DNA of 64,000 nt, taken from positions 372,001-436,000 of the forward strand of contig NZ_JAQOUE010000001.1 of NCBI RefSeq assembly GCF_032191465.1, read 5' to 3'. Each line of letters starts with the position of its first letter. Within the stretch, counting starts at the first letter, position 1. Under the pieces are notes generated by a model, which worked only from the letters and a program-made list of their open reading frames with translations, searched no databases and was not told where the DNA came from. Position numbers and translations under genes: made by a program. Origin of the DNA: Candidatus Nitronereus thalassa. Lineage in GTDB: Bacteria; Nitrospirota; Nitrospiria; Nitrospirales; UBA8639. This document shows, piece after piece, positions 1 through 64,000 of this stretch.

Positions 1-57
1 GCTGGTTTGGCGAAGGCTCTAGATAAAGTCTTCTCCTTAGTCGAAGCCAAATTGTAA
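1..57 (+). CDS. C-terminal end of an unidentified protein (truncated by the window edge)
   Basis: Frame 1 is open from the first base to a TAA at 55-57 and reads 18 residues ending VFSLVEAKL. Only the tail is present, so the product cannot be named. The reading is helical and has no rare-residue signature arguing against coding. It lies upstream of, and on the same strand as, the reductase at 228, with a 170 bp gap. It could also be a chance open frame. Confidence 0.35.
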   Translation, partial: AGLAKALDKVFSLVEAKL

Positions 58-227
58 TATTCTTCATTGCGGTTTATTTAAATCCTTCTCAAAATTCTTC
101 CAGAATGAATTGAGTCTGATCCTAATTGAATTACATGACAGTAGAAGCCGAAATAGTAAAGCCTATTGTTTGTCAAGTTCGTTCCAAGTAGACGAATCCA
201 GAAAATTCAGTTCAAGAAAGATATACG

Positions 228-1220
228 ATGATCTTCAATGCCCTCGTGGTCGAAAAGACCGGACAAGCAGAAGTTTCGGCAAACGTGCAAGAGTTGACGG
301 ACGATCAATTGCCAACAGGAAATGTCACGATTGCGATTGAGTACACCACGGTCAACTATAAGGATGGACTGTGCCTGCAACCGAACAACGGGCTGGTTCG
401 CGATTATCCGCACGTGCCGGGGATAGACTTTGCAGGAACCATCGATTCTTCTGACGATTCCCGATACACACCCGGCGACAAAGTCGTGTTAACGGGTTGG
501 CATGTGGGTGAGACGCATTGGGGAGGGTATTCACAGAAAGCTCGCGTGAATGCTGATTGGTTGGTTCCTCTGCCGCAAGGTCTGACAACCAGACAAGCGA
601 TGGCCATTGGAACGGCTGGCTTCTCCGCGGTCCTCGCGATTGTGGCATTGGAAGATCGCGGTTTAAAGCCGGATCACGGACCAGTTCTCGTCAGCGGCGC
701 AGCAGGCGGAGTCGGCTCGATTGCCACAGCGGTGCTCGCCAACCTCGGGTATGAGGTCGCTGCAGTAACGGGTCGGCCAGAGACAGCGGATTATTTGAAG
801 TCGCTTGGTGCACATCGGATTGTCGCTCGCCACGAAATCGATACCATAACCAAGAAGCCTCTCGAAGCAGAGACGTGGGCGGGCTGTGTTGATGCTGTTG
901 GTGGTGAGATGCTCGCACGGGTGATCGGTCAGTTGAAATACGGCGCGTCGGTTGCTGCGGTCGGACTTGCCGGCGGAGCGGCCCTGCCTACAAGCGTGAT
1001 TCCCTTTCTGCTACGCGGGGTGAACTTACTAGGAATCGATAGTGTTCTGCAGCCTTATGAGCAACGTTTGAGGGCGTGGAAACGTCTGGCCTCCGATTTG
1101 CCTTTGGAGAAACTCGATGCCATGATTCGTCCGGCAACGTTGGCGGAGGTGCCAACACTGTGCACCGAGATTTTGAAAGGTCGGATCAAAGGTCGCATCG
1201 TGGTCGATGTGAACGCATGA
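228..1220 (+). CDS. acuI: NADPH-dependent acryloyl-CoA reductase / YhdH-type quinone oxidoreductase (MDR family)
   Basis: A 330-residue zinc-free medium-chain dehydrogenase/reductase, close to the usual 325-330 residues of the YhdH/AcuI family. The N-terminal GroES-like domain includes NYKDGL and the HVPGIDFAGT stretch. A Rossmann fold follows, with the dinucleotide-binding motif VSGAAGGVGS near residue 160. No catalytic or structural zinc cysteine cluster is visible, as expected for this branch. Characterised members reduce acryloyl-CoA to propionyl-CoA with NADPH in the cytosol; many others are annotated only as quinone oxidoreductases. The substrate here is inferred from family resemblance. 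The ribosome-binding site is weak (AAGAAAG about 9 nt upstream). The gene seems to stand alone. Confidence 0.85.
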   Translation: MIFNALVVEKTGQAEVSANVQELTDDQLPTGNVTIAIEYTTVNYKDGLCLQPNNGLVRDYPHVPGIDFAGTIDSSDDSRYTPGDKVVLTGWHVGETHWGGYSQKARVNADWLVPLPQGLTTRQAMAIGTAGFSAVLAIVALEDRGLKPDHGPVLVSGAAGGVGSIATAVLANLGYEVAAVTGRPETADYLKSLGAHRIVARHEIDTITKKPLEAETWAGCVDAVGGEMLARVIGQLKYGASVAAVGLAGGAALPTSVIPFLLRGVNLLGIDSVLQPYEQRLRAWKRLASDLPLEKLDAMIRPATLAEVPTLCTEILKGRIKGRIVVDVNA

Positions 1221-1401
1221 CAATGTCCGAGAGTGGGCTAATGAGTAGATATCTATGTTAAAGAATAAAAACTTACACTTCTGGCTATAAACCTGAAAAA
1301 TTGTCAGATTTTCGTTGCGTTTACCGAAGGAGACACGCAGAATAGGAAGTGGGACTTCTTCTTTATCTACTCTGAAACATTTTCCGTGGAGTGCCACGAA
1401 A

Positions 1402-2409
1402 ATGCGTATACGCACCCCTACCGTGGTTGGCAGTGTCGTCCTCCTTGCTCTTGTGGGCGGGCTTGCTTTTCTTTCTCAGCTTCAACCCGTCGGGAACCCT
1501 TCCCAGCGTCAGATTCTAGAAATTCCGCAGGGCGCATCATTGTCTCACGTGTCCAGTTTGCTCTATCAACGGCAGCTCATTAAGAGCGATTGGGCGTTTT
1601 CGTGGATGGGTAGAGTGCTTGGGGCCGATCGAAATATCATCCCTGGGGAATATGAATTTCATGGAGGAATGGCTCCGGCGGATGTCCTCAACAAAATCAC
1701 CAAAGGCGAGGTGGTACGATATGCCGTGACGATTCCTGAGGGGTATTCTATTGAACAAATCGCCGGTATCCTCCAGGCAAAAGGGTTGGCTGACCAAGAC
1801 AGGTTCATTGCACTGACCAAAGACCGTGACTTTCTCTCGCGACTCAACTTTCAAGTAGAAGACCTGGAAGGATATCTTTTTCCGGATACCTATCATTTTA
1901 CGCGGCAAATGCCACCTGAAAGCATTATCCAGGCCATGGTGACTCGCTTCAAACAGTCTTGGACCGAGCAACTCCAGGCACGGGCCGCCGAATTGGGGAT
2001 GTCGGTTCACCAAATTATGACGTTGGCCTCGGTGATTGAAAAGGAAACTGGCCTTTCCCAGGAACGGGGATTAATCTCCGGGGTTTTTCACAACCGGTTG
2101 CGCAAGAAAATTCCTCTCCAAAGTGATCCGACGGTTATTTATGCATTAGCTCAGTTTGACGGGGATTTACGGAAAAAAGACTTGACGGTGGATAGCCCTT
2201 ACAATACCTATCGGTTTCGAGGATTACCGCCTGGTCCAATCGCTAATCCTGGAGAGGCCTCTATAAAGGCCGCGTTGTATCCTGTTCCAACCAACTACCT
2301 CTACTTTGTCTCTCGCAATGATGGAAGCCATCAATTCTCCGCCACTCTGGACGAGCATAATATCGCGGTCAAAAAATTTCAGTTGCAACAACGCCAGCGT
2401 TCTTCGTAA
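1402..2409 (+). CDS. mltG: Endolytic murein transglycosylase MltG
   Basis: Inner-membrane lytic transglycosylase that cuts nascent peptidoglycan strands and is thought to set glycan length. The 335-residue product matches the family (about 340 in E. coli). It has one N-terminal membrane helix (residues about 8-25), a LysM-like region with the IPEGYSIEQI segment, and the YceG catalytic domain with VIEKETG at residues 211-217, which carries the catalytic glutamate, followed by SGVFHNRL. I chose ATG 1402 because GTGGAG lies 10 nt upstream and the protein then begins with a positive patch and the membrane helix. The frame is open back to a TTG at 1315, but that extension is not family-like. It is 12 bp upstream of the RidA-family gene, suggesting co-transcription. 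Confidence 0.9.
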   Translation: MRIRTPTVVGSVVLLALVGGLAFLSQLQPVGNPSQRQILEIPQGASLSHVSSLLYQRQLIKSDWAFSWMGRVLGADRNIIPGEYEFHGGMAPADVLNKITKGEVVRYAVTIPEGYSIEQIAGILQAKGLADQDRFIALTKDRDFLSRLNFQVEDLEGYLFPDTYHFTRQMPPESIIQAMVTRFKQSWTEQLQARAAELGMSVHQIMTLASVIEKETGLSQERGLISGVFHNRLRKKIPLQSDPTVIYALAQFDGDLRKKDLTVDSPYNTYRFRGLPPGPIANPGEASIKAALYPVPTNYLYFVSRNDGSHQFSATLDEHNIAVKKFQLQQRQRSS

Positions 2410-2421
2410 ATTCCGTGTATC

Positions 2422-2892
2422 ATGTCTTATGAGCAGCGCCTCACTCAGCTCGGTCTAAACTTACCCAGTGCCCCAAAACCCGTGGCGACGTATGTGCCTT
2501 TTGTTCGGGTCGGGGATCTTTTGTTTCTTAGCGGGGTGGTGCCAATCCGTGATGGCAAGATCACTCATCAAGGAAAACTTGGGGGAGACTTCACCAAGGA
2601 AATAGGGTATGAGGCGACAAAAATAACGCTCTTAAATGCGCTGGCGAATGTTCGTTTGGCCTTGGGGTCCCTTGATAGGGTCAAGCAGGTCGTGAAATTG
2701 ACAGGCTATGTGGCGTCGGAAAAAGGGTTCGTGGAGCAACCCTTTGTGATTAATGGCGCGTCGGATTTGCTCGTGGAAATTTTTGGTGATGTTGGTCGGC
2801 ATGCCCGCGTGGCTGTTGGCGTGGCGGAATTGCCTCTTGGTGTTCCAGTGGAGCTTGAGCTTATTGTTGAAGTCTATCCTGCCTCGGTTTAA
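2422..2892 (+). CDS. RidA/YjgF/UK114 family protein (long 156-residue subtype)
   Basis: RidA proteins are small cytosolic trimers that hydrolyse reactive enamine/imine intermediates such as 2-aminoacrylate. This 156-residue version belongs to the longer YjgF-like subgroup, with an extra N-terminal arm compared with the 128-residue archetype. The LFLSGVVP strand and the C-terminal ARVAVGVAELPLG segment are the family core. The arginine there (R129) corresponds to the substrate-carboxylate-binding arginine of active RidA, so deaminase activity is plausible. It follows mltG by 12 bp. The next gene probably starts inside its last codons, which suggests translational coupling. Confidence 0.85.
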   Translation: MSYEQRLTQLGLNLPSAPKPVATYVPFVRVGDLLFLSGVVPIRDGKITHQGKLGGDFTKEIGYEATKITLLNALANVRLALGSLDRVKQVVKLTGYVASEKGFVEQPFVINGASDLLVEIFGDVGRHARVAVGVAELPLGVPVELELIVEVYPASV

Positions 2893-3799
2893 TTTCCTTG
2901 TTGGAGTCAGAGCTCTGATTGTGTTTCTGACCTGCTTGTTGTGGTGGGTTGCTTCTTCGTGGGCTTTGGCCAAAGTTCAACATCTCGCCGACGTAGAGGG
3001 ATTTTCCAAAGCGCGTGGGTCGCAGTCGATCTATGTTAACGCCCGTGTGTCCACGTGGAAAACCCGCGGGGTCATGTTTTGGGATGTTGAGGGTTCCTTG
3101 CTGGTGAAACTGCGGGACGTTGGATTTACTATCGTACGAAACAGTACTGACTCGCATGATCTTACGTTGACCGTCGACTACGCGGAAACCAAGGGCCAGG
3201 CCTTTGCCATCAATCGTTTCGGGACAGAGATTGAGGGAACATTTCTCATCAGTCATCAGACAGCAGGGCCGTTGTTCTCCATTCACATTCAGGAAACCTC
3301 GGTGCCCATGGTAACGGGTACTCCTCCTTACATTGATGTCCTGCTTAACTTTTTAACCAATCCGTATTACCATTATTTGGGAGAAATCGTGCGGGGTGAA
3401 ATTCAAGGGAGCCAAGATCCTCACCAAATTCTTATCGATTCCCTATTGGCTGATGTCACTCGACTTCAGAATACCCAAAAACCCGACTCGGTCATGGATC
3501 ATTCTCGACGGCCACAACATTCGGTGCCAATCGATAAAAATCAATATGCTCCCGTGGCTGCGTATCGGGCTATCGATGAGTTGGTCGCGGCCAACGAAGT
3601 TCGTCTTGTGGAGATTCTCAAGTCTATGGTGATGTATCCAGATGTCCATGTACAGATGAGAAGCATTGACGCTTTTGGAGATTTTCGTGTCACCGAAGCT
3701 CTGCCCTTTCTTCGACAACTCAGTCTAGAAACCCAGCAGGTTGAAGTTCGCGACGCCGCGCTCAACACTATGAATGTGTTGGCTTCTTTCTCGGAATAA
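2867..3799 (+). CDS. Predicted exported protein of unknown function with HEAT-like C-terminus
   Basis: I do not recognise this family. The best start is a TTG at 2867 (or 2864) inside the 3' end of the RidA gene, about 10-13 nt after GGAG. This gives a clear signal peptide: MKSILPR, a hydrophobic core (residues about 12-30) and a signal-peptidase site after SSWALA. Starting further upstream adds residues that only mirror the overlapping RidA frame. The mature part has a beta-rich middle domain (LTLTVDYAET, GTFLISHQTAG). A C-terminal helical region of about 75 residues has HEAT/armadillo-like spacing (VHVQMRSIDAFGDF, ALPFLRQLSLE, VRDAALNTMNVLA). Likely periplasmic or surface-exposed. Its overlap with RidA and mltG suggests one transcript. 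Confidence 0.65.
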   Translation: MKSILPRFNFLVGVRALIVFLTCLLWWVASSWALAKVQHLADVEGFSKARGSQSIYVNARVSTWKTRGVMFWDVEGSLLVKLRDVGFTIVRNSTDSHDLTLTVDYAETKGQAFAINRFGTEIEGTFLISHQTAGPLFSIHIQETSVPMVTGTPPYIDVLLNFLTNPYYHYLGEIVRGEIQGSQDPHQILIDSLLADVTRLQNTQKPDSVMDHSRRPQHSVPIDKNQYAPVAAYRAIDELVAANEVRLVEILKSMVMYPDVHVQMRSIDAFGDFRVTEALPFLRQLSLETQQVEVRDAALNTMNVLASFSE

Positions 3800-3817
3800 C
3801 TTACCCATCTTCTTCAT

Positions 3818-3846
3818 TTGACAAGAAAAATTTCTCATTGTTAAAG
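3818..3846 (+). promoter_or_regulatory. Candidate sigma-70-type promoter for the IPT/TIG-YCF48 pair
   Basis: A perfect TTGACA (3818-3823) is followed by 17 nt and TTAAAG (3841-3846), which keeps only three of six -10 consensus bases. It sits in the 169 bp gap before the IPT/TIG gene and would give a leader of about 115 nt. The -35 is convincing and the -10 is weak. Confidence 0.35.
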
Positions 3847-3968
3847 TGAAAACGTGTTTGTATTTGAAGTGTTTGTGGTCAAAAACCAAGCTGATTTCAC
3901 GGGGGTTTTCTATCTTATTGTTCCCCTAGCGTAAAGTATTGTGTAACCTTAGAAAGGTTGTATTCCAG

Positions 3969-5633
3969 ATGAAACAGGTAACGTGTGTCACAATTTTTAT
4001 GGCTTTTATTTGTGGTTTCACCAATCCGGTGAGCGCAGAACTTTTTCCTGCATCTGGTGCTCCAGGGTCAACGGTTACCATCGGTGGCGGTGATTTTGGC
4101 GAATTTGTTTCCACGGCGGTTAACCGAGTGGAATTCAATGGCGTTCCGGCCTTGATTCAATTATGGGAAAAGGATTTGGTAATGGTGAAAGTACCGCTAG
4201 AAGCGACAACCGGCCCGGTGGTCGTTCTCGGCGGTACGAATAAAAGTACGATGGGTGAGTTTACGGTCCGCCAGGTCAAAATTACCAAAATCGTTCCCTC
4301 CGAAGCTGAACCGGGTTCTGACTTGACGATTGAAGGTGAAAATTTTGGCAATACGGCCGGATCTCGTGATCCCAATACCATGTTCGGCGTGAATAATGTG
4401 TTGATCAATGGGGTGAAGGCCCAAGTGAAAAAATGGCGTCCCAATAGATTAGAGGTGACGATTCCGACGAACTCAAAAAGTGGTGATGTGGTGGTTCAAT
4501 TAGCCTCATCCGATCCCCTGCCTGATGGTTCCTGTTGTGCCCCTGTTCAATATGTAGAGAGTAACCCCATGCCCATCACTCTCATTCCGCCTATTAGCTT
4601 TTCACCCACCAAAGGTCCCATTGGGAGCAAGGTGGTATTGAGCGGCCAAGAGTTTGGGGAAACCAAGTCTCCAGCAGATATGGTGCTTTTTAATGGAAAG
4701 CCTGCGACGATTGCCGATTGGTCTCCCAGGACGATCGTGGTCCATGTTCCACTCAATGCGACGAAGGGAATGGTGACCTTGAAACGAGGCGGGAAAACTC
4801 GAAATCTGGGCGAGTTTGATGTCGTCGAATCTCGAGTGGATAAAGTGATTCCTGAAGCCGGTCCAATCGGCACCTTGTTACAAATAAAAGGGGAAAATTT
4901 TGGGGTCTATTCTGAGTCGGGATCTACCGCTTATGCCTTTGATTTTGAGCCCGGCCAAAATCGCGTGGAAATTGGCGGTGTGCCCGGGGTGATTTACCGA
5001 TGGCAAGATAACGAAATCGATGTGTGGGTTCCTTATAGCGCTAAAAGCGGACCGGTCGTTCTTAAACGAGGTGGAATGACGCCTAAACCGGACGGAACTT
5101 GTTGTGCTGAAAAGGGTGAAGTGGAATTAGAAGTTGGCCACTTTACAGTTTTGGAACCCACCGTGACTTCTTACTCACCAACCGAGGCCGGGCTCGATGA
5201 AATTGTCACTATTAAAGGGACAGGGTTTGGCGATTTTTTGAAAATTGCCGAAGACAGCCGAATTGGGCTGCACCACCAGGCTCACAACTGGCAAAACTAT
5301 GAGTTAGGGGCGGATGTGTCACGCAGCGAAGTCATGATTAATGGACTTGCGGCGTTGGTGGTCTCATGGAAAGACGATGAAATTAAAATTCGGGTGCCTC
5401 GTCGACCTGTGTTTGGGTACGGGTATCCAGGCGGGTTTCATGAGAATCCCACGAAAGGCGAAATTGTGGTGCGACGGGGTTCATGGGATCTGAAAGATGA
5501 TGGCACATGCTGTCAGCCCAAAAAGTGGGTGAGTGCTGTTGCAGGACATTTTGAGATCATCCCACGCAATCTACCGAGGGAAGATTTCTATTTCGATTAT
5601 ACCCATTTCCCTGAACGTGAATCAGAAAATTAA
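3969..5633 (+). CDS. Secreted protein with five IPT/TIG domains and three DG(T/S)CC motifs
   Basis: The 554-residue product begins with a signal peptide (residues 1-23, cleavage near NPVSA). Five IPT/TIG immunoglobulin-like domains follow, at about 24-101, 103-206, 208-287, 289-396 and 397-531. Each has the hallmark PxxG-x-x-V/L-x-I-x-G-xxFG strand (TVTIGGGDFG, DLTIEGENFG, KVVLSGQEFG, LLQIKGENFG, IVTIKGTGFG), then a V-x-F/I-NG-V/L-x-A turn and an IxVxVP strand. Domains 2, 4 and 5 carry an inserted turn with vicinal cysteines at 189-190 (PDGSCC), 378-379 (PDGTCC) and 514-515 (DDGTCC). Such domains usually mediate protein or glycan contacts outside the cell; no enzymatic site is visible. ATG 3969 is chosen because it starts the signal peptide and follows AGAAAGG by 11 nt. 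Its TAA overlaps the next ATG (TAATG), so the two are translationally coupled. Confidence 0.8.
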   Translation: MKQVTCVTIFMAFICGFTNPVSAELFPASGAPGSTVTIGGGDFGEFVSTAVNRVEFNGVPALIQLWEKDLVMVKVPLEATTGPVVVLGGTNKSTMGEFTVRQVKITKIVPSEAEPGSDLTIEGENFGNTAGSRDPNTMFGVNNVLINGVKAQVKKWRPNRLEVTIPTNSKSGDVVVQLASSDPLPDGSCCAPVQYVESNPMPITLIPPISFSPTKGPIGSKVVLSGQEFGETKSPADMVLFNGKPATIADWSPRTIVVHVPLNATKGMVTLKRGGKTRNLGEFDVVESRVDKVIPEAGPIGTLLQIKGENFGVYSESGSTAYAFDFEPGQNRVEIGGVPGVIYRWQDNEIDVWVPYSAKSGPVVLKRGGMTPKPDGTCCAEKGEVELEVGHFTVLEPTVTSYSPTEAGLDEIVTIKGTGFGDFLKIAEDSRIGLHHQAHNWQNYELGADVSRSEVMINGLAALVVSWKDDEIKIRVPRRPVFGYGYPGGFHENPTKGEIVVRRGSWDLKDDGTCCQPKKWVSAVAGHFEIIPRNLPREDFYFDYTHFPERESEN

Positions 5634-6610
5634 TGAATTCCAAATCCTTCTACTCACTGTCTCTGCTCATAGCAATCCTCCCAGGGTTGCTGTGGTGCTC
5701 TTTTGTCTTTGGCGCAAATTTTCCTCAAGCACCGACTCCACAGCAAAGTGGTACTAAGGTGACATTACTTGACACGTTCTTTTTGGACATAAACAACGGG
5801 TGGGCGGTTGGTGCGGGGGGAACCATGCTTCGTACCGAGGATGGAGGCTCAACGTGGATCTCCGTCCCGAGGCGCACGTCAGCCCTACTCATGGGTATAT
5901 TTTTTTCCGGCCACCAACATGGATGGGTCGTAGGACAAAATGGAACTGTGCTTCATTCAGGCGATGGTGGAAAAACATGGTTGCCCCAAACTAGCGGAAC
6001 CAATTCTCCGCTCTATGGGATGTTTTTCAAAAACCAAACTCATGGTTGGATTGTGGGGGCACGAGGAACGATACTCCACACACAAGATGGCGGGCAAAAC
6101 TGGTTTGATCAGCAAAGTGGAACCTCGGCGGACCTATTTGGCATACAATTTCTTGATGAGAAGCAGGGGTGGGCAGTAGGAGCACTCGGCGTCATTTTAA
6201 CAACAAAAGATGGTGGCCAGCATTGGGTGCAGCAAGCCACGGATAGTCCTCAGACTTTCTTCGATATTCAATTTGTCGATAAACAAGTTGGATGGGTTGT
6301 CGGGACACAGGGTGCCATTTTTCGAACCATTACGGGCGGCGCTCAATGGGAAGATAAAACCCGGCCATGCGGATCTCCCTGTATTCGCCCCCCGGATTTT
6401 TTGAAGATTCATTTCACAGGTTTTCGCAATGGCTGGATCATCGGGGAGCGAGGCGCTTTCCTCGTCACCAAAGATGCTGGGTTCAACTGGCGGGAACCTG
6501 AATTACCAGAACCCTACTCTCTCTATGGGTTAGCCTTCCCAGATTCACACACAGGATGGGCGGTTGGGGATCAGGGGACTATTCTGAAAATTTCTGCCAA
6601 CGGCTCATGA
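5633..6610 (+). CDS. Exported YCF48/Hcf136-like beta-propeller protein
   Basis: The 325-residue product has an N-terminal signal peptide (hydrophobic core about 8-25, cleavage near VFGA). Repeats of about 43 residues follow, with the pattern GWxVGxxGTxLxTxDGGxxW (for example GWAVGAGGTMLRTEDGGSTW). I count six to seven blades of a BNR/YCF48-type propeller. In phototrophs the family helps assemble photosystem II; many non-phototrophs have such proteins with unknown roles, so photosynthesis is not implied. A CGSPC motif is inserted near 6366-6380. The start codon overlaps the stop of the IPT/TIG gene by one base, suggesting the two exported proteins are made in fixed ratio and may interact. Its 3' end overlaps the convergent rsmE by 6 bp. 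Confidence 0.8.
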   Translation: MNSKSFYSLSLLIAILPGLLWCSFVFGANFPQAPTPQQSGTKVTLLDTFFLDINNGWAVGAGGTMLRTEDGGSTWISVPRRTSALLMGIFFSGHQHGWVVGQNGTVLHSGDGGKTWLPQTSGTNSPLYGMFFKNQTHGWIVGARGTILHTQDGGQNWFDQQSGTSADLFGIQFLDEKQGWAVGALGVILTTKDGGQHWVQQATDSPQTFFDIQFVDKQVGWVVGTQGAIFRTITGGAQWEDKTRPCGSPCIRPPDFLKIHFTGFRNGWIIGERGAFLVTKDAGFNWREPELPEPYSLYGLAFPDSHTGWAVGDQGTILKISANGS

Positions 6611-7363
6611 CTGAGCACTAGGCCAATCTAAGTTTCCTAATCGAAATTGAATAATACTTAACGCGGTGAGCGGCGCCGTTTCTCCCCTGAGAATCGATGT
6701 GCCCATTGATATTGGGGTAAAGGCCCTCTGTTGTGCTTCCCGCTGTTCCTCGGGAGTCCATCCACCTTCCGGGCCTACCATTACCACCACAACTCCATTT
6801 AGTTCTTTGTCTAAAGGAAGACTCCCTATCCCGGGAAGTTTTTCTCGTTCAACCAAAATCCCTTTAATTGGTGACTGGCAATTGTCCTCAAGAAAGTCAT
6901 GAAAAGATGTTGGGGGAAGAACTTCAGGAACGTCCCATCGTTCGGATTGTTGTGCAGCATCTAGTGCAATCCGGGCATAGCGCTCTTGTAAGGATTGAAA
7001 GCGATCGCTCCTAGGGCGAACAATGACCCTTTCTGTGATCAATGGGATAATCGTTGAGACTCCCAACTCCGTGGCTTTCTGAATAGCCCAGTTCATATGA
7101 TCGCCTTTGAGCATGGCTTGTCCTAGGATAATTCTGGCAGTCGATGGATTAGGTCCCTGCTCAGTTTTTAATATTTGGCCTTTCAAAAGGGTTTTGGCCA
7201 CCGATTGTATTTTGACGTAATGTCGGTGGCGAACGTCATCACACACTATCAACTCATCTCCTTCACGAAATCGAAGACTTTTTGTGAGATGTACGAAAAG
7301 CGGACCTTCGATCAGTACGTTTTGGTTGGTGATGCTGTGAGAAGAGATAAAGAAGACTGGCAT
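6605..7363 (-). CDS. rsmE: 16S rRNA (uracil-1498-N3)-methyltransferase
   Basis: RsmE uses SAM to methylate N3 of U1498 near the ribosomal decoding site. The 252-residue protein has the small N-terminal PUA-like domain and a C-terminal SPOUT (trefoil-knot) domain. The knot signatures are present: KATELGVSTIIPL, the glycine-rich VGPEGGWTPEE loop and the final SMGTSILRGETA motif. Length matches the family (243-250). It is the last gene of the grpE-dnaK-dnaJ cluster, 32 bp after dnaJ. Unusually, no Shine-Dalgarno is found; the expected place holds a pyrimidine-rich CACCTCCTTTC instead. Confidence 0.92.
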   Translation of the reverse strand: MPVFFISSHSITNQNVLIEGPLFVHLTKSLRFREGDELIVCDDVRHRHYVKIQSVAKTLLKGQILKTEQGPNPSTARIILGQAMLKGDHMNWAIQKATELGVSTIIPLITERVIVRPRSDRFQSLQERYARIALDAAQQSERWDVPEVLPPTSFHDFLEDNCQSPIKGILVEREKLPGIGSLPLDKELNGVVVVMVGPEGGWTPEEQREAQQRAFTPISMGTSILRGETAPLTALSIIQFRLGNLDWPSAQS

Positions 7364-7395
7364 GAAGTGGGGAAAGGAGGTGTAGCAAAAATAAT

Positions 7396-8523
7396 TTAAT
7401 CAAACATGTTTTTAACCTTGTCGAAAATGCCTTCGCCATTGGTTTCTCCAGACAAGTCGCTTTCCTTGGCAAAGGCATCCAGCAATTCGCGTTGACGAGC
7501 TGAGAGTTTTGTCGGAATTTGAATTTTTATCCGCACGAGTTGGTCACCCATCTGATTACCCTTTAGAGCGGGAGCTCCGATTCCTTTAAGCCGGAGCACC
7601 CGGTCATGCTGAGTGCCTTCTGGAACTTTGACGGTCGTTTTTCCTTTGAGCGTGGGGACTTCGACTTTACCTCCTAGTGTCGCCGTTGCAAAATGCACAG
7701 GCAAATCAACCAAGATGTCATTGCCTTTTCGCGTAAACACCGGGTGAGGTTTGACCGCAACGGCAACATATAAGTCGCCCGGCGGACCTCCATTCACCCC
7801 GTGTTCGCCTTCATGAGAGAGTCTAAGGCGCATGCCGGTTTCGATGCCGGCCGGAATAGTGACGGAAAGATTGCGTTCTTTATAAACTCGCCGTTGTCCC
7901 CGACAGGTGGTGCAGGGTTCGGCAATGATTTGTCCGGCCCCTTGGCATTGACCGCAGGTTCGATTAATGGTGAAGAATCCTTGCTGGAGTCGAATTTGAC
8001 CCGATCCTCCACATCCAGGACAAGACTTAACTGAGCTGCTGGACTTGGCCCCACTCCCATTACAGGATTCGCAAGTTTCCCATCGTGGAATTTTGAGCTT
8101 GGCTTCCTTGCCATAGACAGCTTCCTCGAACGTGAGTTCCAAATTATATTGAAGGTCGTTTCCTTGCTCGGCCCGGGAACGTCCCCCGCGTCCTCCTCCA
8201 AAAAAATCTTCAAAGATGTCCCCAAAAATATCTCCGAATCCCCCGGCTCCAGCAAAGCCTTCCGCGCCACCAAAACCCTGTGGCCCACCGGAATGCCCGA
8301 ACATGTCGTAGCGTTTCCGATGTTCGGCATTACTTAGGACTTCATAGGCTTCACCGGCTTCTTTGAATTTTTCCTCGGCCTTCTTCTTCTCATTGGGATC
8401 CGATTGAAGGTCGGGATGATGCTGCCGTGCGACTTTCCGAAACGCTTTTTTAATTTCGTCTTCGGAGGCGTCACGTTTTACGCCCAGTACTTCGTAATAA
8501 TCTCTTTTGGTCACTGAAGCCAT
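7396..8523 (-). CDS. dnaJ: Chaperone protein DnaJ (Hsp40)
   Basis: Co-chaperone that delivers unfolded clients to DnaK and stimulates its ATPase. The 375 residues show the full type I layout: a J domain at 5-75 with the HPD tripeptide (RQHHPDL), a G/F-rich linker (about 78-125), and a zinc domain with [24 protein letters not shown] and CTTCRGQR. Two substrate-binding beta domains and a C-terminal dimerisation helix complete it. It lies 80 bp downstream of dnaK on the minus strand. The ribosome-binding site is not obvious. All functional residues appear intact. Confidence 0.97.
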
Positions 8524-8556
8524 CTTTGGTGTTCTGAATGCATGGTGAATAGCATG

Positions 8557-8587
8557 ATCCTTTGACTCAATAAGGATTGATCAAAGG
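8557..8587 (-). other. Two mutually exclusive hairpins in the dnaK-dnaJ spacer
   Basis: CCTTTGA (8559-8565) can pair with TCAAAGG (8581-8587), while the overlapping ATCCTT (8557-8562) can pair with AAGGAT (8572-8577). The two cannot form together. Neither is followed by a T-run on the minus strand, so this is not an intrinsic terminator. It may affect processing or relative expression of dnaK and dnaJ. Confidence 0.3.
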
Positions 8588-8603
8588 CGTAACGAAATTT
8601 GGT

Positions 8604-10541
8604 TTATTTCTTTTCCTTATCGACTTCTTCAAATTCGGCATCCACGACTTTTTCGTCCTCACTCGTGGTCCCGCCTGCGGAGGATCCATCTGTGCCGGCA
8701 TTGCCATCTCCAGCTGCCGTGGCGGCACCTTCAGAGGAGGCTGCCTTATACATTTCTTCGGCTAATTTATGAGAGGCCGTTTGCAGGTCTTGCATGGCCG
8801 TCTTCATCGCTTCAAGGTCGGTACCCTCCATGGCGGTTCGCATGGCCTTGATGGCATCTTGGATTTTTGTTTTTTCCTCATCGCTGATTTTATCGCCATT
8901 TTCCTGGAGGTTCTTTTCCGTACTATATACCAGGTTGTCGGCTTGATTTTTGAGCTCGACGATTTCTCGACGTTTTTTATCCTCTTCGGAATGCGCTTGA
9001 GCGTCCTTAACTAATTGATCAACTTCTTCTTTGCTCAGCCCGCTGGAGGCCGTAATTTTAATGGATTGTTCCTTTTGAGTGGCCATATCCTTGGCTGAGA
9101 CATGTACAATCCCATTGGCGTCAATATCAAATGCCACTTCGATTTGGGGCATGCCACGTGGTGCTGGGGGAATGCCCACGAGATCGAATTGTCCCAGCAA
9201 TTTGTTATCGTTGGCCATTTCGCGTTCACCTTGAAACACGCGGATAGTCACGGCTGTTTGATTGTCGGCTGCCGTAGAAAAGACCTGGCTTTTCTTTGTC
9301 GGGATGGTGGTGTTGCGATCAATAAGCCGCGTAAAAACACCGCCTAAGGTTTCGATACCCAAGGAGAGAGGAGTGACGTCCAGCAATAACACATCTTTGA
9401 CATCCCCTCTGAGCACCCCGCCTTGAATTCCTGCGCCAATGGCGACGACTTCGTCCGGGTTTACCCCTCGATGTGGGTCTTTTCCAAAAAATTCTTTGAC
9501 GCGTTGAATGACTTTTGGCATCCGAGTCATTCCCCCGACGAGGACGACCTCGTTAATGTCATTGGCAGTCACTCCGGCATCAGTCAAAGCCTTTTTGCAA
9601 GGCTGGATCGACCGCTCAATGAGATCATCCACTAATTGTTCTAATTTGGCTCTGGTTAATTTCAGCACCAAATGTTTTGGTCCTGTCGCATCGGCGGTAA
9701 TGAAAGGGAGATTGATTTCGGTTTCTTGCGAGGAAGATAACTCGATTTTTGCTCGTTCAGCTGATTCTTTGAGCCTTTGTAAAGCCATTCGGTCATTCTT
9801 TAGGTCAATGCCTTGATCCTTTTTAAATTCGTCGACGAGCCAATCAATGATCCGTTCGTCAAAATCATCACCCCCGAGAAATGTATCACCGTTGGTGGAT
9901 TTCACCTCAAAGACGCCATCGCCAATTTCTAAAATAGACACGTCAAACGTTCCGCCTCCCAAATCGTAGACGGCGATTCGCTCTTCACTTTTTTTATCCA
10001 AACCGTAGGCCAGTGATGCCGCAGTCGGCTCATTGATAATACGTAGCACATTGAGTCCGGCAATTTGTCCCGCATCCTTGGTGGCTTGACGTTGACTGTC
10101 ATCAAAATAGGCTGGCACCGTGATAACGGCATCCGTGACTTTTTCACCCAAATAATCTTCTGCCGTCTGCTTGATCTTGGAAAGAATCATGGCCGAAACT
10201 TCTGGAGGGCTATAAGCCTTGCCACGAATGACCACATGAGCATCGCCATTGGCCGCTTCTTCTATTTTATAGGGAAGGCGTTTCTTGGCATCTTGCACTT
10301 CTTTGGCAGAGAACTTCCGTCCCATCAATCGCTTGACGGAAAAAATGGTATTTTCCGGATTGGTTATGGCTTGCCGTTTGGCAATTTGTCCTACCAATCG
10401 TTCGTCTTTATCATTAATTGCCACCACTGATGGCGTTGTGCGTCCTCCTTCGGAATTCGAAATGACTTCGGGATCGCCTCCGCTCATAATGGCGACACAC
10501 GAATTCGTGGTTCCAAGATCAATTCCAATAATTTTACTCAT
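8604..10541 (-). CDS. dnaK: Chaperone protein DnaK (Hsp70)
   Basis: ATP-driven chaperone that binds exposed hydrophobic segments of unfolded proteins. The 645-residue product starts [15 protein letters not shown], the phosphate-1 loop of the actin-like ATPase. Further signatures are [17 protein letters not shown] and [13 protein letters not shown], then the hydrophobic linker [13 protein letters not shown] and the substrate-binding domain. The C-terminal lid ends in a Gly/Ala/Ser-rich acidic tail finishing EEVDKEKK. The start overlaps the grpE stop by 4 bp (ATGA) and is preceded by a strong GGAAGGAG. Length and motifs are standard. Confidence 0.98.
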
Positions 10542-11257
10542 TCCTGTTCTCCTTCCATATGCTGCTCATGGCTTTCTTCTCCTTGGGATACCGAAGGATC
10601 GTCCGTACTTGCGGTTTTGGCTACTGTGACCATCGCAGGACGTAGGATTCGGTCTTGAAGAAAATAGCCCTTCTGATATTCATCCACCACAAAATTTTCT
10701 GCCACTGTTGAAGATTCAACTTGCCCGACAGCCTGGTGTTTCGCGGGATCAAAGGGTTCGCCCGCGCTGGTGACTTGTTTGACACCGACTTTTTCCAAAG
10801 TATCCAAAAATTGTTTATACGTAAGCTCCACTCCTTCTCGTAATCCTTCGGTGTCGGATTTTTCTTGGCTGCATTGCAATGCGCGTTCTAAGTTGTCGAT
10901 CGTTGGGAGCAAATCTTTTAATAATTTCTCATTCGCGAACCTGACGGTCTCGCTTTGATCTCGTTGCGCCCGGCGTTTGTAATTCTCAAACTCCGCGGCG
11001 AGCCGTAGATACTTATCATTTAATTCCTGAATTTCGGTCATTTTTGCCGTGAGTTCCGATTGTAAAACTGTGGGCACTTCCTCGTTGGTTGAGGCATCCG
11101 TTGTTTCCTCAGCGGAATTTTCGTCCACAATGGTGGATTGGTTTTCTCCCGTCAGGTGGGATTCGTTGGGGGTTGGTCGTTCATCTGATTTGTCCACAGC
11201 CGGTTCCTTCACTGATTGTCGAAAACCAAAATTTTTTAAAAAATCGAGGTTTTTCAA
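10538..11257 (-). CDS. grpE: Nucleotide exchange factor GrpE
   Basis: GrpE dimers release ADP from DnaK to restart its cycle. The 239-residue protein is longer than E. coli GrpE (197) because of an acidic, Ser/Thr-rich N-terminal region (about 1-75). The core follows: a long helix ([23 protein letters not shown]), [14 protein letters not shown], and a beta domain with [13 protein letters not shown]. The open frame begins at a TTG codon (11255-11257); AGGA lies about 12 nt upstream. A later start would only trim the variable N-terminus. It is the first gene of grpE-dnaK-dnaJ-rsmE. No hrcA and no CIRCE operator (TTAGCACTC-N9-GAGTGCTAA) is visible upstream, so heat control is by other means. Confidence 0.93.
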
Positions 11258-11385
11258 AGTGATCTTGATGTCCTGATTTTTTTTAGGTGGCCTATCGGTT
11301 TCACAAATACCTTGCGACTGCCGTAAATCATGAAAATCCTGTGTTAACGTTGGGTTTATCGCAATATCATCGGAATTAGGGTCCT

Positions 11386-11403
11386 GGCAGGTTAATCCCT
11401 GCC
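11386..11403. promoter_or_regulatory. Inverted repeat GGCAGG-N6-CCTGCC upstream of grpE
   Basis: A perfect 6-bp inverted repeat with a 6-nt spacer, 129 bp upstream of the grpE start and in the 251 bp gap after coaX. There is no T-run on either side, so it is unlikely to be an intrinsic terminator. It could be an operator for the chaperone operon. Function unknown. Confidence 0.25.
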
Positions 11404-11486
11404 CAATGATGGCCTGTGTTCAGATAGACATTGTGGGAGGGAAGTCAACCCAAAGTATGAAAAAAATAGGGAAAATATTTACGGGG

Positions 11487-11495
11487 TGTGGATAA
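11487..11495 (-). promoter_or_regulatory. Single perfect DnaA-box sequence
   Basis: The minus strand reads TTATCCACA, identical to the consensus DnaA box, in the AT-rich gap just past the coaX stop. A weaker TTTATCCAG lies immediately upstream on the same strand. There is no dnaA, dnaN or box cluster nearby, so this is not an origin call. It may be a DnaA-titration or regulatory site, or chance. Confidence 0.3.
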
Positions 11496-11508
11496 CCTGG
11501 ATAAACCG

Positions 11509-12279
11509 CTAATCGCCTTTGATCCGATGATAAAGAAGATTGAGCCCTTCAAGCGTGAGATAGGGGCATACGTCTTGGATGGTGCGTGAAATAGGGGCAA
11601 GGATTGCGGCGAGGCCTCCGGTGGCAATAACACGGGTGGTTTGACCAATCTCTTGCTGAATTCGAGTTACTAGCTCGTCCACCAATCCGGCATATCCAAA
11701 AATTAGCCCCGATTGCATACTGGTAACGGTATCAGTCCCAATGACGCTTTTAGGTCGGACCAATTCAATATCTGGCAGTTTGGCAGTATGGGCGTGAAGG
11801 GCATTGGCGGAACTCTTCAGGCCTGGGGCAATAGCACCTCCCAAATATCGTCCATCTTGAGTAATCGTGCAAAAAGTGGTGGCGGTTCCGAAGTCCACAA
11901 TAATCAGTCCGGTGTGATAGCGAGCATACGCCGCTGCCGCATTCACTAGGCGATCCGTGCCGATTTCTCGAGGATTGGCATATTGAAGGGTCAAATGAAA
12001 TGGAAAATCCGCCGTGACAAGTAATGGGCAATGGTGGAAATAGGTCTCAACCACCTGCTCAATGACGGGGGTGACCGGAGGAACCACGCTGGAGATGATG
12101 GTGCCATCGATACTCGTGGGCTGGATGCCTGCTTCACGCATCAGGGAAACAAACAGAGATCCATATTCATCGGATGTTTTCGTGGTATTCGTAGCCAATC
12201 GCCAGGATTTTTTAAGGGTATCGCGATCAAAGACCCCAAAGGCGATTTGTGAGTTGCCGATGTCAATCGTGAGGAGCAT
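11509..12279 (-). CDS. coaX: Type III pantothenate kinase
   Basis: CoaX carries out the first step of coenzyme A synthesis, phosphorylating pantothenate with ATP; type III enzymes are not feedback-inhibited by CoA. The 256-residue product has the ASKHA-fold signatures: MLLTIDIGNSQIAFGVFD (phosphate loop), REIGTDRLVNAAAA (the catalytic aspartate lies here), IIVDFGTATTFC and the late RVIATGGLA segment. Length is typical (about 255). It is the last gene of the minus-strand valS-nadC-birA-coaX run, 73 bp after birA. The birA-coaX pairing is common across bacteria. Confidence 0.95.
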   Translation of the reverse strand: MLLTIDIGNSQIAFGVFDRDTLKKSWRLATNTTKTSDEYGSLFVSLMREAGIQPTSIDGTIISSVVPPVTPVIEQVVETYFHHCPLLVTADFPFHLTLQYANPREIGTDRLVNAAAAYARYHTGLIIVDFGTATTFCTITQDGRYLGGAIAPGLKSSANALHAHTAKLPDIELVRPKSVIGTDTVTSMQSGLIFGYAGLVDELVTRIQQEIGQTTRVIATGGLAAILAPISRTIQDVCPYLTLEGLNLLYHRIKGD

Positions 12280-12352
12280 GTCAATTTTTAGTGATTGTGG
12301 GTTTTAGTTGATAACCAGGAAAATACATGTCTGGAGGATAGCTAATCAAGAG

Positions 12353-13177
12353 TTAGGATCTGACATGAATGACATCCGCCGAATGAATCTCGATGATCTT
12401 TTTTGAATCCTGTTCCAAAGGCGTGACATGAAGAGAGCCTTCTTTTCCAATGGCAGTTGCCCTACCATGAATTGCTTTTGTTTCTGTGAGAACACATCGC
12501 ACATCCATACCGAGGGTTGAACAGGCAGCAGAATATGCGGCATGGACTTCATCTAGGTAGTTCAGGGCCAGTTGATCATACCACTTTTCTAATTGGTTGA
12601 ATATGCGAATGAGAAGTCGATTTCGGTTGCACGATTCCTGTTTTTCGAGTGACAGCGATGTGGAGCTTTCTTGAAGCTCTTGCGGAAAATCATCCAGGTC
12701 GGCATTCACATTGATCCCGAATCCTATGATAATTACGCATGTTGATTTCTCTCGATTCATGCTCTCACACAAGATTCCACCTAATTTTTTGTTCCCAATC
12801 AAGAGATCATTGGGCCATTTCAGTGAGGGGGTGATTTTTTGGTCTTCTTCTATGGCTTTGGAGAGCGCCAGGCCTGTTGCTAATGGAATCCAGGATAAAT
12901 GAGGTTGCAGTCGAGGATCTCGACATATTACCGAACAATAAATATTTTTGTGAGGGGGTGAGACCCAAGTGCGCCCCAATCTCCCTTTGCCCGCAGTTTG
13001 GTGTTCCGCCAGGATCACGGTTCCATGAGGTTCGCCTGATCCGGCTAAGGTTAAGCCAAGTGTGTTGGTAGAAGGCGTTTCGGTGACGATATGTAGGGAT
13101 TGTCCAAGGTTCTGAGTCTTGAGTCCGGCTTGGATGACACCAGCGTTCAGGGCATCGGATTGTGGTTGAACCAACAT
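12353..13177 (-). CDS. birA: Biotin-[acetyl-CoA-carboxylase] ligase (group I, no DNA-binding domain)
   Basis: Attaches biotin to the lysine of biotin carboxyl carrier protein through biotinyl-AMP. The 274-residue product has the catalytic core motifs TPSTNTL, GKGRLGRTW (nucleotide and biotin loop), LKWPNDLLIGNKKLGGILCE and the IIGFGINVN strand, then a C-terminal SH3-like domain. It lacks the N-terminal winged-helix of E. coli BirA, so it should be a pure enzyme and not the repressor of biotin genes. That matters because bioA also lies in this window (56278-57705). It is 45 bp downstream of nadC. Confidence 0.93.
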   Translation of the reverse strand: MLVQPQSDALNAGVIQAGLKTQNLGQSLHIVTETPSTNTLGLTLAGSGEPHGTVILAEHQTAGKGRLGRTWVSPPHKNIYCSVICRDPRLQPHLSWIPLATGLALSKAIEEDQKITPSLKWPNDLLIGNKKLGGILCESMNREKSTCVIIIGFGINVNADLDDFPQELQESSTSLSLEKQESCNRNRLLIRIFNQLEKWYDQLALNYLDEVHAAYSAACSTLGMDVRCVLTETKAIHGRATAIGKEGSLHVTPLEQDSKKIIEIHSADVIHVRS

Positions 13178-13222
13178 GGAGACTGGCCCCTTAGTTTGAG
13201 AATGAATTTACGAAGGAAAAGG

Positions 13223-14080
13223 TCACAATATTTCCAAACTTAAGTCCACGCTCGGAGCTGAGTGGGTAAGCGCCCCGATGGAAATATAGTCGGTACCAGC
13301 GGCGGCATATTCTCGGATATTAGCCAGAGTGATTCCTCCGGAGGCCTCGACCAAAGCTCTCCCTTTAATTTGGGTCACTGCTTTGCGGACGACATCTGGA
13401 GTCATATTATCGAGTAAGAGTACATCCACCTGTCCCTGAATCGCAGGTTCAATCTCTTCTAATGCTTCAATTTCCACGCATATCTTCACGCAATGAGGGC
13501 CGTTTTCTCTAGCTAAATGGCATGCTTGGGTGAGGCTAATGCCGTGGGCTTTAAGAATGGCCAGATGATTATCTTTAATTAGGATGCCATCGTTGAGGGA
13601 CATCCGATGATTTGTCCCACCACCCATGACCACGGCCCACTTTTGCAGTGTCCGGAGGCCTGGTGTCGTCTTTCTTGTGTCGAGAATTTTAGTGGGATAA
13701 TCCCGCACAGCGTCGCAATACTGTTTGGTAAGCGTGGCAATTCCAGAGAGGTGTTGAAGAAAATTTAAGGCTACCCGTTCTCCCGTAAGAATCGATCGGG
13801 TGTTTCCCTCCAGTGTGGCTATTGTTTGTCCTGAAAGAATGGTTTCCCCGTCACCATGTTCAACGGTGATGGAAACGGAGTGATTGAGTAACTCAAAGAC
13901 TTTTTGGAGGACCGGTATTCCGGCCACGGTAACCCCTTGCTTTGCCCTAATAACGGCTCGAGTCGTCGTGGAACTTGGAATAAGGGTTTCCGAGGTGACG
14001 TCTCCGTAGGAGATGTCTTCTTTAAGGGCCTGTCGGACAAGGGGATCAAGCTCATGGGGTGAGAGCAGGGGAGAAGACAT
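13223..14080 (-). CDS. nadC: Quinolinate phosphoribosyltransferase (decarboxylating)
   Basis: Converts quinolinate and PRPP to nicotinate mononucleotide, CO2 and PPi in de novo NAD synthesis. The 285-residue product shows LDTRKTTPGLRTLQKWAVVMGG, the GTNHRMSLNDGILIKDNH active-site run (Arg/His/Lys contacts to quinolinate and PRPP), EIEALEEI, and the glycine-rich VEASGGITLANI phosphate loop near the C-terminus. Length fits the family (280-297). It begins 8 bp after the valS stop, so it is probably co-transcribed and perhaps coupled. Confidence 0.96.
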   Translation of the reverse strand: MSSPLLSPHELDPLVRQALKEDISYGDVTSETLIPSSTTTRAVIRAKQGVTVAGIPVLQKVFELLNHSVSITVEHGDGETILSGQTIATLEGNTRSILTGERVALNFLQHLSGIATLTKQYCDAVRDYPTKILDTRKTTPGLRTLQKWAVVMGGGTNHRMSLNDGILIKDNHLAILKAHGISLTQACHLARENGPHCVKICVEIEALEEIEPAIQGQVDVLLLDNMTPDVVRKAVTQIKGRALVEASGGITLANIREYAAAGTDYISIGALTHSAPSVDLSLEIL

Positions 14081-14088
14081 GGTTCTTT

Positions 14089-16833
14089 TTAGGTAACCAT
14101 TTTTTGGAGTTGAAGCTCACTGCTCGAAAGAAGAGAAAGCTCAGAGTTAAGGGCGTTGAGTCGATCTTGTGATTCCTGAATGACCTCGGGTTCGGCTTTG
14201 GCGGTAAAATCTGGGGAGGCCAGTCTTCCTTGAAGGCGGGTGGCTTCTTTGTGTTTGGTTTGAGTCTGCTTCTTGATGCGGTCCAATGCCTTTTTGAGGT
14301 CAACCTCCCCCTCTATGTGAATCCCGACTGTGAAGCTACCTGCCACTAGCTGCAGAACGTGATTCATTGGCCAATCAGTCTGGTTGGAGACTCCAAGTTT
14401 CCCTCGAGTAAGTTGTTCAATGTGAGGTTTCAGCGTCTGAAGTTGAGCTACATCTTGGGGATCTTTCGCTGTTGCAGAGAGAGACAGCTTTTTGGCTGGC
14501 CCGTATTCGAGTAATGCTCGGCCAGTGCGCGTGATGGTGACGACTTGTTCAATGATACGGAATGCCTCTTCGGCATTGGGATCGACCCAGTCATTGTTTT
14601 TCTGGGGGTAAGATTGGATGACAAGGCTGTCCCCTTCATGCGGAATGGCTTGCCAAATTTCTTCGGTGAGAAAAGGCATGAGCGGATGAAGCAGCCGTTG
14701 CACGATTTCAAACGATTCGAAAAGCGTGTAACGTGTTGAGCGGTTTTCAGGCGTATCATCGGCTTGTAGCGACGGCTTGATCAGCTCCAAGTACCAATCG
14801 CAGTATTCATGCCAAATAAAGTGATAAAGCTGATTGGCCGCTTGATCAAACCGATAGTTTTCCAAACTGATGTTGACGGAATCGGTAACCTGATTCAGTC
14901 GAGTGAGGATCCATCGATCGATTAAGGGGCGATCTTTAAAAGGGAGCGCCTGGATTTTGCCGTCCGCATTCATGAGAATAAATCGCGCGGCATTCCAAAT
15001 CTTGTTGGTGAAATTGCGATAGCCCTCGATCCGTTCTTCAGACAATTTGATATCACGTCCAGGGGAGGCCATGGAGGTCAGGGTAAATCGCAGTGCGTCT
15101 GTGCCGTATTGAGACATTTTTGTGAGTGGATCGATAACATTTCCTTTGGACTTGCTCATCTTTTGGCCTTCGGCATCACGAACCAAGGCATGAATATACA
15201 CATCCTTAAACGGGGGTTTGCCCGTGAATTTCAAGCCCATCATGATCATGCGGGCGACCCAGAAAAAGAGAATATCCAGACCCGTGACAAGGGTGGCTGT
15301 AGGATAAAAGGTTTTAAGATCCTGGGTGTCTTCTGGCCATCCTAATGTCGAAAATGGCCAAAGGGCAGACGAAAACCAGGTGTCCAGGACATCAGGGTCT
15401 TGAATAAAGTCCTCATTGCTACATGTGGGACATATCTTAGGTGCGACCCGGTCGACAGTGGGAGTTGCGTTCGGAGGAATAATGCTGCTCCCCGCTCCCT
15501 GGTCAACCTGTTTGACCTCAGGATAGCAAGTGGTGCAATACCAGGCGGGAATTCGATGTCCCCACCAGATTTGGCGTGAAATACACCAGTCTTTGATCCC
15601 TCTCATCCATCCGAGATAATTGTTGGCCCAGCCCTCGGGAATAATTCGAATTTGTCCTGTTTCGACGGCCTGGATCGCCGGGTCGGCAAGAGGCTGAATC
15701 TTGACGAACCATTGGGGAGAGAGAAAGGGTTCCACCACGGTCTTGCAGCGGTAACATTTTCCCAAGGCCATTTGATGATCATCGATCGAAGGCATGCGTT
15801 CCAGGGCTTGAAGAGCCTCAATGACAATGGGTCTCGCTTTTGCCACTGGCAAATTCGCCAATTGCGAGCGGAGCGAAATTTCCACCCCGGCCTTTTCTAG
15901 GGCTGCAGGGTCCAGTTGTGCATGGTAATTCAAAATGGAAAGCCGGGGAAGTTGATGCCGTTCACCAGCATCAAAATCGTTAAAATCATGTGCTGGAGTA
16001 ATTTTAACGGCGCCAGTGCCAAATTCACGGTCAACAAGTATCGCATCACCAACAATGGGAATCGTCCGGGAGGTCAACGGAAGTCGGATGGATTTACCAA
16101 TCAGATGGTTATAGCGAGGATCTTCCGGGTGCACTGCGACAGCTGTATCACCTAGTAACGTTTCAGGGCGTGTCGTTGCGATGGTCAAAAAGACATTTGG
16201 ATCATCTGCAAGGGGGTATTGAATATGATAGAGCTTGCCTTTGAGTTGCTCATGCTCAACCTCAATATCAGAGAGAGCCGTGAGGCAGCGAGGACACCAA
16301 TTGATTAATCGCTCCCCACGGTAGATTAATCCTTCTTGATGCAGGCGGACGAACACTTCGCGGACGGCTTTTGAAAGCCCATCGTCCATGGTAAAACGCA
16401 AACGGGACCAATCACACGAAGCGCCCAAATGTTTGAGCTGGCCGATAATTGTGTCGCCGGACTCTTGCCGCCATTTCCAAACCCGCTCAATAAACGCATC
16501 TCGTCCAAGTTGTTCTCGGGAACTGCCTTCGGCATGGAGTTGTCGTTCCACGACATTTTGCGTGGCAATGCCCGCATGATCGGTTCCGGGAACCCAAAGA
16601 GCTTTTCGTCCTTGCATACGTCGCCAACGGATTAAGATGTCCTGGAGAGTATTATTCAACGCATGACCAATATGCAGGGATCCGGTGACGTTCGGAGGGG
16701 GAATGACAATGGTGTAGGCATCGCCAGGGGCGTCAGAATTTCCAGCGAAATAACCCTGGTCTAGCCAATATTGGCTCCAGCGGGCTTCAACGGCCTGAGG
16801 TTCGTAGATCTTTTCAAGTTGACGGGAAGACAT
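14089..16833 (-). CDS. valS: Valyl-tRNA synthetase
   Basis: Class I aminoacyl-tRNA synthetase that charges tRNA-Val. The 914-residue protein has the HIGH-type signature (PNVTGSLHIGHALNNT) at about residue 50, a CP1 editing domain with TIATTRPETLLGDTAVAV, zinc-like cysteine pairs CPRC and CYRC, and the KMSKS loop (GQKMSKSKGNVIDPL). The anticodon-binding helices follow. The C-terminal coiled coil (about residues 850-910) is the tRNA-binding arm typical of bacterial ValRS and ends at the LQKMVT tail. It is the first gene of valS-nadC-birA-coaX. Confidence 0.98.
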   Translation of the reverse strand: MSSRQLEKIYEPQAVEARWSQYWLDQGYFAGNSDAPGDAYTIVIPPPNVTGSLHIGHALNNTLQDILIRWRRMQGRKALWVPGTDHAGIATQNVVERQLHAEGSSREQLGRDAFIERVWKWRQESGDTIIGQLKHLGASCDWSRLRFTMDDGLSKAVREVFVRLHQEGLIYRGERLINWCPRCLTALSDIEVEHEQLKGKLYHIQYPLADDPNVFLTIATTRPETLLGDTAVAVHPEDPRYNHLIGKSIRLPLTSRTIPIVGDAILVDREFGTGAVKITPAHDFNDFDAGERHQLPRLSILNYHAQLDPAALEKAGVEISLRSQLANLPVAKARPIVIEALQALERMPSIDDHQMALGKCYRCKTVVEPFLSPQWFVKIQPLADPAIQAVETGQIRIIPEGWANNYLGWMRGIKDWCISRQIWWGHRIPAWYCTTCYPEVKQVDQGAGSSIIPPNATPTVDRVAPKICPTCSNEDFIQDPDVLDTWFSSALWPFSTLGWPEDTQDLKTFYPTATLVTGLDILFFWVARMIMMGLKFTGKPPFKDVYIHALVRDAEGQKMSKSKGNVIDPLTKMSQYGTDALRFTLTSMASPGRDIKLSEERIEGYRNFTNKIWNAARFILMNADGKIQALPFKDRPLIDRWILTRLNQVTDSVNISLENYRFDQAANQLYHFIWHEYCDWYLELIKPSLQADDTPENRSTRYTLFESFEIVQRLLHPLMPFLTEEIWQAIPHEGDSLVIQSYPQKNNDWVDPNAEEAFRIIEQVVTITRTGRALLEYGPAKKLSLSATAKDPQDVAQLQTLKPHIEQLTRGKLGVSNQTDWPMNHVLQLVAGSFTVGIHIEGEVDLKKALDRIKKQTQTKHKEATRLQGRLASPDFTAKAEPEVIQESQDRLNALNSELSLLSSSELQLQKMVT

Positions 16834-17016
16834 AAAGACGAGTTGGGGGCTAAAAGAGCAGGGATCTTAGCATGGGGTGTGGGCCCCCGCAAGGAACTTC
16901 AGCTTGTTTTAAGATGAAATTGTGTGATAGATACGGTAAGAATTTTCGCCAGGGATTTTACGGAAATACTGGCGATGGTCACAAATAACATTCACACATA
17001 ACATAAGGAGCCATGC

Positions 17017-17127
17017 ATGCCTAAGGGTCGAGAGAAAGATCGGGAACTCCGTCGGAAGCACCGCAAGAATCAACAACGTGTGAAAGCCCTTGATCAAGCT
17101 CAAAAGAAAGCAGGGAGCAAGAAGTAA
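17017..17127 (+). CDS. Small highly basic protein of 36 residues, function unknown
   Basis: An ORF from ATG 17017 to TAA 17125-17127 encodes MPKGREKDRELRRKHRK and then a Gln/Lys-rich helix ending AGSKK. About 40% of residues are Lys or Arg. A strong Shine-Dalgarno (AAGGAG, 17005-17010) lies 6 nt upstream, which is the main reason to believe it is translated. The preceding ATG at 17013 is blocked by an immediate TAA. The composition suggests binding to RNA, the ribosome or DNA. It sits alone between divergent valS and the HAD gene. I do not recognise a named family. Confidence 0.6.
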   Translation: MPKGREKDRELRRKHRKNQQRVKALDQAQKKAGSKK

Positions 17128-17294
17128 TCTCATCTTTTTCCTGTCCTGACCTTCATTGCCCCTTCCCTGTGGTTTTTTGATTCCTTTCATCTAAAGTCAA
17201 TAAACTTCGGTCACTCGTTTTTTCCTCAGGTAAGTTTTATTGGAACTGCGTGTCTTAGTGTTCGCATTGTTTTTCATGTAGAATTTTAAATCCC

Positions 17295-18023
17295 ATGTCC
17301 CAATCTCAAATACAGGTGGTGTTTTTCGATGCCGCCGGAACCTTATTTCACGTCAAGGGTTCGGTTGGGGAAGTCTATCTTCGCTATGCAGAAAAGTATG
17401 GGGTTGTTCCATCTCCGGAATTAACCACCAAAGTGAATCAGGCCTTTAAAGAAGCATTCCGGCAGGCGCCTCCTGCTATCTTTGCCGTGGATGAACCTGA
17501 AAAGCTCAAGCAATGTGAGCGGTTATGGTGGTTTGATATTGTGCATGGGGTGTTTTACCGCGTGGGGATGTTTGGAGGATTTGATGAGTATTTCGATGAA
17601 GTGTTTGAAGCATTTGGAACCGCAGATCTCTGGCAGGTATATCCGGAGGTCCCTGGAGTGTTAGAGCTACTGAAAACTCAAGGGTATGAGTTAGGGGTGA
17701 TTTCTAATTTTGATACCCGATTTTATGGGATTCTTCGTGGACTCAAGTTGGATCAGTATTTTGATTCCATCACGATTTCAAGTTTAGCGGGTGCAGCGAA
17801 ACCTTCGCCGAAAATATTTCAATATGCCTTGGATCAGCATGCACTCGAACCGGACGAAGCCCTGCATATTGGGGATAGTCGCAGTGAAGATTTCGATGGT
17901 GCACGCCATGCCAAATTGCATGGGCTTTTGATTGAAAGGGAAAAGGGGGGTGGAAAAAGTGGGGAAAGAGTAGTCAATTCTTTAACTGGCATTGTTGGTA
18001 TGCTATCCCAGTTTTCCGCTTAA
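17295..18023 (+). CDS. HAD-superfamily hydrolase (REG-2/HDHD3-like, subfamily IA)
   Basis: A 242-residue cytosolic haloacid-dehalogenase-fold protein. Motif I is VVFFDAAGTLF: the nucleophile Asp13 is present, but the residue two places later is Ala rather than the acid/base Asp of classic phosphatases. Motif II is LGVISNFD, motif III is the lysine in AAKPSPKIF, and motif IV is LHIGDSRSEDFDGA. A helical cap lies between motifs I and II (about 20-100). The motif I variant is like REG-2/HDHD3 and dehalogenase branches, so the substrate cannot be inferred and strong phosphatase activity is doubtful. Confidence 0.8.
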   Translation: MSQSQIQVVFFDAAGTLFHVKGSVGEVYLRYAEKYGVVPSPELTTKVNQAFKEAFRQAPPAIFAVDEPEKLKQCERLWWFDIVHGVFYRVGMFGGFDEYFDEVFEAFGTADLWQVYPEVPGVLELLKTQGYELGVISNFDTRFYGILRGLKLDQYFDSITISSLAGAAKPSPKIFQYALDQHALEPDEALHIGDSRSEDFDGARHAKLHGLLIEREKGGGKSGERVVNSLTGIVGMLSQFSA

Positions 18024-18329
18024 ATTTATAAGCCGCCACCCTTCTCGGGTTTGCTTCCTATAAGGTTTTTTCTCTTAAATCGACCAAAAGGAATTAGGGA
18101 AATATTCTATACGCAGTTTGGCGTATATCATGCGTCCTGAACCCCTATATTTGCTGGGTTTTCGACTTGTTTCTTGCCTTGACTTCCCAAAATATAGCTT
18201 GATAGACTTTCCTTCCTAACTCCCTGCTTTTATTTAACTTTTCTTTATATAAGTTTGGTTTTTTCTAATGAGCACATTTAGATCACATTGTAACGTCAAG
18301 TACTGCTTGAACATTCGTGGGGGAAGTTT
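18024..18329. other. 306 bp intergenic region between the HAD gene and the NHL-repeat gene
   Basis: No ORF, tRNA or known riboswitch is recognised here. It is AT-rich with several T-runs (18066-18072, 18260-18266) that lack a stable preceding hairpin. Its one clear structure is the inverted repeat at 18108-18127. The Shine-Dalgarno for the NHL-repeat gene (GGGGGAAG) lies just before 18330. Confidence 0.5.
18108..18127. promoter_or_regulatory. Perfect inverted repeat TATACGC-N6-GCGTATA
   Basis: Two 7-bp arms (18108-18114 and 18121-18127) are separated by AGTTTG. The geometry (20 bp, dyad-symmetric, no T-run) fits a transcription-factor operator better than a terminator. It is about 200 bp upstream of the NHL-repeat gene and 85 bp past the HAD gene. 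The regulator is unknown. Confidence 0.4.
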
Positions 18330-21305
18330 ATGAGAGATTTTTCCGAGTTTGATGACCTCAATCAACCGTGGCATCGATTAGCTGTATTAGCTGAAGGATC
18401 AGAGGAGGATTGGGGCGCTGGTGAAGATTTGGATAGCGAGAAACTTCCTCCTGCTCCTAGTGGAGTTAAAGCTGTAGCTGGCAATGGATTTATCACGGTT
18501 ACTTGGGAGCCCGTACCCAATGTCATGTATTACAATCTGTATTACCTGACCAGTAAGGGCGTGACTATTAAACCCAATGAATTGACACGTCCTATCGCGA
18601 GCCAAGAAGATTTTATTCCGGTGATTGGAGTGACGAAGGAAAAGGGCAATTGCATTGAAGGCCCTTCGAGTCCCTATACCCACAATGATTTAGCCAATGG
18701 GCTGTGCTACCACTATGTGGTGACTGCCGTGACGGAAGAAGGGGAAAGTCCTTGTTCCGAAGAGGTGATGTCCATACCGGCTCCCTATCTGCCGGTTTTG
18801 CAGTTTGGTGAGGATGGTATTGATGACGGAGAATTTCGTTCTCCGACCGGCATTGCCATTGACGGTGAGGGCTTCATTTATGTGGCCGATACGGATAATC
18901 ACAGCATCCAAAAATTTGATAAAGATGGAAAGTTTATTGCCCGCTGGGGCGGGGAAGCCGATTCGCAGGAGGGGGCGTTCTATTATCCTCGAGGATTAGC
19001 GGCATCTCCGGAAGGACATATTTATGTCTCGGACAGTGGCAATAACCGAGTGCAAAAGTTTGATCCGGACGGCAACTTTATGACGGCCTGGGGCAAATTT
19101 GGGTTTGCCTGGCGAGGGGCCGAAGCTGGAAAGTTTGACGTACCTTGGGGCGTGACCACGGATTCCCAAGGAAATCTTTATGTCTCTGACACCAGTAATG
19201 CGCGAGTCCAAAAATTCGAGTCGAATGGCACCCCGCTGGTGAAGTGGGGCCGTGATGGCAGTTTTGATGGTGCCTTCTTTTACCCACGCGGTCTAACGGT
19301 GGACTTCGTTGGAAATATTTATGTGGCAGATGAGGGAAACCATCGTATTCAAAAGTTTGATCCCCGCGGAAACTTTTTAGCCAAATGGGGGCGAGAAGGC
19401 AATGGACCCGGCCAATTTAAATCGCCTTGGGGCGTGGCCTGTGACCCGCTTGGCAATATCTATGTAGTTGATAGCGGGAACCATCGAATTCAAAAATTCG
19501 ATTCCAGTGGAACCTATCTTTGTAGCTGGGGGAACCGTGGGGCCACCGAAGCCCAATTGAACTACCCTTCAGGAATTGCCGTGGATAAAGAAGGATTTGT
19601 GTATGTGGTGGATAGTGGCAATCATCGGGTCATCAAGTTTGCTCCCACGGAAGAAGAATTGGCTCGAGGACGGGAAAAGGCCGAAAAGTCTCAAGTGAGG
19701 GAGGCTCATGAGGGCGAATTACCCCTTGTGCATTTAGTGGCAAAACCCGGTGATACAGAGGCGATTCTGAGTTGGTTCGATGTGCCCGGGGCCGTTTCCT
19801 ATAATTTGTATTTCAGCACCGACCCCAATGTGACCAAAGAAACCGCGACAAAAATTGAAGGCGTGACGAGTCCCTACACCCATAGTGGATTAACCAATAA
19901 CACTCCGTATTACTATGCCGTCGCTTGCTTGGATGAAGCTGAAAACGAGGGACCCTTGTCAGAGGAGCAAGAAGTGGCCCCCTTGTTGATCGATTTAGCG
20001 GCGCCACAGAATCCAGATTTGGTCTTAAATCATGGTGCCTATATGACTAATTCCTTGGATGTAGTGGCGACGATTTCCGCCAAAGACTTAGATACTGGGG
20101 TGGCTGGATATTTCATATCAGAAAATCCCATGACGCCAAGCGCCACCCTTCCTGGCTGGATCGAAGTCGAACCGGAGCACAAGTTTGGAGCCACGATTCC
20201 TTTTTCGCTGTCTCCAGGAGATGGACCTAAAACCGTCTATGTCTGGTTCAAGGATGTCGGCAACAACACATCAGTTCCTGCCAGTGCCAATATCATATTG
20301 AATACCTCTGGTTATGTGTGCACAGGGATGTGGGGTAAACCGGGTCGTGGGGCCTCCCTGTTACACGGGGGGGAATTTATGGCTCCCCTCTATGGGATGA
20401 CCATTGATCGCCAAGGAAGTCTCTTCGTTGTGGATAATGGGAATAACCGAATCCAAAAATTTGAACGGAATGGAGACTTCATCTTGTTATGGGGAAACTT
20501 TGGCCAAGCCAACGGCAACTTCAATAATCCCACAGGTATTGCCTGCGATGGGAAGGGCGATGTGTATGTGTGTGATACTAATAATCACCGGGTTCAGAAG
20601 TTTGATGGCAAGCTTGGCCATTACCTAATGAAGTTTGGCGGGCGTGGCAATGGAGAAGGGCAATTCAATGCGCCTTGGGGCATTGCGGTTGACCGAGTGA
20701 GAGGCTATATCTACGTGGTCGATAGCGCGAACTTCCGTATCCAGAAATTTGATGAAGATGGCGAATTTATCATGCATTGGGGAAGTTTCGGCAATAACGA
20801 TGGCCAATTCTATTTTGCCAGAGGGATTGCCGTGGATCAAAATGACGGTATGGTGTATGTCGTGGATATGGGAAATCACCGTATTCAAAAATTTGATACC
20901 AGTACCAATGTGTTGCCTCAGCTGGTGGCGAAATGGGGAGGCGGTTTAGGTGCAGGGCATGCCAGCAGTTCCCAAGCTCAAAACCCTGGGCAATTCCGAT
21001 CACCCTGGGGCATTGCCGTGGATGGAAGTGGAGATGTCTTTGTGACGGATACCGGGAATCAGCGGATTCAAAAATTCGACCGTGAGGGAAATTTCATTAC
21101 GCAATGGGGCGGCTTTGGCAATGCCCAGGGTCAGTTCAATTTCCCATACGGTCTAGCCGTAGACTCCAAAGGACATGTGATGGTGGTTGATAGCGGAAAT
21201 ATGCGAGTCCAGCACTTTATGCCTGCTGAAGACGCGGAAGAACATATTCGCGAAGAAGCTGAATCAGATTCCCTTGTTGCATTACCTGATGGCAAAGATT
21301 CCTAA
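18330..21305 (+). CDS. Large two-propeller NHL-repeat protein with fibronectin type III domains
   Basis: A 991-residue modular protein. An acidic N-terminus (1-40) precedes an Fn3-like domain (about 42-150) and six NHL repeats (about 155-445). A second Fn3-like domain (about 465-560), an Ig-like spacer (about 560-655), six more NHL repeats (about 658-965) and an acidic tail follow. The repeats read like GNIYVADEGNHRIQKFD, with FxxPxGIAVD at the start of each blade and WG at the end. The count gives two complete six-bladed propellers. The two Fn3 units share SPYTH and SEE segments, so the Fn3-propeller module looks duplicated. No signal peptide, lipobox or membrane segment is visible at the chosen ATG, which has GGGGGAAG upstream. 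NHL propellers bind proteins, RNA or glycans; the ligand here is unknown. Confidence 0.85.
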   Translation: MRDFSEFDDLNQPWHRLAVLAEGSEEDWGAGEDLDSEKLPPAPSGVKAVAGNGFITVTWEPVPNVMYYNLYYLTSKGVTIKPNELTRPIASQEDFIPVIGVTKEKGNCIEGPSSPYTHNDLANGLCYHYVVTAVTEEGESPCSEEVMSIPAPYLPVLQFGEDGIDDGEFRSPTGIAIDGEGFIYVADTDNHSIQKFDKDGKFIARWGGEADSQEGAFYYPRGLAASPEGHIYVSDSGNNRVQKFDPDGNFMTAWGKFGFAWRGAEAGKFDVPWGVTTDSQGNLYVSDTSNARVQKFESNGTPLVKWGRDGSFDGAFFYPRGLTVDFVGNIYVADEGNHRIQKFDPRGNFLAKWGREGNGPGQFKSPWGVACDPLGNIYVVDSGNHRIQKFDSSGTYLCSWGNRGATEAQLNYPSGIAVDKEGFVYVVDSGNHRVIKFAPTEEELARGREKAEKSQVREAHEGELPLVHLVAKPGDTEAILSWFDVPGAVSYNLYFSTDPNVTKETATKIEGVTSPYTHSGLTNNTPYYYAVACLDEAENEGPLSEEQEVAPLLIDLAAPQNPDLVLNHGAYMTNSLDVVATISAKDLDTGVAGYFISENPMTPSATLPGWIEVEPEHKFGATIPFSLSPGDGPKTVYVWFKDVGNNTSVPASANIILNTSGYVCTGMWGKPGRGASLLHGGEFMAPLYGMTIDRQGSLFVVDNGNNRIQKFERNGDFILLWGNFGQANGNFNNPTGIACDGKGDVYVCDTNNHRVQKFDGKLGHYLMKFGGRGNGEGQFNAPWGIAVDRVRGYIYVVDSANFRIQKFDEDGEFIMHWGSFGNNDGQFYFARGIAVDQNDGMVYVVDMGNHRIQKFDTSTNVLPQLVAKWGGGLGAGHASSSQAQNPGQFRSPWGIAVDGSGDVFVTDTGNQRIQKFDREGNFITQWGGFGNAQGQFNFPYGLAVDSKGHVMVVDSGNMRVQHFMPAEDAEEHIREEAESDSLVALPDGKDS

Positions 21306-21327
21306 ACCCAATTTTGGGTGAAAAATA

Positions 21328-21367
21328 GGGGCTTCCAATCTTTGGTATGTGGTTGGAAGCCCTTTTT
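21328..21367 (+). terminator. Intrinsic terminator of the NHL-repeat gene
   Basis: GGGCTTCCAA (21329-21338) pairs perfectly with TTGGAAGCCC (21353-21362) and is followed at once by TTTTT. It lies 24 bp past the NHL stop. A smaller ACCCAA/TTGGGT hairpin at 21306-21319 precedes it. It separates the NHL gene from guaB. Confidence 0.85.
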
Positions 21368-21554
21368 CTCTCACCACATCTCAATCTGAGACGATCATCG
21401 ATTTTTATACGAATTCCTGCTATGGTGTAGGCAAGGACTTGACTCACCGTTTTATTCCTGACGTCCATCACCACTGTTTAAGTACACGACTCTTGAGAAT
21501 TCGAAAGATGTTTCTACTTCCTCATCTATTCACGGCGAGAAAAGGTTAAAGACC

Positions 21555-23024
21555 ATGGGGCTTTGGGATCGAACACGAATTGGGTTAACCTTTGATGATG
21601 TGGTGCTTGTGCCGGCGAAATCCGAAGTGCTGCCAAGCGAAGTCGTGACCCATACCCAGATTACGAAAAATATTACAATTAACATTCCGTTGTTGAGCGC
21701 GGCCATGGACACCGTGACCGAAGGACGGTTGGCCATCGCCTTGGCCCGAGAAGGTGGCATTGGGGTCATCCACCGAGCCATTTCTCCTGAGTTGCAAGCC
21801 AAGGAAGTGGATCGAGTAAAAAAATCTGAAAGTGGGATGATTCTCGATCCCATTACAATTTCGCCTAACCAGACCATTCGTGATGCTCATGCCATCATGG
21901 CGAATTATCGGATCTCTGGAATTCCTGTGACCCAAGACAAGAAGTTGGTGGGGATTTTGACTAACCGAGATCTCCGGTTTGAACCACGCCTTGATCTTGC
22001 AGTGTCGCAAGTCATGACACGTGAAAAACTCGTGACTGTTCCAGAAGGGACTGATTTAACCAAGGCAAGGGAGATCCTTCATGAACACCGAATTGAAAAA
22101 CTCCCGGTTGTCAATGATCAATTTGAGTTGAAGGGCCTTATCACCATTAAAGATATTCAAAAACAAATTAAATACCCCACAGCGAGCAAAGATGCGCATG
22201 GGCGGTTGCGGGTGGCTGCCGCGGTTGGTGTTGGCATTGATGCCGAAGAGCGGGTGGAACGGTTGGTAAAAGCGGGTATTGATTTAATTGTGGTCGACAC
22301 TGCCCATGGTCATTCCCAGAGTGTGATCGACATGGTGAAGTATATTAAAAAGGCACATAACAGTTTGGAAGTGCTGGCCGGAAACATTGCTACTGCCAAA
22401 GCCGCGAAAGACTTGGTGGATGCCGGGGCTAATGCTGTCAAAGTCGGAGTGGGTCCAGGGTCGATTTGTACCACCCGTATTGTGTCGGGAGCGGGTGTGC
22501 CCCAATTAACGGCGATTGCGGATTGTGCTGAAGCCCTGGAGGGAACGGGAATTCCGGTCCTAGCCGATGGAGGAATTAAATATTCTGGCGATATCACGAA
22601 AGCCTTGGCTTCAGGAGCCGCGGCGGTGATGATTGGGTCGCTGTTTGCTGGCACGGAAGAGTCGCCTGGAGAAACGGTGCTCTACCAAGGGCGGACCTAT
22701 AAAGAATATCGAGGAATGGGGTCCTTGGGTGCCCTTGAACGCGGAGGGCGGGATCGGTACGCACAAGAAGGACAAGTCGTCGGCAAACTCGTGCCAGAGG
22801 GAATTGAAGGACGTGTCCCGTATAAGGGACCGTTATCAAATGTGGTCTATCAACTGGTTGGGGGATTGAAATCTGGGATGGGCTATTGTGGCTGCCGATC
22901 AATTGCTGAGTTGCAAGTAAAAGCTGAGTTCATTCGACTGACCCAAGCTGGGTTACGGGAAGGCCATGTTCATGATGTGGTCATTACTAAGGAAGCGCCA
23001 AACTATAGAGCCGAAACTGAATAA
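21555..23024 (+). CDS. guaB: Inosine-5'-monophosphate dehydrogenase
   Basis: Oxidises IMP to XMP with NAD+, the rate-limiting step of guanine nucleotide synthesis. The 489-residue product has the TIM-barrel core interrupted by two CBS domains (about 95-205), and the catalytic loop GPGSICTTR with Cys305 as nucleophile. The IMP phosphate loop ([11 protein letters not shown]), the flap arginine/tyrosine region ([11 protein letters not shown]) and the K+-site residues in the same loop are also present. An AAAGG element precedes the ATG by about 10 nt. guaA follows 154 bp downstream on the same strand. Confidence 0.97.
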
Positions 23025-23178
23025 AGAAAGTCATCCGTACCGCGTGAACCTTGTGGGGTAAAAGAGGTAAGATCATTTTTCTTACGGATTACGCATTGTG
23101 GCTAACGTGTTACGATTTCTTAAAATTATGGTCCTCCTTTATGTGTAGGACTTCTAATCATCTTTCCATTCCACCTCC

Positions 23179-24732
23179 ATGTCGATCCATCACGACACAA
23201 TTGTCATTCTTGATTTCGGGTCTCAGTATACCCAGTTAATTGCTCGTCGCATTCGCGAATTAAAAGTCCATTCCGTCATTCTTCCTGCCTCAACAACACT
23301 CAAATCGATCCGTGAATGTTCTCCCAAGGGGATTATTCTCTCTGGGGGACCAGCGAGTGTCACAAGCATAGGGCGGCCACGTTGGGCCAAGGAAGTGTTG
23401 CAAGAAGAGGTCCCCATTCTTGGAATTTGTTACGGCATGCAACTCATCGCACATTATATGGGTGGAAGAGTCGGGGAGGCGAAACATCGAGAGTTTGGTC
23501 GGTCTGAATTAACAGTGCTTGATAGCTCGGATTTGTTCAAAGGACTTGAGAAGACTGGACCATTTTCAGTGTGGATGTCCCACGGTGATCGAATCGAAAA
23601 GCTACCTCAAGGTTTTAAAGCCATCGCACGAACAGGCAATTCACCCATTGCCGCCATGAAATCGGCCAACCATCGACATCAGTTTTATTGCCTCCAATTC
23701 CATCCGGAAGTGGCGCATACGAGTCATGGGAAACAAATTTTAAATAATTTTGTGCATGGGATTTGTGGGGCGAAGGCCACCTGGACTATGGGGTCTTTTC
23801 TCCATAATTCCATTAACGAGATTCAAGGACAGATTGGACGGGAAAAAGTCATCTGTGCTTTGAGTGGGGGCGTGGATAGTATGGTGGCCGCGGCCATGAC
23901 ACATCGGGCAATTGGGAAACAGCTGACTTGTGTGTTTATTGATAATGGGGTGATGCGAAAGGATGAAGCCAAACAACTAAAAAAGGTATTTGCCTCACAG
24001 CATTTTCATTATCGGATGGTTGATGCATCTCCACATTTTTTGAAAGCCTTGGGTAAAACCAGTGATCCAGAAAAGAAGCGAAAAATCATTGGCCGGCAAT
24101 TCATTCAAGCCTTTGATCGCGAAGCCAAGACCATTGGGAAGGTAAAATATTTAGTGCAGGGCACGTTATATCCTGACGTGATTGAAAGTATCAGCCATAA
24201 AGGGCCGTCGGCCACAATAAAGACGCATCATAATGTGGGCGGATTACCCGCGAAAATGAAATTGAAATTAATCGAGCCCCTTCGAGAATTATTTAAAGAT
24301 GAAGTGCGAGAGTTAGGCAAAGAATTGGGGCTGCCGGTAGATATGGTGCAACGTCATCCTTTCCCGGGTCCGGGGTTGGCCATTCGAGTACTCGGCTCAG
24401 TCAGCCCAGAACGGTTAGCGATATTACGGGAGGCTGACTCCATTTTTATTGATGAGCTTAAGTCCCAAGGGTTCTATCGAAAAACTTGGCAGGCTTTTGC
24501 CGTATTGCTCCCCATTCGGACGGTTGGGGTGATGGGGGACCAGCGAACCTATGAACATGTGATTGGGTTGCGAGCCGTGACGAGTGTCGATGGGATGACC
24601 GCGGACTGGGCCCAATTACCTCATGACTTTCTTGGGAAGGTATCTAATCGAATCATTAATGAGGTGAAAGGCGTCAATAGAGTGGTATACGACATTAGTT
24701 CGAAGCCACCCAGTACGATTGAATGGGAATGA
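23179..24732 (+). CDS. guaA: GMP synthase (glutamine-hydrolysing)
   Basis: Aminates XMP to GMP using ammonia from glutamine. The 517-residue protein has an N-terminal class I glutamine amidotransferase domain with the nucleophile in GICYGMQ and the His-Glu pair in QFHPEVAHT. The ATP-pyrophosphatase P-loop is [10 protein letters not shown] near residue 230, and the C-terminal dimerisation domain carries [14 protein letters not shown]. All catalytic residues are present. The start has no Shine-Dalgarno (upstream is CCATTCCACCTCC), but the N-terminus ([20 protein letters not shown]) matches the family exactly. Its stop overlaps the start of rluB. Confidence 0.97.
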
Positions 24733-25874
24733 TTAAAAAACCAGACACACGTGTTCGGCTTCAAAAAGTAATAGCGGCCAGTGGGTTAAGTTCCAGGCGA
24801 GCGGCGGAAGACTTGATTCGACAGGGTCAGGTGACGGTGAATGGCAAAGTCGTGAGTATGCTCGGGACTTGTATCGATCCGGCTATCGACCATGTCAAAG
24901 TCAATGGGTGTCATATTGATACTGCGGAACCAGAGGTTTTTGTGTTACTGAACAAGCCCCCTGGTTGTGTCACCACCATGAACGATCCTTTTGGTCGAAA
25001 GACAGTGGCAGATTTATTAGGCCGGGTAAAGGTTCGGGTTTTTCCAGTTGGACGTCTAGATTTTGATGCCGAAGGCTTGTTGCTGTTGACCAATAATGGG
25101 CTCGTCGCTCAAGCCTGTCTCCATCCTCGTTACCATGTACCCAAAACCTATATCATTAAGGTCTCGGGTGTATTTACGGATGAAGAACTTCAAATGCTGC
25201 GCGAAGGTGTGGTTTTGGAAGATGGTGTGACGTTGCCTGCTGATGTCAAAAAATCAGGAAAAGCCCAATCTAACTCTTGGTTAGAAATTACCATTCGCGA
25301 AGGAAAAAAACGACAAATAAAGCGAATGGTTGAAGCCTGCGGGCATCGAGTCTTGCGTATTAAGCGTATTCGATTTGGTCCCCTTCAATTACGAGATATC
25401 CCCGTGGGCACATTTCGCTATGCCACTGATGCCGAAGCCAATGCGTTGCGAGCCATTCTTCAACGAACAACCACGGAAGGGCCGACTGTCCGACCACGTC
25501 CCAAGCCCTACTTGAAAAATCGTATCAAACCTGGCGATACTCCGTCGTCTCGTTCTCCCAGAAAACCGGTCAGAAAAACTTCTGTGAGCAAAACCCGGAA
25601 GCCCAGAGTGCCACTGGAAAAACGAAAAATGGAGAGAAGTGGTGGGGTGAATCTCACACAGACAACACGACCAGTTAACAAGCGAGTAAGTTCTGTGAAG
25701 GGACCAGGTGTACAGAGCAGGGATCGACGTACTGCCAATTCTAAAAAATCTTCAAATCCTCGAGTGGCTTCTGGAAAACGTCAATCTCTGAAGGGGCGGG
25801 TGGTGTCCTCAAGTTTTTCCAAAAGAGGGACGCCTCAGAAACGAAAACCCGTTGCCCAACGGCGACCACGATAG
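24723..25874 (+). CDS. rluB: Pseudouridine synthase of the RsuA/RluB/RluE family with long basic tail
   Basis: Isomerises a specific uridine in 23S rRNA (RluB: position 2605) or a related site. An S4 RNA-binding domain (about 10-65) precedes the catalytic domain. The latter has the [15 protein letters not shown] motif with catalytic Asp113, and KTYIIKVSG and [10 protein letters not shown] at the C-terminal end of the core. After about residue 250 comes a tail of roughly 130 residues rich in Arg, Lys, Ser and Pro, probably disordered and RNA-binding. ATG 24723 and ATG 24729 are both possible; the second gives a 4-bp ATGA overlap with guaA. RluB versus RluE or RsuA specificity cannot be decided by reading alone. 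Confidence 0.85.
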
Positions 25875-25889
25875 TTATAGGGTACAAGA

Positions 25890-27650
25890 GTGACGCGAAC
25901 ACATCATTGTGGTGAATTAACTCTTAACGAAATCGGTCAAACCGTAACCCTGATGGGCTGGGTCCATGGGCGTCGGGACCATGGGGGTGTCCTATTTATT
26001 GATTTGCGGGATCGGTTTGGCGTGACACAACTGGTCTTTGACATTGAAAAAGATGCGCCCATTCATGCCGATGCGAACGCACTGCGAAATGAATTTGTTG
26101 TGGCGGTCACGGGGAATGTCCGTGTTCGTCCCGAAGAATCGATAAACCCACAATTAGCAACGGGGCATATTGAAATTGAAGTGGCCTCGCTCACGGTGCT
26201 CAATGAAGCCAAAACTCCTCCTTTCTTAATTGAAGATGATGTTCAGGTGACGGAATCGATTCGTCTGAAACATCGATATCTCGACTTGCGTCGTCCAAGA
26301 ATGCAGCAGTTGTTGAAGCTCCGGCACGACGTCACCTTTCAAGTGCGACATTTTCTTCATCAACGCAGGTTTCTTGAAGTGGAGACGCCCATTCTTACGA
26401 AAAGTACCCCGGAAGGCGCTCGTGACTATTTAGTCCCAAGCCGAGTGAATGCTGGAGAGTTTTTTGCCCTTCCCCAGTCACCCCAATTATTCAAACAAAT
26501 TCTCATGGTGGGAGGGGCCGATCGCTATTTTCAAATTGCGCGGTGTTTTCGTGACGAGGACCTTCGTTTGGACCGGCAACCGGAATTTACCCAAATTGAC
26601 ATGGAGATGTCGTTTATTCAGCAGGAAGATATTCTCACCTTGGGAGAAGAACTGATTGCCACGGTATGTCGTGAAGCCGCTGGCATCATCTTACCCACCC
26701 CATTCCCGCGTTTAACGTATCATGAAGCCATGGATCGATATGGAACGGATAAACCTGATCGACGGTTTGGTTTAGAGTTGCGGAATCTCAATGAAGTGGC
26801 CAAGCAGGTTGAATTTAAGGTGTTTCGAGATACTGTAGAATCCGGTGGGTTGGTCGCGGGATTGGTCATCAAGGGGGGCGGGCAGATTGCCAGAAACCAA
26901 ATCGATCGCTTGATTGATGTGGCCAAAGGGTTTGGCGCAAAAGGGTTAGCTTGGGTGAAAATTGCTGATGGCTGGAAGCTTGATTCCGCCATCGCCAAAT
27001 TTCTCAAGGCTGAACCATTTCAACAAGCCCTTCCCGATGCGGAGCCAGGTGATCTCATGGTCTTTATCGCGGATAAACCAGCTGTAACCTATGATGTCTT
27101 GGGCCGGCTAAGATTGCATCTTGGCGAAGAACTGAAGTTGATAGATCGTGACCGGTGGGAGCCCTTGTGGGTGACTGACTTCCCCTTGTTGGAATATGAT
27201 CATGACGAACGTCGTTACGTGGCATTGCACCATCCCTTTACTGGCCCCAGGATCGAAGATATTCCCAAGTTAGATACCGCACCCTTGGAAACCCACGCGC
27301 AGGCCTACGATCTTGTGCTTAATGGGTTTGAAATTGGAGGGGGTAGTATTCGTATATATCAAAGCGACGTACAGCAAAAAGTTTTTGATCTTCTGGGTAT
27401 CACGAAAGAGTCAGCTCAGGAAAAGTTTGGCTTTCTACTCGATGCGCTGGAGTACGGCGCCCCACCACATGGGGGCATTGCCTTTGGTCTTGATCGATTG
27501 GTCATGCTTCTTGGAAAGACTGAATCGATTCGTGATGTCATTCCATTCCCAAAAACCCAAAAAGCCCAGTGCATGATGACCGAGGCTCCTTCGGCTGTCA
27601 GCAATGTGCAACTCAACGAACTGCACATTAAGCTGAATCTTGAGTTGTAA
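25890..27650 (+). CDS. aspS: Aspartyl-tRNA synthetase
   Basis: Class II synthetase that charges tRNA-Asp (and in many bacteria also tRNA-Asn). The 586-residue product has an N-terminal OB fold (TLMGWVHGRRDHGGVLFIDLRD), class II motif 2 (FQIARCFRDEDLRLDRQPEFTQ), a bacterial GAD insertion (about 290-400) and motif 3 (GIAFGLDRLVMLL). The start is a GTG 15 bp after the rluB stop, and the N-terminal sequence matches the family from that codon. Length is standard (585-595). Confidence 0.97.
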   Translation: MTRTHHCGELTLNEIGQTVTLMGWVHGRRDHGGVLFIDLRDRFGVTQLVFDIEKDAPIHADANALRNEFVVAVTGNVRVRPEESINPQLATGHIEIEVASLTVLNEAKTPPFLIEDDVQVTESIRLKHRYLDLRRPRMQQLLKLRHDVTFQVRHFLHQRRFLEVETPILTKSTPEGARDYLVPSRVNAGEFFALPQSPQLFKQILMVGGADRYFQIARCFRDEDLRLDRQPEFTQIDMEMSFIQQEDILTLGEELIATVCREAAGIILPTPFPRLTYHEAMDRYGTDKPDRRFGLELRNLNEVAKQVEFKVFRDTVESGGLVAGLVIKGGGQIARNQIDRLIDVAKGFGAKGLAWVKIADGWKLDSAIAKFLKAEPFQQALPDAEPGDLMVFIADKPAVTYDVLGRLRLHLGEELKLIDRDRWEPLWVTDFPLLEYDHDERRYVALHHPFTGPRIEDIPKLDTAPLETHAQAYDLVLNGFEIGGGSIRIYQSDVQQKVFDLLGITKESAQEKFGFLLDALEYGAPPHGGIAFGLDRLVMLLGKTESIRDVIPFPKTQKAQCMMTEAPSAVSNVQLNELHIKLNLEL

Positions 27651-27682
27651 TCGGGCAGGAAAGGGAAAAATCTGGCACCGGC

Positions 27683-28705
27683 CTAAGTAACTACTCGAGC
27701 TTGATAGACATTCACGACAATACTATGTAGGCCCGTGGCTCCGTTTGGTTGGGGGCGAGTGATCTCCGAGGTTTGGACTTTTCCGGCGGTATCGATCGCG
27801 CGGACAGAAACCATTTTTTTCCCTGCAGGCACATCATTCCAATGATAATTCCACACCACCCAAGACCATGGAGATTGAGGTGGTTCAATCTCGGCCTCCA
27901 CCCAAGTTTTTTCCTGATCCAAGCTTAGCTGGACTTGGGCAATAGAATGGGGACCTCCGAAGGCAATACCCCGGAAGTGAACGTTTGGGCCAGGCACATC
28001 CTGATAATGGCCTGGGCTGTCAATGCGCGAAAAGATGTGGATGGTGCCCTCATCCGTCCATCCCTTGCGTTGCCAATACCCTTGATAGTCACCGTTATAC
28101 ACTTCAATCTCAGTGATCCACTTCACATTCTTAATGCCATAGAGTCCCGGGACCACCAATCGGACAGGAAACCCGTGTTCTTTGGGGAGCTTCTCCCCGT
28201 TCATGAGATAGGCGAGCATTACTTCATCCCGCATGGCACGCTCAAAGGGAATACTATCGTGATAGGCATCCGCCCCACGGAAGATGACATCACGGGCGGT
28301 TTCGGTATCCGCACCCGCTTCAAGTAAAAGTTCTTTCAATGAAATTCCTCGCCAAATGGCATTGCCTATACTCGACCCACCAGGGAGGGTATCAATACAC
28401 ATTAAGGTTGAGATCTGATCAAACGAAGGCCGGTTTAGCAGATCACGCCATTTCAAAACCACTCGATTGCTAACAGCACCTTTCACCACCATCTGCCATT
28501 GTTCCTGGTCCAGATCCCGTGAAAGATTATACGGGGAGTCCATGTAGTTAACCGTGTAGAACTTATCATTTGGCGTAAAGTAAACCGTGTCGCGAGGCGG
28601 AACACCAAACATACTCCCGAGATCACAGCCACTCGTGATACTCGTGAGCCCGGCAAGAGCACCAAGCCCGGTCAGTTTAAATAAATTTCGTCTGGAAATA
28701 TCCAT
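27683..28705 (-). CDS. Tat-exported molybdopterin-dependent oxidoreductase (sulfite oxidase family)
   Basis: The 340-residue product begins with a twin-arginine signal (SRRNLFKLTG at 4-13) and a hydrophobic stretch ending ITSGC, so it may be a Tat-exported lipoprotein with Cys27. The sulfite-oxidase-type molybdopterin domain follows, with the expected molybdenum-ligand cysteine at 103 (STLMCIDT) and the GHGFP-like EHGFPVRLVVPGLYG segment. A Mo-co dimerisation Ig-like domain is at the C-terminus. There is no haem domain, so electrons must pass to a separate cytochrome that is not encoded next to it. The substrate (sulfite, methionine sulfoxide or other) is not determined. It converges on aspS. 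Confidence 0.82.
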   Translation of the reverse strand: MDISRRNLFKLTGLGALAGLTSITSGCDLGSMFGVPPRDTVYFTPNDKFYTVNYMDSPYNLSRDLDQEQWQMVVKGAVSNRVVLKWRDLLNRPSFDQISTLMCIDTLPGGSSIGNAIWRGISLKELLLEAGADTETARDVIFRGADAYHDSIPFERAMRDEVMLAYLMNGEKLPKEHGFPVRLVVPGLYGIKNVKWITEIEVYNGDYQGYWQRKGWTDEGTIHIFSRIDSPGHYQDVPGPNVHFRGIAFGGPHSIAQVQLSLDQEKTWVEAEIEPPQSPWSWVVWNYHWNDVPAGKKMVSVRAIDTAGKVQTSEITRPQPNGATGLHSIVVNVYQARVVT

Positions 28706-28903
28706 GGATTGGGCTCAAGGAATTGCAGAAAATTGGAGGAACTCTCCGGCCAAAGTCTGTACGAATATTATCCCTCAGCAAGATTTATACTGCAAGGGAG
28801 CAAATTCTGGTTAGCATGTTGAAACCATGACCTCAATTGGTAGATTTCCTTGCTGGGAATCAATTTTGGGAGCAATAACCCGGTATTTTTGATTAGGGAC
28901 CAA

Positions 28904-30412
28904 TCAGGCGGATGGGGAAGTTTTTGCTTCCGGTTCGGCGAGATGTGCTCGGACTTCTTTGACATAGGTTTTGAAGGGGTTCGGCATGGGGAAGGGGGGC
29001 TGGCCACGGAGTTGGAAGATGGACCAGTTGATGACGTAGTGGGGGAAGCGGCGTTCGAGTGACGGCTCGAGGCTTGGGTCTTCGTTCCAATCTTTGCCGA
29101 TGAGTTCTTTCACTAATTCGCTACGTCCAAAGGCGCGGGTGTTGCGAGGAGGGTTTTGCATGGCCAGGTCAATGGCGGTATTGGTGGTGACTCTGGGAGC
29201 ACGGCCTTCTTCTTCCAGACCGAAGTATAGGCTTTTTTCAGGATTCAGATTGTGATATTCCAAGTCTAGGCTTTTCAGCCACGGATCATCCCATTCGAGT
29301 TTTTCTTCTTCTCGAAATGATTCCAAGAGCCAGAGTTTCGATGCCCAGTCCACTCGGCCAACCAGTTTGGTGTAGTCCCCACGAAGATCGTGAAGCACGG
29401 ATTCCCATTGATCCAAGACCCAATCTGTGTCGTCATCTTGCCCGGCGTAGTGATCTTGGGCCGCTTTGAGAAAATCTTCCTGAATATCAATAGCTGATCG
29501 TATTTGACCATTCGCCAACCGGACTTCCCATTTTCTGGTGGGATCACGAGAAATTTCTTTTAAGGCTTGGATGGGTTCCTCTAGTTCTAGGCCAACCGGA
29601 GCATGGCCATCTTCGACGAGTTGCATGACCAAACCGGTGGTTCCCATTTTCAAGGCTGTGGCGACTTCAGCCATATTCGAGTCCCCGAGCAACAAATGGA
29701 TTCGTCGAAATTGATTGGGGTCGGCCAATGGTTCATCGCGTGTGTTAATAATGGCGCGGTTATGTTGGACCCATTCAAAGAAATCGTTCACGATATGGTC
29801 GGCCCGTTGAGATATTTGAAACGGAACGTGGAGACGTCCTTTTTGATCTCGATGTCCAGAGTCTTTGGGCAACAATTGTTCAACCGGAATCCAGCCGTCA
29901 TATATTTCCGCCATCCCGATTCGACCTGCACCGGTGAAAATTTGGCGGGTCACTAAAAACGGAATCAATTTATTTAACCCCTGGAGGTTAAAGGGGAAAT
30001 GGCGCGATACCAGGTAGTTTTCATGACAGCCGAAGGTGGCATCAGTTTCGTGGTCGATATTATTTTTAATGAGTGAAATCTCTTGATCAACATTGAGTTC
30101 CGCCAATGTGCGTTGGAGGAGGCGGTCCCCGGCTCGGTCTGTGGCCACCAGATCGGCGAGCGTGGTGCATTCTGGTGAGGCAAACTCCAGATGTCCCATA
30201 TCGACATAGAGCCGTCCGGAATTCAGTAAAAATCCTCCGTTGCCCGGAGGTTCATCGTATCCACGGTAATGAAGATCGAGCACGCCTTGTTCTCGAATCC
30301 GAAACACCTGATCAATCACACGATGGGCGAGCCACGACGGGGAGTGATCCGGGTCATCGCTATTGATGAGAAGCCCGTATTCTGTTTCAATTCCAAAAAT
30401 TCGATTTAACAT
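28904..30412 (-). CDS. pafA: UBact/Pup ligase (PafA-type)
   Basis: PafA phosphorylates the C-terminal glutamate of the modifier and transfers it to a target lysine. The 502-residue protein opens FGIETEYG (ATP/Mg-binding glutamates) and has the nucleophile-loop aspartate Asp71 in RLYVDMGHLEFASPEC. Other family blocks are IKNNID, FGCHENYLVSR, PFLVTRQIFTGAGRIG and AIINTRDEPLADP. I call it PafA rather than Dop because it lacks the Dop loop before LLNSGRLYVD and is the last gene of the operon, as pafA usually is. It carries an insertion of about 25 residues at 169-195, between GAGRIG and QISQRADH, absent from mycobacterial PafA. It starts 18 bp after prcA, with no clear ribosome-binding site. Confidence 0.9.
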   Translation of the reverse strand: MLNRIFGIETEYGLLINSDDPDHSPSWLAHRVIDQVFRIREQGVLDLHYRGYDEPPGNGGFLLNSGRLYVDMGHLEFASPECTTLADLVATDRAGDRLLQRTLAELNVDQEISLIKNNIDHETDATFGCHENYLVSRHFPFNLQGLNKLIPFLVTRQIFTGAGRIGMAEIYDGWIPVEQLLPKDSGHRDQKGRLHVPFQISQRADHIVNDFFEWVQHNRAIINTRDEPLADPNQFRRIHLLLGDSNMAEVATALKMGTTGLVMQLVEDGHAPVGLELEEPIQALKEISRDPTRKWEVRLANGQIRSAIDIQEDFLKAAQDHYAGQDDDTDWVLDQWESVLHDLRGDYTKLVGRVDWASKLWLLESFREEEKLEWDDPWLKSLDLEYHNLNPEKSLYFGLEEEGRAPRVTTNTAIDLAMQNPPRNTRAFGRSELVKELIGKDWNEDPSLEPSLERRFPHYVINWSIFQLRGQPPFPMPNPFKTYVKEVRAHLAEPEAKTSPSA

Positions 30413-30430
30413 TGTGACTAAACGATTGAG

Positions 30431-31252
30431 TTAATTGGTGGCCTGTTTCAATAACGGCAGCAGAGAATAAATTTCTTGCTGGGAAAGAGTTCGATACTTT
30501 GAACTTCCAGGAGCTTGTCGTTCCAATACCCCACATTCCAACGTTTTATCCTTGAGCCCATTTTGGAGATGTTCCAGAATCTGTTCTTCTGAAAATGAAT
30601 CATTCGATGAGTCCGTTTCTTTGGATTCCGACGAAGAGGATTCAGCATTTTCGTGATACTGATTTTGGGACAGAGCCCCAAGAGCCCAGGTGCGAACTGC
30701 GATGTCGAGAACCGTTTGTAGAGCTACCACAGTCGGAGTGATGTGTTTTTTCAGATAGGCTCGCATGGTGTCTTGAATAATTGGCGTGGCTCCAAGTACA
30801 GCGACCTCATGGTGTTCTTCAAACGTTCCATCATAGTCAACGGTAAAAAAATTATCTTGATTTGGCAGGTTTCCGAGTTCGGCCAAAACGAGTTTTGTGA
30901 TGTAGGGCGCTTTGTAGATCTCTTCAAAGGCCTGTTTGATTGCAGGAGCCAAGCCATATTTGATGAGTCGCGATCCCGTCACATCTCCTGGTGATCGTTG
31001 AAATCCTTCCGTATGCGCCATATCTAAAATGGCAAACCGAAGTTTTTCAAGATCCGCAGGATGCCCCATCCCTCCAAGTCCGATGCGATCGTAAATCTCA
31101 TAGAGTTTCGGGGTGCCATGGCTGGTCGTGAGCAGGATAATCCCGTCCGCATACGAGATGGCAACGAGGGGACTGCCTTGGCGAAATTGATCGTCGAGAT
31201 ATTGGCGTCGATTGCCAACGGCTTCGACCCATCGGTACGGTTCATCATACAT
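30431..31252 (-). CDS. prcA: 20S proteasome alpha subunit
   Basis: Forms the outer rings of the PrcAB barrel, gating entry and docking the ATPase ring. The fold-typical segments are SPLVAISYADGIILLT, the YDRIGLGGMGHPADLEKLR helix-turn, and RSPGDVTGSRLIKYGLAPAIKQAFEE. The N-terminal threonine nucleophile is absent, as expected for alpha. The best start is ATG 31252 (MYDEPYRW), 9 nt after AAAGG and overlapping the prcB stop by 8 bp. The frame also allows a TTG three codons upstream at 31261. The C-terminal tail holds a Ser/Glu/Asp-rich low-complexity stretch (NAESSSSESKETDSSNDS) before a final helical segment. Confidence 0.93.
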   Translation of the reverse strand: MYDEPYRWVEAVGNRRQYLDDQFRQGSPLVAISYADGIILLTTSHGTPKLYEIYDRIGLGGMGHPADLEKLRFAILDMAHTEGFQRSPGDVTGSRLIKYGLAPAIKQAFEEIYKAPYITKLVLAELGNLPNQDNFFTVDYDGTFEEHHEVAVLGATPIIQDTMRAYLKKHITPTVVALQTVLDIAVRTWALGALSQNQYHENAESSSSESKETDSSNDSFSEEQILEHLQNGLKDKTLECGVLERQAPGSSKYRTLSQQEIYSLLPLLKQATN

Positions 31253-32036
31253 ACTGGGCAACCTTTGTCGTGAAGAGCGTTTTCAAATGTTCGGCTGGAA
31301 TGGTTTCTACCCCTTCCTTCGTGATCCGCTTGACGATCGGGTAAAGATTGGCTTCAAAATTGGCACCACCAGTGGCGGAGTCGAACTCAGCGGCGCTGGT
31401 GAGTAATCGCAGGACTATAATAGATGCTTCTTCTTCATCAAGACCAGCGAGCGGTTGGCCACTCCAACGGTTGAGGTAATGGAGGATTCCTCGAATAATG
31501 GACGACCCAGATCCCGACACCGCATGGTCGACGGCTTCAAATTCAGCGCCAAGAATATCATGGAAATAAATTTTTCCACATTCATGTTGGTGGTCATATC
31601 CAGCAAAGACTGGGACCACAGCCCCAGTGCCGGCCAAGGCCGCAGGTGCATTTTCTTTCATGAGCTTTGATAAGGCTCGGAGCTTCCCTTCAAAGCTGAG
31701 ATCTTGAAGTTGGCTCCGTCGGAAATATTTGAACGAATGTTCAAGGACTCTGGCCATTTCAAATGCTGTGGCAGGAACGCCGGCAATGGCCATGACACAA
31801 TAGCGATCGATCTCCAGCACTTTATCTGTGCGGTCATACATGATCATGTTGCCTGCCGTCGCCCGACGGTCGCCGGCAACAAGCACGCCATCACGATATT
31901 TCACGGCTAAAACTGTGGTGCCCTGGGTAATCGACGGAGTTGAAATTTGCCCCTTCTCACCGAATTTCGGCGAGGGGAGTTCGAATTGATAGCCTTGTTC
32001 TTTTAAGAGTTGTAAAAAGTCGCCTTGAAAGCCCAT
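31245..32036 (-). CDS. prcB: 20S proteasome beta subunit (catalytic)
   Basis: The proteolytic subunit of the proteasome. The 263-residue precursor has a 39-residue propeptide; autocleavage after SITQG exposes Thr40 as the N-terminal nucleophile (TTVLAVKYRDGVLVAGDRR). Counting from that threonine, the other catalytic residues fall at canonical places: Asp17 (AGDRR), Arg19 and Lys33 (DRTDKVL). The SGSGSSI segment is also family-typical. It starts 5 bp after the UBact stop, with an AGGGG ribosome-binding site overlapping the end of UBact. The UBact-prcB-prcA trio is therefore probably translationally coupled. Confidence 0.97.
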   Translation of the reverse strand: MGFQGDFLQLLKEQGYQFELPSPKFGEKGQISTPSITQGTTVLAVKYRDGVLVAGDRRATAGNMIMYDRTDKVLEIDRYCVMAIAGVPATAFEMARVLEHSFKYFRRSQLQDLSFEGKLRALSKLMKENAPAALAGTGAVVPVFAGYDHQHECGKIYFHDILGAEFEAVDHAVSGSGSSIIRGILHYLNRWSGQPLAGLDEEEASIIVLRLLTSAAEFDSATGGANFEANLYPIVKRITKEGVETIPAEHLKTLFTTKVAQYV

Positions 32037-32041
32037 GTTGA

Positions 32042-32281
32042 TTATTCCCCTGTGCGTTGTCGGTAGCGTTCTGCCTGTTTGGGATCAACTTTGCGCATGC
32101 GCTTGATCAGATTATCCCGGCTTGGCGATCCTGGTTCTGGTTGGCGCGGCCCGGCATCATCATCTTTTTTGGGCCCGGGTGGTTTAGGGATGGGATCAAG
32201 AGGCCGCTCCCGTCGTTCTAATGTAGTCGGCTGGTTCGTTGGCGTGCTCCCTATCATATAAAACTGATTCTGTGATTTCAT
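32042..32281 (-). CDS. ubact: UBact, ubiquitin-like protein modifier
   Basis: A 79-residue polar, largely disordered protein with the UBact pattern: an ERRERPLDPIPKPPGP N-terminal half rich in Pro and Asp, a DNLIKRMRKVDPKQAERYRQ helix, and the C-terminus RTGE. It takes the position of pup, between dop and prcB, but lacks the Pup GGE/GGQ end. It ends directly in glutamate, so it should not need deamidation by Dop before ligation. The start is secure: AAGGAGG lies 8 nt upstream of the ATG. UBact has been described in Nitrospirota and several other Gram-negative phyla. The internal lysines could serve as chain or attachment sites; that is inference. Confidence 0.93.
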   Translation of the reverse strand: MKSQNQFYMIGSTPTNQPTTLERRERPLDPIPKPPGPKKDDDAGPRQPEPGSPSRDNLIKRMRKVDPKQAERYRQRTGE

Positions 32282-32313
32282 GAGATACCCTCCTTATACC
32301 GAGCTTATCGAAT

Positions 32314-33819
32314 CTATGACGGCATTGAAACCACATCGGCCAGATGCTTGGCATTGTCGATTTTTTGCCAAAGCCGAGTGATGTGAGCCGGATCAAAGAG
32401 GTCAGACATATCTAATTGCTGCGGTTGAGTCAAACTTTTTAGCTGAATCCGTTCCCATTGGACTGATTGAATTTCATGCCGAAACTTCTTTACGCACAAT
32501 CCACGAATTCCCGCTCTGGTCGTCCTCGGCCCTTGCCTCATGGCGGTTTGGATCTCATTTTCTGAGCACAGCCGATGGGCTTTGCCTTCTTGTTCAATTC
32601 CTAGGTACAACCCTCGGTCTGTGTTTACATTATGATACTCGAGATCAAGGCTTGCTAACCAGGGATCGGTCCAGTCTAATTTTTCATCTTGAGCAAATGA
32701 TTCCAAGAGCCAATACTTCGTGATCCAGTCGATTCGTCCAATAAGATCCAAGCGGTTACGTTCTAGAAGCGCAAGGGTCGCTTCCCAATTTCTCAAAATC
32801 CAATCGGTATCGGGATCCTTTTCAGTGAAATGGTGTTTGGCGGCTTCAAGGTAGCCTGTCTGAATTTCCAATCCCGTCAGGGCTTTTCCCGATTGTAGGG
32901 GAATGGTGGCCTTGAGATCATGATCACGTGAAAGCGTCTTTATTGCCTTCACGGGATCGGACAATTGAAATTCGGGTGCCAAGCCTTGTTCAATAAGTTC
33001 GAGTACGAGTTGCGTGGTCCCCACTTTGAGCGCCGTGGCAAACTCACACATATTCGCATCCCCAACAATCAAATGTAGCCGACGATATTTTTGTCGATTG
33101 GCATGGGGTTCGTCTCGGGTATTTAAGATGGGACGGTTGTGCATGGTATCCACGCTCAGGTCCGTTTCCATAAAGTCCGCCCGCTGGGAAAGTTGATAAA
33201 CGCCTGGTTGGTAGGGCTGATCTTGAGCTTCAATGCCAATTTTCCCTGCGCCAGCAAAGATTTGCCGAGTCACGAGAAACGGAATGAGCCCAGAACACAA
33301 CTGATCAAAGGGAAGGTTTCTGGAGATAAGGTAATTATCGTGGCATCCGTAGCTGTGGCCATGCAGGTCGGTGTTGTTTTTGTACAGTTGGACTGCGGAT
33401 GACCCCAGAATTGCATTTCGGGTATCGGCAGCATGTTGGATAATCCGTTCCCCTGCACGATCATGCGCAATGAGTTCGGAAAGGGTCGAACATTCTGGGG
33501 TGGAATATTCCGGATGGGTGTGATCGTTGTAAAATCGAGCGCCGTTGGTCAGGACCAAGTCACTTTTCATTTCGTAAAAGGAAAAGGGGCGATGGGCATC
33601 TAACTCGGCAAACTGTTCTTCTTCGACATCCTGTTGCAGCCCATGGACTCGAAACCCACGCTGGTCTTCGTGTGGATCTTCGCCTTTATAATCCCAGGTC
33701 TGTTCAAACTGCTCGGACATATAGGCACGAACGAGTTCCATGGATTCGACCACAGGATCAGACTGTTTTTGGTCTTCTCGGATAATGCCGTATTCAGTTT
33801 CAATGCCGAATAATCTCAT
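32314..33819 (-). CDS. dop: Depupylase/deamidase-family protein Dop (UBact deconjugase)
   Basis: Dop is a PafA paralogue that hydrolyses the isopeptide bond between modifier and target. The 501-residue product starts MRLFGIETEYG and contains the Dop-specific loop region (about 43-90: DYKGEDPHEDQRGFRV and a variable stretch). The Dop-type block VLTNGARFYNDHTHPEYSTPEC follows, with Asp99 as the expected nucleophile. Shared blocks are LYKNNTDLHGHSYGCHDNYL, FAGAGKIGI and PILNTRDEPHAN. The frame is open 76 codons further upstream, but that extension would run into arc and reads unlike any Dop, so I start at ATG 33819. It is 25 bp after arc and 32 bp before UBact. Confidence 0.9.
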   Translation of the reverse strand: MRLFGIETEYGIIREDQKQSDPVVESMELVRAYMSEQFEQTWDYKGEDPHEDQRGFRVHGLQQDVEEEQFAELDAHRPFSFYEMKSDLVLTNGARFYNDHTHPEYSTPECSTLSELIAHDRAGERIIQHAADTRNAILGSSAVQLYKNNTDLHGHSYGCHDNYLISRNLPFDQLCSGLIPFLVTRQIFAGAGKIGIEAQDQPYQPGVYQLSQRADFMETDLSVDTMHNRPILNTRDEPHANRQKYRRLHLIVGDANMCEFATALKVGTTQLVLELIEQGLAPEFQLSDPVKAIKTLSRDHDLKATIPLQSGKALTGLEIQTGYLEAAKHHFTEKDPDTDWILRNWEATLALLERNRLDLIGRIDWITKYWLLESFAQDEKLDWTDPWLASLDLEYHNVNTDRGLYLGIEQEGKAHRLCSENEIQTAMRQGPRTTRAGIRGLCVKKFRHEIQSVQWERIQLKSLTQPQQLDMSDLFDPAHITRLWQKIDNAKHLADVVSMPS

Positions 33820-33844
33820 GAGGTTCAAGAAGAACGTGGGGGAA

Positions 33845-35578
33845 TTAAATGATGGCTCGATTGATCCGTTCTTCAGTCCGCCGGCCTTTCCTGAATGATG
33901 ATACTCCAATGACTTGATCAGGATGATGATCGAGGAGCTTGAGCCATTCTTCGGCGGAATCATCTGGCGGAAGAATTTCGCCCTCACGGAATTCATCATC
34001 AATGGATTGGAGCATGTCCTCCAGTGTGAGACCATGGGCTTGTTCATTGATGGCTCGTTCGATTGCCCGTTCTTTGGCTCTTCGGGCCAGTGAGGCCAAG
34101 ATGGCGCCGCTGATCAAGTCACGACGATACAGGGTTTCCTGTTTGCCATTTCGTAATCGAATACTCAGTACTCGTGTCTCGTCAGACTTTTTAAACAATT
34201 GTTCGATGGTTTCTTGAATGAGCGCGTCACAGGCGTTATCAGCGTTCTGCCCATGGGCCGCGAGAAATTCTTCAGAAAGTGGGAGCGTGGGTGTCAGGTA
34301 GATTTGAAGAATCTCCTGCGCTTCTTGTCGATCCGGCCGTTGCACTTTAATCTTTCGATCGATCCGCCCTGGACGTAAGACCGCGGGGTCAATGAGGTCG
34401 GGACGGTTCGAAGCTACGATGACCACCACATCTTGCAGCGAGTCGACACCATCGAGTTCTGCACAAAACATGGGAACCAGGGTGTTCGCGATATTATAGG
34501 AGCGAACGGCGCGACGAGTGCCTAAAATCGATTCCGCTTCATCAATGAAAAGGAAGGGGAGCAGGCCTTCCTTTCGTCGTTCGCGCGCCTGCATAAATAA
34601 ATCTCGAATGATGCGCTCGGATTCACCCACCCACATATTCAACACTTCTGGGCCTTTGACATGAAGAAACGTTCCACCGGTAATCGGAGGTAGTTGACTT
34701 TTGGCCGAATCTTTTGGCTCGGCCACCTGGTGTTGAGCGACAATGTTGGCCAAACTGGCTGCCGTGGCTTTTCCAATCAGCGTTTTTCCGCACCCCGGAG
34801 GGCCATAGAGAAGAAACCCTTTGGGTTGGGTAAATTGATAGGCTTCAAAAGTTTTGGCGTGCAAGAGCGGATATTCAATCGCGCGCCGAATGGCATCAAT
34901 CGCGTCTTGTTGTCCACCGATTTGTTCCCAGGTGACATCCGGTATTTCATCGAGCGCATGTTTGCTGCTTTGAGTATTTTCTATTCGTTCGATTCCTAAT
35001 CGATGAGTGGGATCGAGTCGGATTTCATCTCCTGGTTTGATTGGTAGGTCTTGTAATTTGAAAGCCAGGTCAATCAATTGCCCAGGTCGTCCAGCCTCAG
35101 AATCAAGGCGCACCCTTCCATCAGATAACAATTCTTTCACTTTGACAATTGGGCCATTCCGATCAAATCCTAATGTGCCAATGAGTGCATAGGCTTCGTT
35201 GACTAAGACCTGTGCGCCAATCTCAAGGTCATCGGATGGCAATTGGGGGTCGATATTGGCATAGAACTCGTTGCCTCCTACGGAAATGCGAGCGACGCCT
35301 TCCGCGGGTTTATCAATTAAGGTGCCAATGCGATTCGCCGGGGCAGTCAGTTTTTCAACCACACTGTGGAGTTTTTTGATTTCCGCTTCACGTTCTTGTT
35401 GCGAAACCCCTTCTTGCAACAGTTGATGACGAATCTTATACAGCAGCTTTTGTTGAGGCGCTTCTTCCGGCAGCGTAGCTAAGCATTCATCAAGCAGCAC
35501 AAGTGGATCCGTCTTGGTCGGTGGCTCTCGCAATGGTGGTGTGTCCTCGGGTATGTGCGATGGTTTTCGATCACTCAT
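33845..35578 (-). CDS. arc: Proteasomal AAA+ ATPase ring ARC/Mpa
   Basis: Hexameric ATPase that recognises the modifier, unfolds the target and feeds it to PrcAB. In the 577-residue product, a helical, probably coiled-coil segment (about 40-80) precedes two OB-fold interdomains (about 88-205). The AAA domain has Walker A GPPGCGKT (259-266), a pore-loop region near LNMWVGESE (313-321) and Walker B FLFIDEAES (342-350). Sensor and arginine-finger regions follow (IVASNRPDLIDPAVLRPGRID). The C-terminus reads ERINRAII and lacks the GQYL-type tail with penultimate Tyr that mycobacterial Mpa uses to open the alpha ring. It is the first gene of the operon. Confidence 0.93.
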   Translation of the reverse strand: MSDRKPSHIPEDTPPLREPPTKTDPLVLLDECLATLPEEAPQQKLLYKIRHQLLQEGVSQQEREAEIKKLHSVVEKLTAPANRIGTLIDKPAEGVARISVGGNEFYANIDPQLPSDDLEIGAQVLVNEAYALIGTLGFDRNGPIVKVKELLSDGRVRLDSEAGRPGQLIDLAFKLQDLPIKPGDEIRLDPTHRLGIERIENTQSSKHALDEIPDVTWEQIGGQQDAIDAIRRAIEYPLLHAKTFEAYQFTQPKGFLLYGPPGCGKTLIGKATAASLANIVAQHQVAEPKDSAKSQLPPITGGTFLHVKGPEVLNMWVGESERIIRDLFMQARERRKEGLLPFLFIDEAESILGTRRAVRSYNIANTLVPMFCAELDGVDSLQDVVVIVASNRPDLIDPAVLRPGRIDRKIKVQRPDRQEAQEILQIYLTPTLPLSEEFLAAHGQNADNACDALIQETIEQLFKKSDETRVLSIRLRNGKQETLYRRDLISGAILASLARRAKERAIERAINEQAHGLTLEDMLQSIDDEFREGEILPPDDSAEEWLKLLDHHPDQVIGVSSFRKGRRTEERINRAII

Positions 35579-35808
35579 ATTGTGTTTCGTCCATTTATTT
35601 GGTTAGACATTCAGCGGCCTCCTGGGTATAGCACTATCCTTATTGTACCCTGAGAATCTCCTAAATCTACAAGAATCTCCCCAAAAATACAGAAAAGCCT
35701 AAAATCCTCAAGAAACACACACCAAAAACCGAAAAGTTATCAAAAATAGGCTACATGTGTCTTCTTCTACCCCAAGCTGCTTTTGAACGTTGACCCATGG
35801 TTGAGTAG

Positions 35809-37956
35809 ATGGATAATCCTTATTCCTCGTGCACCTCTTCCCTGCTTCAGGCGATTGTTGATGCACAGTCATGCTTTATCAGGGCCCAAAGTATTAGTCA
35901 AAGTTTTCAGGTTTTACTGAATAAACTACTAGCCATCACCCAAAGTGACTCCGGAATTATTGGGGAAGTATTAGAGTCCGAAGATGGAGCCCCATATTTT
36001 CAGGCCCATTCGATTTCCCATCTGACATGGAATGTGGAACCCCAACATCTCAATACCCACCCTGATCAAAATTTACGGTCCACGAATTTCGAGACGGTCT
36101 TTGGAAAGGTGATCTTATCCGGACAGCATGTGATCGACAACCATCCAGATCAGGATGATCCTTGGGTAACCATAGACGATCATCCAATTGCAGCATTTTT
36201 AGTAGTGCCGTTTTATTATGGTGATACTCTGGTTGGGATGGCAGGTATGGCCAATCGACCAAGTGGGTATGATGAAGCGCTCGTCGAGTTTTTGCGACCC
36301 CTGCTTGCGGTATGTGGAACCTTAATTGCGGCGAATCGGAACAAGCAAACTAGGAGTTACGCTGAAAGAGCACTTCAGGAAAGCGAAGAACGATTTGAGC
36401 TCGCGGTATGGGGTTCGAATGATGGAATTTGGGATTGGCCTAATATTCAAGAAGATAAGGAATGGTGGTCTCCACGGTTTTATGATTTGCTGGGATACGA
36501 GTTCGAAGAGATAACTCCTAGTTTACAAACTTTTAAAGAACTGTTGCATCCTGAGGAGCGAAATCGAGTCTTCGTTGCGGTGCAAAACCATTTTGAGAAA
36601 GACCTTCCATTTGACGTCGAATATCGCCTGCAGACGAAATCAGGGGCCTATCGATGGTTTAGGGCTCGTGGGAAGTCGGTCAGAAATCAGCAAGGAGTGA
36701 TCACCCGAATGGCCGGGTCAATTCAAGATATTCATGACCAACGACAGGCCGAAAGGGCGATGTGTGAAAGTGAGGCACGATTCCGCACCATGGCCGATAC
36801 CGCTCCAGTGCTCATTTGGATGTCTGATTCTGAAAAGAACTGCACCTATGTCAATCAAAGGTGGTTAGATTTTACCGGCCGGACCCTTGAACAGGAATTA
36901 GGAATGGGGTGGATCGATAATGTGCATCCTGAGGATCAGCAAAGGTGTTTGCCTATCTGCGAGGCTGCTTTTCAAAGTCACACCCCCATGGAGATGGAAT
37001 TTCGGCTAAAACATAAGAAAGAAGGATATCGATGGGTCATTGATCGGGGTGTGCCTCGGTTTAATTCAGATGGACAGTTTCTTGGATTTATTGGAACCTG
37101 TGTTGATATTTCTGGACAAAAACAGCATGAACAAGCGATTTTTCGTTATAATCGTTGGCTTCAAAAAGAAATTGAGGAACGTACGATTCGCATTCATGAG
37201 TTGGAGCAACGACGCATGCAGGTGGAAAAACTTGCGGCACTGTCCCAGGTGACTGCGGGCATTGCCCATGAGATCAATAACCCTCTGGCGAGTATTCAAC
37301 AGTCACTTCAGCTGGTGAAACAAATCATTCCCATGGACCATCCTCGGGCAAAGTATGTGCCAAAAATTGAACAAGAGATTCATCGAATGGCCACAATCAT
37401 CAAGCAGATGTACCAACTCTATCAGCCACGCCAGGAATTTCCTCGATTACTCAACCTCAATCAGATCGTCAAAGATGCCAGTGATTTCATTGTCAATCTT
37501 CACAAAAATGGTCATGGACAAATACATTTGGATTTGTTCAATGGCATGTATGATCTGCCCCTCCCGGCGACTGAACTGCGTCAGGTGCTCTGTAATGTGT
37601 TACAAAATGCATTCGATTCGGTGGAGGTGCATGGACGGGTGGTGGTTCGTACAGGAATGAATGCGGGGACGGCTTGGATTCAGATACAAGACGATGGAGC
37701 GGGTATCAGTCCTGATGTTCTTTCTCATATTTTTGAACCCTTCTATTCTACGAAGGTTAATATGAAAAGGAATGGGATGGGGTTGGGTCTATCCGTTTCC
37801 AAAAGCCTACTCGAAGCCATGGGAGGGAAAATTCAGGTTTCCTCCACTCTTGGGAAAGGGGCGACGTTTACTATCTCGTTTCCCTTGCCCCTGGTTCCCA
37901 CATATTCCACTCCTCCAGAAGAGAGTGTCTCCAGAGTTCTTAAGCCAATATCCTAA
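35809..37956 (+). CDS. Sensor histidine kinase with GAF and two PAS domains
   Basis: A 715-residue cytosolic sensor kinase with no transmembrane segments visible. An N-terminal GAF domain (about 15-185, with PFYYGDTLVGMAGMANRP) is followed by two PAS/PAC units (about 195-315 and 325-445). A coiled coil (IEERTIRIHELEQRRMQ) leads to the HisKA box with phospho-acceptor His487 in AGIAHEINNPLASI. The HATPase has the N box (LCNVLQNAFDSV), G1 (DDGAGI), F box (FEPFYSTK) and G2 (GMGLGLSVSKSLLEAMGGK). The H box resembles NtrB-type kinases. No response regulator is adjacent, so it is an orphan. It is divergent from arc across a 230 bp gap. Confidence 0.9.
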   Translation: MDNPYSSCTSSLLQAIVDAQSCFIRAQSISQSFQVLLNKLLAITQSDSGIIGEVLESEDGAPYFQAHSISHLTWNVEPQHLNTHPDQNLRSTNFETVFGKVILSGQHVIDNHPDQDDPWVTIDDHPIAAFLVVPFYYGDTLVGMAGMANRPSGYDEALVEFLRPLLAVCGTLIAANRNKQTRSYAERALQESEERFELAVWGSNDGIWDWPNIQEDKEWWSPRFYDLLGYEFEEITPSLQTFKELLHPEERNRVFVAVQNHFEKDLPFDVEYRLQTKSGAYRWFRARGKSVRNQQGVITRMAGSIQDIHDQRQAERAMCESEARFRTMADTAPVLIWMSDSEKNCTYVNQRWLDFTGRTLEQELGMGWIDNVHPEDQQRCLPICEAAFQSHTPMEMEFRLKHKKEGYRWVIDRGVPRFNSDGQFLGFIGTCVDISGQKQHEQAIFRYNRWLQKEIEERTIRIHELEQRRMQVEKLAALSQVTAGIAHEINNPLASIQQSLQLVKQIIPMDHPRAKYVPKIEQEIHRMATIIKQMYQLYQPRQEFPRLLNLNQIVKDASDFIVNLHKNGHGQIHLDLFNGMYDLPLPATELRQVLCNVLQNAFDSVEVHGRVVVRTGMNAGTAWIQIQDDGAGISPDVLSHIFEPFYSTKVNMKRNGMGLGLSVSKSLLEAMGGKIQVSSTLGKGATFTISFPLPLVPTYSTPPEESVSRVLKPIS

Positions 37957-38072
37957 TTGGCATGTTCCGGGTGTAACCTTACTCGGGATAAGACTCACCC
38001 AATAATGTTAGTGCTTGTGTGCTCGTTTCGGCTTTGGGGCGGTGTGAGGTTTGGGAATGGTCACAAAATCGG

Positions 38073-39362
38073 TCATGCCGATTTGCGGATTAATTGTGGT
38101 GTGGTTTCTCCACGGATAACAGCATCGGTGATGACCACTTCTTGAATCCCTTCCAAGGCTGGTGTGTCGTACATCAAGTTCAACATTTTTTCTTCAAGGA
38201 TACTTCGGAGGGCCCGAGCGCCGGTTTTGAGCGACGCCGCTTTGTGGGCAATAACTTGAATTGCCTCATCGGTAAAGACCAGATCAATCCCGTCAAGTTC
38301 AAATAACGCACGATATTGTTTCACCAGGGCATTTTTGGGTTCGGTTAGGACGCGAACTAAATCGGCTTCGCTCAAGTCGGTAAGCGTGGTCATAATGGGA
38401 AACCGTCCGACGAATTCTGGGATTAACCCATACTTGAGCAGATCTTCTGGTTGCACGAGCTGGATTAAATCACTGGCATGGGACTGGCTTTGCGCTTCGG
38501 GGCTTGCACCAAATCCGAGGCGTTTATGACTCGTGCGTTGGGAGATAATTTGATCCAAACCGACGAATGCACCACCACAGATGAACAATATATTTTTGGT
38601 GTTAATACGAATGTATTCTTGATCGGGATGTTTTCGTCCGCCTTTGGGAGGAATATTACAAGTAGTGCCTTCAACAAGTTTCAATAACGCTTGTTGTACA
38701 CCCTCACCCGAAACATCCCGGGTAATGGAGGCACTTTCTGACTTTCGGCTAATTTTGTCGACTTCGTCAATATAGATAATCCCAGTTTCCGCCCTCTTGG
38801 CATCAAAATCACAAGATTGAAGAAGTTTTAATACAACGTTTTCAACGTCTTCGCCCACGTATCCTGCTTCAGTGACAGTAGTGGCATCTGCAATCGCAAA
38901 CGGTACTTGAAGTAGGCGCGCCAAGGTTTGAGCCATTAAGGTTTTGCCTGTACCGGTCGGGCCAATCAGCAGCACATTACCCTTTTCGAGCTCGACATCC
39001 TTGATTTCTTTCCCACTGAATACGCGCTTGTAGTGGTTATGAACGGCAACGGCCAGCACTTTTTTCGCTTGTTCTTGTCCAATGACATATTGGTCCAGAA
39101 TAGCCTTGATCTCTGGCGGGCGTGGCAATTGAAAATTCGGTGGTGGAGAAGGGGCTTCTGCTTGTTTAGGGGAGTGCTCTGCGAGAAACCTTCCGCAGAG
39201 TTGAACGCATTCGTTGCAAATCAACAGGGTACTGTCGTTCCTACAAGTACCGCAGGTATATTTCGAAGGACTTTGAATAAAACCTGAGACGGCATTTTGT
39301 GCCCGTCCACAGAATGAACAGGTTGGATCAGAGGTCCCTTGTTTTGAATCCCAAAAAGGCAT
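38073..39362 (-). CDS. clpX: ATP-dependent Clp protease ATP-binding subunit ClpX
   Basis: AAA+ unfoldase that feeds ClpP. The 429-residue product has an N-terminal zinc-binding domain, Walker A ([14 protein letters not shown]), Walker B ([11 protein letters not shown]), a pore loop in the [12 protein letters not shown] region, the [11 protein letters not shown] segment, an IGF-like loop (KRLGFGA) and the RIPEF-like [10 protein letters not shown]. The zinc domain is unusual: besides CSFC (15-18) and CNEC (49-52) there is an additional CGTC (37-40). No clpP or tig flanks it here. The start has GAAGGA about 8 nt upstream. It converges with the kinase gene. Confidence 0.93.
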
Positions 39363-39579
39363 GAATTCATTCCTTCGTTAAAGCCCAACCATAGTTATTA
39401 CAAAGTTGCTTGAGCCATGAAGCTCATTAGGAAATCATCCTGAATCCATCATAGACACAAGAGGATCTAATTTCAAATAGAAAGGTGGCTGTCATTGGTT
39501 GATATTCGTCTGGCAACTTCTTTTGACCAATTTGCAGAGAAGATGGTAGATAAGTTTTCTACACCCTTCTTTCATTTTA

Positions 39580-41376
39580 GTGATTGGGCCCTTCGTGTCA
39601 GAACCATCTCATCGTCTTTCCACTCTCCTTACACATCCCGGCACTGTTGCCTTATCCGGAAATATTCCTTTTGTTGAGGACCTCGGTGTCGCCAATCTTT
39701 CTCTTCGTCAACAACCAAGTGGACATTGGGTTGTGTATGGTCCGCTTGGTCGGCGAATTTTGTTTACCGATCCTGAAGGGCATCCTCTTCATGAATGCGA
39801 ATGGGAATCGTCATCCAACGGCCAGATTCGACTAATCGCGGCCAGAATGTTTCTGGATTGGAATCAATGGGTGGGGATCAAACCGTCTGGATTAGTCAAT
39901 TCCATGACCATGGATCTCAGTACTCGTCCAGGTTGGGAAGCCTTGACTCGTCAAGACTTGCGCCTTATGGCGTCGCAGGCTATGGGGGTCGCCCTAGAGG
40001 AGGTTGAGTTTTTCTATACTGATGAGGATTTGCGGATTGACGCATCTGGACAAGCCACCATCCAACAACGAAAGGATGCCTTTTACATTTTGGAAGATGG
40101 CACCTTTCACCATTCCCGTTTTATGTCCTGCATGAGTGCGATGCATTGGGACGCCATTGATTATCTGCCGGTCGTTGAGTTGTTTAAATCATTGTTGCCT
40201 GGAACGGGGAGCGCCGCCTTCGAATTGATTCGTGGGTTGTATGACGACCAAAATCCACAAATTCCCCGATCTCTGCAGTATCGCGGTATTCCAACGTATC
40301 CTTCTGATGCGGCCTTTGGTCTGTTTAGTCAATACTTTACGGCGTCGTTTTCCGGGAGAGAAAATCCCTTTACGGTGTTTATGGATACTCCGCGATCTCA
40401 TCAAGTCTCCTGGCTACCCAATGCGAACCCGCCGTGTCGATATATCGATTCCGCTCAAGGGGTTTGCCTAACGGTGGCACAAGGACGCATCCAAAAAGTC
40501 ACAGTGATGGATGATTCTACGGGGTTGCCGTTTTCGGCGTCGAATCCTCAGGGGTTTGCCGCATGCGCACGAACTCTTTCAATCAAAGATAATCAACTCA
40601 TTCTTCAGGATAAGTCTATAACCAAGACCCTTCAGGTAAAGCCTATGTGGTCTGTGTCGAAGGAACAGAATGGGATATTATCTTCAGAAATTTCTTCGGC
40701 CCCGGATTGGCGAACCCTTTTTCCTCAAGGGGTGCCTTCGGTCAAACCGGCTGATGCCTTTTCTGCGGTCCTTCTGTATCCGCAAGATGATTCACCCATT
40801 GAAGAATTTGCCAGTCAACCATTTATCGCCGATTTCCTTGATGACTTCGTAGAACAGAATCAACAGTTGGCCATCAAACGGTCTGAAGCCCAACATGTCC
40901 TGATCCATACCTTTGACGCAGCGATCGGAACATGTTTGCTGCTAGACCAACACCGGCCTCATAGGGTTATGTATTCTCATGCGGCTTTGGCCCAGAAACA
41001 GGCTCAGTTGTTGTGGAATCAACTCGCTCGAAGTCATCGATTGGATTGGCTGTCCTCATTTCGATTTCTCCCGATGTCTCCCATGAAGCATTCAGAAAAG
41101 TTTAATTGGATTTATCGATGGATTCCTTTTGCCGATTATCAGCAAGATCAGCGTCTCCTTCAGAATATCCAAGATATCGTGGCGACTCTCGCCCCTCAGG
41201 GATTGGCGTTTGTGGCCGGTCCCGAATCAATTCCTGCTCTCGTTGCAAACTTGCCTGTACGCATCCTCTTTGGCGAGGCAGGTTCCGAATTGCAACCTTT
41301 TCTCATGCATCGATCGATCTTGCCAAAGTCACGGCTTAATCCTCACTTACATATCTGGTGTCTTCAAAAAATCTAA
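39580..41376 (+). CDS. Large protein of unknown function (598 residues)
   Basis: I do not recognise this protein. It starts at a GTG (39580) with no ribosome-binding site and runs 598 residues. It has no signal peptide or membrane helix. The N-terminal third is beta-rich (GHWVVYGPLGRRILF, HECEWESSSNGQIRL). The last 200 residues, with FRFLPMSP, FNWIYRWIPFADYQQD and an ending HPHLHIW-like strand, have a Rossmann/methyltransferase-like rhythm but no clear SAM motif. A neighbouring frame starting at TTG 39495, with AAAGGTGG 6 nt upstream, gives a protein-like MVDIRLATSFDQFAEKMVDKF run. The real N-terminus may therefore be split by a frameshift. It lies upstream of the pyrimidine leader and has its own gap of 217 bp from clpX. 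Confidence 0.65.
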   Translation: MIGPFVSEPSHRLSTLLTHPGTVALSGNIPFVEDLGVANLSLRQQPSGHWVVYGPLGRRILFTDPEGHPLHECEWESSSNGQIRLIAARMFLDWNQWVGIKPSGLVNSMTMDLSTRPGWEALTRQDLRLMASQAMGVALEEVEFFYTDEDLRIDASGQATIQQRKDAFYILEDGTFHHSRFMSCMSAMHWDAIDYLPVVELFKSLLPGTGSAAFELIRGLYDDQNPQIPRSLQYRGIPTYPSDAAFGLFSQYFTASFSGRENPFTVFMDTPRSHQVSWLPNANPPCRYIDSAQGVCLTVAQGRIQKVTVMDDSTGLPFSASNPQGFAACARTLSIKDNQLILQDKSITKTLQVKPMWSVSKEQNGILSSEISSAPDWRTLFPQGVPSVKPADAFSAVLLYPQDDSPIEEFASQPFIADFLDDFVEQNQQLAIKRSEAQHVLIHTFDAAIGTCLLLDQHRPHRVMYSHAALAQKQAQLLWNQLARSHRLDWLSSFRFLPMSPMKHSEKFNWIYRWIPFADYQQDQRLLQNIQDIVATLAPQGLAFVAGPESIPALVANLPVRILFGEAGSELQPFLMHRSILPKSRLNPHLHIWCLQKI

Positions 41377-41446
41377 TTGGTCGTGAAGTTTGGATTGTGT
41401 TGCCGTACCTTGCCGATCAGTGCATTCTTGCTTAAGGTGAGTAATC

Positions 41447-41475
41447 TTGACTTGATTGGTAGGAGCACGTAGGAT
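41447..41475 (+). promoter_or_regulatory. Promoter of the pyrimidine operon
   Basis: TTGACT (41447-41452), 17 nt, then TAGGAT (41470-41475): five of six and four of six consensus bases at ideal spacing. Transcription should begin near 41482, ten bases before the PyrR hairpin, which fits the attenuator architecture downstream. Confidence 0.6.
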
Positions 41476-41491
41476 GGTCAAGCCTTTAATG

Positions 41492-41511
41492 TCCCATCCG
41501 GTGAGGTGGGA
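41492..41511 (+). promoter_or_regulatory. PyrR-binding RNA hairpin (anti-antiterminator)
   Basis: TCCCA (41492-41496) pairs with TGGGA (41507-41511). Inside lie an unpaired U, a CC/GG pair and the loop GGUGA, giving the AUCCGGUGAGGU core that matches the PyrR-binding consensus ARUCCNGNGAGGYU in 12 of 14 positions. Formation locks up the 5' strand of the antiterminator (GGGAAAGG, 41508-41515). Binding of PyrR with UMP would therefore favour the terminator at 41566. Confidence 0.8.
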
Positions 41512-41524
41512 AAGGAGACAAAAC

Positions 41525-41565
41525 ATGAATCATACTTCAGGGAGACTCCGCTCCCTAACATTTTG

Positions 41566-41566
<1 letters not shown>
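41525..41566 (+). CDS. Possible leader peptide of 13 residues inside the pyr attenuator
   Basis: ATG 41525 to TGA 41564-41566 encodes MNHTSGRLRSLTF. A strong Shine-Dalgarno AAAGGAG (41511-41517) lies 7 nt upstream, better than that of pyrR itself. The ORF spans a small AGGGAG/CTCCCT hairpin, and its stop codon touches the first base of the terminator stem. Its Shine-Dalgarno overlaps the antiterminator strand. It may be a regulatory leader peptide or a by-product of the purine-rich antiterminator. Confidence 0.35.
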
Positions 41567-42181
<615 letters not shown>

Positions 42182-42193
42182 AGGGGATCGGTC

Positions 42194-43114
42194 ATGAGTC
42201 TCAAACGCAAAGACCTATTAAGTATTGCTTCATTGTCGGCTGAAGAAATTTCCCTGATTTTAGAAACGTCGGATCCGTTCAAGGAAGTGAGCGGGCGGGA
42301 GATTAAAAAAGTTCCGGCTCTTCGAGGGAAAACTGTTGTGAACCTTTTTTTTGAACCGAGTACCCGCACGCGTACTTCGTTTGAATTGGCTGCCAAACGT
42401 CTAAGCGCGGATGTCATTAACTTTTCTCCATCATCGAGCAGTGTGGTGAAAGGGGAGACGCTGATTGATACCGCACGAAATATCGAGTCTATGCAAGCGG
42501 ATATTATTGTGTTGCGTCATTCCTCTTCCGGGGCCGCAGAAGCTCTGGCGAAGCATGTACATTCTTCGGTCATCAATGCGGGGGATGGGTGGCACGAACA
42601 TCCAACACAGGCCTTGCTGGACCTCTTTACGATTAAAGAAAAAAAAGGCCGCTTGGCGGGTTTGACCGTGGCCATTGTCGGTGATGTGGCTCATAGCCGT
42701 GTGGCACGTTCAGATATTCATGGGTTGCTGAAGATGGGGGCGGAAGTGCGACTCGTTGGCCCGCCCACGATGATCCCTCCCTTCATTGAACGCATGGGCG
42801 TGAAGGTCTTTTCGAACTTTGATAAAGCCTTGCCTGGCGTGGATGTGGTGATCATGTTGCGCCTTCAACTTGAACGTCAGGGGCGATCCCTTTTTCCGTC
42901 GATTCGTGAATATGCCAACCTTTATGGCCTGACCTCCGAGCGAGTGCAACGGACCGAAACCGATCTGCTCGTGATGCATCCAGGCCCGATCAATCGAGGA
43001 GTGGAAATTTCCCATGAAGTGGCGGATAGCGCTCAAGCAGCGATTTTGGCTCAAGTTTCCAATGGGGTCGCGGTCCGAATGGGCCTGATGTATCTCTTGT
43101 CACAATTGCAATAA
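42194..43114 (+). CDS. pyrB: Aspartate carbamoyltransferase catalytic subunit
   Basis: Condenses carbamoyl phosphate with aspartate, the committed pyrimidine step. The 306-residue product carries the carbamoyl-phosphate loop [19 protein letters not shown], the mobile SSSVVKGE loop, [14 protein letters not shown] and the [11 protein letters not shown] segment. No pyrI regulatory subunit is present; as in PyrR-controlled operons, regulation is likely at transcription. It starts 12 bp after pyrR. Confidence 0.97.
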
Positions 43115-43155
43115 ACGTTTTATCGATTCATCAACAAAGGACACAGACGATCAAC

Positions 43156-44442
43156 ATGAGAATTCTCATCAAAGGTGGCCACGTAATTGATCCTGGGCGT
43201 AGGAATGGCCAGGCTGATGTCTTAATCGAAAATGGAAAAATTCAGGCGATTGATGTCAGCCTTCAGGGTACACTGAAAAATCCTAAATCGGTTACCATCA
43301 TCGATGCAACGGATTTACTCATTTGTCCAGGGTTCATTGATCTACATGTTCACTTTCGTGAACCTGGCTTTGAATATAAGGAAACCATTGCCAGCGGGGT
43401 CAACTCCGCGGTCGCGGGTGGGTTTACCACCGTGTGTTGTATGCCTAACACGAATCCTGTGAATGATTCCCAGTCCATCACGGACTTTATTTTGCAACAA
43501 GCCAAAATTGCCAACAAAGCGCGGGTCTTTCCTATTGGCGCGATTACGAAAGGATCCAAAGGCGAAGAACTTTCAGAGATTGGTGAATTGCATGAAGCCG
43601 GGTGTGTGGCGATTTCAGATGATGGGATTCCCGTGATGAATAGTCTGGTGATGCGCCGTGCCATGGAATATGCGCGGGCATTTGATCTTCCGGTGATTGA
43701 CCATTGCGAAGATGTTCACCTTTCTGCCGGTGGCAGTATGAATGAAGGATTTGTGTCTACGGAACTTGGCATTCCTGGTATTCCGAATGCGGCAGAAGAG
43801 GTGATGGTCGCACGGAATATTTTTCTCGCTGAGCTCACAAAATCACGATTACACCTACCTCATGTCAGTACGATAGGATCGGTTCGGTTATTGCGAGAAG
43901 CGAAGTCCCGAGGAGTGGCAGTCACGGCCGAAGCCTGCCCACACCATTTTACATTGACGGATGAGGCGGTACGCGCGTTTGATACCAACGCGAAAATGAA
44001 TCCACCCTTACGGACGGACGCGGATGTCCAGGCTATTAAGGAAGCCTTAACGGATGGCAGTATTGATATTATTGCAACTGATCATGCTCCTCATGCCACC
44101 CATGAAAAGCAGCGGCAGTTTGATAATGCCCCTTTTGGAATCATTGGGCTCGAAACAGCCTTCCCATTAACGTTGAATCTTGTCGAGGAAGGTGTGCTGA
44201 CCATGGAGCAAGCTGTGGCCAAACTCACCTCTGAGCCAGCGCGAGTGTTTAACCTGCCCTATGGCTCCCTGGTCGTGGGAGCTGATGCTGATGTGACCCT
44301 CATTGATCCAAAAAAATCGTGGACCCTTGACCCCAATCGTCTCCATTCCAAAAGCCGTAATACCCCGTTTGCGGGATGGACGCTCAAAGGGAAGGTTGTC
44401 AAAACATTTGTTGGTGGACGTTTGGTGTATGAAGCTAATTAA
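43156..44442 (+). CDS. pyrC: Dihydroorotase (class I)
   Basis: Zinc amidohydrolase that cyclises carbamoyl-aspartate to dihydroorotate. The 428-residue product shows the metal-binding DLHVHFREPGFEYKETI motif, the GGFTTVCCMPNTNP block, a metal histidine in PVIDHCEDVHL, AEACPHHFTLTD, and DIIATDHAPHATHEK with the catalytic aspartate. This is the long class I type rather than the 345-residue E. coli form. It is 41 bp downstream of pyrB, in the same operon. Confidence 0.96.
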   Translation: MRILIKGGHVIDPGRRNGQADVLIENGKIQAIDVSLQGTLKNPKSVTIIDATDLLICPGFIDLHVHFREPGFEYKETIASGVNSAVAGGFTTVCCMPNTNPVNDSQSITDFILQQAKIANKARVFPIGAITKGSKGEELSEIGELHEAGCVAISDDGIPVMNSLVMRRAMEYARAFDLPVIDHCEDVHLSAGGSMNEGFVSTELGIPGIPNAAEEVMVARNIFLAELTKSRLHLPHVSTIGSVRLLREAKSRGVAVTAEACPHHFTLTDEAVRAFDTNAKMNPPLRTDADVQAIKEALTDGSIDIIATDHAPHATHEKQRQFDNAPFGIIGLETAFPLTLNLVEEGVLTMEQAVAKLTSEPARVFNLPYGSLVVGADADVTLIDPKKSWTLDPNRLHSKSRNTPFAGWTLKGKVVKTFVGGRLVYEAN

Positions 44443-44518
44443 CTATACACCTAAATCTGAAATGCCAAAGTTCTAGGTTCACTCTTCCTTTGGTAGTGGC
44501 ATATGAAGGAACAGACCC

Positions 44519-45055
44519 ATGGCTCGTGTAACATCTGGTTGGCAGTTTTCCCTTTCACTGGCTGAGTTGATAGGTCTGGCTATATGGATTGGGGGACTTA
44601 CCGTTATTCTGACTACAGTAATTCCTGCCGTGTTTAATTCATTGGGAATGGAACAAGGCGGACAGTTTTTACGAAAAGTCTTTGACGGGTATAACAATCT
44701 CACGAGCGGAATTGTGGTGGTGTTGCTGGGAACGGCGGCGCTTCGAACTTGGAAGTTTCAGTACATGCCCGAGAACATTCTGGCGGTGAGTCGTACCGAA
44801 TGGGCTTTACTGTTGGCCCTCGTCTGTGTCACCGGATTGATAGTTTTCTTTCTTGGCCCCAAGGCGATTGAATTACAGGAACTCGCCTTTATGGCTGAAA
44901 CACCGGAAGAAAAAAAACCTGCCTATGATGCCTTTTTTCGTACGCACATGATTGTTCGAGCACTACATTTAATCAATGGTGGACTGGCTATCAGTATATT
45001 GGTCGTAAAATTCCGACAATGGGTAAGATATCGAGCAGCGTTTGGTTTTGAATGA
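44519..45055 (+). CDS. DUF4149-type integral membrane protein
   Basis: A 178-residue protein with four predicted membrane helices (about 10-35, 57-78, 92-115 and 148-168). It contains the GGLTVILTTVIPAVF and GPKAIELQELAF segments, resembling the DUF4149/TMEM205-like family. The function of the family is not known. A GAAGGAA ribosome-binding site precedes the ATG. It sits 76 bp after pyrC and 24 bp before carA, so it is probably co-transcribed with pyrimidine genes without an obvious role there. Confidence 0.75.
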   Translation: MARVTSGWQFSLSLAELIGLAIWIGGLTVILTTVIPAVFNSLGMEQGGQFLRKVFDGYNNLTSGIVVVLLGTAALRTWKFQYMPENILAVSRTEWALLLALVCVTGLIVFFLGPKAIELQELAFMAETPEEKKPAYDAFFRTHMIVRALHLINGGLAISILVVKFRQWVRYRAAFGFE

Positions 45056-45079
45056 TGACCCTTTACTTCCACGGAAACT

Positions 45080-46264
45080 ATGAATAAAGCGATTTTAGCC
45101 TTAGCCGACGGAACGATTTTTGAGGGATATTCCTTGGGGGCATCCGGCGAGACATCTGGAGAAGTGGTCTTTAATACGGCCATGACCGGATATCAGGAAA
45201 TTCTCACCGATCCATCCTACAAGGGCCAATGTGTGGCCATGACCTGCTCGCATATTGGCAACTATGGTGTGGCTCGACAGGATCATGAATCGAGGAAGAC
45301 TTGGGCTGAGGGGTTTATTGTCAATGAAGCCTCGCGGCGGCCAAGTAACTGGCGGTCCTACCAATCCTTACATGAATATTTACAACAGCAGGGCGTGGTG
45401 GGAATTGAAGGGATTGATACTCGCTATCTTACCCGGCACCTTCGTGACCGTGGGGCCCAGCCCGGGGTTATTTCTCATGTTGATTTCGATACCGGCAATT
45501 TGGTGAATAAAGCTAAGGCCGTGCCTTCTACTACTGGACGGGATCTGGTTACTGAGGTCACCTGCTCGGCTCCTCATCCCTGGAACGAGGGTTCTGAGGA
45601 ATGGACCATCTCCAACGGGGATTTGCCGAAGTATGGAAAGTCCTCACCTTCTCATAAATATCGGGTCGTGGTGTATGACTTTGGTGTGAAACTCAATATT
45701 TTAAGAAGGCTCGTGGATTGTGGGTGCGAGGTGACCGTGGTCCCGGCTTCGACTCCAGCTAACGCTATTCGGGAGATGAATCCCGATGGGCTCGTTCTCT
45801 CCAATGGACCTGGTGACCCACAGGGTGCTGCCTATGTGGTTCCCCATATTCAGGACTTATTAGGATGGAAGCCAATATTGGGAATTTGCCTAGGACACCA
45901 AATCCTCGGGCTTTCTCTTGGGCTTCCTACCTATAAATTAAAGTTTGGCCATCATGGGGCAAATCATCCAGTCATGGATCTGCGATCAAGAAAAGTGGAA
46001 ATCACTTCGCAAAATCATAATTTTGCCGTCACGATGCCGGAAACTGTTGCAGCCTCCCCCAAGGGAAGGGCGGTCTTTGATACAAACTGGGGACCATTTA
46101 CTCCAACCCACCTGAGTTTGAATGATGGATGTTTGGAAGGTCTGATTGGATGCAAGGCTCCGGTACTGTCGGTCCAGTATCATCCCGAAGCATCGCCGGG
46201 TCCGCATGATTCTTCCTATCTATTCAACCAATTTACCACCATGATGGAGCAAAGCCGTGCATAA
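45080..46264 (+). CDS. carA: Carbamoyl-phosphate synthase small subunit
   Basis: Glutaminase subunit that supplies ammonia to CarB. The 394-residue product has the CarA N-terminal domain ([33 protein letters not shown]) and a class I glutamine amidotransferase domain. The latter has the nucleophile in [10 protein letters not shown], a SNGPGDPQ oxyanion region and the catalytic His-Glu in [13 protein letters not shown]. It overlaps the following sppA by 8 bp. carB is not next but 1.9 kb downstream, beyond two protease genes. Confidence 0.97.
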
Positions 46265-47237
46265 TCGTTTTATCCTTCTCATGTTTTTGACCATCGTTGT
46301 GACTTCCAGTGGATGCGTTTCTCAGGGGTTGTTTCCTAAAGCCGGACCTCTGGAGGAAACTGAGGTATCCGGAAAGGGAAAAGACAAAATTCTCCTCATT
46401 GATGTGTCCGGTCTCCTGACGTCCTCTCAACCAAGCGACATGATCGATCGCTTGTTCAACCGACCTAGCCTTCCGACACGGTTTAAGGAAGAACTTTCTA
46501 AGGCCGCGGAGGATAAAAAGGTCAAGGGAATCGTGCTTCGTATTAACACCCCTGGCGGAACCGTGACGGCATCCGATATTCTATATCATGAGGTTCAAGA
46601 ATTTAAAAAAGAACATAAGATTCCCGTGGTGGCCTCCATCATGGATCTGGGGACTTCGGGAGGGTATTATCTTGCCGCGGCCAGTGACCGCATCGTGGCG
46701 CATCCTTCGGCCGTCACTGGGAGTTTGGGAGTCATTATGCTCACCATTAACGGCTCTGGCCTGATGGAAAAAATCGGGATTGAAGCCAATGCCATAACGT
46801 CCGGCCAGCACAAGGATATGGGGTCGCCATTTCGAAAAATGACGGAATCAGACCGTGCTATTTTTCAGAGCGTGATCGATTCTTTCTATCGGCGGTTTCT
46901 TGAGGTCATAGAGCAGGGGCGTCCCAATCTGACAAAAGAAAAAATTCGACAACTCGCCGATGGCCGGATTTACTCCGCGCCACAGGCCAAAGAAGCCGGG
47001 TTAATCGATGAGGTCGGATATTTGGACGATGCCATTGCCTTGGCCAAAAAACAAGCTGGTCTTAGCGATGCCACAGTGGTGATGTATCAGCGAGCTGGTG
47101 GATATCATCCCAATATTTACTCGCAGTTTTCGGGAAATGCGCCGGATACGAATTGGATGTTTCCCAAACTGGATGCGGTTTCGTTTGCCACTCTCTTGGG
47201 TGGGACACCCGCATTTATGTATTTATGGTTGCCATGA
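46257..47237 (+). CDS. sppA: Signal peptide peptidase SppA (S49 serine protease), lipoprotein form
   Basis: Membrane-anchored protease thought to degrade leftover signal peptides. The 326-residue product starts at GTG 46257, 8 nt after GGAG and overlapping carA by 8 bp. Its N-terminus is a lipoprotein signal (hydrophobic core then TSSGC), unusual because most SppA proteins have a transmembrane anchor. Core motifs are [13 protein letters not shown], the nucleophile serine in [20 protein letters not shown] and the catalytic-lysine region [14 protein letters not shown]. The single S49 domain corresponds to the short (homotetramer/octamer) type. Confidence 0.92.
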
Positions 47238-48154
47238 TTTCTAAACCCATATGCCATTGGTTCAAAGGATCGGTGAGTTCGAGTTTTTGGAGGGACCGTC
47301 TTCTATTTGGGATACCCGTATTCATTGTGTGTCTCGTAGTGGTCGGATGCGTGAGAGCTCCTGGAACCGCACGAGACCAAATTATCTTTATCTCGGAAGA
47401 AAAAGAAATTGCCTTGGGCGTCAGCGCATTTCGGGATGTTCTCAAGCATGCGCGCTTGAATGCCAATCCAGAAATTAACGCGATGGTAAATCGTGTTGGC
47501 CGGCGTATCGCGGCCGTGGCGAACAAACCCGAATATCATTGGGAATTTGCCGTGATTCAAGATGATGAGCAAATAAATGCGTTTGCGCTTCCAGGCGGTA
47601 AGGTGGCCGTCTTTACAGGAATTTTAAAACATACGAAAACCGAAGCCGGATTAGCGACGGTGATGGCTCACGAAGTTGCCCATGCCCTTCAGCGTCATGG
47701 GGCGGAGAGGATGAGTCGAGGTATTCTTGAACAAATTGCCCAGGTAGGAGCCATTGCAGGAGCGGCATCAGGAACGGTGGATCCCCAATTGGCTTTGGGC
47801 GCCATGAGTGCCTATGGCGTGGGCGTAACGCTTCCTCATAATCGCCGACAGGAATCCGAAGCCGACTTTATCGGTCTGAAACTCATGGCCCAGGCAGGCT
47901 ATGATCCACGGGAAGCCATTGGCTTTTGGGAACGTATGAGTGGGTGTCCTAAACAAATGATTGGTCGCTTTTGTTTCCGTTCCCAATCTGCGATCCCCGA
48001 GTTTCTTTCTACCCACCCCTCCGACGTCACTCGGATCAAACAAATCGAAGCCTGGATTGAAGATGCCTTGCAGTATTACCAGCCACAAGGGTCTGAAGAA
48101 GTCGTTCCAGGGAAAAAAGCCACTTTGCCCCAAACCCTTTCCTTGGCTTACTGA
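47234..48154 (+). CDS. M48-family metallopeptidase, predicted lipoprotein
   Basis: The 306-residue zinc protease has HEVAH at 146-150 ([17 protein letters not shown]) and the downstream zinc-ligand region [19 protein letters not shown]. This is typical of periplasmic BepA/LoiP-type M48 peptidases that handle misfolded outer-membrane proteins. A hydrophobic segment ends in VVGC with Cys39 as the likely lipidated residue. The start is ATG 47234, giving a 4-bp ATGA overlap with sppA. The frame extends further upstream, but those residues merely overlap sppA. carB begins 8 bp after the stop. Confidence 0.88.
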
Positions 48155-48162
48155 ACCCAGTT

Positions 48163-51100
48163 ATGCCCAAACGTCATGATCTCCATCGAATACTGTTGAT
48201 TGGGTCCGGCCCGATTGTCATTGGTCAGGCCTGCGAATTCGATTATTCCGGTACCCAAGCTTGTAAGGCCTTAAAGGAAGATGGCTATGAAGTCGTGTTG
48301 GTGAACAGTAATCCTGCAACCATCATGACCGATCCAGATTTGGCAGACCGTACCTATGTAGAGCCGATTACTGTTGAAGTTGTGGAGCGCATCATCGAAC
48401 GAGAGCGACCTGATGCATTGTTACCGACAATGGGAGGGCAAACGGCCTTAAACCTTACAGTGGCGTTGCATCAGCAAGGTATTTTAGAAAAATACAAAGT
48501 TCAATTGATTGGGGCGTCTTACGAGGCCATTCAAAAGGCAGAAGATCGTGATTTGTTTAAACAGGCGATGGAAAAAATTGGGATCTCTACACCGACCAGC
48601 CAACTGATCAAACACCGGGATGAGGCCATGGGTTTCCTGGAAGTGATTGGCTTTCCCGCGATTGTCCGTCCTTCCTTTACCATGGGCGGAAGCGGAGGGA
48701 ATATTGCTTATAATCGCGAGGAATTTGAGCAATATGTCGATTGGGCTCTTCTGATGAGCCCGGTTGGGGAAGTGTTGATAGAACGATCCTTAATTGGTTG
48801 GAAAGAATACGAACTCGAAGTCATGCGAGACCTGAAAGACAATGTCGTCATTGTATGTCCCATTGAAAACTTCGATGCGATGGGTATTCATACTGGCGAT
48901 AGTATTACCGTTGCGCCCGCCATGACCTTAACGGATAAAGAATATCAAGTTATGCGTGACGCGGCCCTAAAGATCATTCGGGAAATTGGAGTAGATACCG
49001 GAGGTTCCAACATTCAATTTGCCCTCAACCCGACCAATGGCGACATGATCGTCATTGAAATGAATCCTCGCGTCTCCAGGAGTTCGGCCTTGGCCTCCAA
49101 GGCCACTGGTTTTCCGATTGCAAAAATCGCAGCGAAGCTGGCGATTGGTTATACGCTCGATGAAATCATCAATGATATTACCCAAGTTACGAAAGCTTCT
49201 TTCGAACCTACGATTGATTACGTGGTAGTGAAAATCCCCCGGTTTACTTTTGAAAAATTCTTGGGATCGGATCCGACTCTCACTACGCAAATGAAATCAG
49301 TCGGGGAGGCCATGGCCTTGGGTAAAAATTTTAAAGAAGCATTCCATAAAGCCATTCGTTCCCTGGAAACCGATCGATGTGGGTTGGTGTCATTAGCTGG
49401 TATAGATCAATACCTTCCTGGAGATTCGTTAGAGGATGAGGTTCTGCAGCAAGTGAAGCAAAAGATTCGTTTGCCCCATCCTGATCGTCCTTGGCATATT
49501 GCCGATGCGCTTCGCCTTGGCATCACAAAAGACGAGCTTTATTCCATCACCCATATTGATTTTTGGTTTTTGGATCAACTCCAGGACCTTGTGGAATATG
49601 AACAAAGAGTTTTGCGAAAACTCCGAGATGCTGGAAAACGCCGTGCCGACCAGCCTGAGACCATGTTCTCCGATGCCGATGGCCATTCGCTGTTAACAGC
49701 CATGAAGAGAGTCGGGTTTTCCGACGCACGAATTGGACAATTAATCGGTTCTTCAGGGACGGAGATAAGGGTGTGGCGAAAGGCCAATGTTTCCCAAACC
49801 GTCACCTATGCGCGAGTCGATACCTGTGCCGCCGAATTTGAAGCTCAGACGCCCTATTTGTATTCCACCTTTGGCATGAACTGTGAAGCACGACCCACGG
49901 CTAATCAAAAAGTGGCAATTCTTGGGGGCGGCCCCAATCGAATTGGGCAAGGTATTGAATTTGATTATTGTTGCGTCCATGCGGCCTTGGCTTTACGTGA
50001 ATTAGGGGTGGAAACCATTATGGTGAATTGTAATCCAGAAACGGTGAGTACGGATTACGATATTTCCGATCGGCTCTATTTTGAACCGCTGACTGAGGAA
50101 GATGTTTTGAACATCATGGATACCGAGCAGCCTATGGGCGTGGTCGTTCAGTTTGGGGGCCAGACCCCATTGAAATTGGCACTACCTCTAGAACGCGCGG
50201 GGGTTCCGATATTAGGCACCTCACCAGATTCTATTGATCGGGCTGAAGATCGTGAGCGATTCAGCGATCTCATAAAAAAATTACACTTGCAGCAGCCCAT
50301 CAATGGCACGGCTCGATCAGGAGATGAAGCCTACGCCATTGCCAAACAGATTGGGTACCCTGTGATTGTCCGGCCCTCCTATGTGTTAGGTGGACGGGCC
50401 ATGCAAATTGTTTATGACGAAGAGTCGCTGCGGAAATATATCCAAACGAATGTCATGACATCCTCCCAATACCCCCTGCTCATTGACCAGTATCTTCGTG
50501 ATGCCACCGAGGTGGATGTTGATGCGCTCTCGGATGGGACTCATGTGGTTGTTGCGGGGATCATGGAGCATGTGGAGGAAGCCGGAATCCATTCCGGTGA
50601 TTCGGCTTGTTCATTACCTCCTTTTTCGTTGAGGTCAGAAGTGATATCACGTATTCGCGAACAAACCATGGCACTGGCCAAAGAACTTCATGTTATTGGT
50701 TTGATGAATATTCAGTTCGCCGTGCAAAATGGCGATGTCTATGTTCTAGAAGTCAATCCTCGTGCATCACGAACCGTGCCTTTTGTCAGTAAGACTATTG
50801 GGACTCCCTTGGCAAAACTCGCGATGAAAACCATGCTTGGCAATTCTTTGACCTCCCTAGGATTTACCGAAGTGAAAAAGTTTCACCATATTTCGGTGAA
50901 AGAGTCGGTATTTCCCTTCAACAAGTTCGGAAACGTCGATGTGCTGCTTGGACCGGAAATGCGTTCTACGGGTGAGGTGATGGGTATCGATCAAGACTTC
51001 GGATGGGCGTTTGCCAAATCGCAAGCTGCTGCTGGTTTAGCACTTCCCCATCAGGGCACCGTCATCATGAGCGTCAAAGATAGCGATAAACCCGGAATCG

Positions 51101-51450
51101 TGGATGTGGCCCGACGGTTACATTTGGCGGGGTTTCATGTTCAGGCCACACGAGGCACCGCCATCCATCTTCAGGAACATGGTGTGACCGTAGAAATGGT
51201 GAACAAAGTCAAAGAAGGCCGGCCGCATCTCGTGGATCATATTAAAAATCGGCAAGCTCAGATCGTGGTCAATACCGTGGGGACAACCGTTTCGCAAGCT
51301 GATTCCTTGTCGATTCGGCGTGAGGTCCTGCAACAAGGCATTCCTTACTTTACGACAATTCAAGGCATTCGAGCGGCGGTAATCGCCATTGAATCCATGG
51401 GGAAACATCCTCTTTCCGTCCAATCCCTCCAAGAATATCACCCTACTTAG
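48163..51450 (+). CDS. carB: Carbamoyl-phosphate synthase large subunit
   Basis: Builds carbamoyl phosphate from bicarbonate, ammonia and two ATP. The 1095-residue product shows the duplicated ATP-grasp arrangement: the first half has [20 protein letters not shown] and [12 protein letters not shown], the second [19 protein letters not shown] and [14 protein letters not shown]-terminal MGS-like allosteric domain (about 950-1080) is present. Length is standard (about 1070). It closes the pyr operon. A 112 bp AT-rich gap to greA holds a T-run with only a weak AT stem, so termination there is uncertain. Confidence 0.98.
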
Positions 51451-51562
51451 GCGAATATTTTTTTTCGGTCCTATTTGAAATTTCCTATCAAAAACTGAAA
51501 TAGTTAGGGAATTGGTGATGACAACAGTTCTAAGTTGCCAGCCCTGAATTTGAGGAGAATGT

Positions 51563-52036
51563 ATGTCGGTTCCCATGACGAAAAAGGGCTACGAAGCCCT
51601 CAAAGCTGAGCTTGATCGACTTCGGAAAGTCGAGCGGCCCAAAAACATTCAAGATATCGCGGAAGCTCGAGAACATGGAGACCTTCGAGAAAATGCCGAG
51701 TATAAAGCCGCTAAAGAACGACAGCAGTTTATCGATACACGCATGGCAGAACTCGAACATAAGCTAGGAAGTGCGGAGGTCATCGAAGTCACACCCGGAG
51801 TGAGCGAAACGGTCATGTTTGGAGCCACTGTACGTTTAATGGATTTGGAATCGGAAGAAGAAAAATCCTACACCCTTCTTGGGCAAGAAGAGGCGGATTT
51901 GAAAAATGGGTCTATCTCAGTACAATCGCCCATAGGACGAGCCCTGATCGGTCATCGGGTAGGCGACATCGTTCAAGTCAATCGCCCCGCGGGGATGATT
52001 GAATACCAAATTAAAGAAATATTTTTTCAGGAGTAA
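51563..52036 (+). CDS. greA: Transcription elongation factor GreA
   Basis: Rescues backtracked RNA polymerase by stimulating transcript cleavage. The 157-residue protein has the N-terminal coiled coil with MTKKGYEALKAELDRL, the AREHGDLRENAEYKAAKERQ tip region with the acidic residues that enter the secondary channel, and a C-terminal FKBP-like domain (SPIGRALIGHRVGD). Length is exactly typical (158 in E. coli). GAGGAG precedes the ATG by about 7 nt. Confidence 0.97.
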   Translation: MSVPMTKKGYEALKAELDRLRKVERPKNIQDIAEAREHGDLRENAEYKAAKERQQFIDTRMAELEHKLGSAEVIEVTPGVSETVMFGATVRLMDLESEEEKSYTLLGQEEADLKNGSISVQSPIGRALIGHRVGDIVQVNRPAGMIEYQIKEIFFQE

Positions 52037-52040
52037 CCGT

Positions 52041-52841
52041 ATGCCTTCAGCGATATCTGTTGTGACGTTAATCACCGATTTTGGTGACCGTGATTATTTT
52101 GTGGCTAGCATGAAAGGCGTGATGTTGGGGATAAATAATCAAACACGGATTGTTGATGTGTCTCACCAAGTTTCTCCCTATGCTATTGAAGAAGCCGCCT
52201 TTCTATTAAACTCCTGTTATCACTATTTTCCTGATGGGACGGTGCATGTGGTTGTGGTCGATCCGAGTGTGGGATCTTCACGACGAGGACTGTTGGTAAC
52301 CACTTCCCGCTTTTTCTTTGTGGCCCCCGATAACGGCGTGTTGAGTTATATTTTTGAAAACGAATTAAACGTGGAAGTTCGCCAAATTGAAAATCGGCAG
52401 TTCCGGCTAGATTCAAGCGGGGCGACATTCGATGGAAGAGATTTGTTTGCGCCCTCGGCCGCCTGGTTGACGAGAGGACAAACTCCAGGAGCCTATGGAC
52501 GGTTGGTGACAGATTATGAGAAATTGCCAATTCTCAAACCCGAAGTGCGAAAAGGCATTCTTCACGGATATGTGACGTATATCGACCATTTTGGAAATAT
52601 CATCACGAACATTACACCTGACGACATCAAGTCGTTACAAGAGATTACCCAAAATAAGAAATTCAGCATTCACCTTGGTGGGGCCACCATTGACGAGCTG
52701 AAAACTCACTATGAGCAAGGATCTCATGAAAAACCTGAAGCGCTGATTAACAGTAATGGGCATCTAGAGATATTTCTAAAAAAAGAAAGTGCCGCAGAAA
52801 ATCTAGGTATTTCTATTCGAGCAAATCTCGAGATACATTGA
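52041..52841 (+). CDS. SAM hydrolase / hydroxide adenosyltransferase family protein (DUF62)
   Basis: The 266-residue product begins with VTLITDFGDRDYFVASMKG, the signature of the family that splits S-adenosylmethionine into adenosine and methionine using water. VDVSHQVSPYAIEEAAFLL, VVVDPSVGSSRR, VAPDNGVLS and a C-terminal domain with HGYVTYIDHFGNIITNI complete the fold. I start at ATG 52041, preceded by AGGAG, 4 bp after greA. Relatives include fluorinases and chlorinases, but the hydrolase form is by far the commonest. It ends 4 bp from the convergent flavoprotein gene. Confidence 0.88.
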   Translation: MPSAISVVTLITDFGDRDYFVASMKGVMLGINNQTRIVDVSHQVSPYAIEEAAFLLNSCYHYFPDGTVHVVVVDPSVGSSRRGLLVTTSRFFFVAPDNGVLSYIFENELNVEVRQIENRQFRLDSSGATFDGRDLFAPSAAWLTRGQTPGAYGRLVTDYEKLPILKPEVRKGILHGYVTYIDHFGNIITNITPDDIKSLQEITQNKKFSIHLGGATIDELKTHYEQGSHEKPEALINSNGHLEIFLKKESAAENLGISIRANLEIH

Positions 52842-52845
52842 GGGC

Positions 52846-54150
52846 TCATTTGGTTGTATTTTGGTTTTTCGAAGCACTGTATCCAGCGATAAAGCCCGTA
52901 GACCAGGCCCACTGAAAATTAAACCCTCCAATTCGTGCATCGCAATCTAACATTTCCCCAATTAAGTAGAGTCCAGGAATTAACCGTGACATCATGGTCC
53001 GAGGGTTGATTTCGCCAAGGGGCACTCCTCCTGCGGTGACCTCGGCAAAATTCCACCCTCGATGACCAATTACAGGTACGGGAAGGTTTGTAAAGATCTG
53101 AGTGAGTGCTTTTCGTGTCAGGTACGGTAATTGATTTAGGGCAGTGCAAGCCAAGTTGTCAGCGATATTTCCGTTTATAGGTTTTGGGGAAGTTCTTTTG
53201 TCTTGGGCGATTGCAAGTTCGCACAGGGCTTCCACTAATCGAGACGGAAGTTGTTGTCCCAGGATCGAGCCGACTGTCTTTCGTCCGGAGTGTTGTGAAG
53301 CCAGGGCTAACCAGTCATCGACCTCTTTAGTTGTCTTTTGTGGTAAACACGAAAGAAAAACCCTCACGTCTTGTTTGTGCTCATTTGCCATAATCCAAAA
53401 TCGACTGGCATCCAATACAACCGGTCCACTGATTCCAAAGTGCGTCCAAAGAAGACTGCCGACCCGGCGATCAACAACCTTTCCATTGACTCGTGTGAGT
53501 AACTGCGCTTGGTGTGATATGCCTGAAAGACTCGTATGAATAAACGTGTCTGCTAATACCAGGGGGACGAGGGCAGGAAATGGTGGAGAAACAGAATGCC
53601 CTAAATTTTTGGCCATTGACCAGCCTTGTCCATCCGATCCAGACTTGGGCAACGATTTTCCACCGGTGGCCATGATGACCTGTTGCGCTGTAAGTTTCCC
53701 TTCTGTGGATTGAAGACAAAATCCTGTGTTTGTAGGCGTAATTGATTGAACGCGGTGATTCGTGTGTATCTGGATGCCTAATTCTTGGCAACGATGCATG
53801 AGGGCATTGAGCACCGTCCTTGCTTTGTTGCTGGTGGGGAATAATTTTCCTGTCGGTTCTTCTTTTAACTGTACATCAAGGGATTCAAACCACTTCACTG
53901 TGGCACGTTCATCAAAACGTTGAAGAATTCGCAATATCACTGACGCTGGCGCATGAAAATCTGAAGGGGTCACGTAGGCATTTGTGACATTGCAGCGACC
54001 TCCCCCAGAAACAAGAATTTTGCTTCCAATTGTCCGGGCCCCATCCAAGAGTACAATCGAAAGGTTGTTATTTGTCTCGGCGGCAAATATGGCGGCGGTT
54101 AATCCTGCAGCTCCTGCCCCGATGATGACAATATCATGATTGGCAGGCAT
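52846..54150 (-). CDS. HI0933/YhiN-type FAD-dependent oxidoreductase
   Basis: The 434-residue flavoprotein starts with the dinucleotide-binding motif VIIGAGAAGLTAAIFAAE, followed by the family-specific SKILVSGGGRCNVTNAYVTP. Its middle shows VIMATGGKSLPKSGSDGQGW, and its C-terminus has EVTAGGVPLGEINPRTMMS and FNFQWAWSTGFIAG. Members are cytosolic; biochemical roles are mostly unknown, and the BaiN and aminoacetone-oxidase names apply to individual relatives. It has 48 bp to the DksA-like gene upstream on the same strand. Confidence 0.87.
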   Translation of the reverse strand: MPANHDIVIIGAGAAGLTAAIFAAETNNNLSIVLLDGARTIGSKILVSGGGRCNVTNAYVTPSDFHAPASVILRILQRFDERATVKWFESLDVQLKEEPTGKLFPTSNKARTVLNALMHRCQELGIQIHTNHRVQSITPTNTGFCLQSTEGKLTAQQVIMATGGKSLPKSGSDGQGWSMAKNLGHSVSPPFPALVPLVLADTFIHTSLSGISHQAQLLTRVNGKVVDRRVGSLLWTHFGISGPVVLDASRFWIMANEHKQDVRVFLSCLPQKTTKEVDDWLALASQHSGRKTVGSILGQQLPSRLVEALCELAIAQDKRTSPKPINGNIADNLACTALNQLPYLTRKALTQIFTNLPVPVIGHRGWNFAEVTAGGVPLGEINPRTMMSRLIPGLYLIGEMLDCDARIGGFNFQWAWSTGFIAGYSASKNQNTTK

Positions 54151-54198
54151 GATAGGACGAACGGAGCATACGAAAATGGGGAGAGACGAATGGCAAGG

Positions 54199-54552
54199 TT
54201 ATCGTTCCTGCTGTTTGGCACATTCAAGGCATAACAATGTGGTGGGATCAACCTCCAGTCGTTTGGTATGTATTTCATCTTCACATCGAATACAAAACCC
54301 GAAAGAATTATTGTCGATACGCTGTAACGCTGATTCAATGCGTTGTTTTTGCAGAGCTCTCCGTTGCTGAGTTTCCTTCGCCATGGCCTGGCCTTGGAGG
54401 GCGTCCATTCGCGATAGTCGACCTACTGATGATTGATCCAATTCTACAGTTTGAGCTGCTTCATTCCCCGACTGCTCCACCTTGATCAGCTCGTCGTGCA
54501 ATTGGAGTAATTTTTGTTTGATCTGAGTTATTTCGGGTGGCACATCCCTCAT
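54199..54552 (-). CDS. TraR/DksA-family zinc-finger protein
   Basis: The 117-residue protein has an N-terminal coiled coil (about 5-80) and a C4 zinc finger CIRC-x17-CLEC at about 88-112 (FCIRCEDEIHTKRLE). This is the DksA/TraR layout, in which the coiled coil enters the RNA polymerase secondary channel to tune initiation. It is shorter than E. coli DksA (151), and the acidic coiled-coil tip residues cannot be placed with certainty. A regulatory role on RNA polymerase is inferred from the family. Confidence 0.85.
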   Translation of the reverse strand: MRDVPPEITQIKQKLLQLHDELIKVEQSGNEAAQTVELDQSSVGRLSRMDALQGQAMAKETQQRRALQKQRIESALQRIDNNSFGFCIRCEDEIHTKRLEVDPTTLLCLECAKQQER

Positions 54553-54584
54553 TATTTACAGTACCCTGAGTACTTTTATTCAAA

Positions 54585-55178
54585 TTATCCCAGACGTGTT
54601 AATGCATTTTGGTCAGTGTGATGGAACACCCCATCACGACCGTGAATTACTAGCTGGGTATCTTCAAAATAGCTAAATTGCCCATCGCCCTGGAGCATGA
54701 CCTTAAGTTTATATCTAACGGTTTTAAATGCTTGATCTAAAAAGGGACTGGATAAGATGCCAAAGGTTTCTGATCCGACTTCCGCTAACAATTCAAATCC
54801 TTTTCCCTCCGGGTCCGCTTTGCCTCCTGCATTGACCACGATACCGCGCGGCACAATAAAACAACGAAGAACCAGTTGTTCGTTGGGGTCCCATAGCCAA
54901 TAACCGACTTCCTCGTGAAAAGGTTTTTCCTCTCGTAATGGCCAGACCGACGTCGCATACCGTAATCCATACAGTACTTGGCGTCCATTAACGATTGGTC
55001 CTATGGGTTCAAACGTCATTCGTTCACGAAATTTAGTCTCAGACTGACCGTTTTTGGTGGGGGCTATATCAAGCCCCTGATCACCTTCCCAGGTGCCTGC
55101 CAAAGCAGCGAGTGCCCCTAAATTTTTGACGATCTCAGTATCGATGGTGCCTGGCTTCTGAAATACATCCATGCGCAT
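54585..55178 (-). CDS. Nitrobindin-like / FABP-fold heme-binding beta-barrel protein
   Basis: The 197-residue product resembles the nitrobindin (THAP4 C-terminal) family: LAGTWEGDQG near residue 30, a run of ten beta strands including GRQVLYGLRYATSV and EVGYWLWDPNEQLVLRCF, and a C-terminal FHHTDQNALTRLG. Nitrobindins bind ferric haem through one histidine near the C-terminus and react with NO or peroxynitrite. The double histidine near 187-188 is a candidate ligand. The haem function is inferred. It is 32 bp upstream of the DksA-like gene and divergent from ppa. Confidence 0.72.
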   Translation of the reverse strand: MRMDVFQKPGTIDTEIVKNLGALAALAGTWEGDQGLDIAPTKNGQSETKFRERMTFEPIGPIVNGRQVLYGLRYATSVWPLREEKPFHEEVGYWLWDPNEQLVLRCFIVPRGIVVNAGGKADPEGKGFELLAEVGSETFGILSSPFLDQAFKTVRYKLKVMLQGDGQFSYFEDTQLVIHGRDGVFHHTDQNALTRLG

Positions 55179-55390
55179 TCCTCCATTCCTACATATGAGG
55201 TGGGGTAGTCCTTAGGACACTCCATTATTCGAAATATCTTAACGTCTCAGGGAACCAAGAATATCGTTGTGGACACATTATCGCAAATCAAGGCCAAGAG
55301 AGCTGGAGAATAGGTTGAGTTTTGGAAAAAACAACCGAAAACGTTTGAGGTTTTATCCACCATAAGTCTACATAAGATTGAGGAACTGCC

Positions 55391-56077
55391 ATGAACAATC
55401 AAGAACTGAAAATGATCTTGGATATCATCAGCCGTGTAGGTAAGTCGCATCCATGGCATGGGGTGCCTATTGGATCTGACGCTCCCCGAGTCGTTACGGC
55501 CTACATCGAAATTGTCCCGGATGATACCGTGAAGTATGAATTGGATAAATTAACTGGCCATCTGAAGGTCGATCGGCCGCAGCGTTTTTCCAATGTCTGC
55601 CCTACGTTATATGGGTTGGTTCCACGAACCTATTGTGGAGAGAAGGTGGCTCAGCGATGTATGGAAAAAACCGGACGCACGGGAATTATGGGGGATGCCG
55701 ATCCTTTGGATATTTGTATTTTGTCAGAAAAGAGTATCACCCACGGAGATATTCTGCTGGAGGCTCGCCCCATTGGTGGACTTCGCATGATTGATGACCA
55801 AGAAGCGGACGAAAAAATTATCGCTGTCCTGAAGGGAGATGCCCTTTACGAGTATTTCCAAGATATTCATGAATGTCCAACGGCACTTGTCGAACGCCTC
55901 AAGCATTATTTCCTGACCTATAAAGATTGTCCTGGCAGTGAACACCGGCAATGCGAAATCGCGGAGGTGTATGGACGGGATGAGGCACATGAAGTGATTC
56001 GACTTAGCCAGGAAGACTATCGGCAGACGTATCCAAAGCTGGAAACTCTTATTGCTCATACGGTTGAAAATTCTTAA
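55391..56077 (+). CDS. ppa: Inorganic pyrophosphatase (family I)
   Basis: Hydrolyses pyrophosphate to drive biosynthetic reactions. The 228-residue product has the metal-binding loop GIMGDADPLDICIL and the YELDKLTGHLKVDRP segment, with Lys/Glu/Arg active-site residues. It is longer than the 175-residue E. coli enzyme, with extra N- and C-terminal parts. GAGGAA lies 6 nt before the ATG. The stop codon (TAA, 56075-56077) is followed in the same frame by 50 sense codons that end in a PEP-CTERM signal. Confidence 0.95.
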   Translation: MNNQELKMILDIISRVGKSHPWHGVPIGSDAPRVVTAYIEIVPDDTVKYELDKLTGHLKVDRPQRFSNVCPTLYGLVPRTYCGEKVAQRCMEKTGRTGIMGDADPLDICILSEKSITHGDILLEARPIGGLRMIDDQEADEKIIAVLKGDALYEYFQDIHECPTALVERLKHYFLTYKDCPGSEHRQCEIAEVYGRDEAHEVIRLSQEDYRQTYPKLETLIAHTVENS

Positions 56078-56230
56078 TTTTCTATAACACTTTATGATGA
56101 TTCCTTTAAATTTAAAAGCTTGACGGTTTCGGTTCCCACCGGAAACGAAGTACCTGAGCCTACGACGGCGGTGCTTCTAGGTACTGGTGTGATAGCCTTT
56201 ATCGCTGCCAGACGATTCATGAAGATATAA
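56078..56230 (+). pseudogene. Orphan PEP-CTERM sorting signal, probably the remnant of an exported protein gene
   Basis: Immediately after the ppa stop the same frame stays open for 50 codons and ends VPEPTTAVLLGTGVIAFIAARR plus FMKI and TAA. This is a textbook PEP-CTERM tail: a VPEP motif (56150-56161), a hydrophobic helix, then an Arg cluster. It is recognised elsewhere by exosortase for attachment to the cell surface. The stretch before it (FSITLYDDSFKFKSLTVSVP) is beta-like, as in the ends of such proteins. There is no ATG or GTG before the motif; a TTG at 56120 lacks a ribosome-binding site. The likely explanation is a decayed gene whose 5' part was lost beside ppa. The alternative is readthrough of the ppa stop. 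Confidence 0.7.
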
Positions 56231-56250
56231 ATTCATCGATCAAAAATGGT

Positions 56251-56288
56251 AAAAGGGGTGAGGATCTTGCAAGGTCCTCACCCCTTTT
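56251..56288. terminator. Strong, possibly bidirectional terminator between ppa and bioA
   Basis: AAAAGGGGTGAGGA (56251-56264) pairs perfectly with TCCTCACCCCTTTT (56275-56288), and eight Ts run from 56285. The A-run on the other arm gives T-runs on the minus strand too. The last codons and stop of bioA (56278 onward) lie within the 3' arm, so the terminator is partly built from coding sequence. Confidence 0.88.
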
Positions 56289-57705
56289 TTTTGAGTTGCA
56301 AGTCTCGAGTTTCGTCCTCACTCACTTGCCGGCAACTGTCGATGAGAATACTTAGCATTTGTTGTAACTCTTGTTTGGTCGTGACCAATGGAGGAACCAG
56401 AATGACAATATTCCCGATGGGCCTGATAAGTAATCCACGACGCCGACATTCCATCGCTATCTTATGGCCAATGCGGTCTGTTAGGGGCATTTGGGTTTTG
56501 GTGTTTTTGTTTTGGATGAATTCAATCCCGACCATCATGCCACATTGGCGAATGTTTCCGACCATAGGCAAATCTGCAAGGGGCTTAATGAGTTGTCGGA
56601 AATATCGAGTTTGTGTTTTGACGTTGGCCAAGGTTTTCGCATCATGAAAAACTTTTAAGTTGGCTAAGGCCGCGACACAGGCTAATGCATTGCCCGTATA
56701 TGAATGACCATGGAAGAAGGTTTTAAACTCGTTGTAATCGCCTAGAAAGGCTTGATAGATTTTTTCGGTCGTCAAGGTGGCCGCAAGTGGAAGGTACCCA
56801 CCAGTGAGACCTTTGGCAATGGCCATGAGGTCTGGCGTGATGTTTTCATGATCGCAAGCAAACATTTTTCCGGTCCGGCCAAAGCCTGTAGCGACTTCAT
56901 CGGCGATCATTAGCACATTATATTTTGTACATAACTCACGAACTCGAGTCACATAACCCTGGGGCTGTGTAATCATCCCGGCCACGGCCTGAACCAAAGG
57001 CTCAATGACCACACCAACGATTTCTTGGTGTTTGGTTTTTAATACTTTTTCTAATGGATCGATACAAGCTAATTGGCACGATGGGTATTTCAATTGTAGA
57101 GGACAGCGATAACAGTAGGGTGCATCAACTGAAAGCGTATCGACCAGCAGGGGGCGAAACCGTTTGTGAAACAATGTGGTTCCCCCGACACTCATACTCC
57201 CAGCGGTATCTCCATGGTAAGCCAAATCCAATCGAACGAATTTGGTCTTCTTCTTGGCGGGAGGGGTCTGCTGTTGCCAATACTGGATGGCCATCTTGAG
57301 AGCGACCTCAACGGCAGTGGAACCATCGTCAGAGTAAAACACACGCGTCAGTCCTTTGGGGGCAATGCGAATTAATTCTTTTGCAAGGAGAATAGAGGGC
57401 GGGCTGGCCTGCCCCAGTAACGTGCTATGTGCCACCTTCTGCAATTGGGCCCGAATGGCTTTATCGATAAGAGGGTGCCGATGTCCATGAAGATTGACCC
57501 AAATAGAGGATGTGCCATCGAGGTATTTATTCCCATGGCCATCAATTAAGTAAACGCCTCGAGCCTTTTCAATGATTAAGGGATCCTCTTGCTCCCATTC
57601 CTGCATTTGCGTGAATGGATGCCAGACATATTGCCGATCCCACTTAGACAATTGCGCCAGAGTCGGGGAGGAACTGTCTTTTTTCTTAGATTTTTTTGGT
57701 GCCAT
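56278..57705 (-). CDS. bioA: Adenosylmethionine-8-amino-7-oxononanoate aminotransferase
   Basis: PLP-dependent transaminase of biotin synthesis that uses SAM as amino donor to make 7,8-diaminopelargonate. The 475-residue product has WHPFTQMQEWEQEDP, the phosphate-binding YSDDGSTAVEVALKMA, LAYHGDTAGSMSVGG, the cofactor aspartate in LMIADEVATGFGRTGKMFA, and the PLP lysine in LMAIAKGLTGGYLPLAAT. A Lys/Ser-rich N-terminal extension (MAPKKSKKKDSSS) is present. No other bio genes are adjacent. An inverted repeat lies in its 5' region (57739-57761). Confidence 0.94.
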   Translation of the reverse strand: MAPKKSKKKDSSSPTLAQLSKWDRQYVWHPFTQMQEWEQEDPLIIEKARGVYLIDGHGNKYLDGTSSIWVNLHGHRHPLIDKAIRAQLQKVAHSTLLGQASPPSILLAKELIRIAPKGLTRVFYSDDGSTAVEVALKMAIQYWQQQTPPAKKKTKFVRLDLAYHGDTAGSMSVGGTTLFHKRFRPLLVDTLSVDAPYCYRCPLQLKYPSCQLACIDPLEKVLKTKHQEIVGVVIEPLVQAVAGMITQPQGYVTRVRELCTKYNVLMIADEVATGFGRTGKMFACDHENITPDLMAIAKGLTGGYLPLAATLTTEKIYQAFLGDYNEFKTFFHGHSYTGNALACVAALANLKVFHDAKTLANVKTQTRYFRQLIKPLADLPMVGNIRQCGMMVGIEFIQNKNTKTQMPLTDRIGHKIAMECRRRGLLIRPIGNIVILVPPLVTTKQELQQMLSILIDSCRQVSEDETRDLQLKKKG

Positions 57706-57738
57706 CCTGTAAAGTGAACTTCAGTGTAGAATGGGGAC

Positions 57739-57761
57739 GTTGCAAACCCCTTTGGTGCAAC
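57739..57761. promoter_or_regulatory. Inverted repeat GTTGCA-N11-TGCAAC upstream of bioA
   Basis: Perfect 6-bp arms at 57739-57744 and 57756-57761, about 35 bp upstream of the bioA start and between the divergent bioA and lepA. It might be an operator for bioA. It does not match the E. coli BirA operator closely, and the BirA in this window has no DNA-binding domain. Confidence 0.35.
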
Positions 57762-57790
57762 CCTCACCCCCCGGGGCGAGGGTTTTTTTT
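57760..57790 (+). terminator. Intrinsic terminator on the plus strand between bioA and lepA
   Basis: ACCCTC (57760-57765) pairs with GAGGGT (57778-57783), with CCC/GGG inside and one A-C mismatch, followed by eight Ts (57783-57790). It points toward lepA but lies upstream of the lepA promoter. No plus-strand gene ends nearby, so the transcript it would stop is unknown. Confidence 0.7.
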
Positions 57791-57850
57791 GGAAAATCTG
57801 GTCTTAAACTTCAGGGAAATCGTGGAATTATAGGGACTAGAAACTTTCTT

Positions 57851-57879
57851 TGACAAGAAAGCAAAACCCTAATAAAATC
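57851..57879 (+). promoter_or_regulatory. Promoter of lepA-lepB
   Basis: TTGACA (57851-57856), exactly 17 nt, then TAAAAT (57874-57879): a perfect -35 and five of six -10 bases. Transcription should begin about 57886, leaving roughly 11 nt before ATG 57898. This also argues against an earlier lepA start at 57850. Confidence 0.8.
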
Positions 57880-57897
57880 AATGGATTTGATTTTACA

Positions 57898-59703
57898 ATG
57901 AACAATCTCTCCCGTATTCGCAACTTTTCCATCATCGCTCATATCGATCACGGGAAATCCACCCTCGCCGATCGTTTTCTGGAACTGACTGGTGCCGTCA
58001 CGGCACGGGAAGCCCGAGAGCAGATCCTAGATGACATGGATCTTGAACGGGAGCGAGGCATTACCATAAAAGCCCATGCTGTCACTACCACGTACAAGGC
58101 TCATGATGGACAGACCTACCAATTGAACCTCATTGATACCCCGGGACATGTCGACTTTACGTATGAAGTCTCACGAAGCCTGGCAGCCTGTGAAGGAGCG
58201 CTGCTGTTAGTGGATGCGACCCAAGGTGTTGAAGCCCAAACCATTGCCAATGCCTATTTGGCTATTAATAATGACCTCACGATCCTGCCAGTGATTAATA
58301 AAATTGATTTGGCGAGTGCGGATGTCGAAGGCGTCAAACAGCAAATCGAAGACGTATTAGGTCTCGAAAAAGATGATGCGCTGCTGGTCAGTGCCAAGCA
58401 GGGAATTGGTATTGATGATGTGTTAAATGCCGTGGTTGTGCGAATCGCCCCACCGAAGGGTGATTTAACCAATCCGCTCAAAGCTCTAATCTTCGATTCC
58501 TGGTTTGATAGTTATCAGGGAGCCGTAATCCTGGTAAGAATCTTTGAAGGCATGGTTGAACCCGGTATGAGGATTCAACTGATGTCCAACCTACGGACAT
58601 TCGAGGTGTCTGAAGTTGGAATTTTTTCTCCAAAACGCACTAAAACCCAAAAGCTCAAAGCCGGGGAGGTTGGGTATGTCGTGGCGGGGATGAAAGATGT
58701 ATCGGACACAAAAATTGGTGATACTCTGACCGACGCCAATCGGCCCACAGAACATGCGCTGCCTGGGTATCGAGAGGTCAAGCCCCTGGTGTTTTGTGGG
58801 TTGTATACCACGGATAATTCGGATTACGAAGATCTGCGTGATTCCCTTGAAAAGCTTCGCCTCAATGACTCTTCGTTTATCTATGAGCCGGAAACTTCAT
58901 TAGCCCTGGGATTTGGTTTCCGTTGTGGTTTTCTCGGTTTACTTCATATGGAAATTATTCGGGAACGACTCCATCGCGAATATGGTCTTGAATTGATCAG
59001 TACGGCGCCGACTGTCATTTATCGAGTGAAAACTCTCCAAGGTGAGGTACTTAATATTGATAATCCCTCAAAATTGCCGGAACCGGAACAAATTGAAACC
59101 ATGGAAGAGCCCTTTATTCAGGCCACCATGATGGCTCCAGAACGGTATGCGGGAAATATCATGGCCTTATGCCAAGAGCGTCGCGGTACACAGGTGAGTA
59201 TGCAATATTTAGATGCTTCTCGAATTATGCTTGTGTACCAATTGCCACTCAATGAAATGGTGTTGGATTTTTACGATAAGCTAAAATCCCGCACTCAAGG
59301 CTATGCCTCTCTTGATTATGAACTGTCGGACTATCGACAATCGGATTTAGTCAAACTTGATTTATTGCTAAATGGTGAAAATATCGATGCCCTATCCTTT
59401 ATTACCCATCGGGAAAAAGCCCACCACCGAGGCCGTCAGTTGGCCGAAAAAATGAAGGAACTGATCCCGAAGCAGATGTTTGAGATTGCAATCCAAGCGG
59501 CAATTGGCAAACGAGTCATTGCCCGAGAGACCATCTCTGCCATTAAAAAGAATGTGACGGCCAAATGTTATGGCGGCGATATTACCCGAAAACGGAAGTT
59601 GTGGGAAAAACAAAAGGAAGGCAAAAAACGTATGAAACAATTAGGGCGCGTCGAAGTGCCACAGGAGGCCTTTTTGGCCTTACTCAAGGTGAAAGATGAA
59701 TAA
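57898..59703 (+). CDS. lepA: Elongation factor 4 (LepA)
   Basis: Ribosomal GTPase related to EF-G, implicated in initiation-complex maturation and back-translocation. The 601-residue product (E. coli 599) shows G1 AHIDHGKST, the RERGITI switch I, G3 DTPGHVDF, G4 NKIDL and the C-terminal LepA domain ([23 protein letters not shown]). The frame is open from 57850, but ATG 57898 matches the family N-terminus ([20 protein letters not shown]) and follows the promoter. The Shine-Dalgarno is weak and the leader very short. lepB starts 2 bp after the stop. Confidence 0.97.
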
Positions 59704-59705
59704 AT

Positions 59706-60473
59706 ATGGAGCATAATCCAAAACCACTGAATACCGTGGAACCGTCGTCTTCGAACCAAGAGGCTTCAGGGTCACCTGGGCCGCCCACAGAAAAACGGAG
59801 CGCGGAGGCACTTCCCAAAAAATCCATCTGGCGGGAATATGCCGAAGCCATCATCATCGCCATGATTTTGGCCTTTACCATTCGAGTATTCGTTGTCCAA
59901 GCGTTTAAAATTCCTTCAGGGTCCATGATTCCGAGTCTGCTCATCGGGGATCATATTTTGGTCAATAAAATGGCTTACGGCATTCAATTGCCACAAGATT
60001 GTACATTCGACATTTCTTTTCCACCCATGACGTGCTATTCCTCAGAGTTGCTTTTTGAATTTGACAAACCCGAACGGGGAGATGTGATTGTGTTTCGATA
60101 TCCCGAAGATGAGGAAAAGGACTTTATTAAGCGAATCGTGGGGTTACCAGGCGATCACATCCAAATTCGAAATAAAATCATCTATGTTAATGGAAATCCA
60201 TTGGACGATAAGGCCTGGACCCAACGAATTGACCCTGGGGTAATTGACGGCCGTATCACGCCGCGTGACAATCTTGATCCTCTCACCGTTCCCCCTGAAT
60301 CCTATTTCGTTATGGGGGATAACCGCGATCAAAGTTTGGATAGCCGGTTTTGGGGTTATGTGAAAATGCATAAAATCAAAGGCCGTGCTTTTTTGGTCTA
60401 TTGGTCCTGGAAAGGCCAAGGCTCGATTTCCGAATGGGTTCGTTGGGATCGTATTGGCAAAATCATCAATTAA
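59706..60473 (+). CDS. lepB: Signal peptidase I
   Basis: Removes signal peptides from exported proteins at the outer face of the inner membrane. The 255-residue protein has a disordered Pro/Ser-rich N-terminus (1-38), a single membrane helix (about 44-66), the catalytic Ser73 in IPSGSMIPSL and the catalytic Lys142 in DFIKRIVGLPGD. The box E motif FVMGDNRDQSLDSRFWG follows. An insertion between 90 and 120 contains two cysteines (99, 110) that could form a disulfide. The lepA-lepB pairing is a common arrangement. Confidence 0.96.
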   Translation: MEHNPKPLNTVEPSSSNQEASGSPGPPTEKRSAEALPKKSIWREYAEAIIIAMILAFTIRVFVVQAFKIPSGSMIPSLLIGDHILVNKMAYGIQLPQDCTFDISFPPMTCYSSELLFEFDKPERGDVIVFRYPEDEEKDFIKRIVGLPGDHIQIRNKIIYVNGNPLDDKAWTQRIDPGVIDGRITPRDNLDPLTVPPESYFVMGDNRDQSLDSRFWGYVKMHKIKGRAFLVYWSWKGQGSISEWVRWDRIGKIIN

Positions 60474-60500
60474 CCCTTTGTTATCTTTGGAACAATTCTT

Positions 60501-61547
60501 GTGCCCCTTTCCTCCGGCAAAAGCACTTCAATGAAACGAAACACCTCATGCCTGTCTGCTATTCCCCCCAACACTCTCGTTCCCTACCTTCGACGATTTT
60601 CTCGTGGTCATGTGTTGGTTATTGGGGATTTGATGCTCGATCATTATATTTGGGGCGCGGTAAGCAGGATTTCACCGGAGGCCCCGGTACCCATTGTTCA
60701 CGTTGAACGAGAGTCTTTGCGCTTAGGCGGTGCGGCTAATGTGTATAACAATGTGTTGTCCTTGGGGGGGCAAGCAGAAGTTTGTGGGGTCATAGGAGAT
60801 GATGAAACTGGAAAGCTCTTACTGAAGGAGCTTGGGTCCCAGCGACGTCTCCCACCTGGAATTGTTCTCGATGCCTCACGTCCAACCACGCGAAAGGCCA
60901 GAATTGTGGCTCATAGCCAACAAGTTGTTCGGTACGATGTGGAACAACGCCAAGATATATCTCAATCAATAGCCAGACGGATTCTCAAGCATGTAGACAC
61001 ACGACTTAACGCCATCTCCTGTATCGTGATTTCTGACTATGCTAAAGGGGTGATCACTCCATCCTTAATGGAACACGTAGGGCGATTGGCCAGAAGTCGA
61101 AACATTCCCATCATTGTTGATCCCAAAGTCGACCATTTTCCCTTCTATGCCGGGGTAACAGTCATTACTCCGAATCATACGGAAGCCCAGCAAGCCGCGG
61201 GATTATCTGGGCATGACCATGATGCCATTCATGACATTGGGCATTTGTTGCGTCAAAAGTTGGGCTGTGAAGCCGTCCTAGTTACCCGCGGGGAACAGGG
61301 GATGAGCCTCTGTGAAAGTCATGGTTCAAGCCTGCATATTCCGACGATGGCTCGCCAAGTTTATGATGTGACTGGTGCCGGAGATACCGTGGTGAGCACC
61401 CTGGCTTTGGCAATGAGCGTGGGGGCCTCCATTCAGGATGCCTCGATCTTGGCCAATTATGCAGCTGGGGTGGTGGTGGGACAGGTGGGCACCGCTTCAA
61501 TAACTAGGGCTCAACTGAAAGAAGCCATTCAGCATTCCCATGAATAA
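60501..61547 (+). CDS. hldA: D-glycero-beta-D-manno-heptose-7-phosphate kinase (RfaE1-type)
   Basis: PfkB-family sugar kinase that makes heptose 1,7-bisphosphate for the lipopolysaccharide inner core. The 348-residue product has LVIGDLMLDHYIWG, RISPEAPVPIV, LRLGGAANVYNN, SDYAKGVITPSL and the catalytic VYDVTGAGDTVVSTLALA anion hole. It is a kinase only, lacking the cytidylyltransferase half of E. coli HldE, so the adenylyltransferase must be encoded elsewhere. The start is GTG 60501 (GGA about 9 nt upstream) or ATG 60531; the N-terminus is variable. It overlaps kdsB by 8 bp. Confidence 0.88.
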   Translation: MPLSSGKSTSMKRNTSCLSAIPPNTLVPYLRRFSRGHVLVIGDLMLDHYIWGAVSRISPEAPVPIVHVERESLRLGGAANVYNNVLSLGGQAEVCGVIGDDETGKLLLKELGSQRRLPPGIVLDASRPTTRKARIVAHSQQVVRYDVEQRQDISQSIARRILKHVDTRLNAISCIVISDYAKGVITPSLMEHVGRLARSRNIPIIVDPKVDHFPFYAGVTVITPNHTEAQQAAGLSGHDHDAIHDIGHLLRQKLGCEAVLVTRGEQGMSLCESHGSSLHIPTMARQVYDVTGAGDTVVSTLALAMSVGASIQDASILANYAAGVVVGQVGTASITRAQLKEAIQHSHE

Positions 61548-62301
61548 ACCGTCTATCACCATTGTCATCCCAGCTCGTTATGAGTCTTCTCGGTTTCCTG
61601 GAAAGCCTCTTGCCCTGTTGGCGAATAAACCCATTATTCAACATGTGTATGAGCAGGCAATTCGCGTGGCAAAAGTCGACCAGGTGATTGTGGCCACCGA
61701 TGACTCCCGCATCCAACATGCCGTCGAGGAATTCGGGGGAGTGGCTCAGATGGTGACTGTGCCATGTCGTACGGGAACCGATCGTGTGGCCGAGGCTTGT
61801 CGGTCACTACCAGCGGAAATCATCATCAATTTGCAGGCAGATGAGATATTACTGAACCCAGATATTTTGAATGATTTGATCGATCCTTTTCTTCTCGCTG
61901 CTTCACCCTTGGGCACATTGAAGAGGAAAATTGAAGGGCAGGAAGAATTTTCTAATTATGGCGTTGTGAAAGTCGTCACAGACAAAGAGGGGAGGGCTCT
62001 GTACTTTTCTCGAGCATCAATTCCGCATACTCGGGACCAGGAAATGCATGGTTTGATTACCCCCTTTGCCTCCATTCATCTAGGAGTGTATATTTTTCAA
62101 CGAGCGACATTGTTGCAATTTGCCGAGCTGCCCACCGGGAAACTAGAAGAGACGGAAAAGCTTGAACAATTACGAGCACTTGAACACGGCATACCCATTA
62201 CCGTTTGGGAAACGAAGCAACCCTCATTGCGAATCGATACTCCGGAGGATTTGATTGAAGCCAATCGATCCTGGGATCGCCTCATGGTCGGGTCAGGTTA
62301 G
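61540..62301 (+). CDS. kdsB: 3-deoxy-manno-octulosonate cytidylyltransferase
   Basis: Activates Kdo with CTP for lipid A-core assembly. The 253-residue product has the nucleotide loop IVIPARYESSRFPGKPLA, the VATDDSRI strand, CRTGTDRVAEA and INLQADEILLNP. The last motif is usually NVQGDEPLI; the Asp-Glu pair is kept but Gly becomes Ala and Pro becomes Ile. The C-terminus has HLGVYIFQRATLLQF and LRIDTPEDL, as expected. The start overlaps hldA by 8 bp. Its neighbours hldA and pyrG (CTP supply) fit lipopolysaccharide precursor synthesis. Confidence 0.93.
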   Translation: MNKPSITIVIPARYESSRFPGKPLALLANKPIIQHVYEQAIRVAKVDQVIVATDDSRIQHAVEEFGGVAQMVTVPCRTGTDRVAEACRSLPAEIIINLQADEILLNPDILNDLIDPFLLAASPLGTLKRKIEGQEEFSNYGVVKVVTDKEGRALYFSRASIPHTRDQEMHGLITPFASIHLGVYIFQRATLLQFAELPTGKLEETEKLEQLRALEHGIPITVWETKQPSLRIDTPEDLIEANRSWDRLMVGSG

Positions 62302-63930
<1,629 letters not shown>

Positions 63931-63963
63931 CGTCAAGAACCCTCGTTGGATACGAAAAATTCT

Positions 63964-64000
63964 ATGGTGCAATCAATTGACCTCGGCGGGTTTCAGGGAG
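63964..64000 (+). CDS. 5' end of a gene cut by the window edge, possibly kdsA
   Basis: ATG 63964 opens a frame reading MVQSIDLGGFQG to the last base. Position after pyrG and next to kdsB, and a resemblance to the short N-terminal strand of some Kdo-8-phosphate synthases, suggest kdsA. Twelve codons are too few to be sure. Confidence 0.35.
   Translation, partial: MVQSIDLGGFQG

Follow-up and report, generated by a model that had tools for sequence, protein, structure and literature searches.

The open reading frame at 32281–32042 on the minus strand of the window (the whole 64,000-nucleotide stretch of DNA analysed here) encodes UBact, a Pup-like small protein modifier, and the same genome carries, as judged from its gene content, a second and complete Pup tagging-and-destruction system. 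UBact probably attaches to other proteins and marks them for destruction, and this attachment is predicted to be covalent and to lysines. UBact and Pup likely constitute two largely separate tag-enzyme-proteasome lines, and we are fairly confident of the explanation as a whole, namely that a ready-made UBact-Glu would be handled by a PafA1/ARC1/Dop1 pathway, with a largely separate Pup pathway alongside.

The UBact gene and its operon

The UBact gene starts with an ATG at 32281 and ends with a TAA at 32042, and its product passes both curated family cut-offs (Pfam PF20513, E-value 5e-19; NCBIfam NF033388, E-value 1e-19), matches that are beyond chance. The Pup profile PF05639 does not match it at E ≤ 0.001, and the protein ends in RQRTGE, with the RTG[E/Q] C-terminus of the UBact family, rather than in the QKGG[E/Q] of Pup. 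The profile matches bear out the identity assigned in a sequence-only reading of this DNA, which had also correctly described an RTGE ending encoded by GAA and TAA (leaving out the strand), three lysines near the C-terminus, and a Pro/Asp-rich N-terminal half, which is Lys-rich as well. The C-terminus reads ...RYRQ-RTGE (codons CGC ACA GGG GAA TAA), the three lysines K60, K64, and K68 all lie within the final 24 residues, and residues 56–75 are DNLIKRMRKVDPKQAERYRQ.

The UBact family is associated with Lehmann et al. 2017 (PMID 28087277). This work on UBact is cited in PMC12751074; it lay outside the literature searched here, in which no biochemical data were found for any UBact.

The gene is part of a minus-strand operon in the order ARC1, Dop1, UBact, PrcB1, PrcA1, PafA1, containing the proteasome subunits, ARC, and two Pup-ligase homologues that accompany UBact family members. 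The ARC-Dop-UBact-PrcB-PrcA-PafA order recurs in nearly every related locus long enough to show it. The features are as follows.

33845..35578, minus strand: ARC1, proteasomal AAA ATPase, without the GHYF/L C-terminal motif of Pup-system ARC and with a different N-terminal region
32314..33819, minus strand: Dop1, predicted UBact deconjugase/deamidase (TIGR03688, 478.0 bits, below the equivalog cut-off of 492.3), with the Dop-loop and its Trp kept
32289..32295, minus strand: Shine-Dalgarno sequence AAGGAGG, 7 nt upstream of the UBact ATG, rank 1 of 50 by anti-SD duplex energy
32042..32281, minus strand: UBact modifier gene, 79 aa (PF20513, 68.1 bits, cut-off 27.8; NF033388, 70.5 bits, cut-off 35)
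31245..32036, minus strand: PrcB1, proteasome beta subunit, with the catalytic Thr (GTTVLAVKY)
30431..31261, minus strand: PrcA1, proteasome alpha subunit, by profile matches
28904..30412, minus strand: PafA1, predicted UBact ligase, without a full Dop-loop, with the catalytic Asp kept and the alpha-loop Thr-Thr changed to Val-Gln

Dop1, the start of which was set at MRLFGIETEYG, has the properties of a Dop, i.e. an insert of ~80 residues, Asp99 (in 143/143), and Trp42 (invariant in 28/28). Like Dop1, the products PafA1, ARC1, PrcB1, and PrcA1 all miss the NCBIfam equivalog cut-offs of the actinobacterial-type families. ARC1 ends in an NQII/RAII-like sequence and not in GHYF/L, although a 20S core is encoded in its operon. 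The neighbouring genes look by sequence like those for a sulfite-oxidase-like protein (27683–28705), a PAS histidine kinase (35809–37956), and ClpX (38073–39362), and through this ClpX-like neighbour the UBact operon adjoins the unfoldase of another protease.

The AAGGAGG upstream of UBact had been singled out as one of the best ribosome-binding sites in the window, and by anti-SD pairing it comes first of 50 genes, with a predicted duplex energy of −11.6 kcal/mol (runner-up −9.4). The corresponding values in the same operon are −3.0 for ARC, −0.9 for Dop, −6.5 for PrcB, +0.1 for PrcA, and +0.7 for PafA. A strong Shine-Dalgarno sequence is a family-wide trait of the tag gene, the median best values being −8.4 for UBact and −13.4 for Pup versus −3.3 for Dop1 and −3.2 for PafA1, and such a site would keep the consumable UBact in excess over its enzymes.

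The C-terminal tail of UBact

We compared the tail across 104 UBact genomes within a sample of 296 Nitrospirota genomes. The last residue is E in 82 and Q in 22 of the 104, with no other residue present (codons GAA 43, GAG 39, CAA 11, CAG 11), and Q69, E71, Q75, R76, T77, and G78 are invariant. The homologue alignment proposed in the sequence-only reading thus finds that E is not fixed, and a consistently different C-terminus is not what the homologues have, as 104/104 end in RTGE or RTGQ. On a PrcB+Dop tree of 137 loci the E/Q state changes at least 15 times; shuffled labels gave 20–22 changes among the five values listed. The control codons Q69, E71, and Q75 show 23, 25, and 34 third-base changes on the same tree and zero E/Q swaps, which marks the exchange as a peculiarity of the last residue. 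Within the family of the window, the ending is E in 9/9 sampled UBact genomes.

The simplest reading of this pattern suggests that Dop retains deamidase ability across the UBact family, which would make E and Q equal such that neither becomes fixed. The E ending is thus a reversible state and not a special design, a common state that is ordinary by itself. The UBact described here needs no deamidation, as had been claimed, since its Glu is encoded (GAA). The accompanying claim of a Dop confined to deconjugation follows in this genome from the parallel with Pup-Glu species, which retain Dop as depupylase (PMC3511204, PMC12288473), but must be qualified at family level, given the 22/104 that end in Q and the repeated switches. 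Neither UBact nor its E/Q ending departs from published knowledge. A G[EQ] ending had already been noted for Pup relatives, including those of Nitrospirae, by Iyer et al. 2008 (PMC2588565).

The lysines had raised the possibility of UBact chains, in which a second UBact would be accepted on K60, K64, or K68 to give poly-UBact on substrates, as with ubiquitin. All three are within the last 24 residues and at least one of them is kept in 104/104 genomes, and in vitro M. smegmatis PafA attaches Pup chains to itself (PMC4783102). If one of these lysines built chains it should be invariant, however, and none is: K60 is absent in 18/104 (replaced by D, E, or Q), K64 in 7/104 (R or Q), and K68 in 7/104 (N), and conservation thus lends the idea no support. 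R and K exchange freely at position 63, so the feature being maintained seems to be positive charge, and the lysines fall in the segment whose Pup counterpart folds into the groove of the enzyme. Pup modification in vivo is as a rule mono-pupylation (PMC4783102, PMC12288473), substrate polypupylation in vivo is not established (PMC12288473), and we regard UBact chains as highly improbable. The GE-type remnant suggested as a mass-spectrometric signature also requires revision, as trypsin would cut last at Arg76 and leave TGE; the expected lysine remnants are TGE (+287.11 Da) for UBact and GGE (+243.09 Da) for Pup.

Two tag systems in one genome

A Pup-ligase-family (PF03136) search of the window's genome returned four genes, two of them in the UBact operon and two further ones. 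The second system is organised as a Pup-type operon on the same contig as the UBact operon, ~210 kb away from it, and a pup gene on another contig:

L186 5649–12026 (G000:C1): ARC2-Dop2-PrcB2-PrcA2-PafA2 operon of canonical Pup type, pup not inside, all products above the NCBIfam equivalog cut-offs
L242 8072–7869 (G000:C2): Pup gene (MEKQ...QKGGE) beside recJ and relA, matching PF05639 and ending in QKGG[E/Q]

Relocation of pup beside recJ is common to the sampled Nitrospirales (in genus g5 it is beside relA), and in other classes of the phylum pup is between Dop2 and PrcB2. The second complete system was missed by the sequence-only reading. The point deserving attention is that two complete tag-proteasome systems occur together; no report of UBact and Pup systems together was found in the literature searched, and Lehmann et al. 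2017 may mention it.

Both tags are widespread in the 296 sampled Nitrospirota genomes, UBact being present in 104 and Pup in 138 (97 with both, 41 with Pup only, and 7 with UBact only). Nitrospira moscoviensis (L143) and N. defluvii (L131) each contain UBact, Pup, and four ligase genes, and their proteomes are therefore searchable for two different lysine remnants. UBact is found in 29/49 genomes of the window's family, and genus g2 of that family (14 small genomes, G065, G081, and G179 among them) has Pup and type-2 enzymes only and no UBact. The enzyme pair tracks the tag: dual genomes have four genes, the Pup-only G081 has two type-2 genes, and the UBact-only G019 (one contig, 99% complete) has two type-1 genes, Dop1 and PafA1, and no others. 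G066, also UBact-only, has type-1 enzymes only, and the four ligase genes of G181, counted as UBact-only, make it probable that a pup gene there was overlooked. A rule linking the UBact and Pup endings within a genome was considered and rejected (UBact and Pup respectively: EE 53, QE 19, EQ 9, QQ 0; n=81), as there are too few Pup-Q cases and the genomes are too related.

Several individual loci depart from the general pattern. The Pup at L244 (G179) has an insertion ahead of the tail and scores 43 bits only (...KENAAEFVKNNVQKGGE), and the genome bin G069 contains pup twice (C16, C135). At C1:67247–67291 of G300 there is a UBact match over the last 15 residues only, near a PafA1-like gene, a possible divergent tag. 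A second UBact-like match in G141 (26 bits, below the cut-off and off the stop codon) was dismissed as a chance match, and a search for UBact in viral contigs confirmed none.

PafA1 is likely the UBact ligase, because the UBact-only G019 has only Dop1 and PafA1, one of which must ligate. Its assignment is complicated by scores that favour Dop over PafA (NCBIfam 340.6 vs 323.6, the latter below the TIGR03686 equivalog cut-off of 551.3 bits; PDB 275.8 vs 219.9; best Foldseek match Dop), as would fit a second Dop-like hydrolase with UBact conjugated by PafA2. The alpha-loop of PafA1 (VNDFFEWVQHNR) points the same way, as the Thr-Thr of both families is replaced by Val/Ile-Gln, with an invariant Trp of its own, in 103/103 orthologues, and the two threonines matter in PafA (PMC7947786, the source of the Thr-Thr...Arg positions); the active-site Arg of this loop and the catalytic Asp are kept in 103/103. 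Nevertheless, PafA1 is without the Dop-loop Trp and has no full Dop-loop, the region spanning 54 residues versus 80 (Dop1) and 68 (Dop2). In fold models the PafA1 alpha-loop contains a helix, as in PafA, and that of Dop1 does not, weak evidence since the pLDDT of the helix is below 50. With G019 weighed in, a hydrolase role for PafA1 appears quite improbable.

The tags could also be interchangeable, with PafA2/Dop2 using UBact as well or PafA1/Dop1 using Pup. Counterparts of the two systems in this genome are 32–43% identical, and the enzyme sets 41–43%, which leaves room for cross-reaction; pairwise identities among Dop1, PafA1, Dop2, and PafA2 are 41–48%, and 42 columns are invariant across the four, the catalytic Asp and active-site arginines among them. 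The tails, however, are of opposite charge (median net charge over the last 24 residues +4, range 2 to 5, for UBact and −5, range −7 to 0, for Pup), and the enzymes of the UBact system carry more negative charge (−22/−23 for Dop1/PafA1 vs −10/−8 for Dop2/PafA2), with 16 alignment columns in which a charge difference is common to both enzymes of a system. Moreover, presence of an enzyme pair matches presence of its tag across the sampled genomes, and the ARCs differ at both ends, the GHYF/L terminus being present in ARC2 only and the N-terminal region being where Mpa binds Pup. The four enzymes form four clean clades with Dop1+PafA1 split from Dop2+PafA2 (support 96/94), and this separation together with the difference in tail charge makes two largely separate pathways likely, on sequence grounds, and interchangeable tags rather unlikely. 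An AU test does not reject one ancient Dop/PafA duplication (p = 0.14), and separate origins are therefore not claimed.

In the favoured pathway, UBact would be made with a ready-to-use C-terminal glutamate, and PafA1 would phosphorylate the gamma-carboxylate of Glu79 with ATP and join UBact to a substrate lysine. ARC1 would then grip the conjugate through the presumably disordered N-terminal half of UBact and thread it into the PrcA1/PrcB1 20S core, with Dop1 cutting UBact off for reuse and, in sister lineages with UBact-Gln, presumably deamidating it too. This pathway would operate beside the complete Pup pathway (ARC2-Dop2-PrcB2-PrcA2-PafA2, with pup elsewhere), most likely as a largely separate line. 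A broader version, to which we give somewhat less than even weight, is that many Nitrospirota including cultured Nitrospira run the two pathways in parallel, separated by charge-complementary tails and grooves, and that the UBact ligase uses a remodelled alpha-loop and may trace back to a ligase/hydrolase divergence distinct from the one between PafA and Dop. Dual systems within a single bacterium would make it possible to probe directly the mutual recognition of tag, ligase, deconjugase, and unfoldase, the second system serving as a natural control.

Comparison with known systems

The gene has no family-defining difference from UBact: both cut-offs are passed, the end is RTG[E/Q], the operon contains ARC, Dop, PrcB, PrcA, and PafA, and E is the more frequent of the two endings. 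The Pup of Actinobacteria (PF05639) is likewise small, with a low-complexity N-terminal part, is served by Dop and PafA homologues, and has its gene between dop and prcB. It ends in G-G-[E/Q] whereas UBact ends in T-G-[E/Q] and is without the QKGG motif, and the UBact tail is basic (+4) where that of Pup is acidic (−5).

Dop1 and PafA1 resemble Dop and PafA (TIGR03688, TIGR03686) in the glutamine-synthetase-like fold, catalytic Asp, and active-site arginines, and Dop1 also in the Dop-loop and its Trp. They differ in that both fall below the equivalog cut-offs and PafA1 has its own conserved alpha-loop (F..W-V-Q.NR). To our knowledge, Corynebacterium glutamicum is without a 20S proteasome, which in contrast is present in the operon described here. 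The two are alike in that C. glutamicum Pup-Glu is also a Glu-encoded tag for which dop is still kept for deconjugation (PMC3511204).
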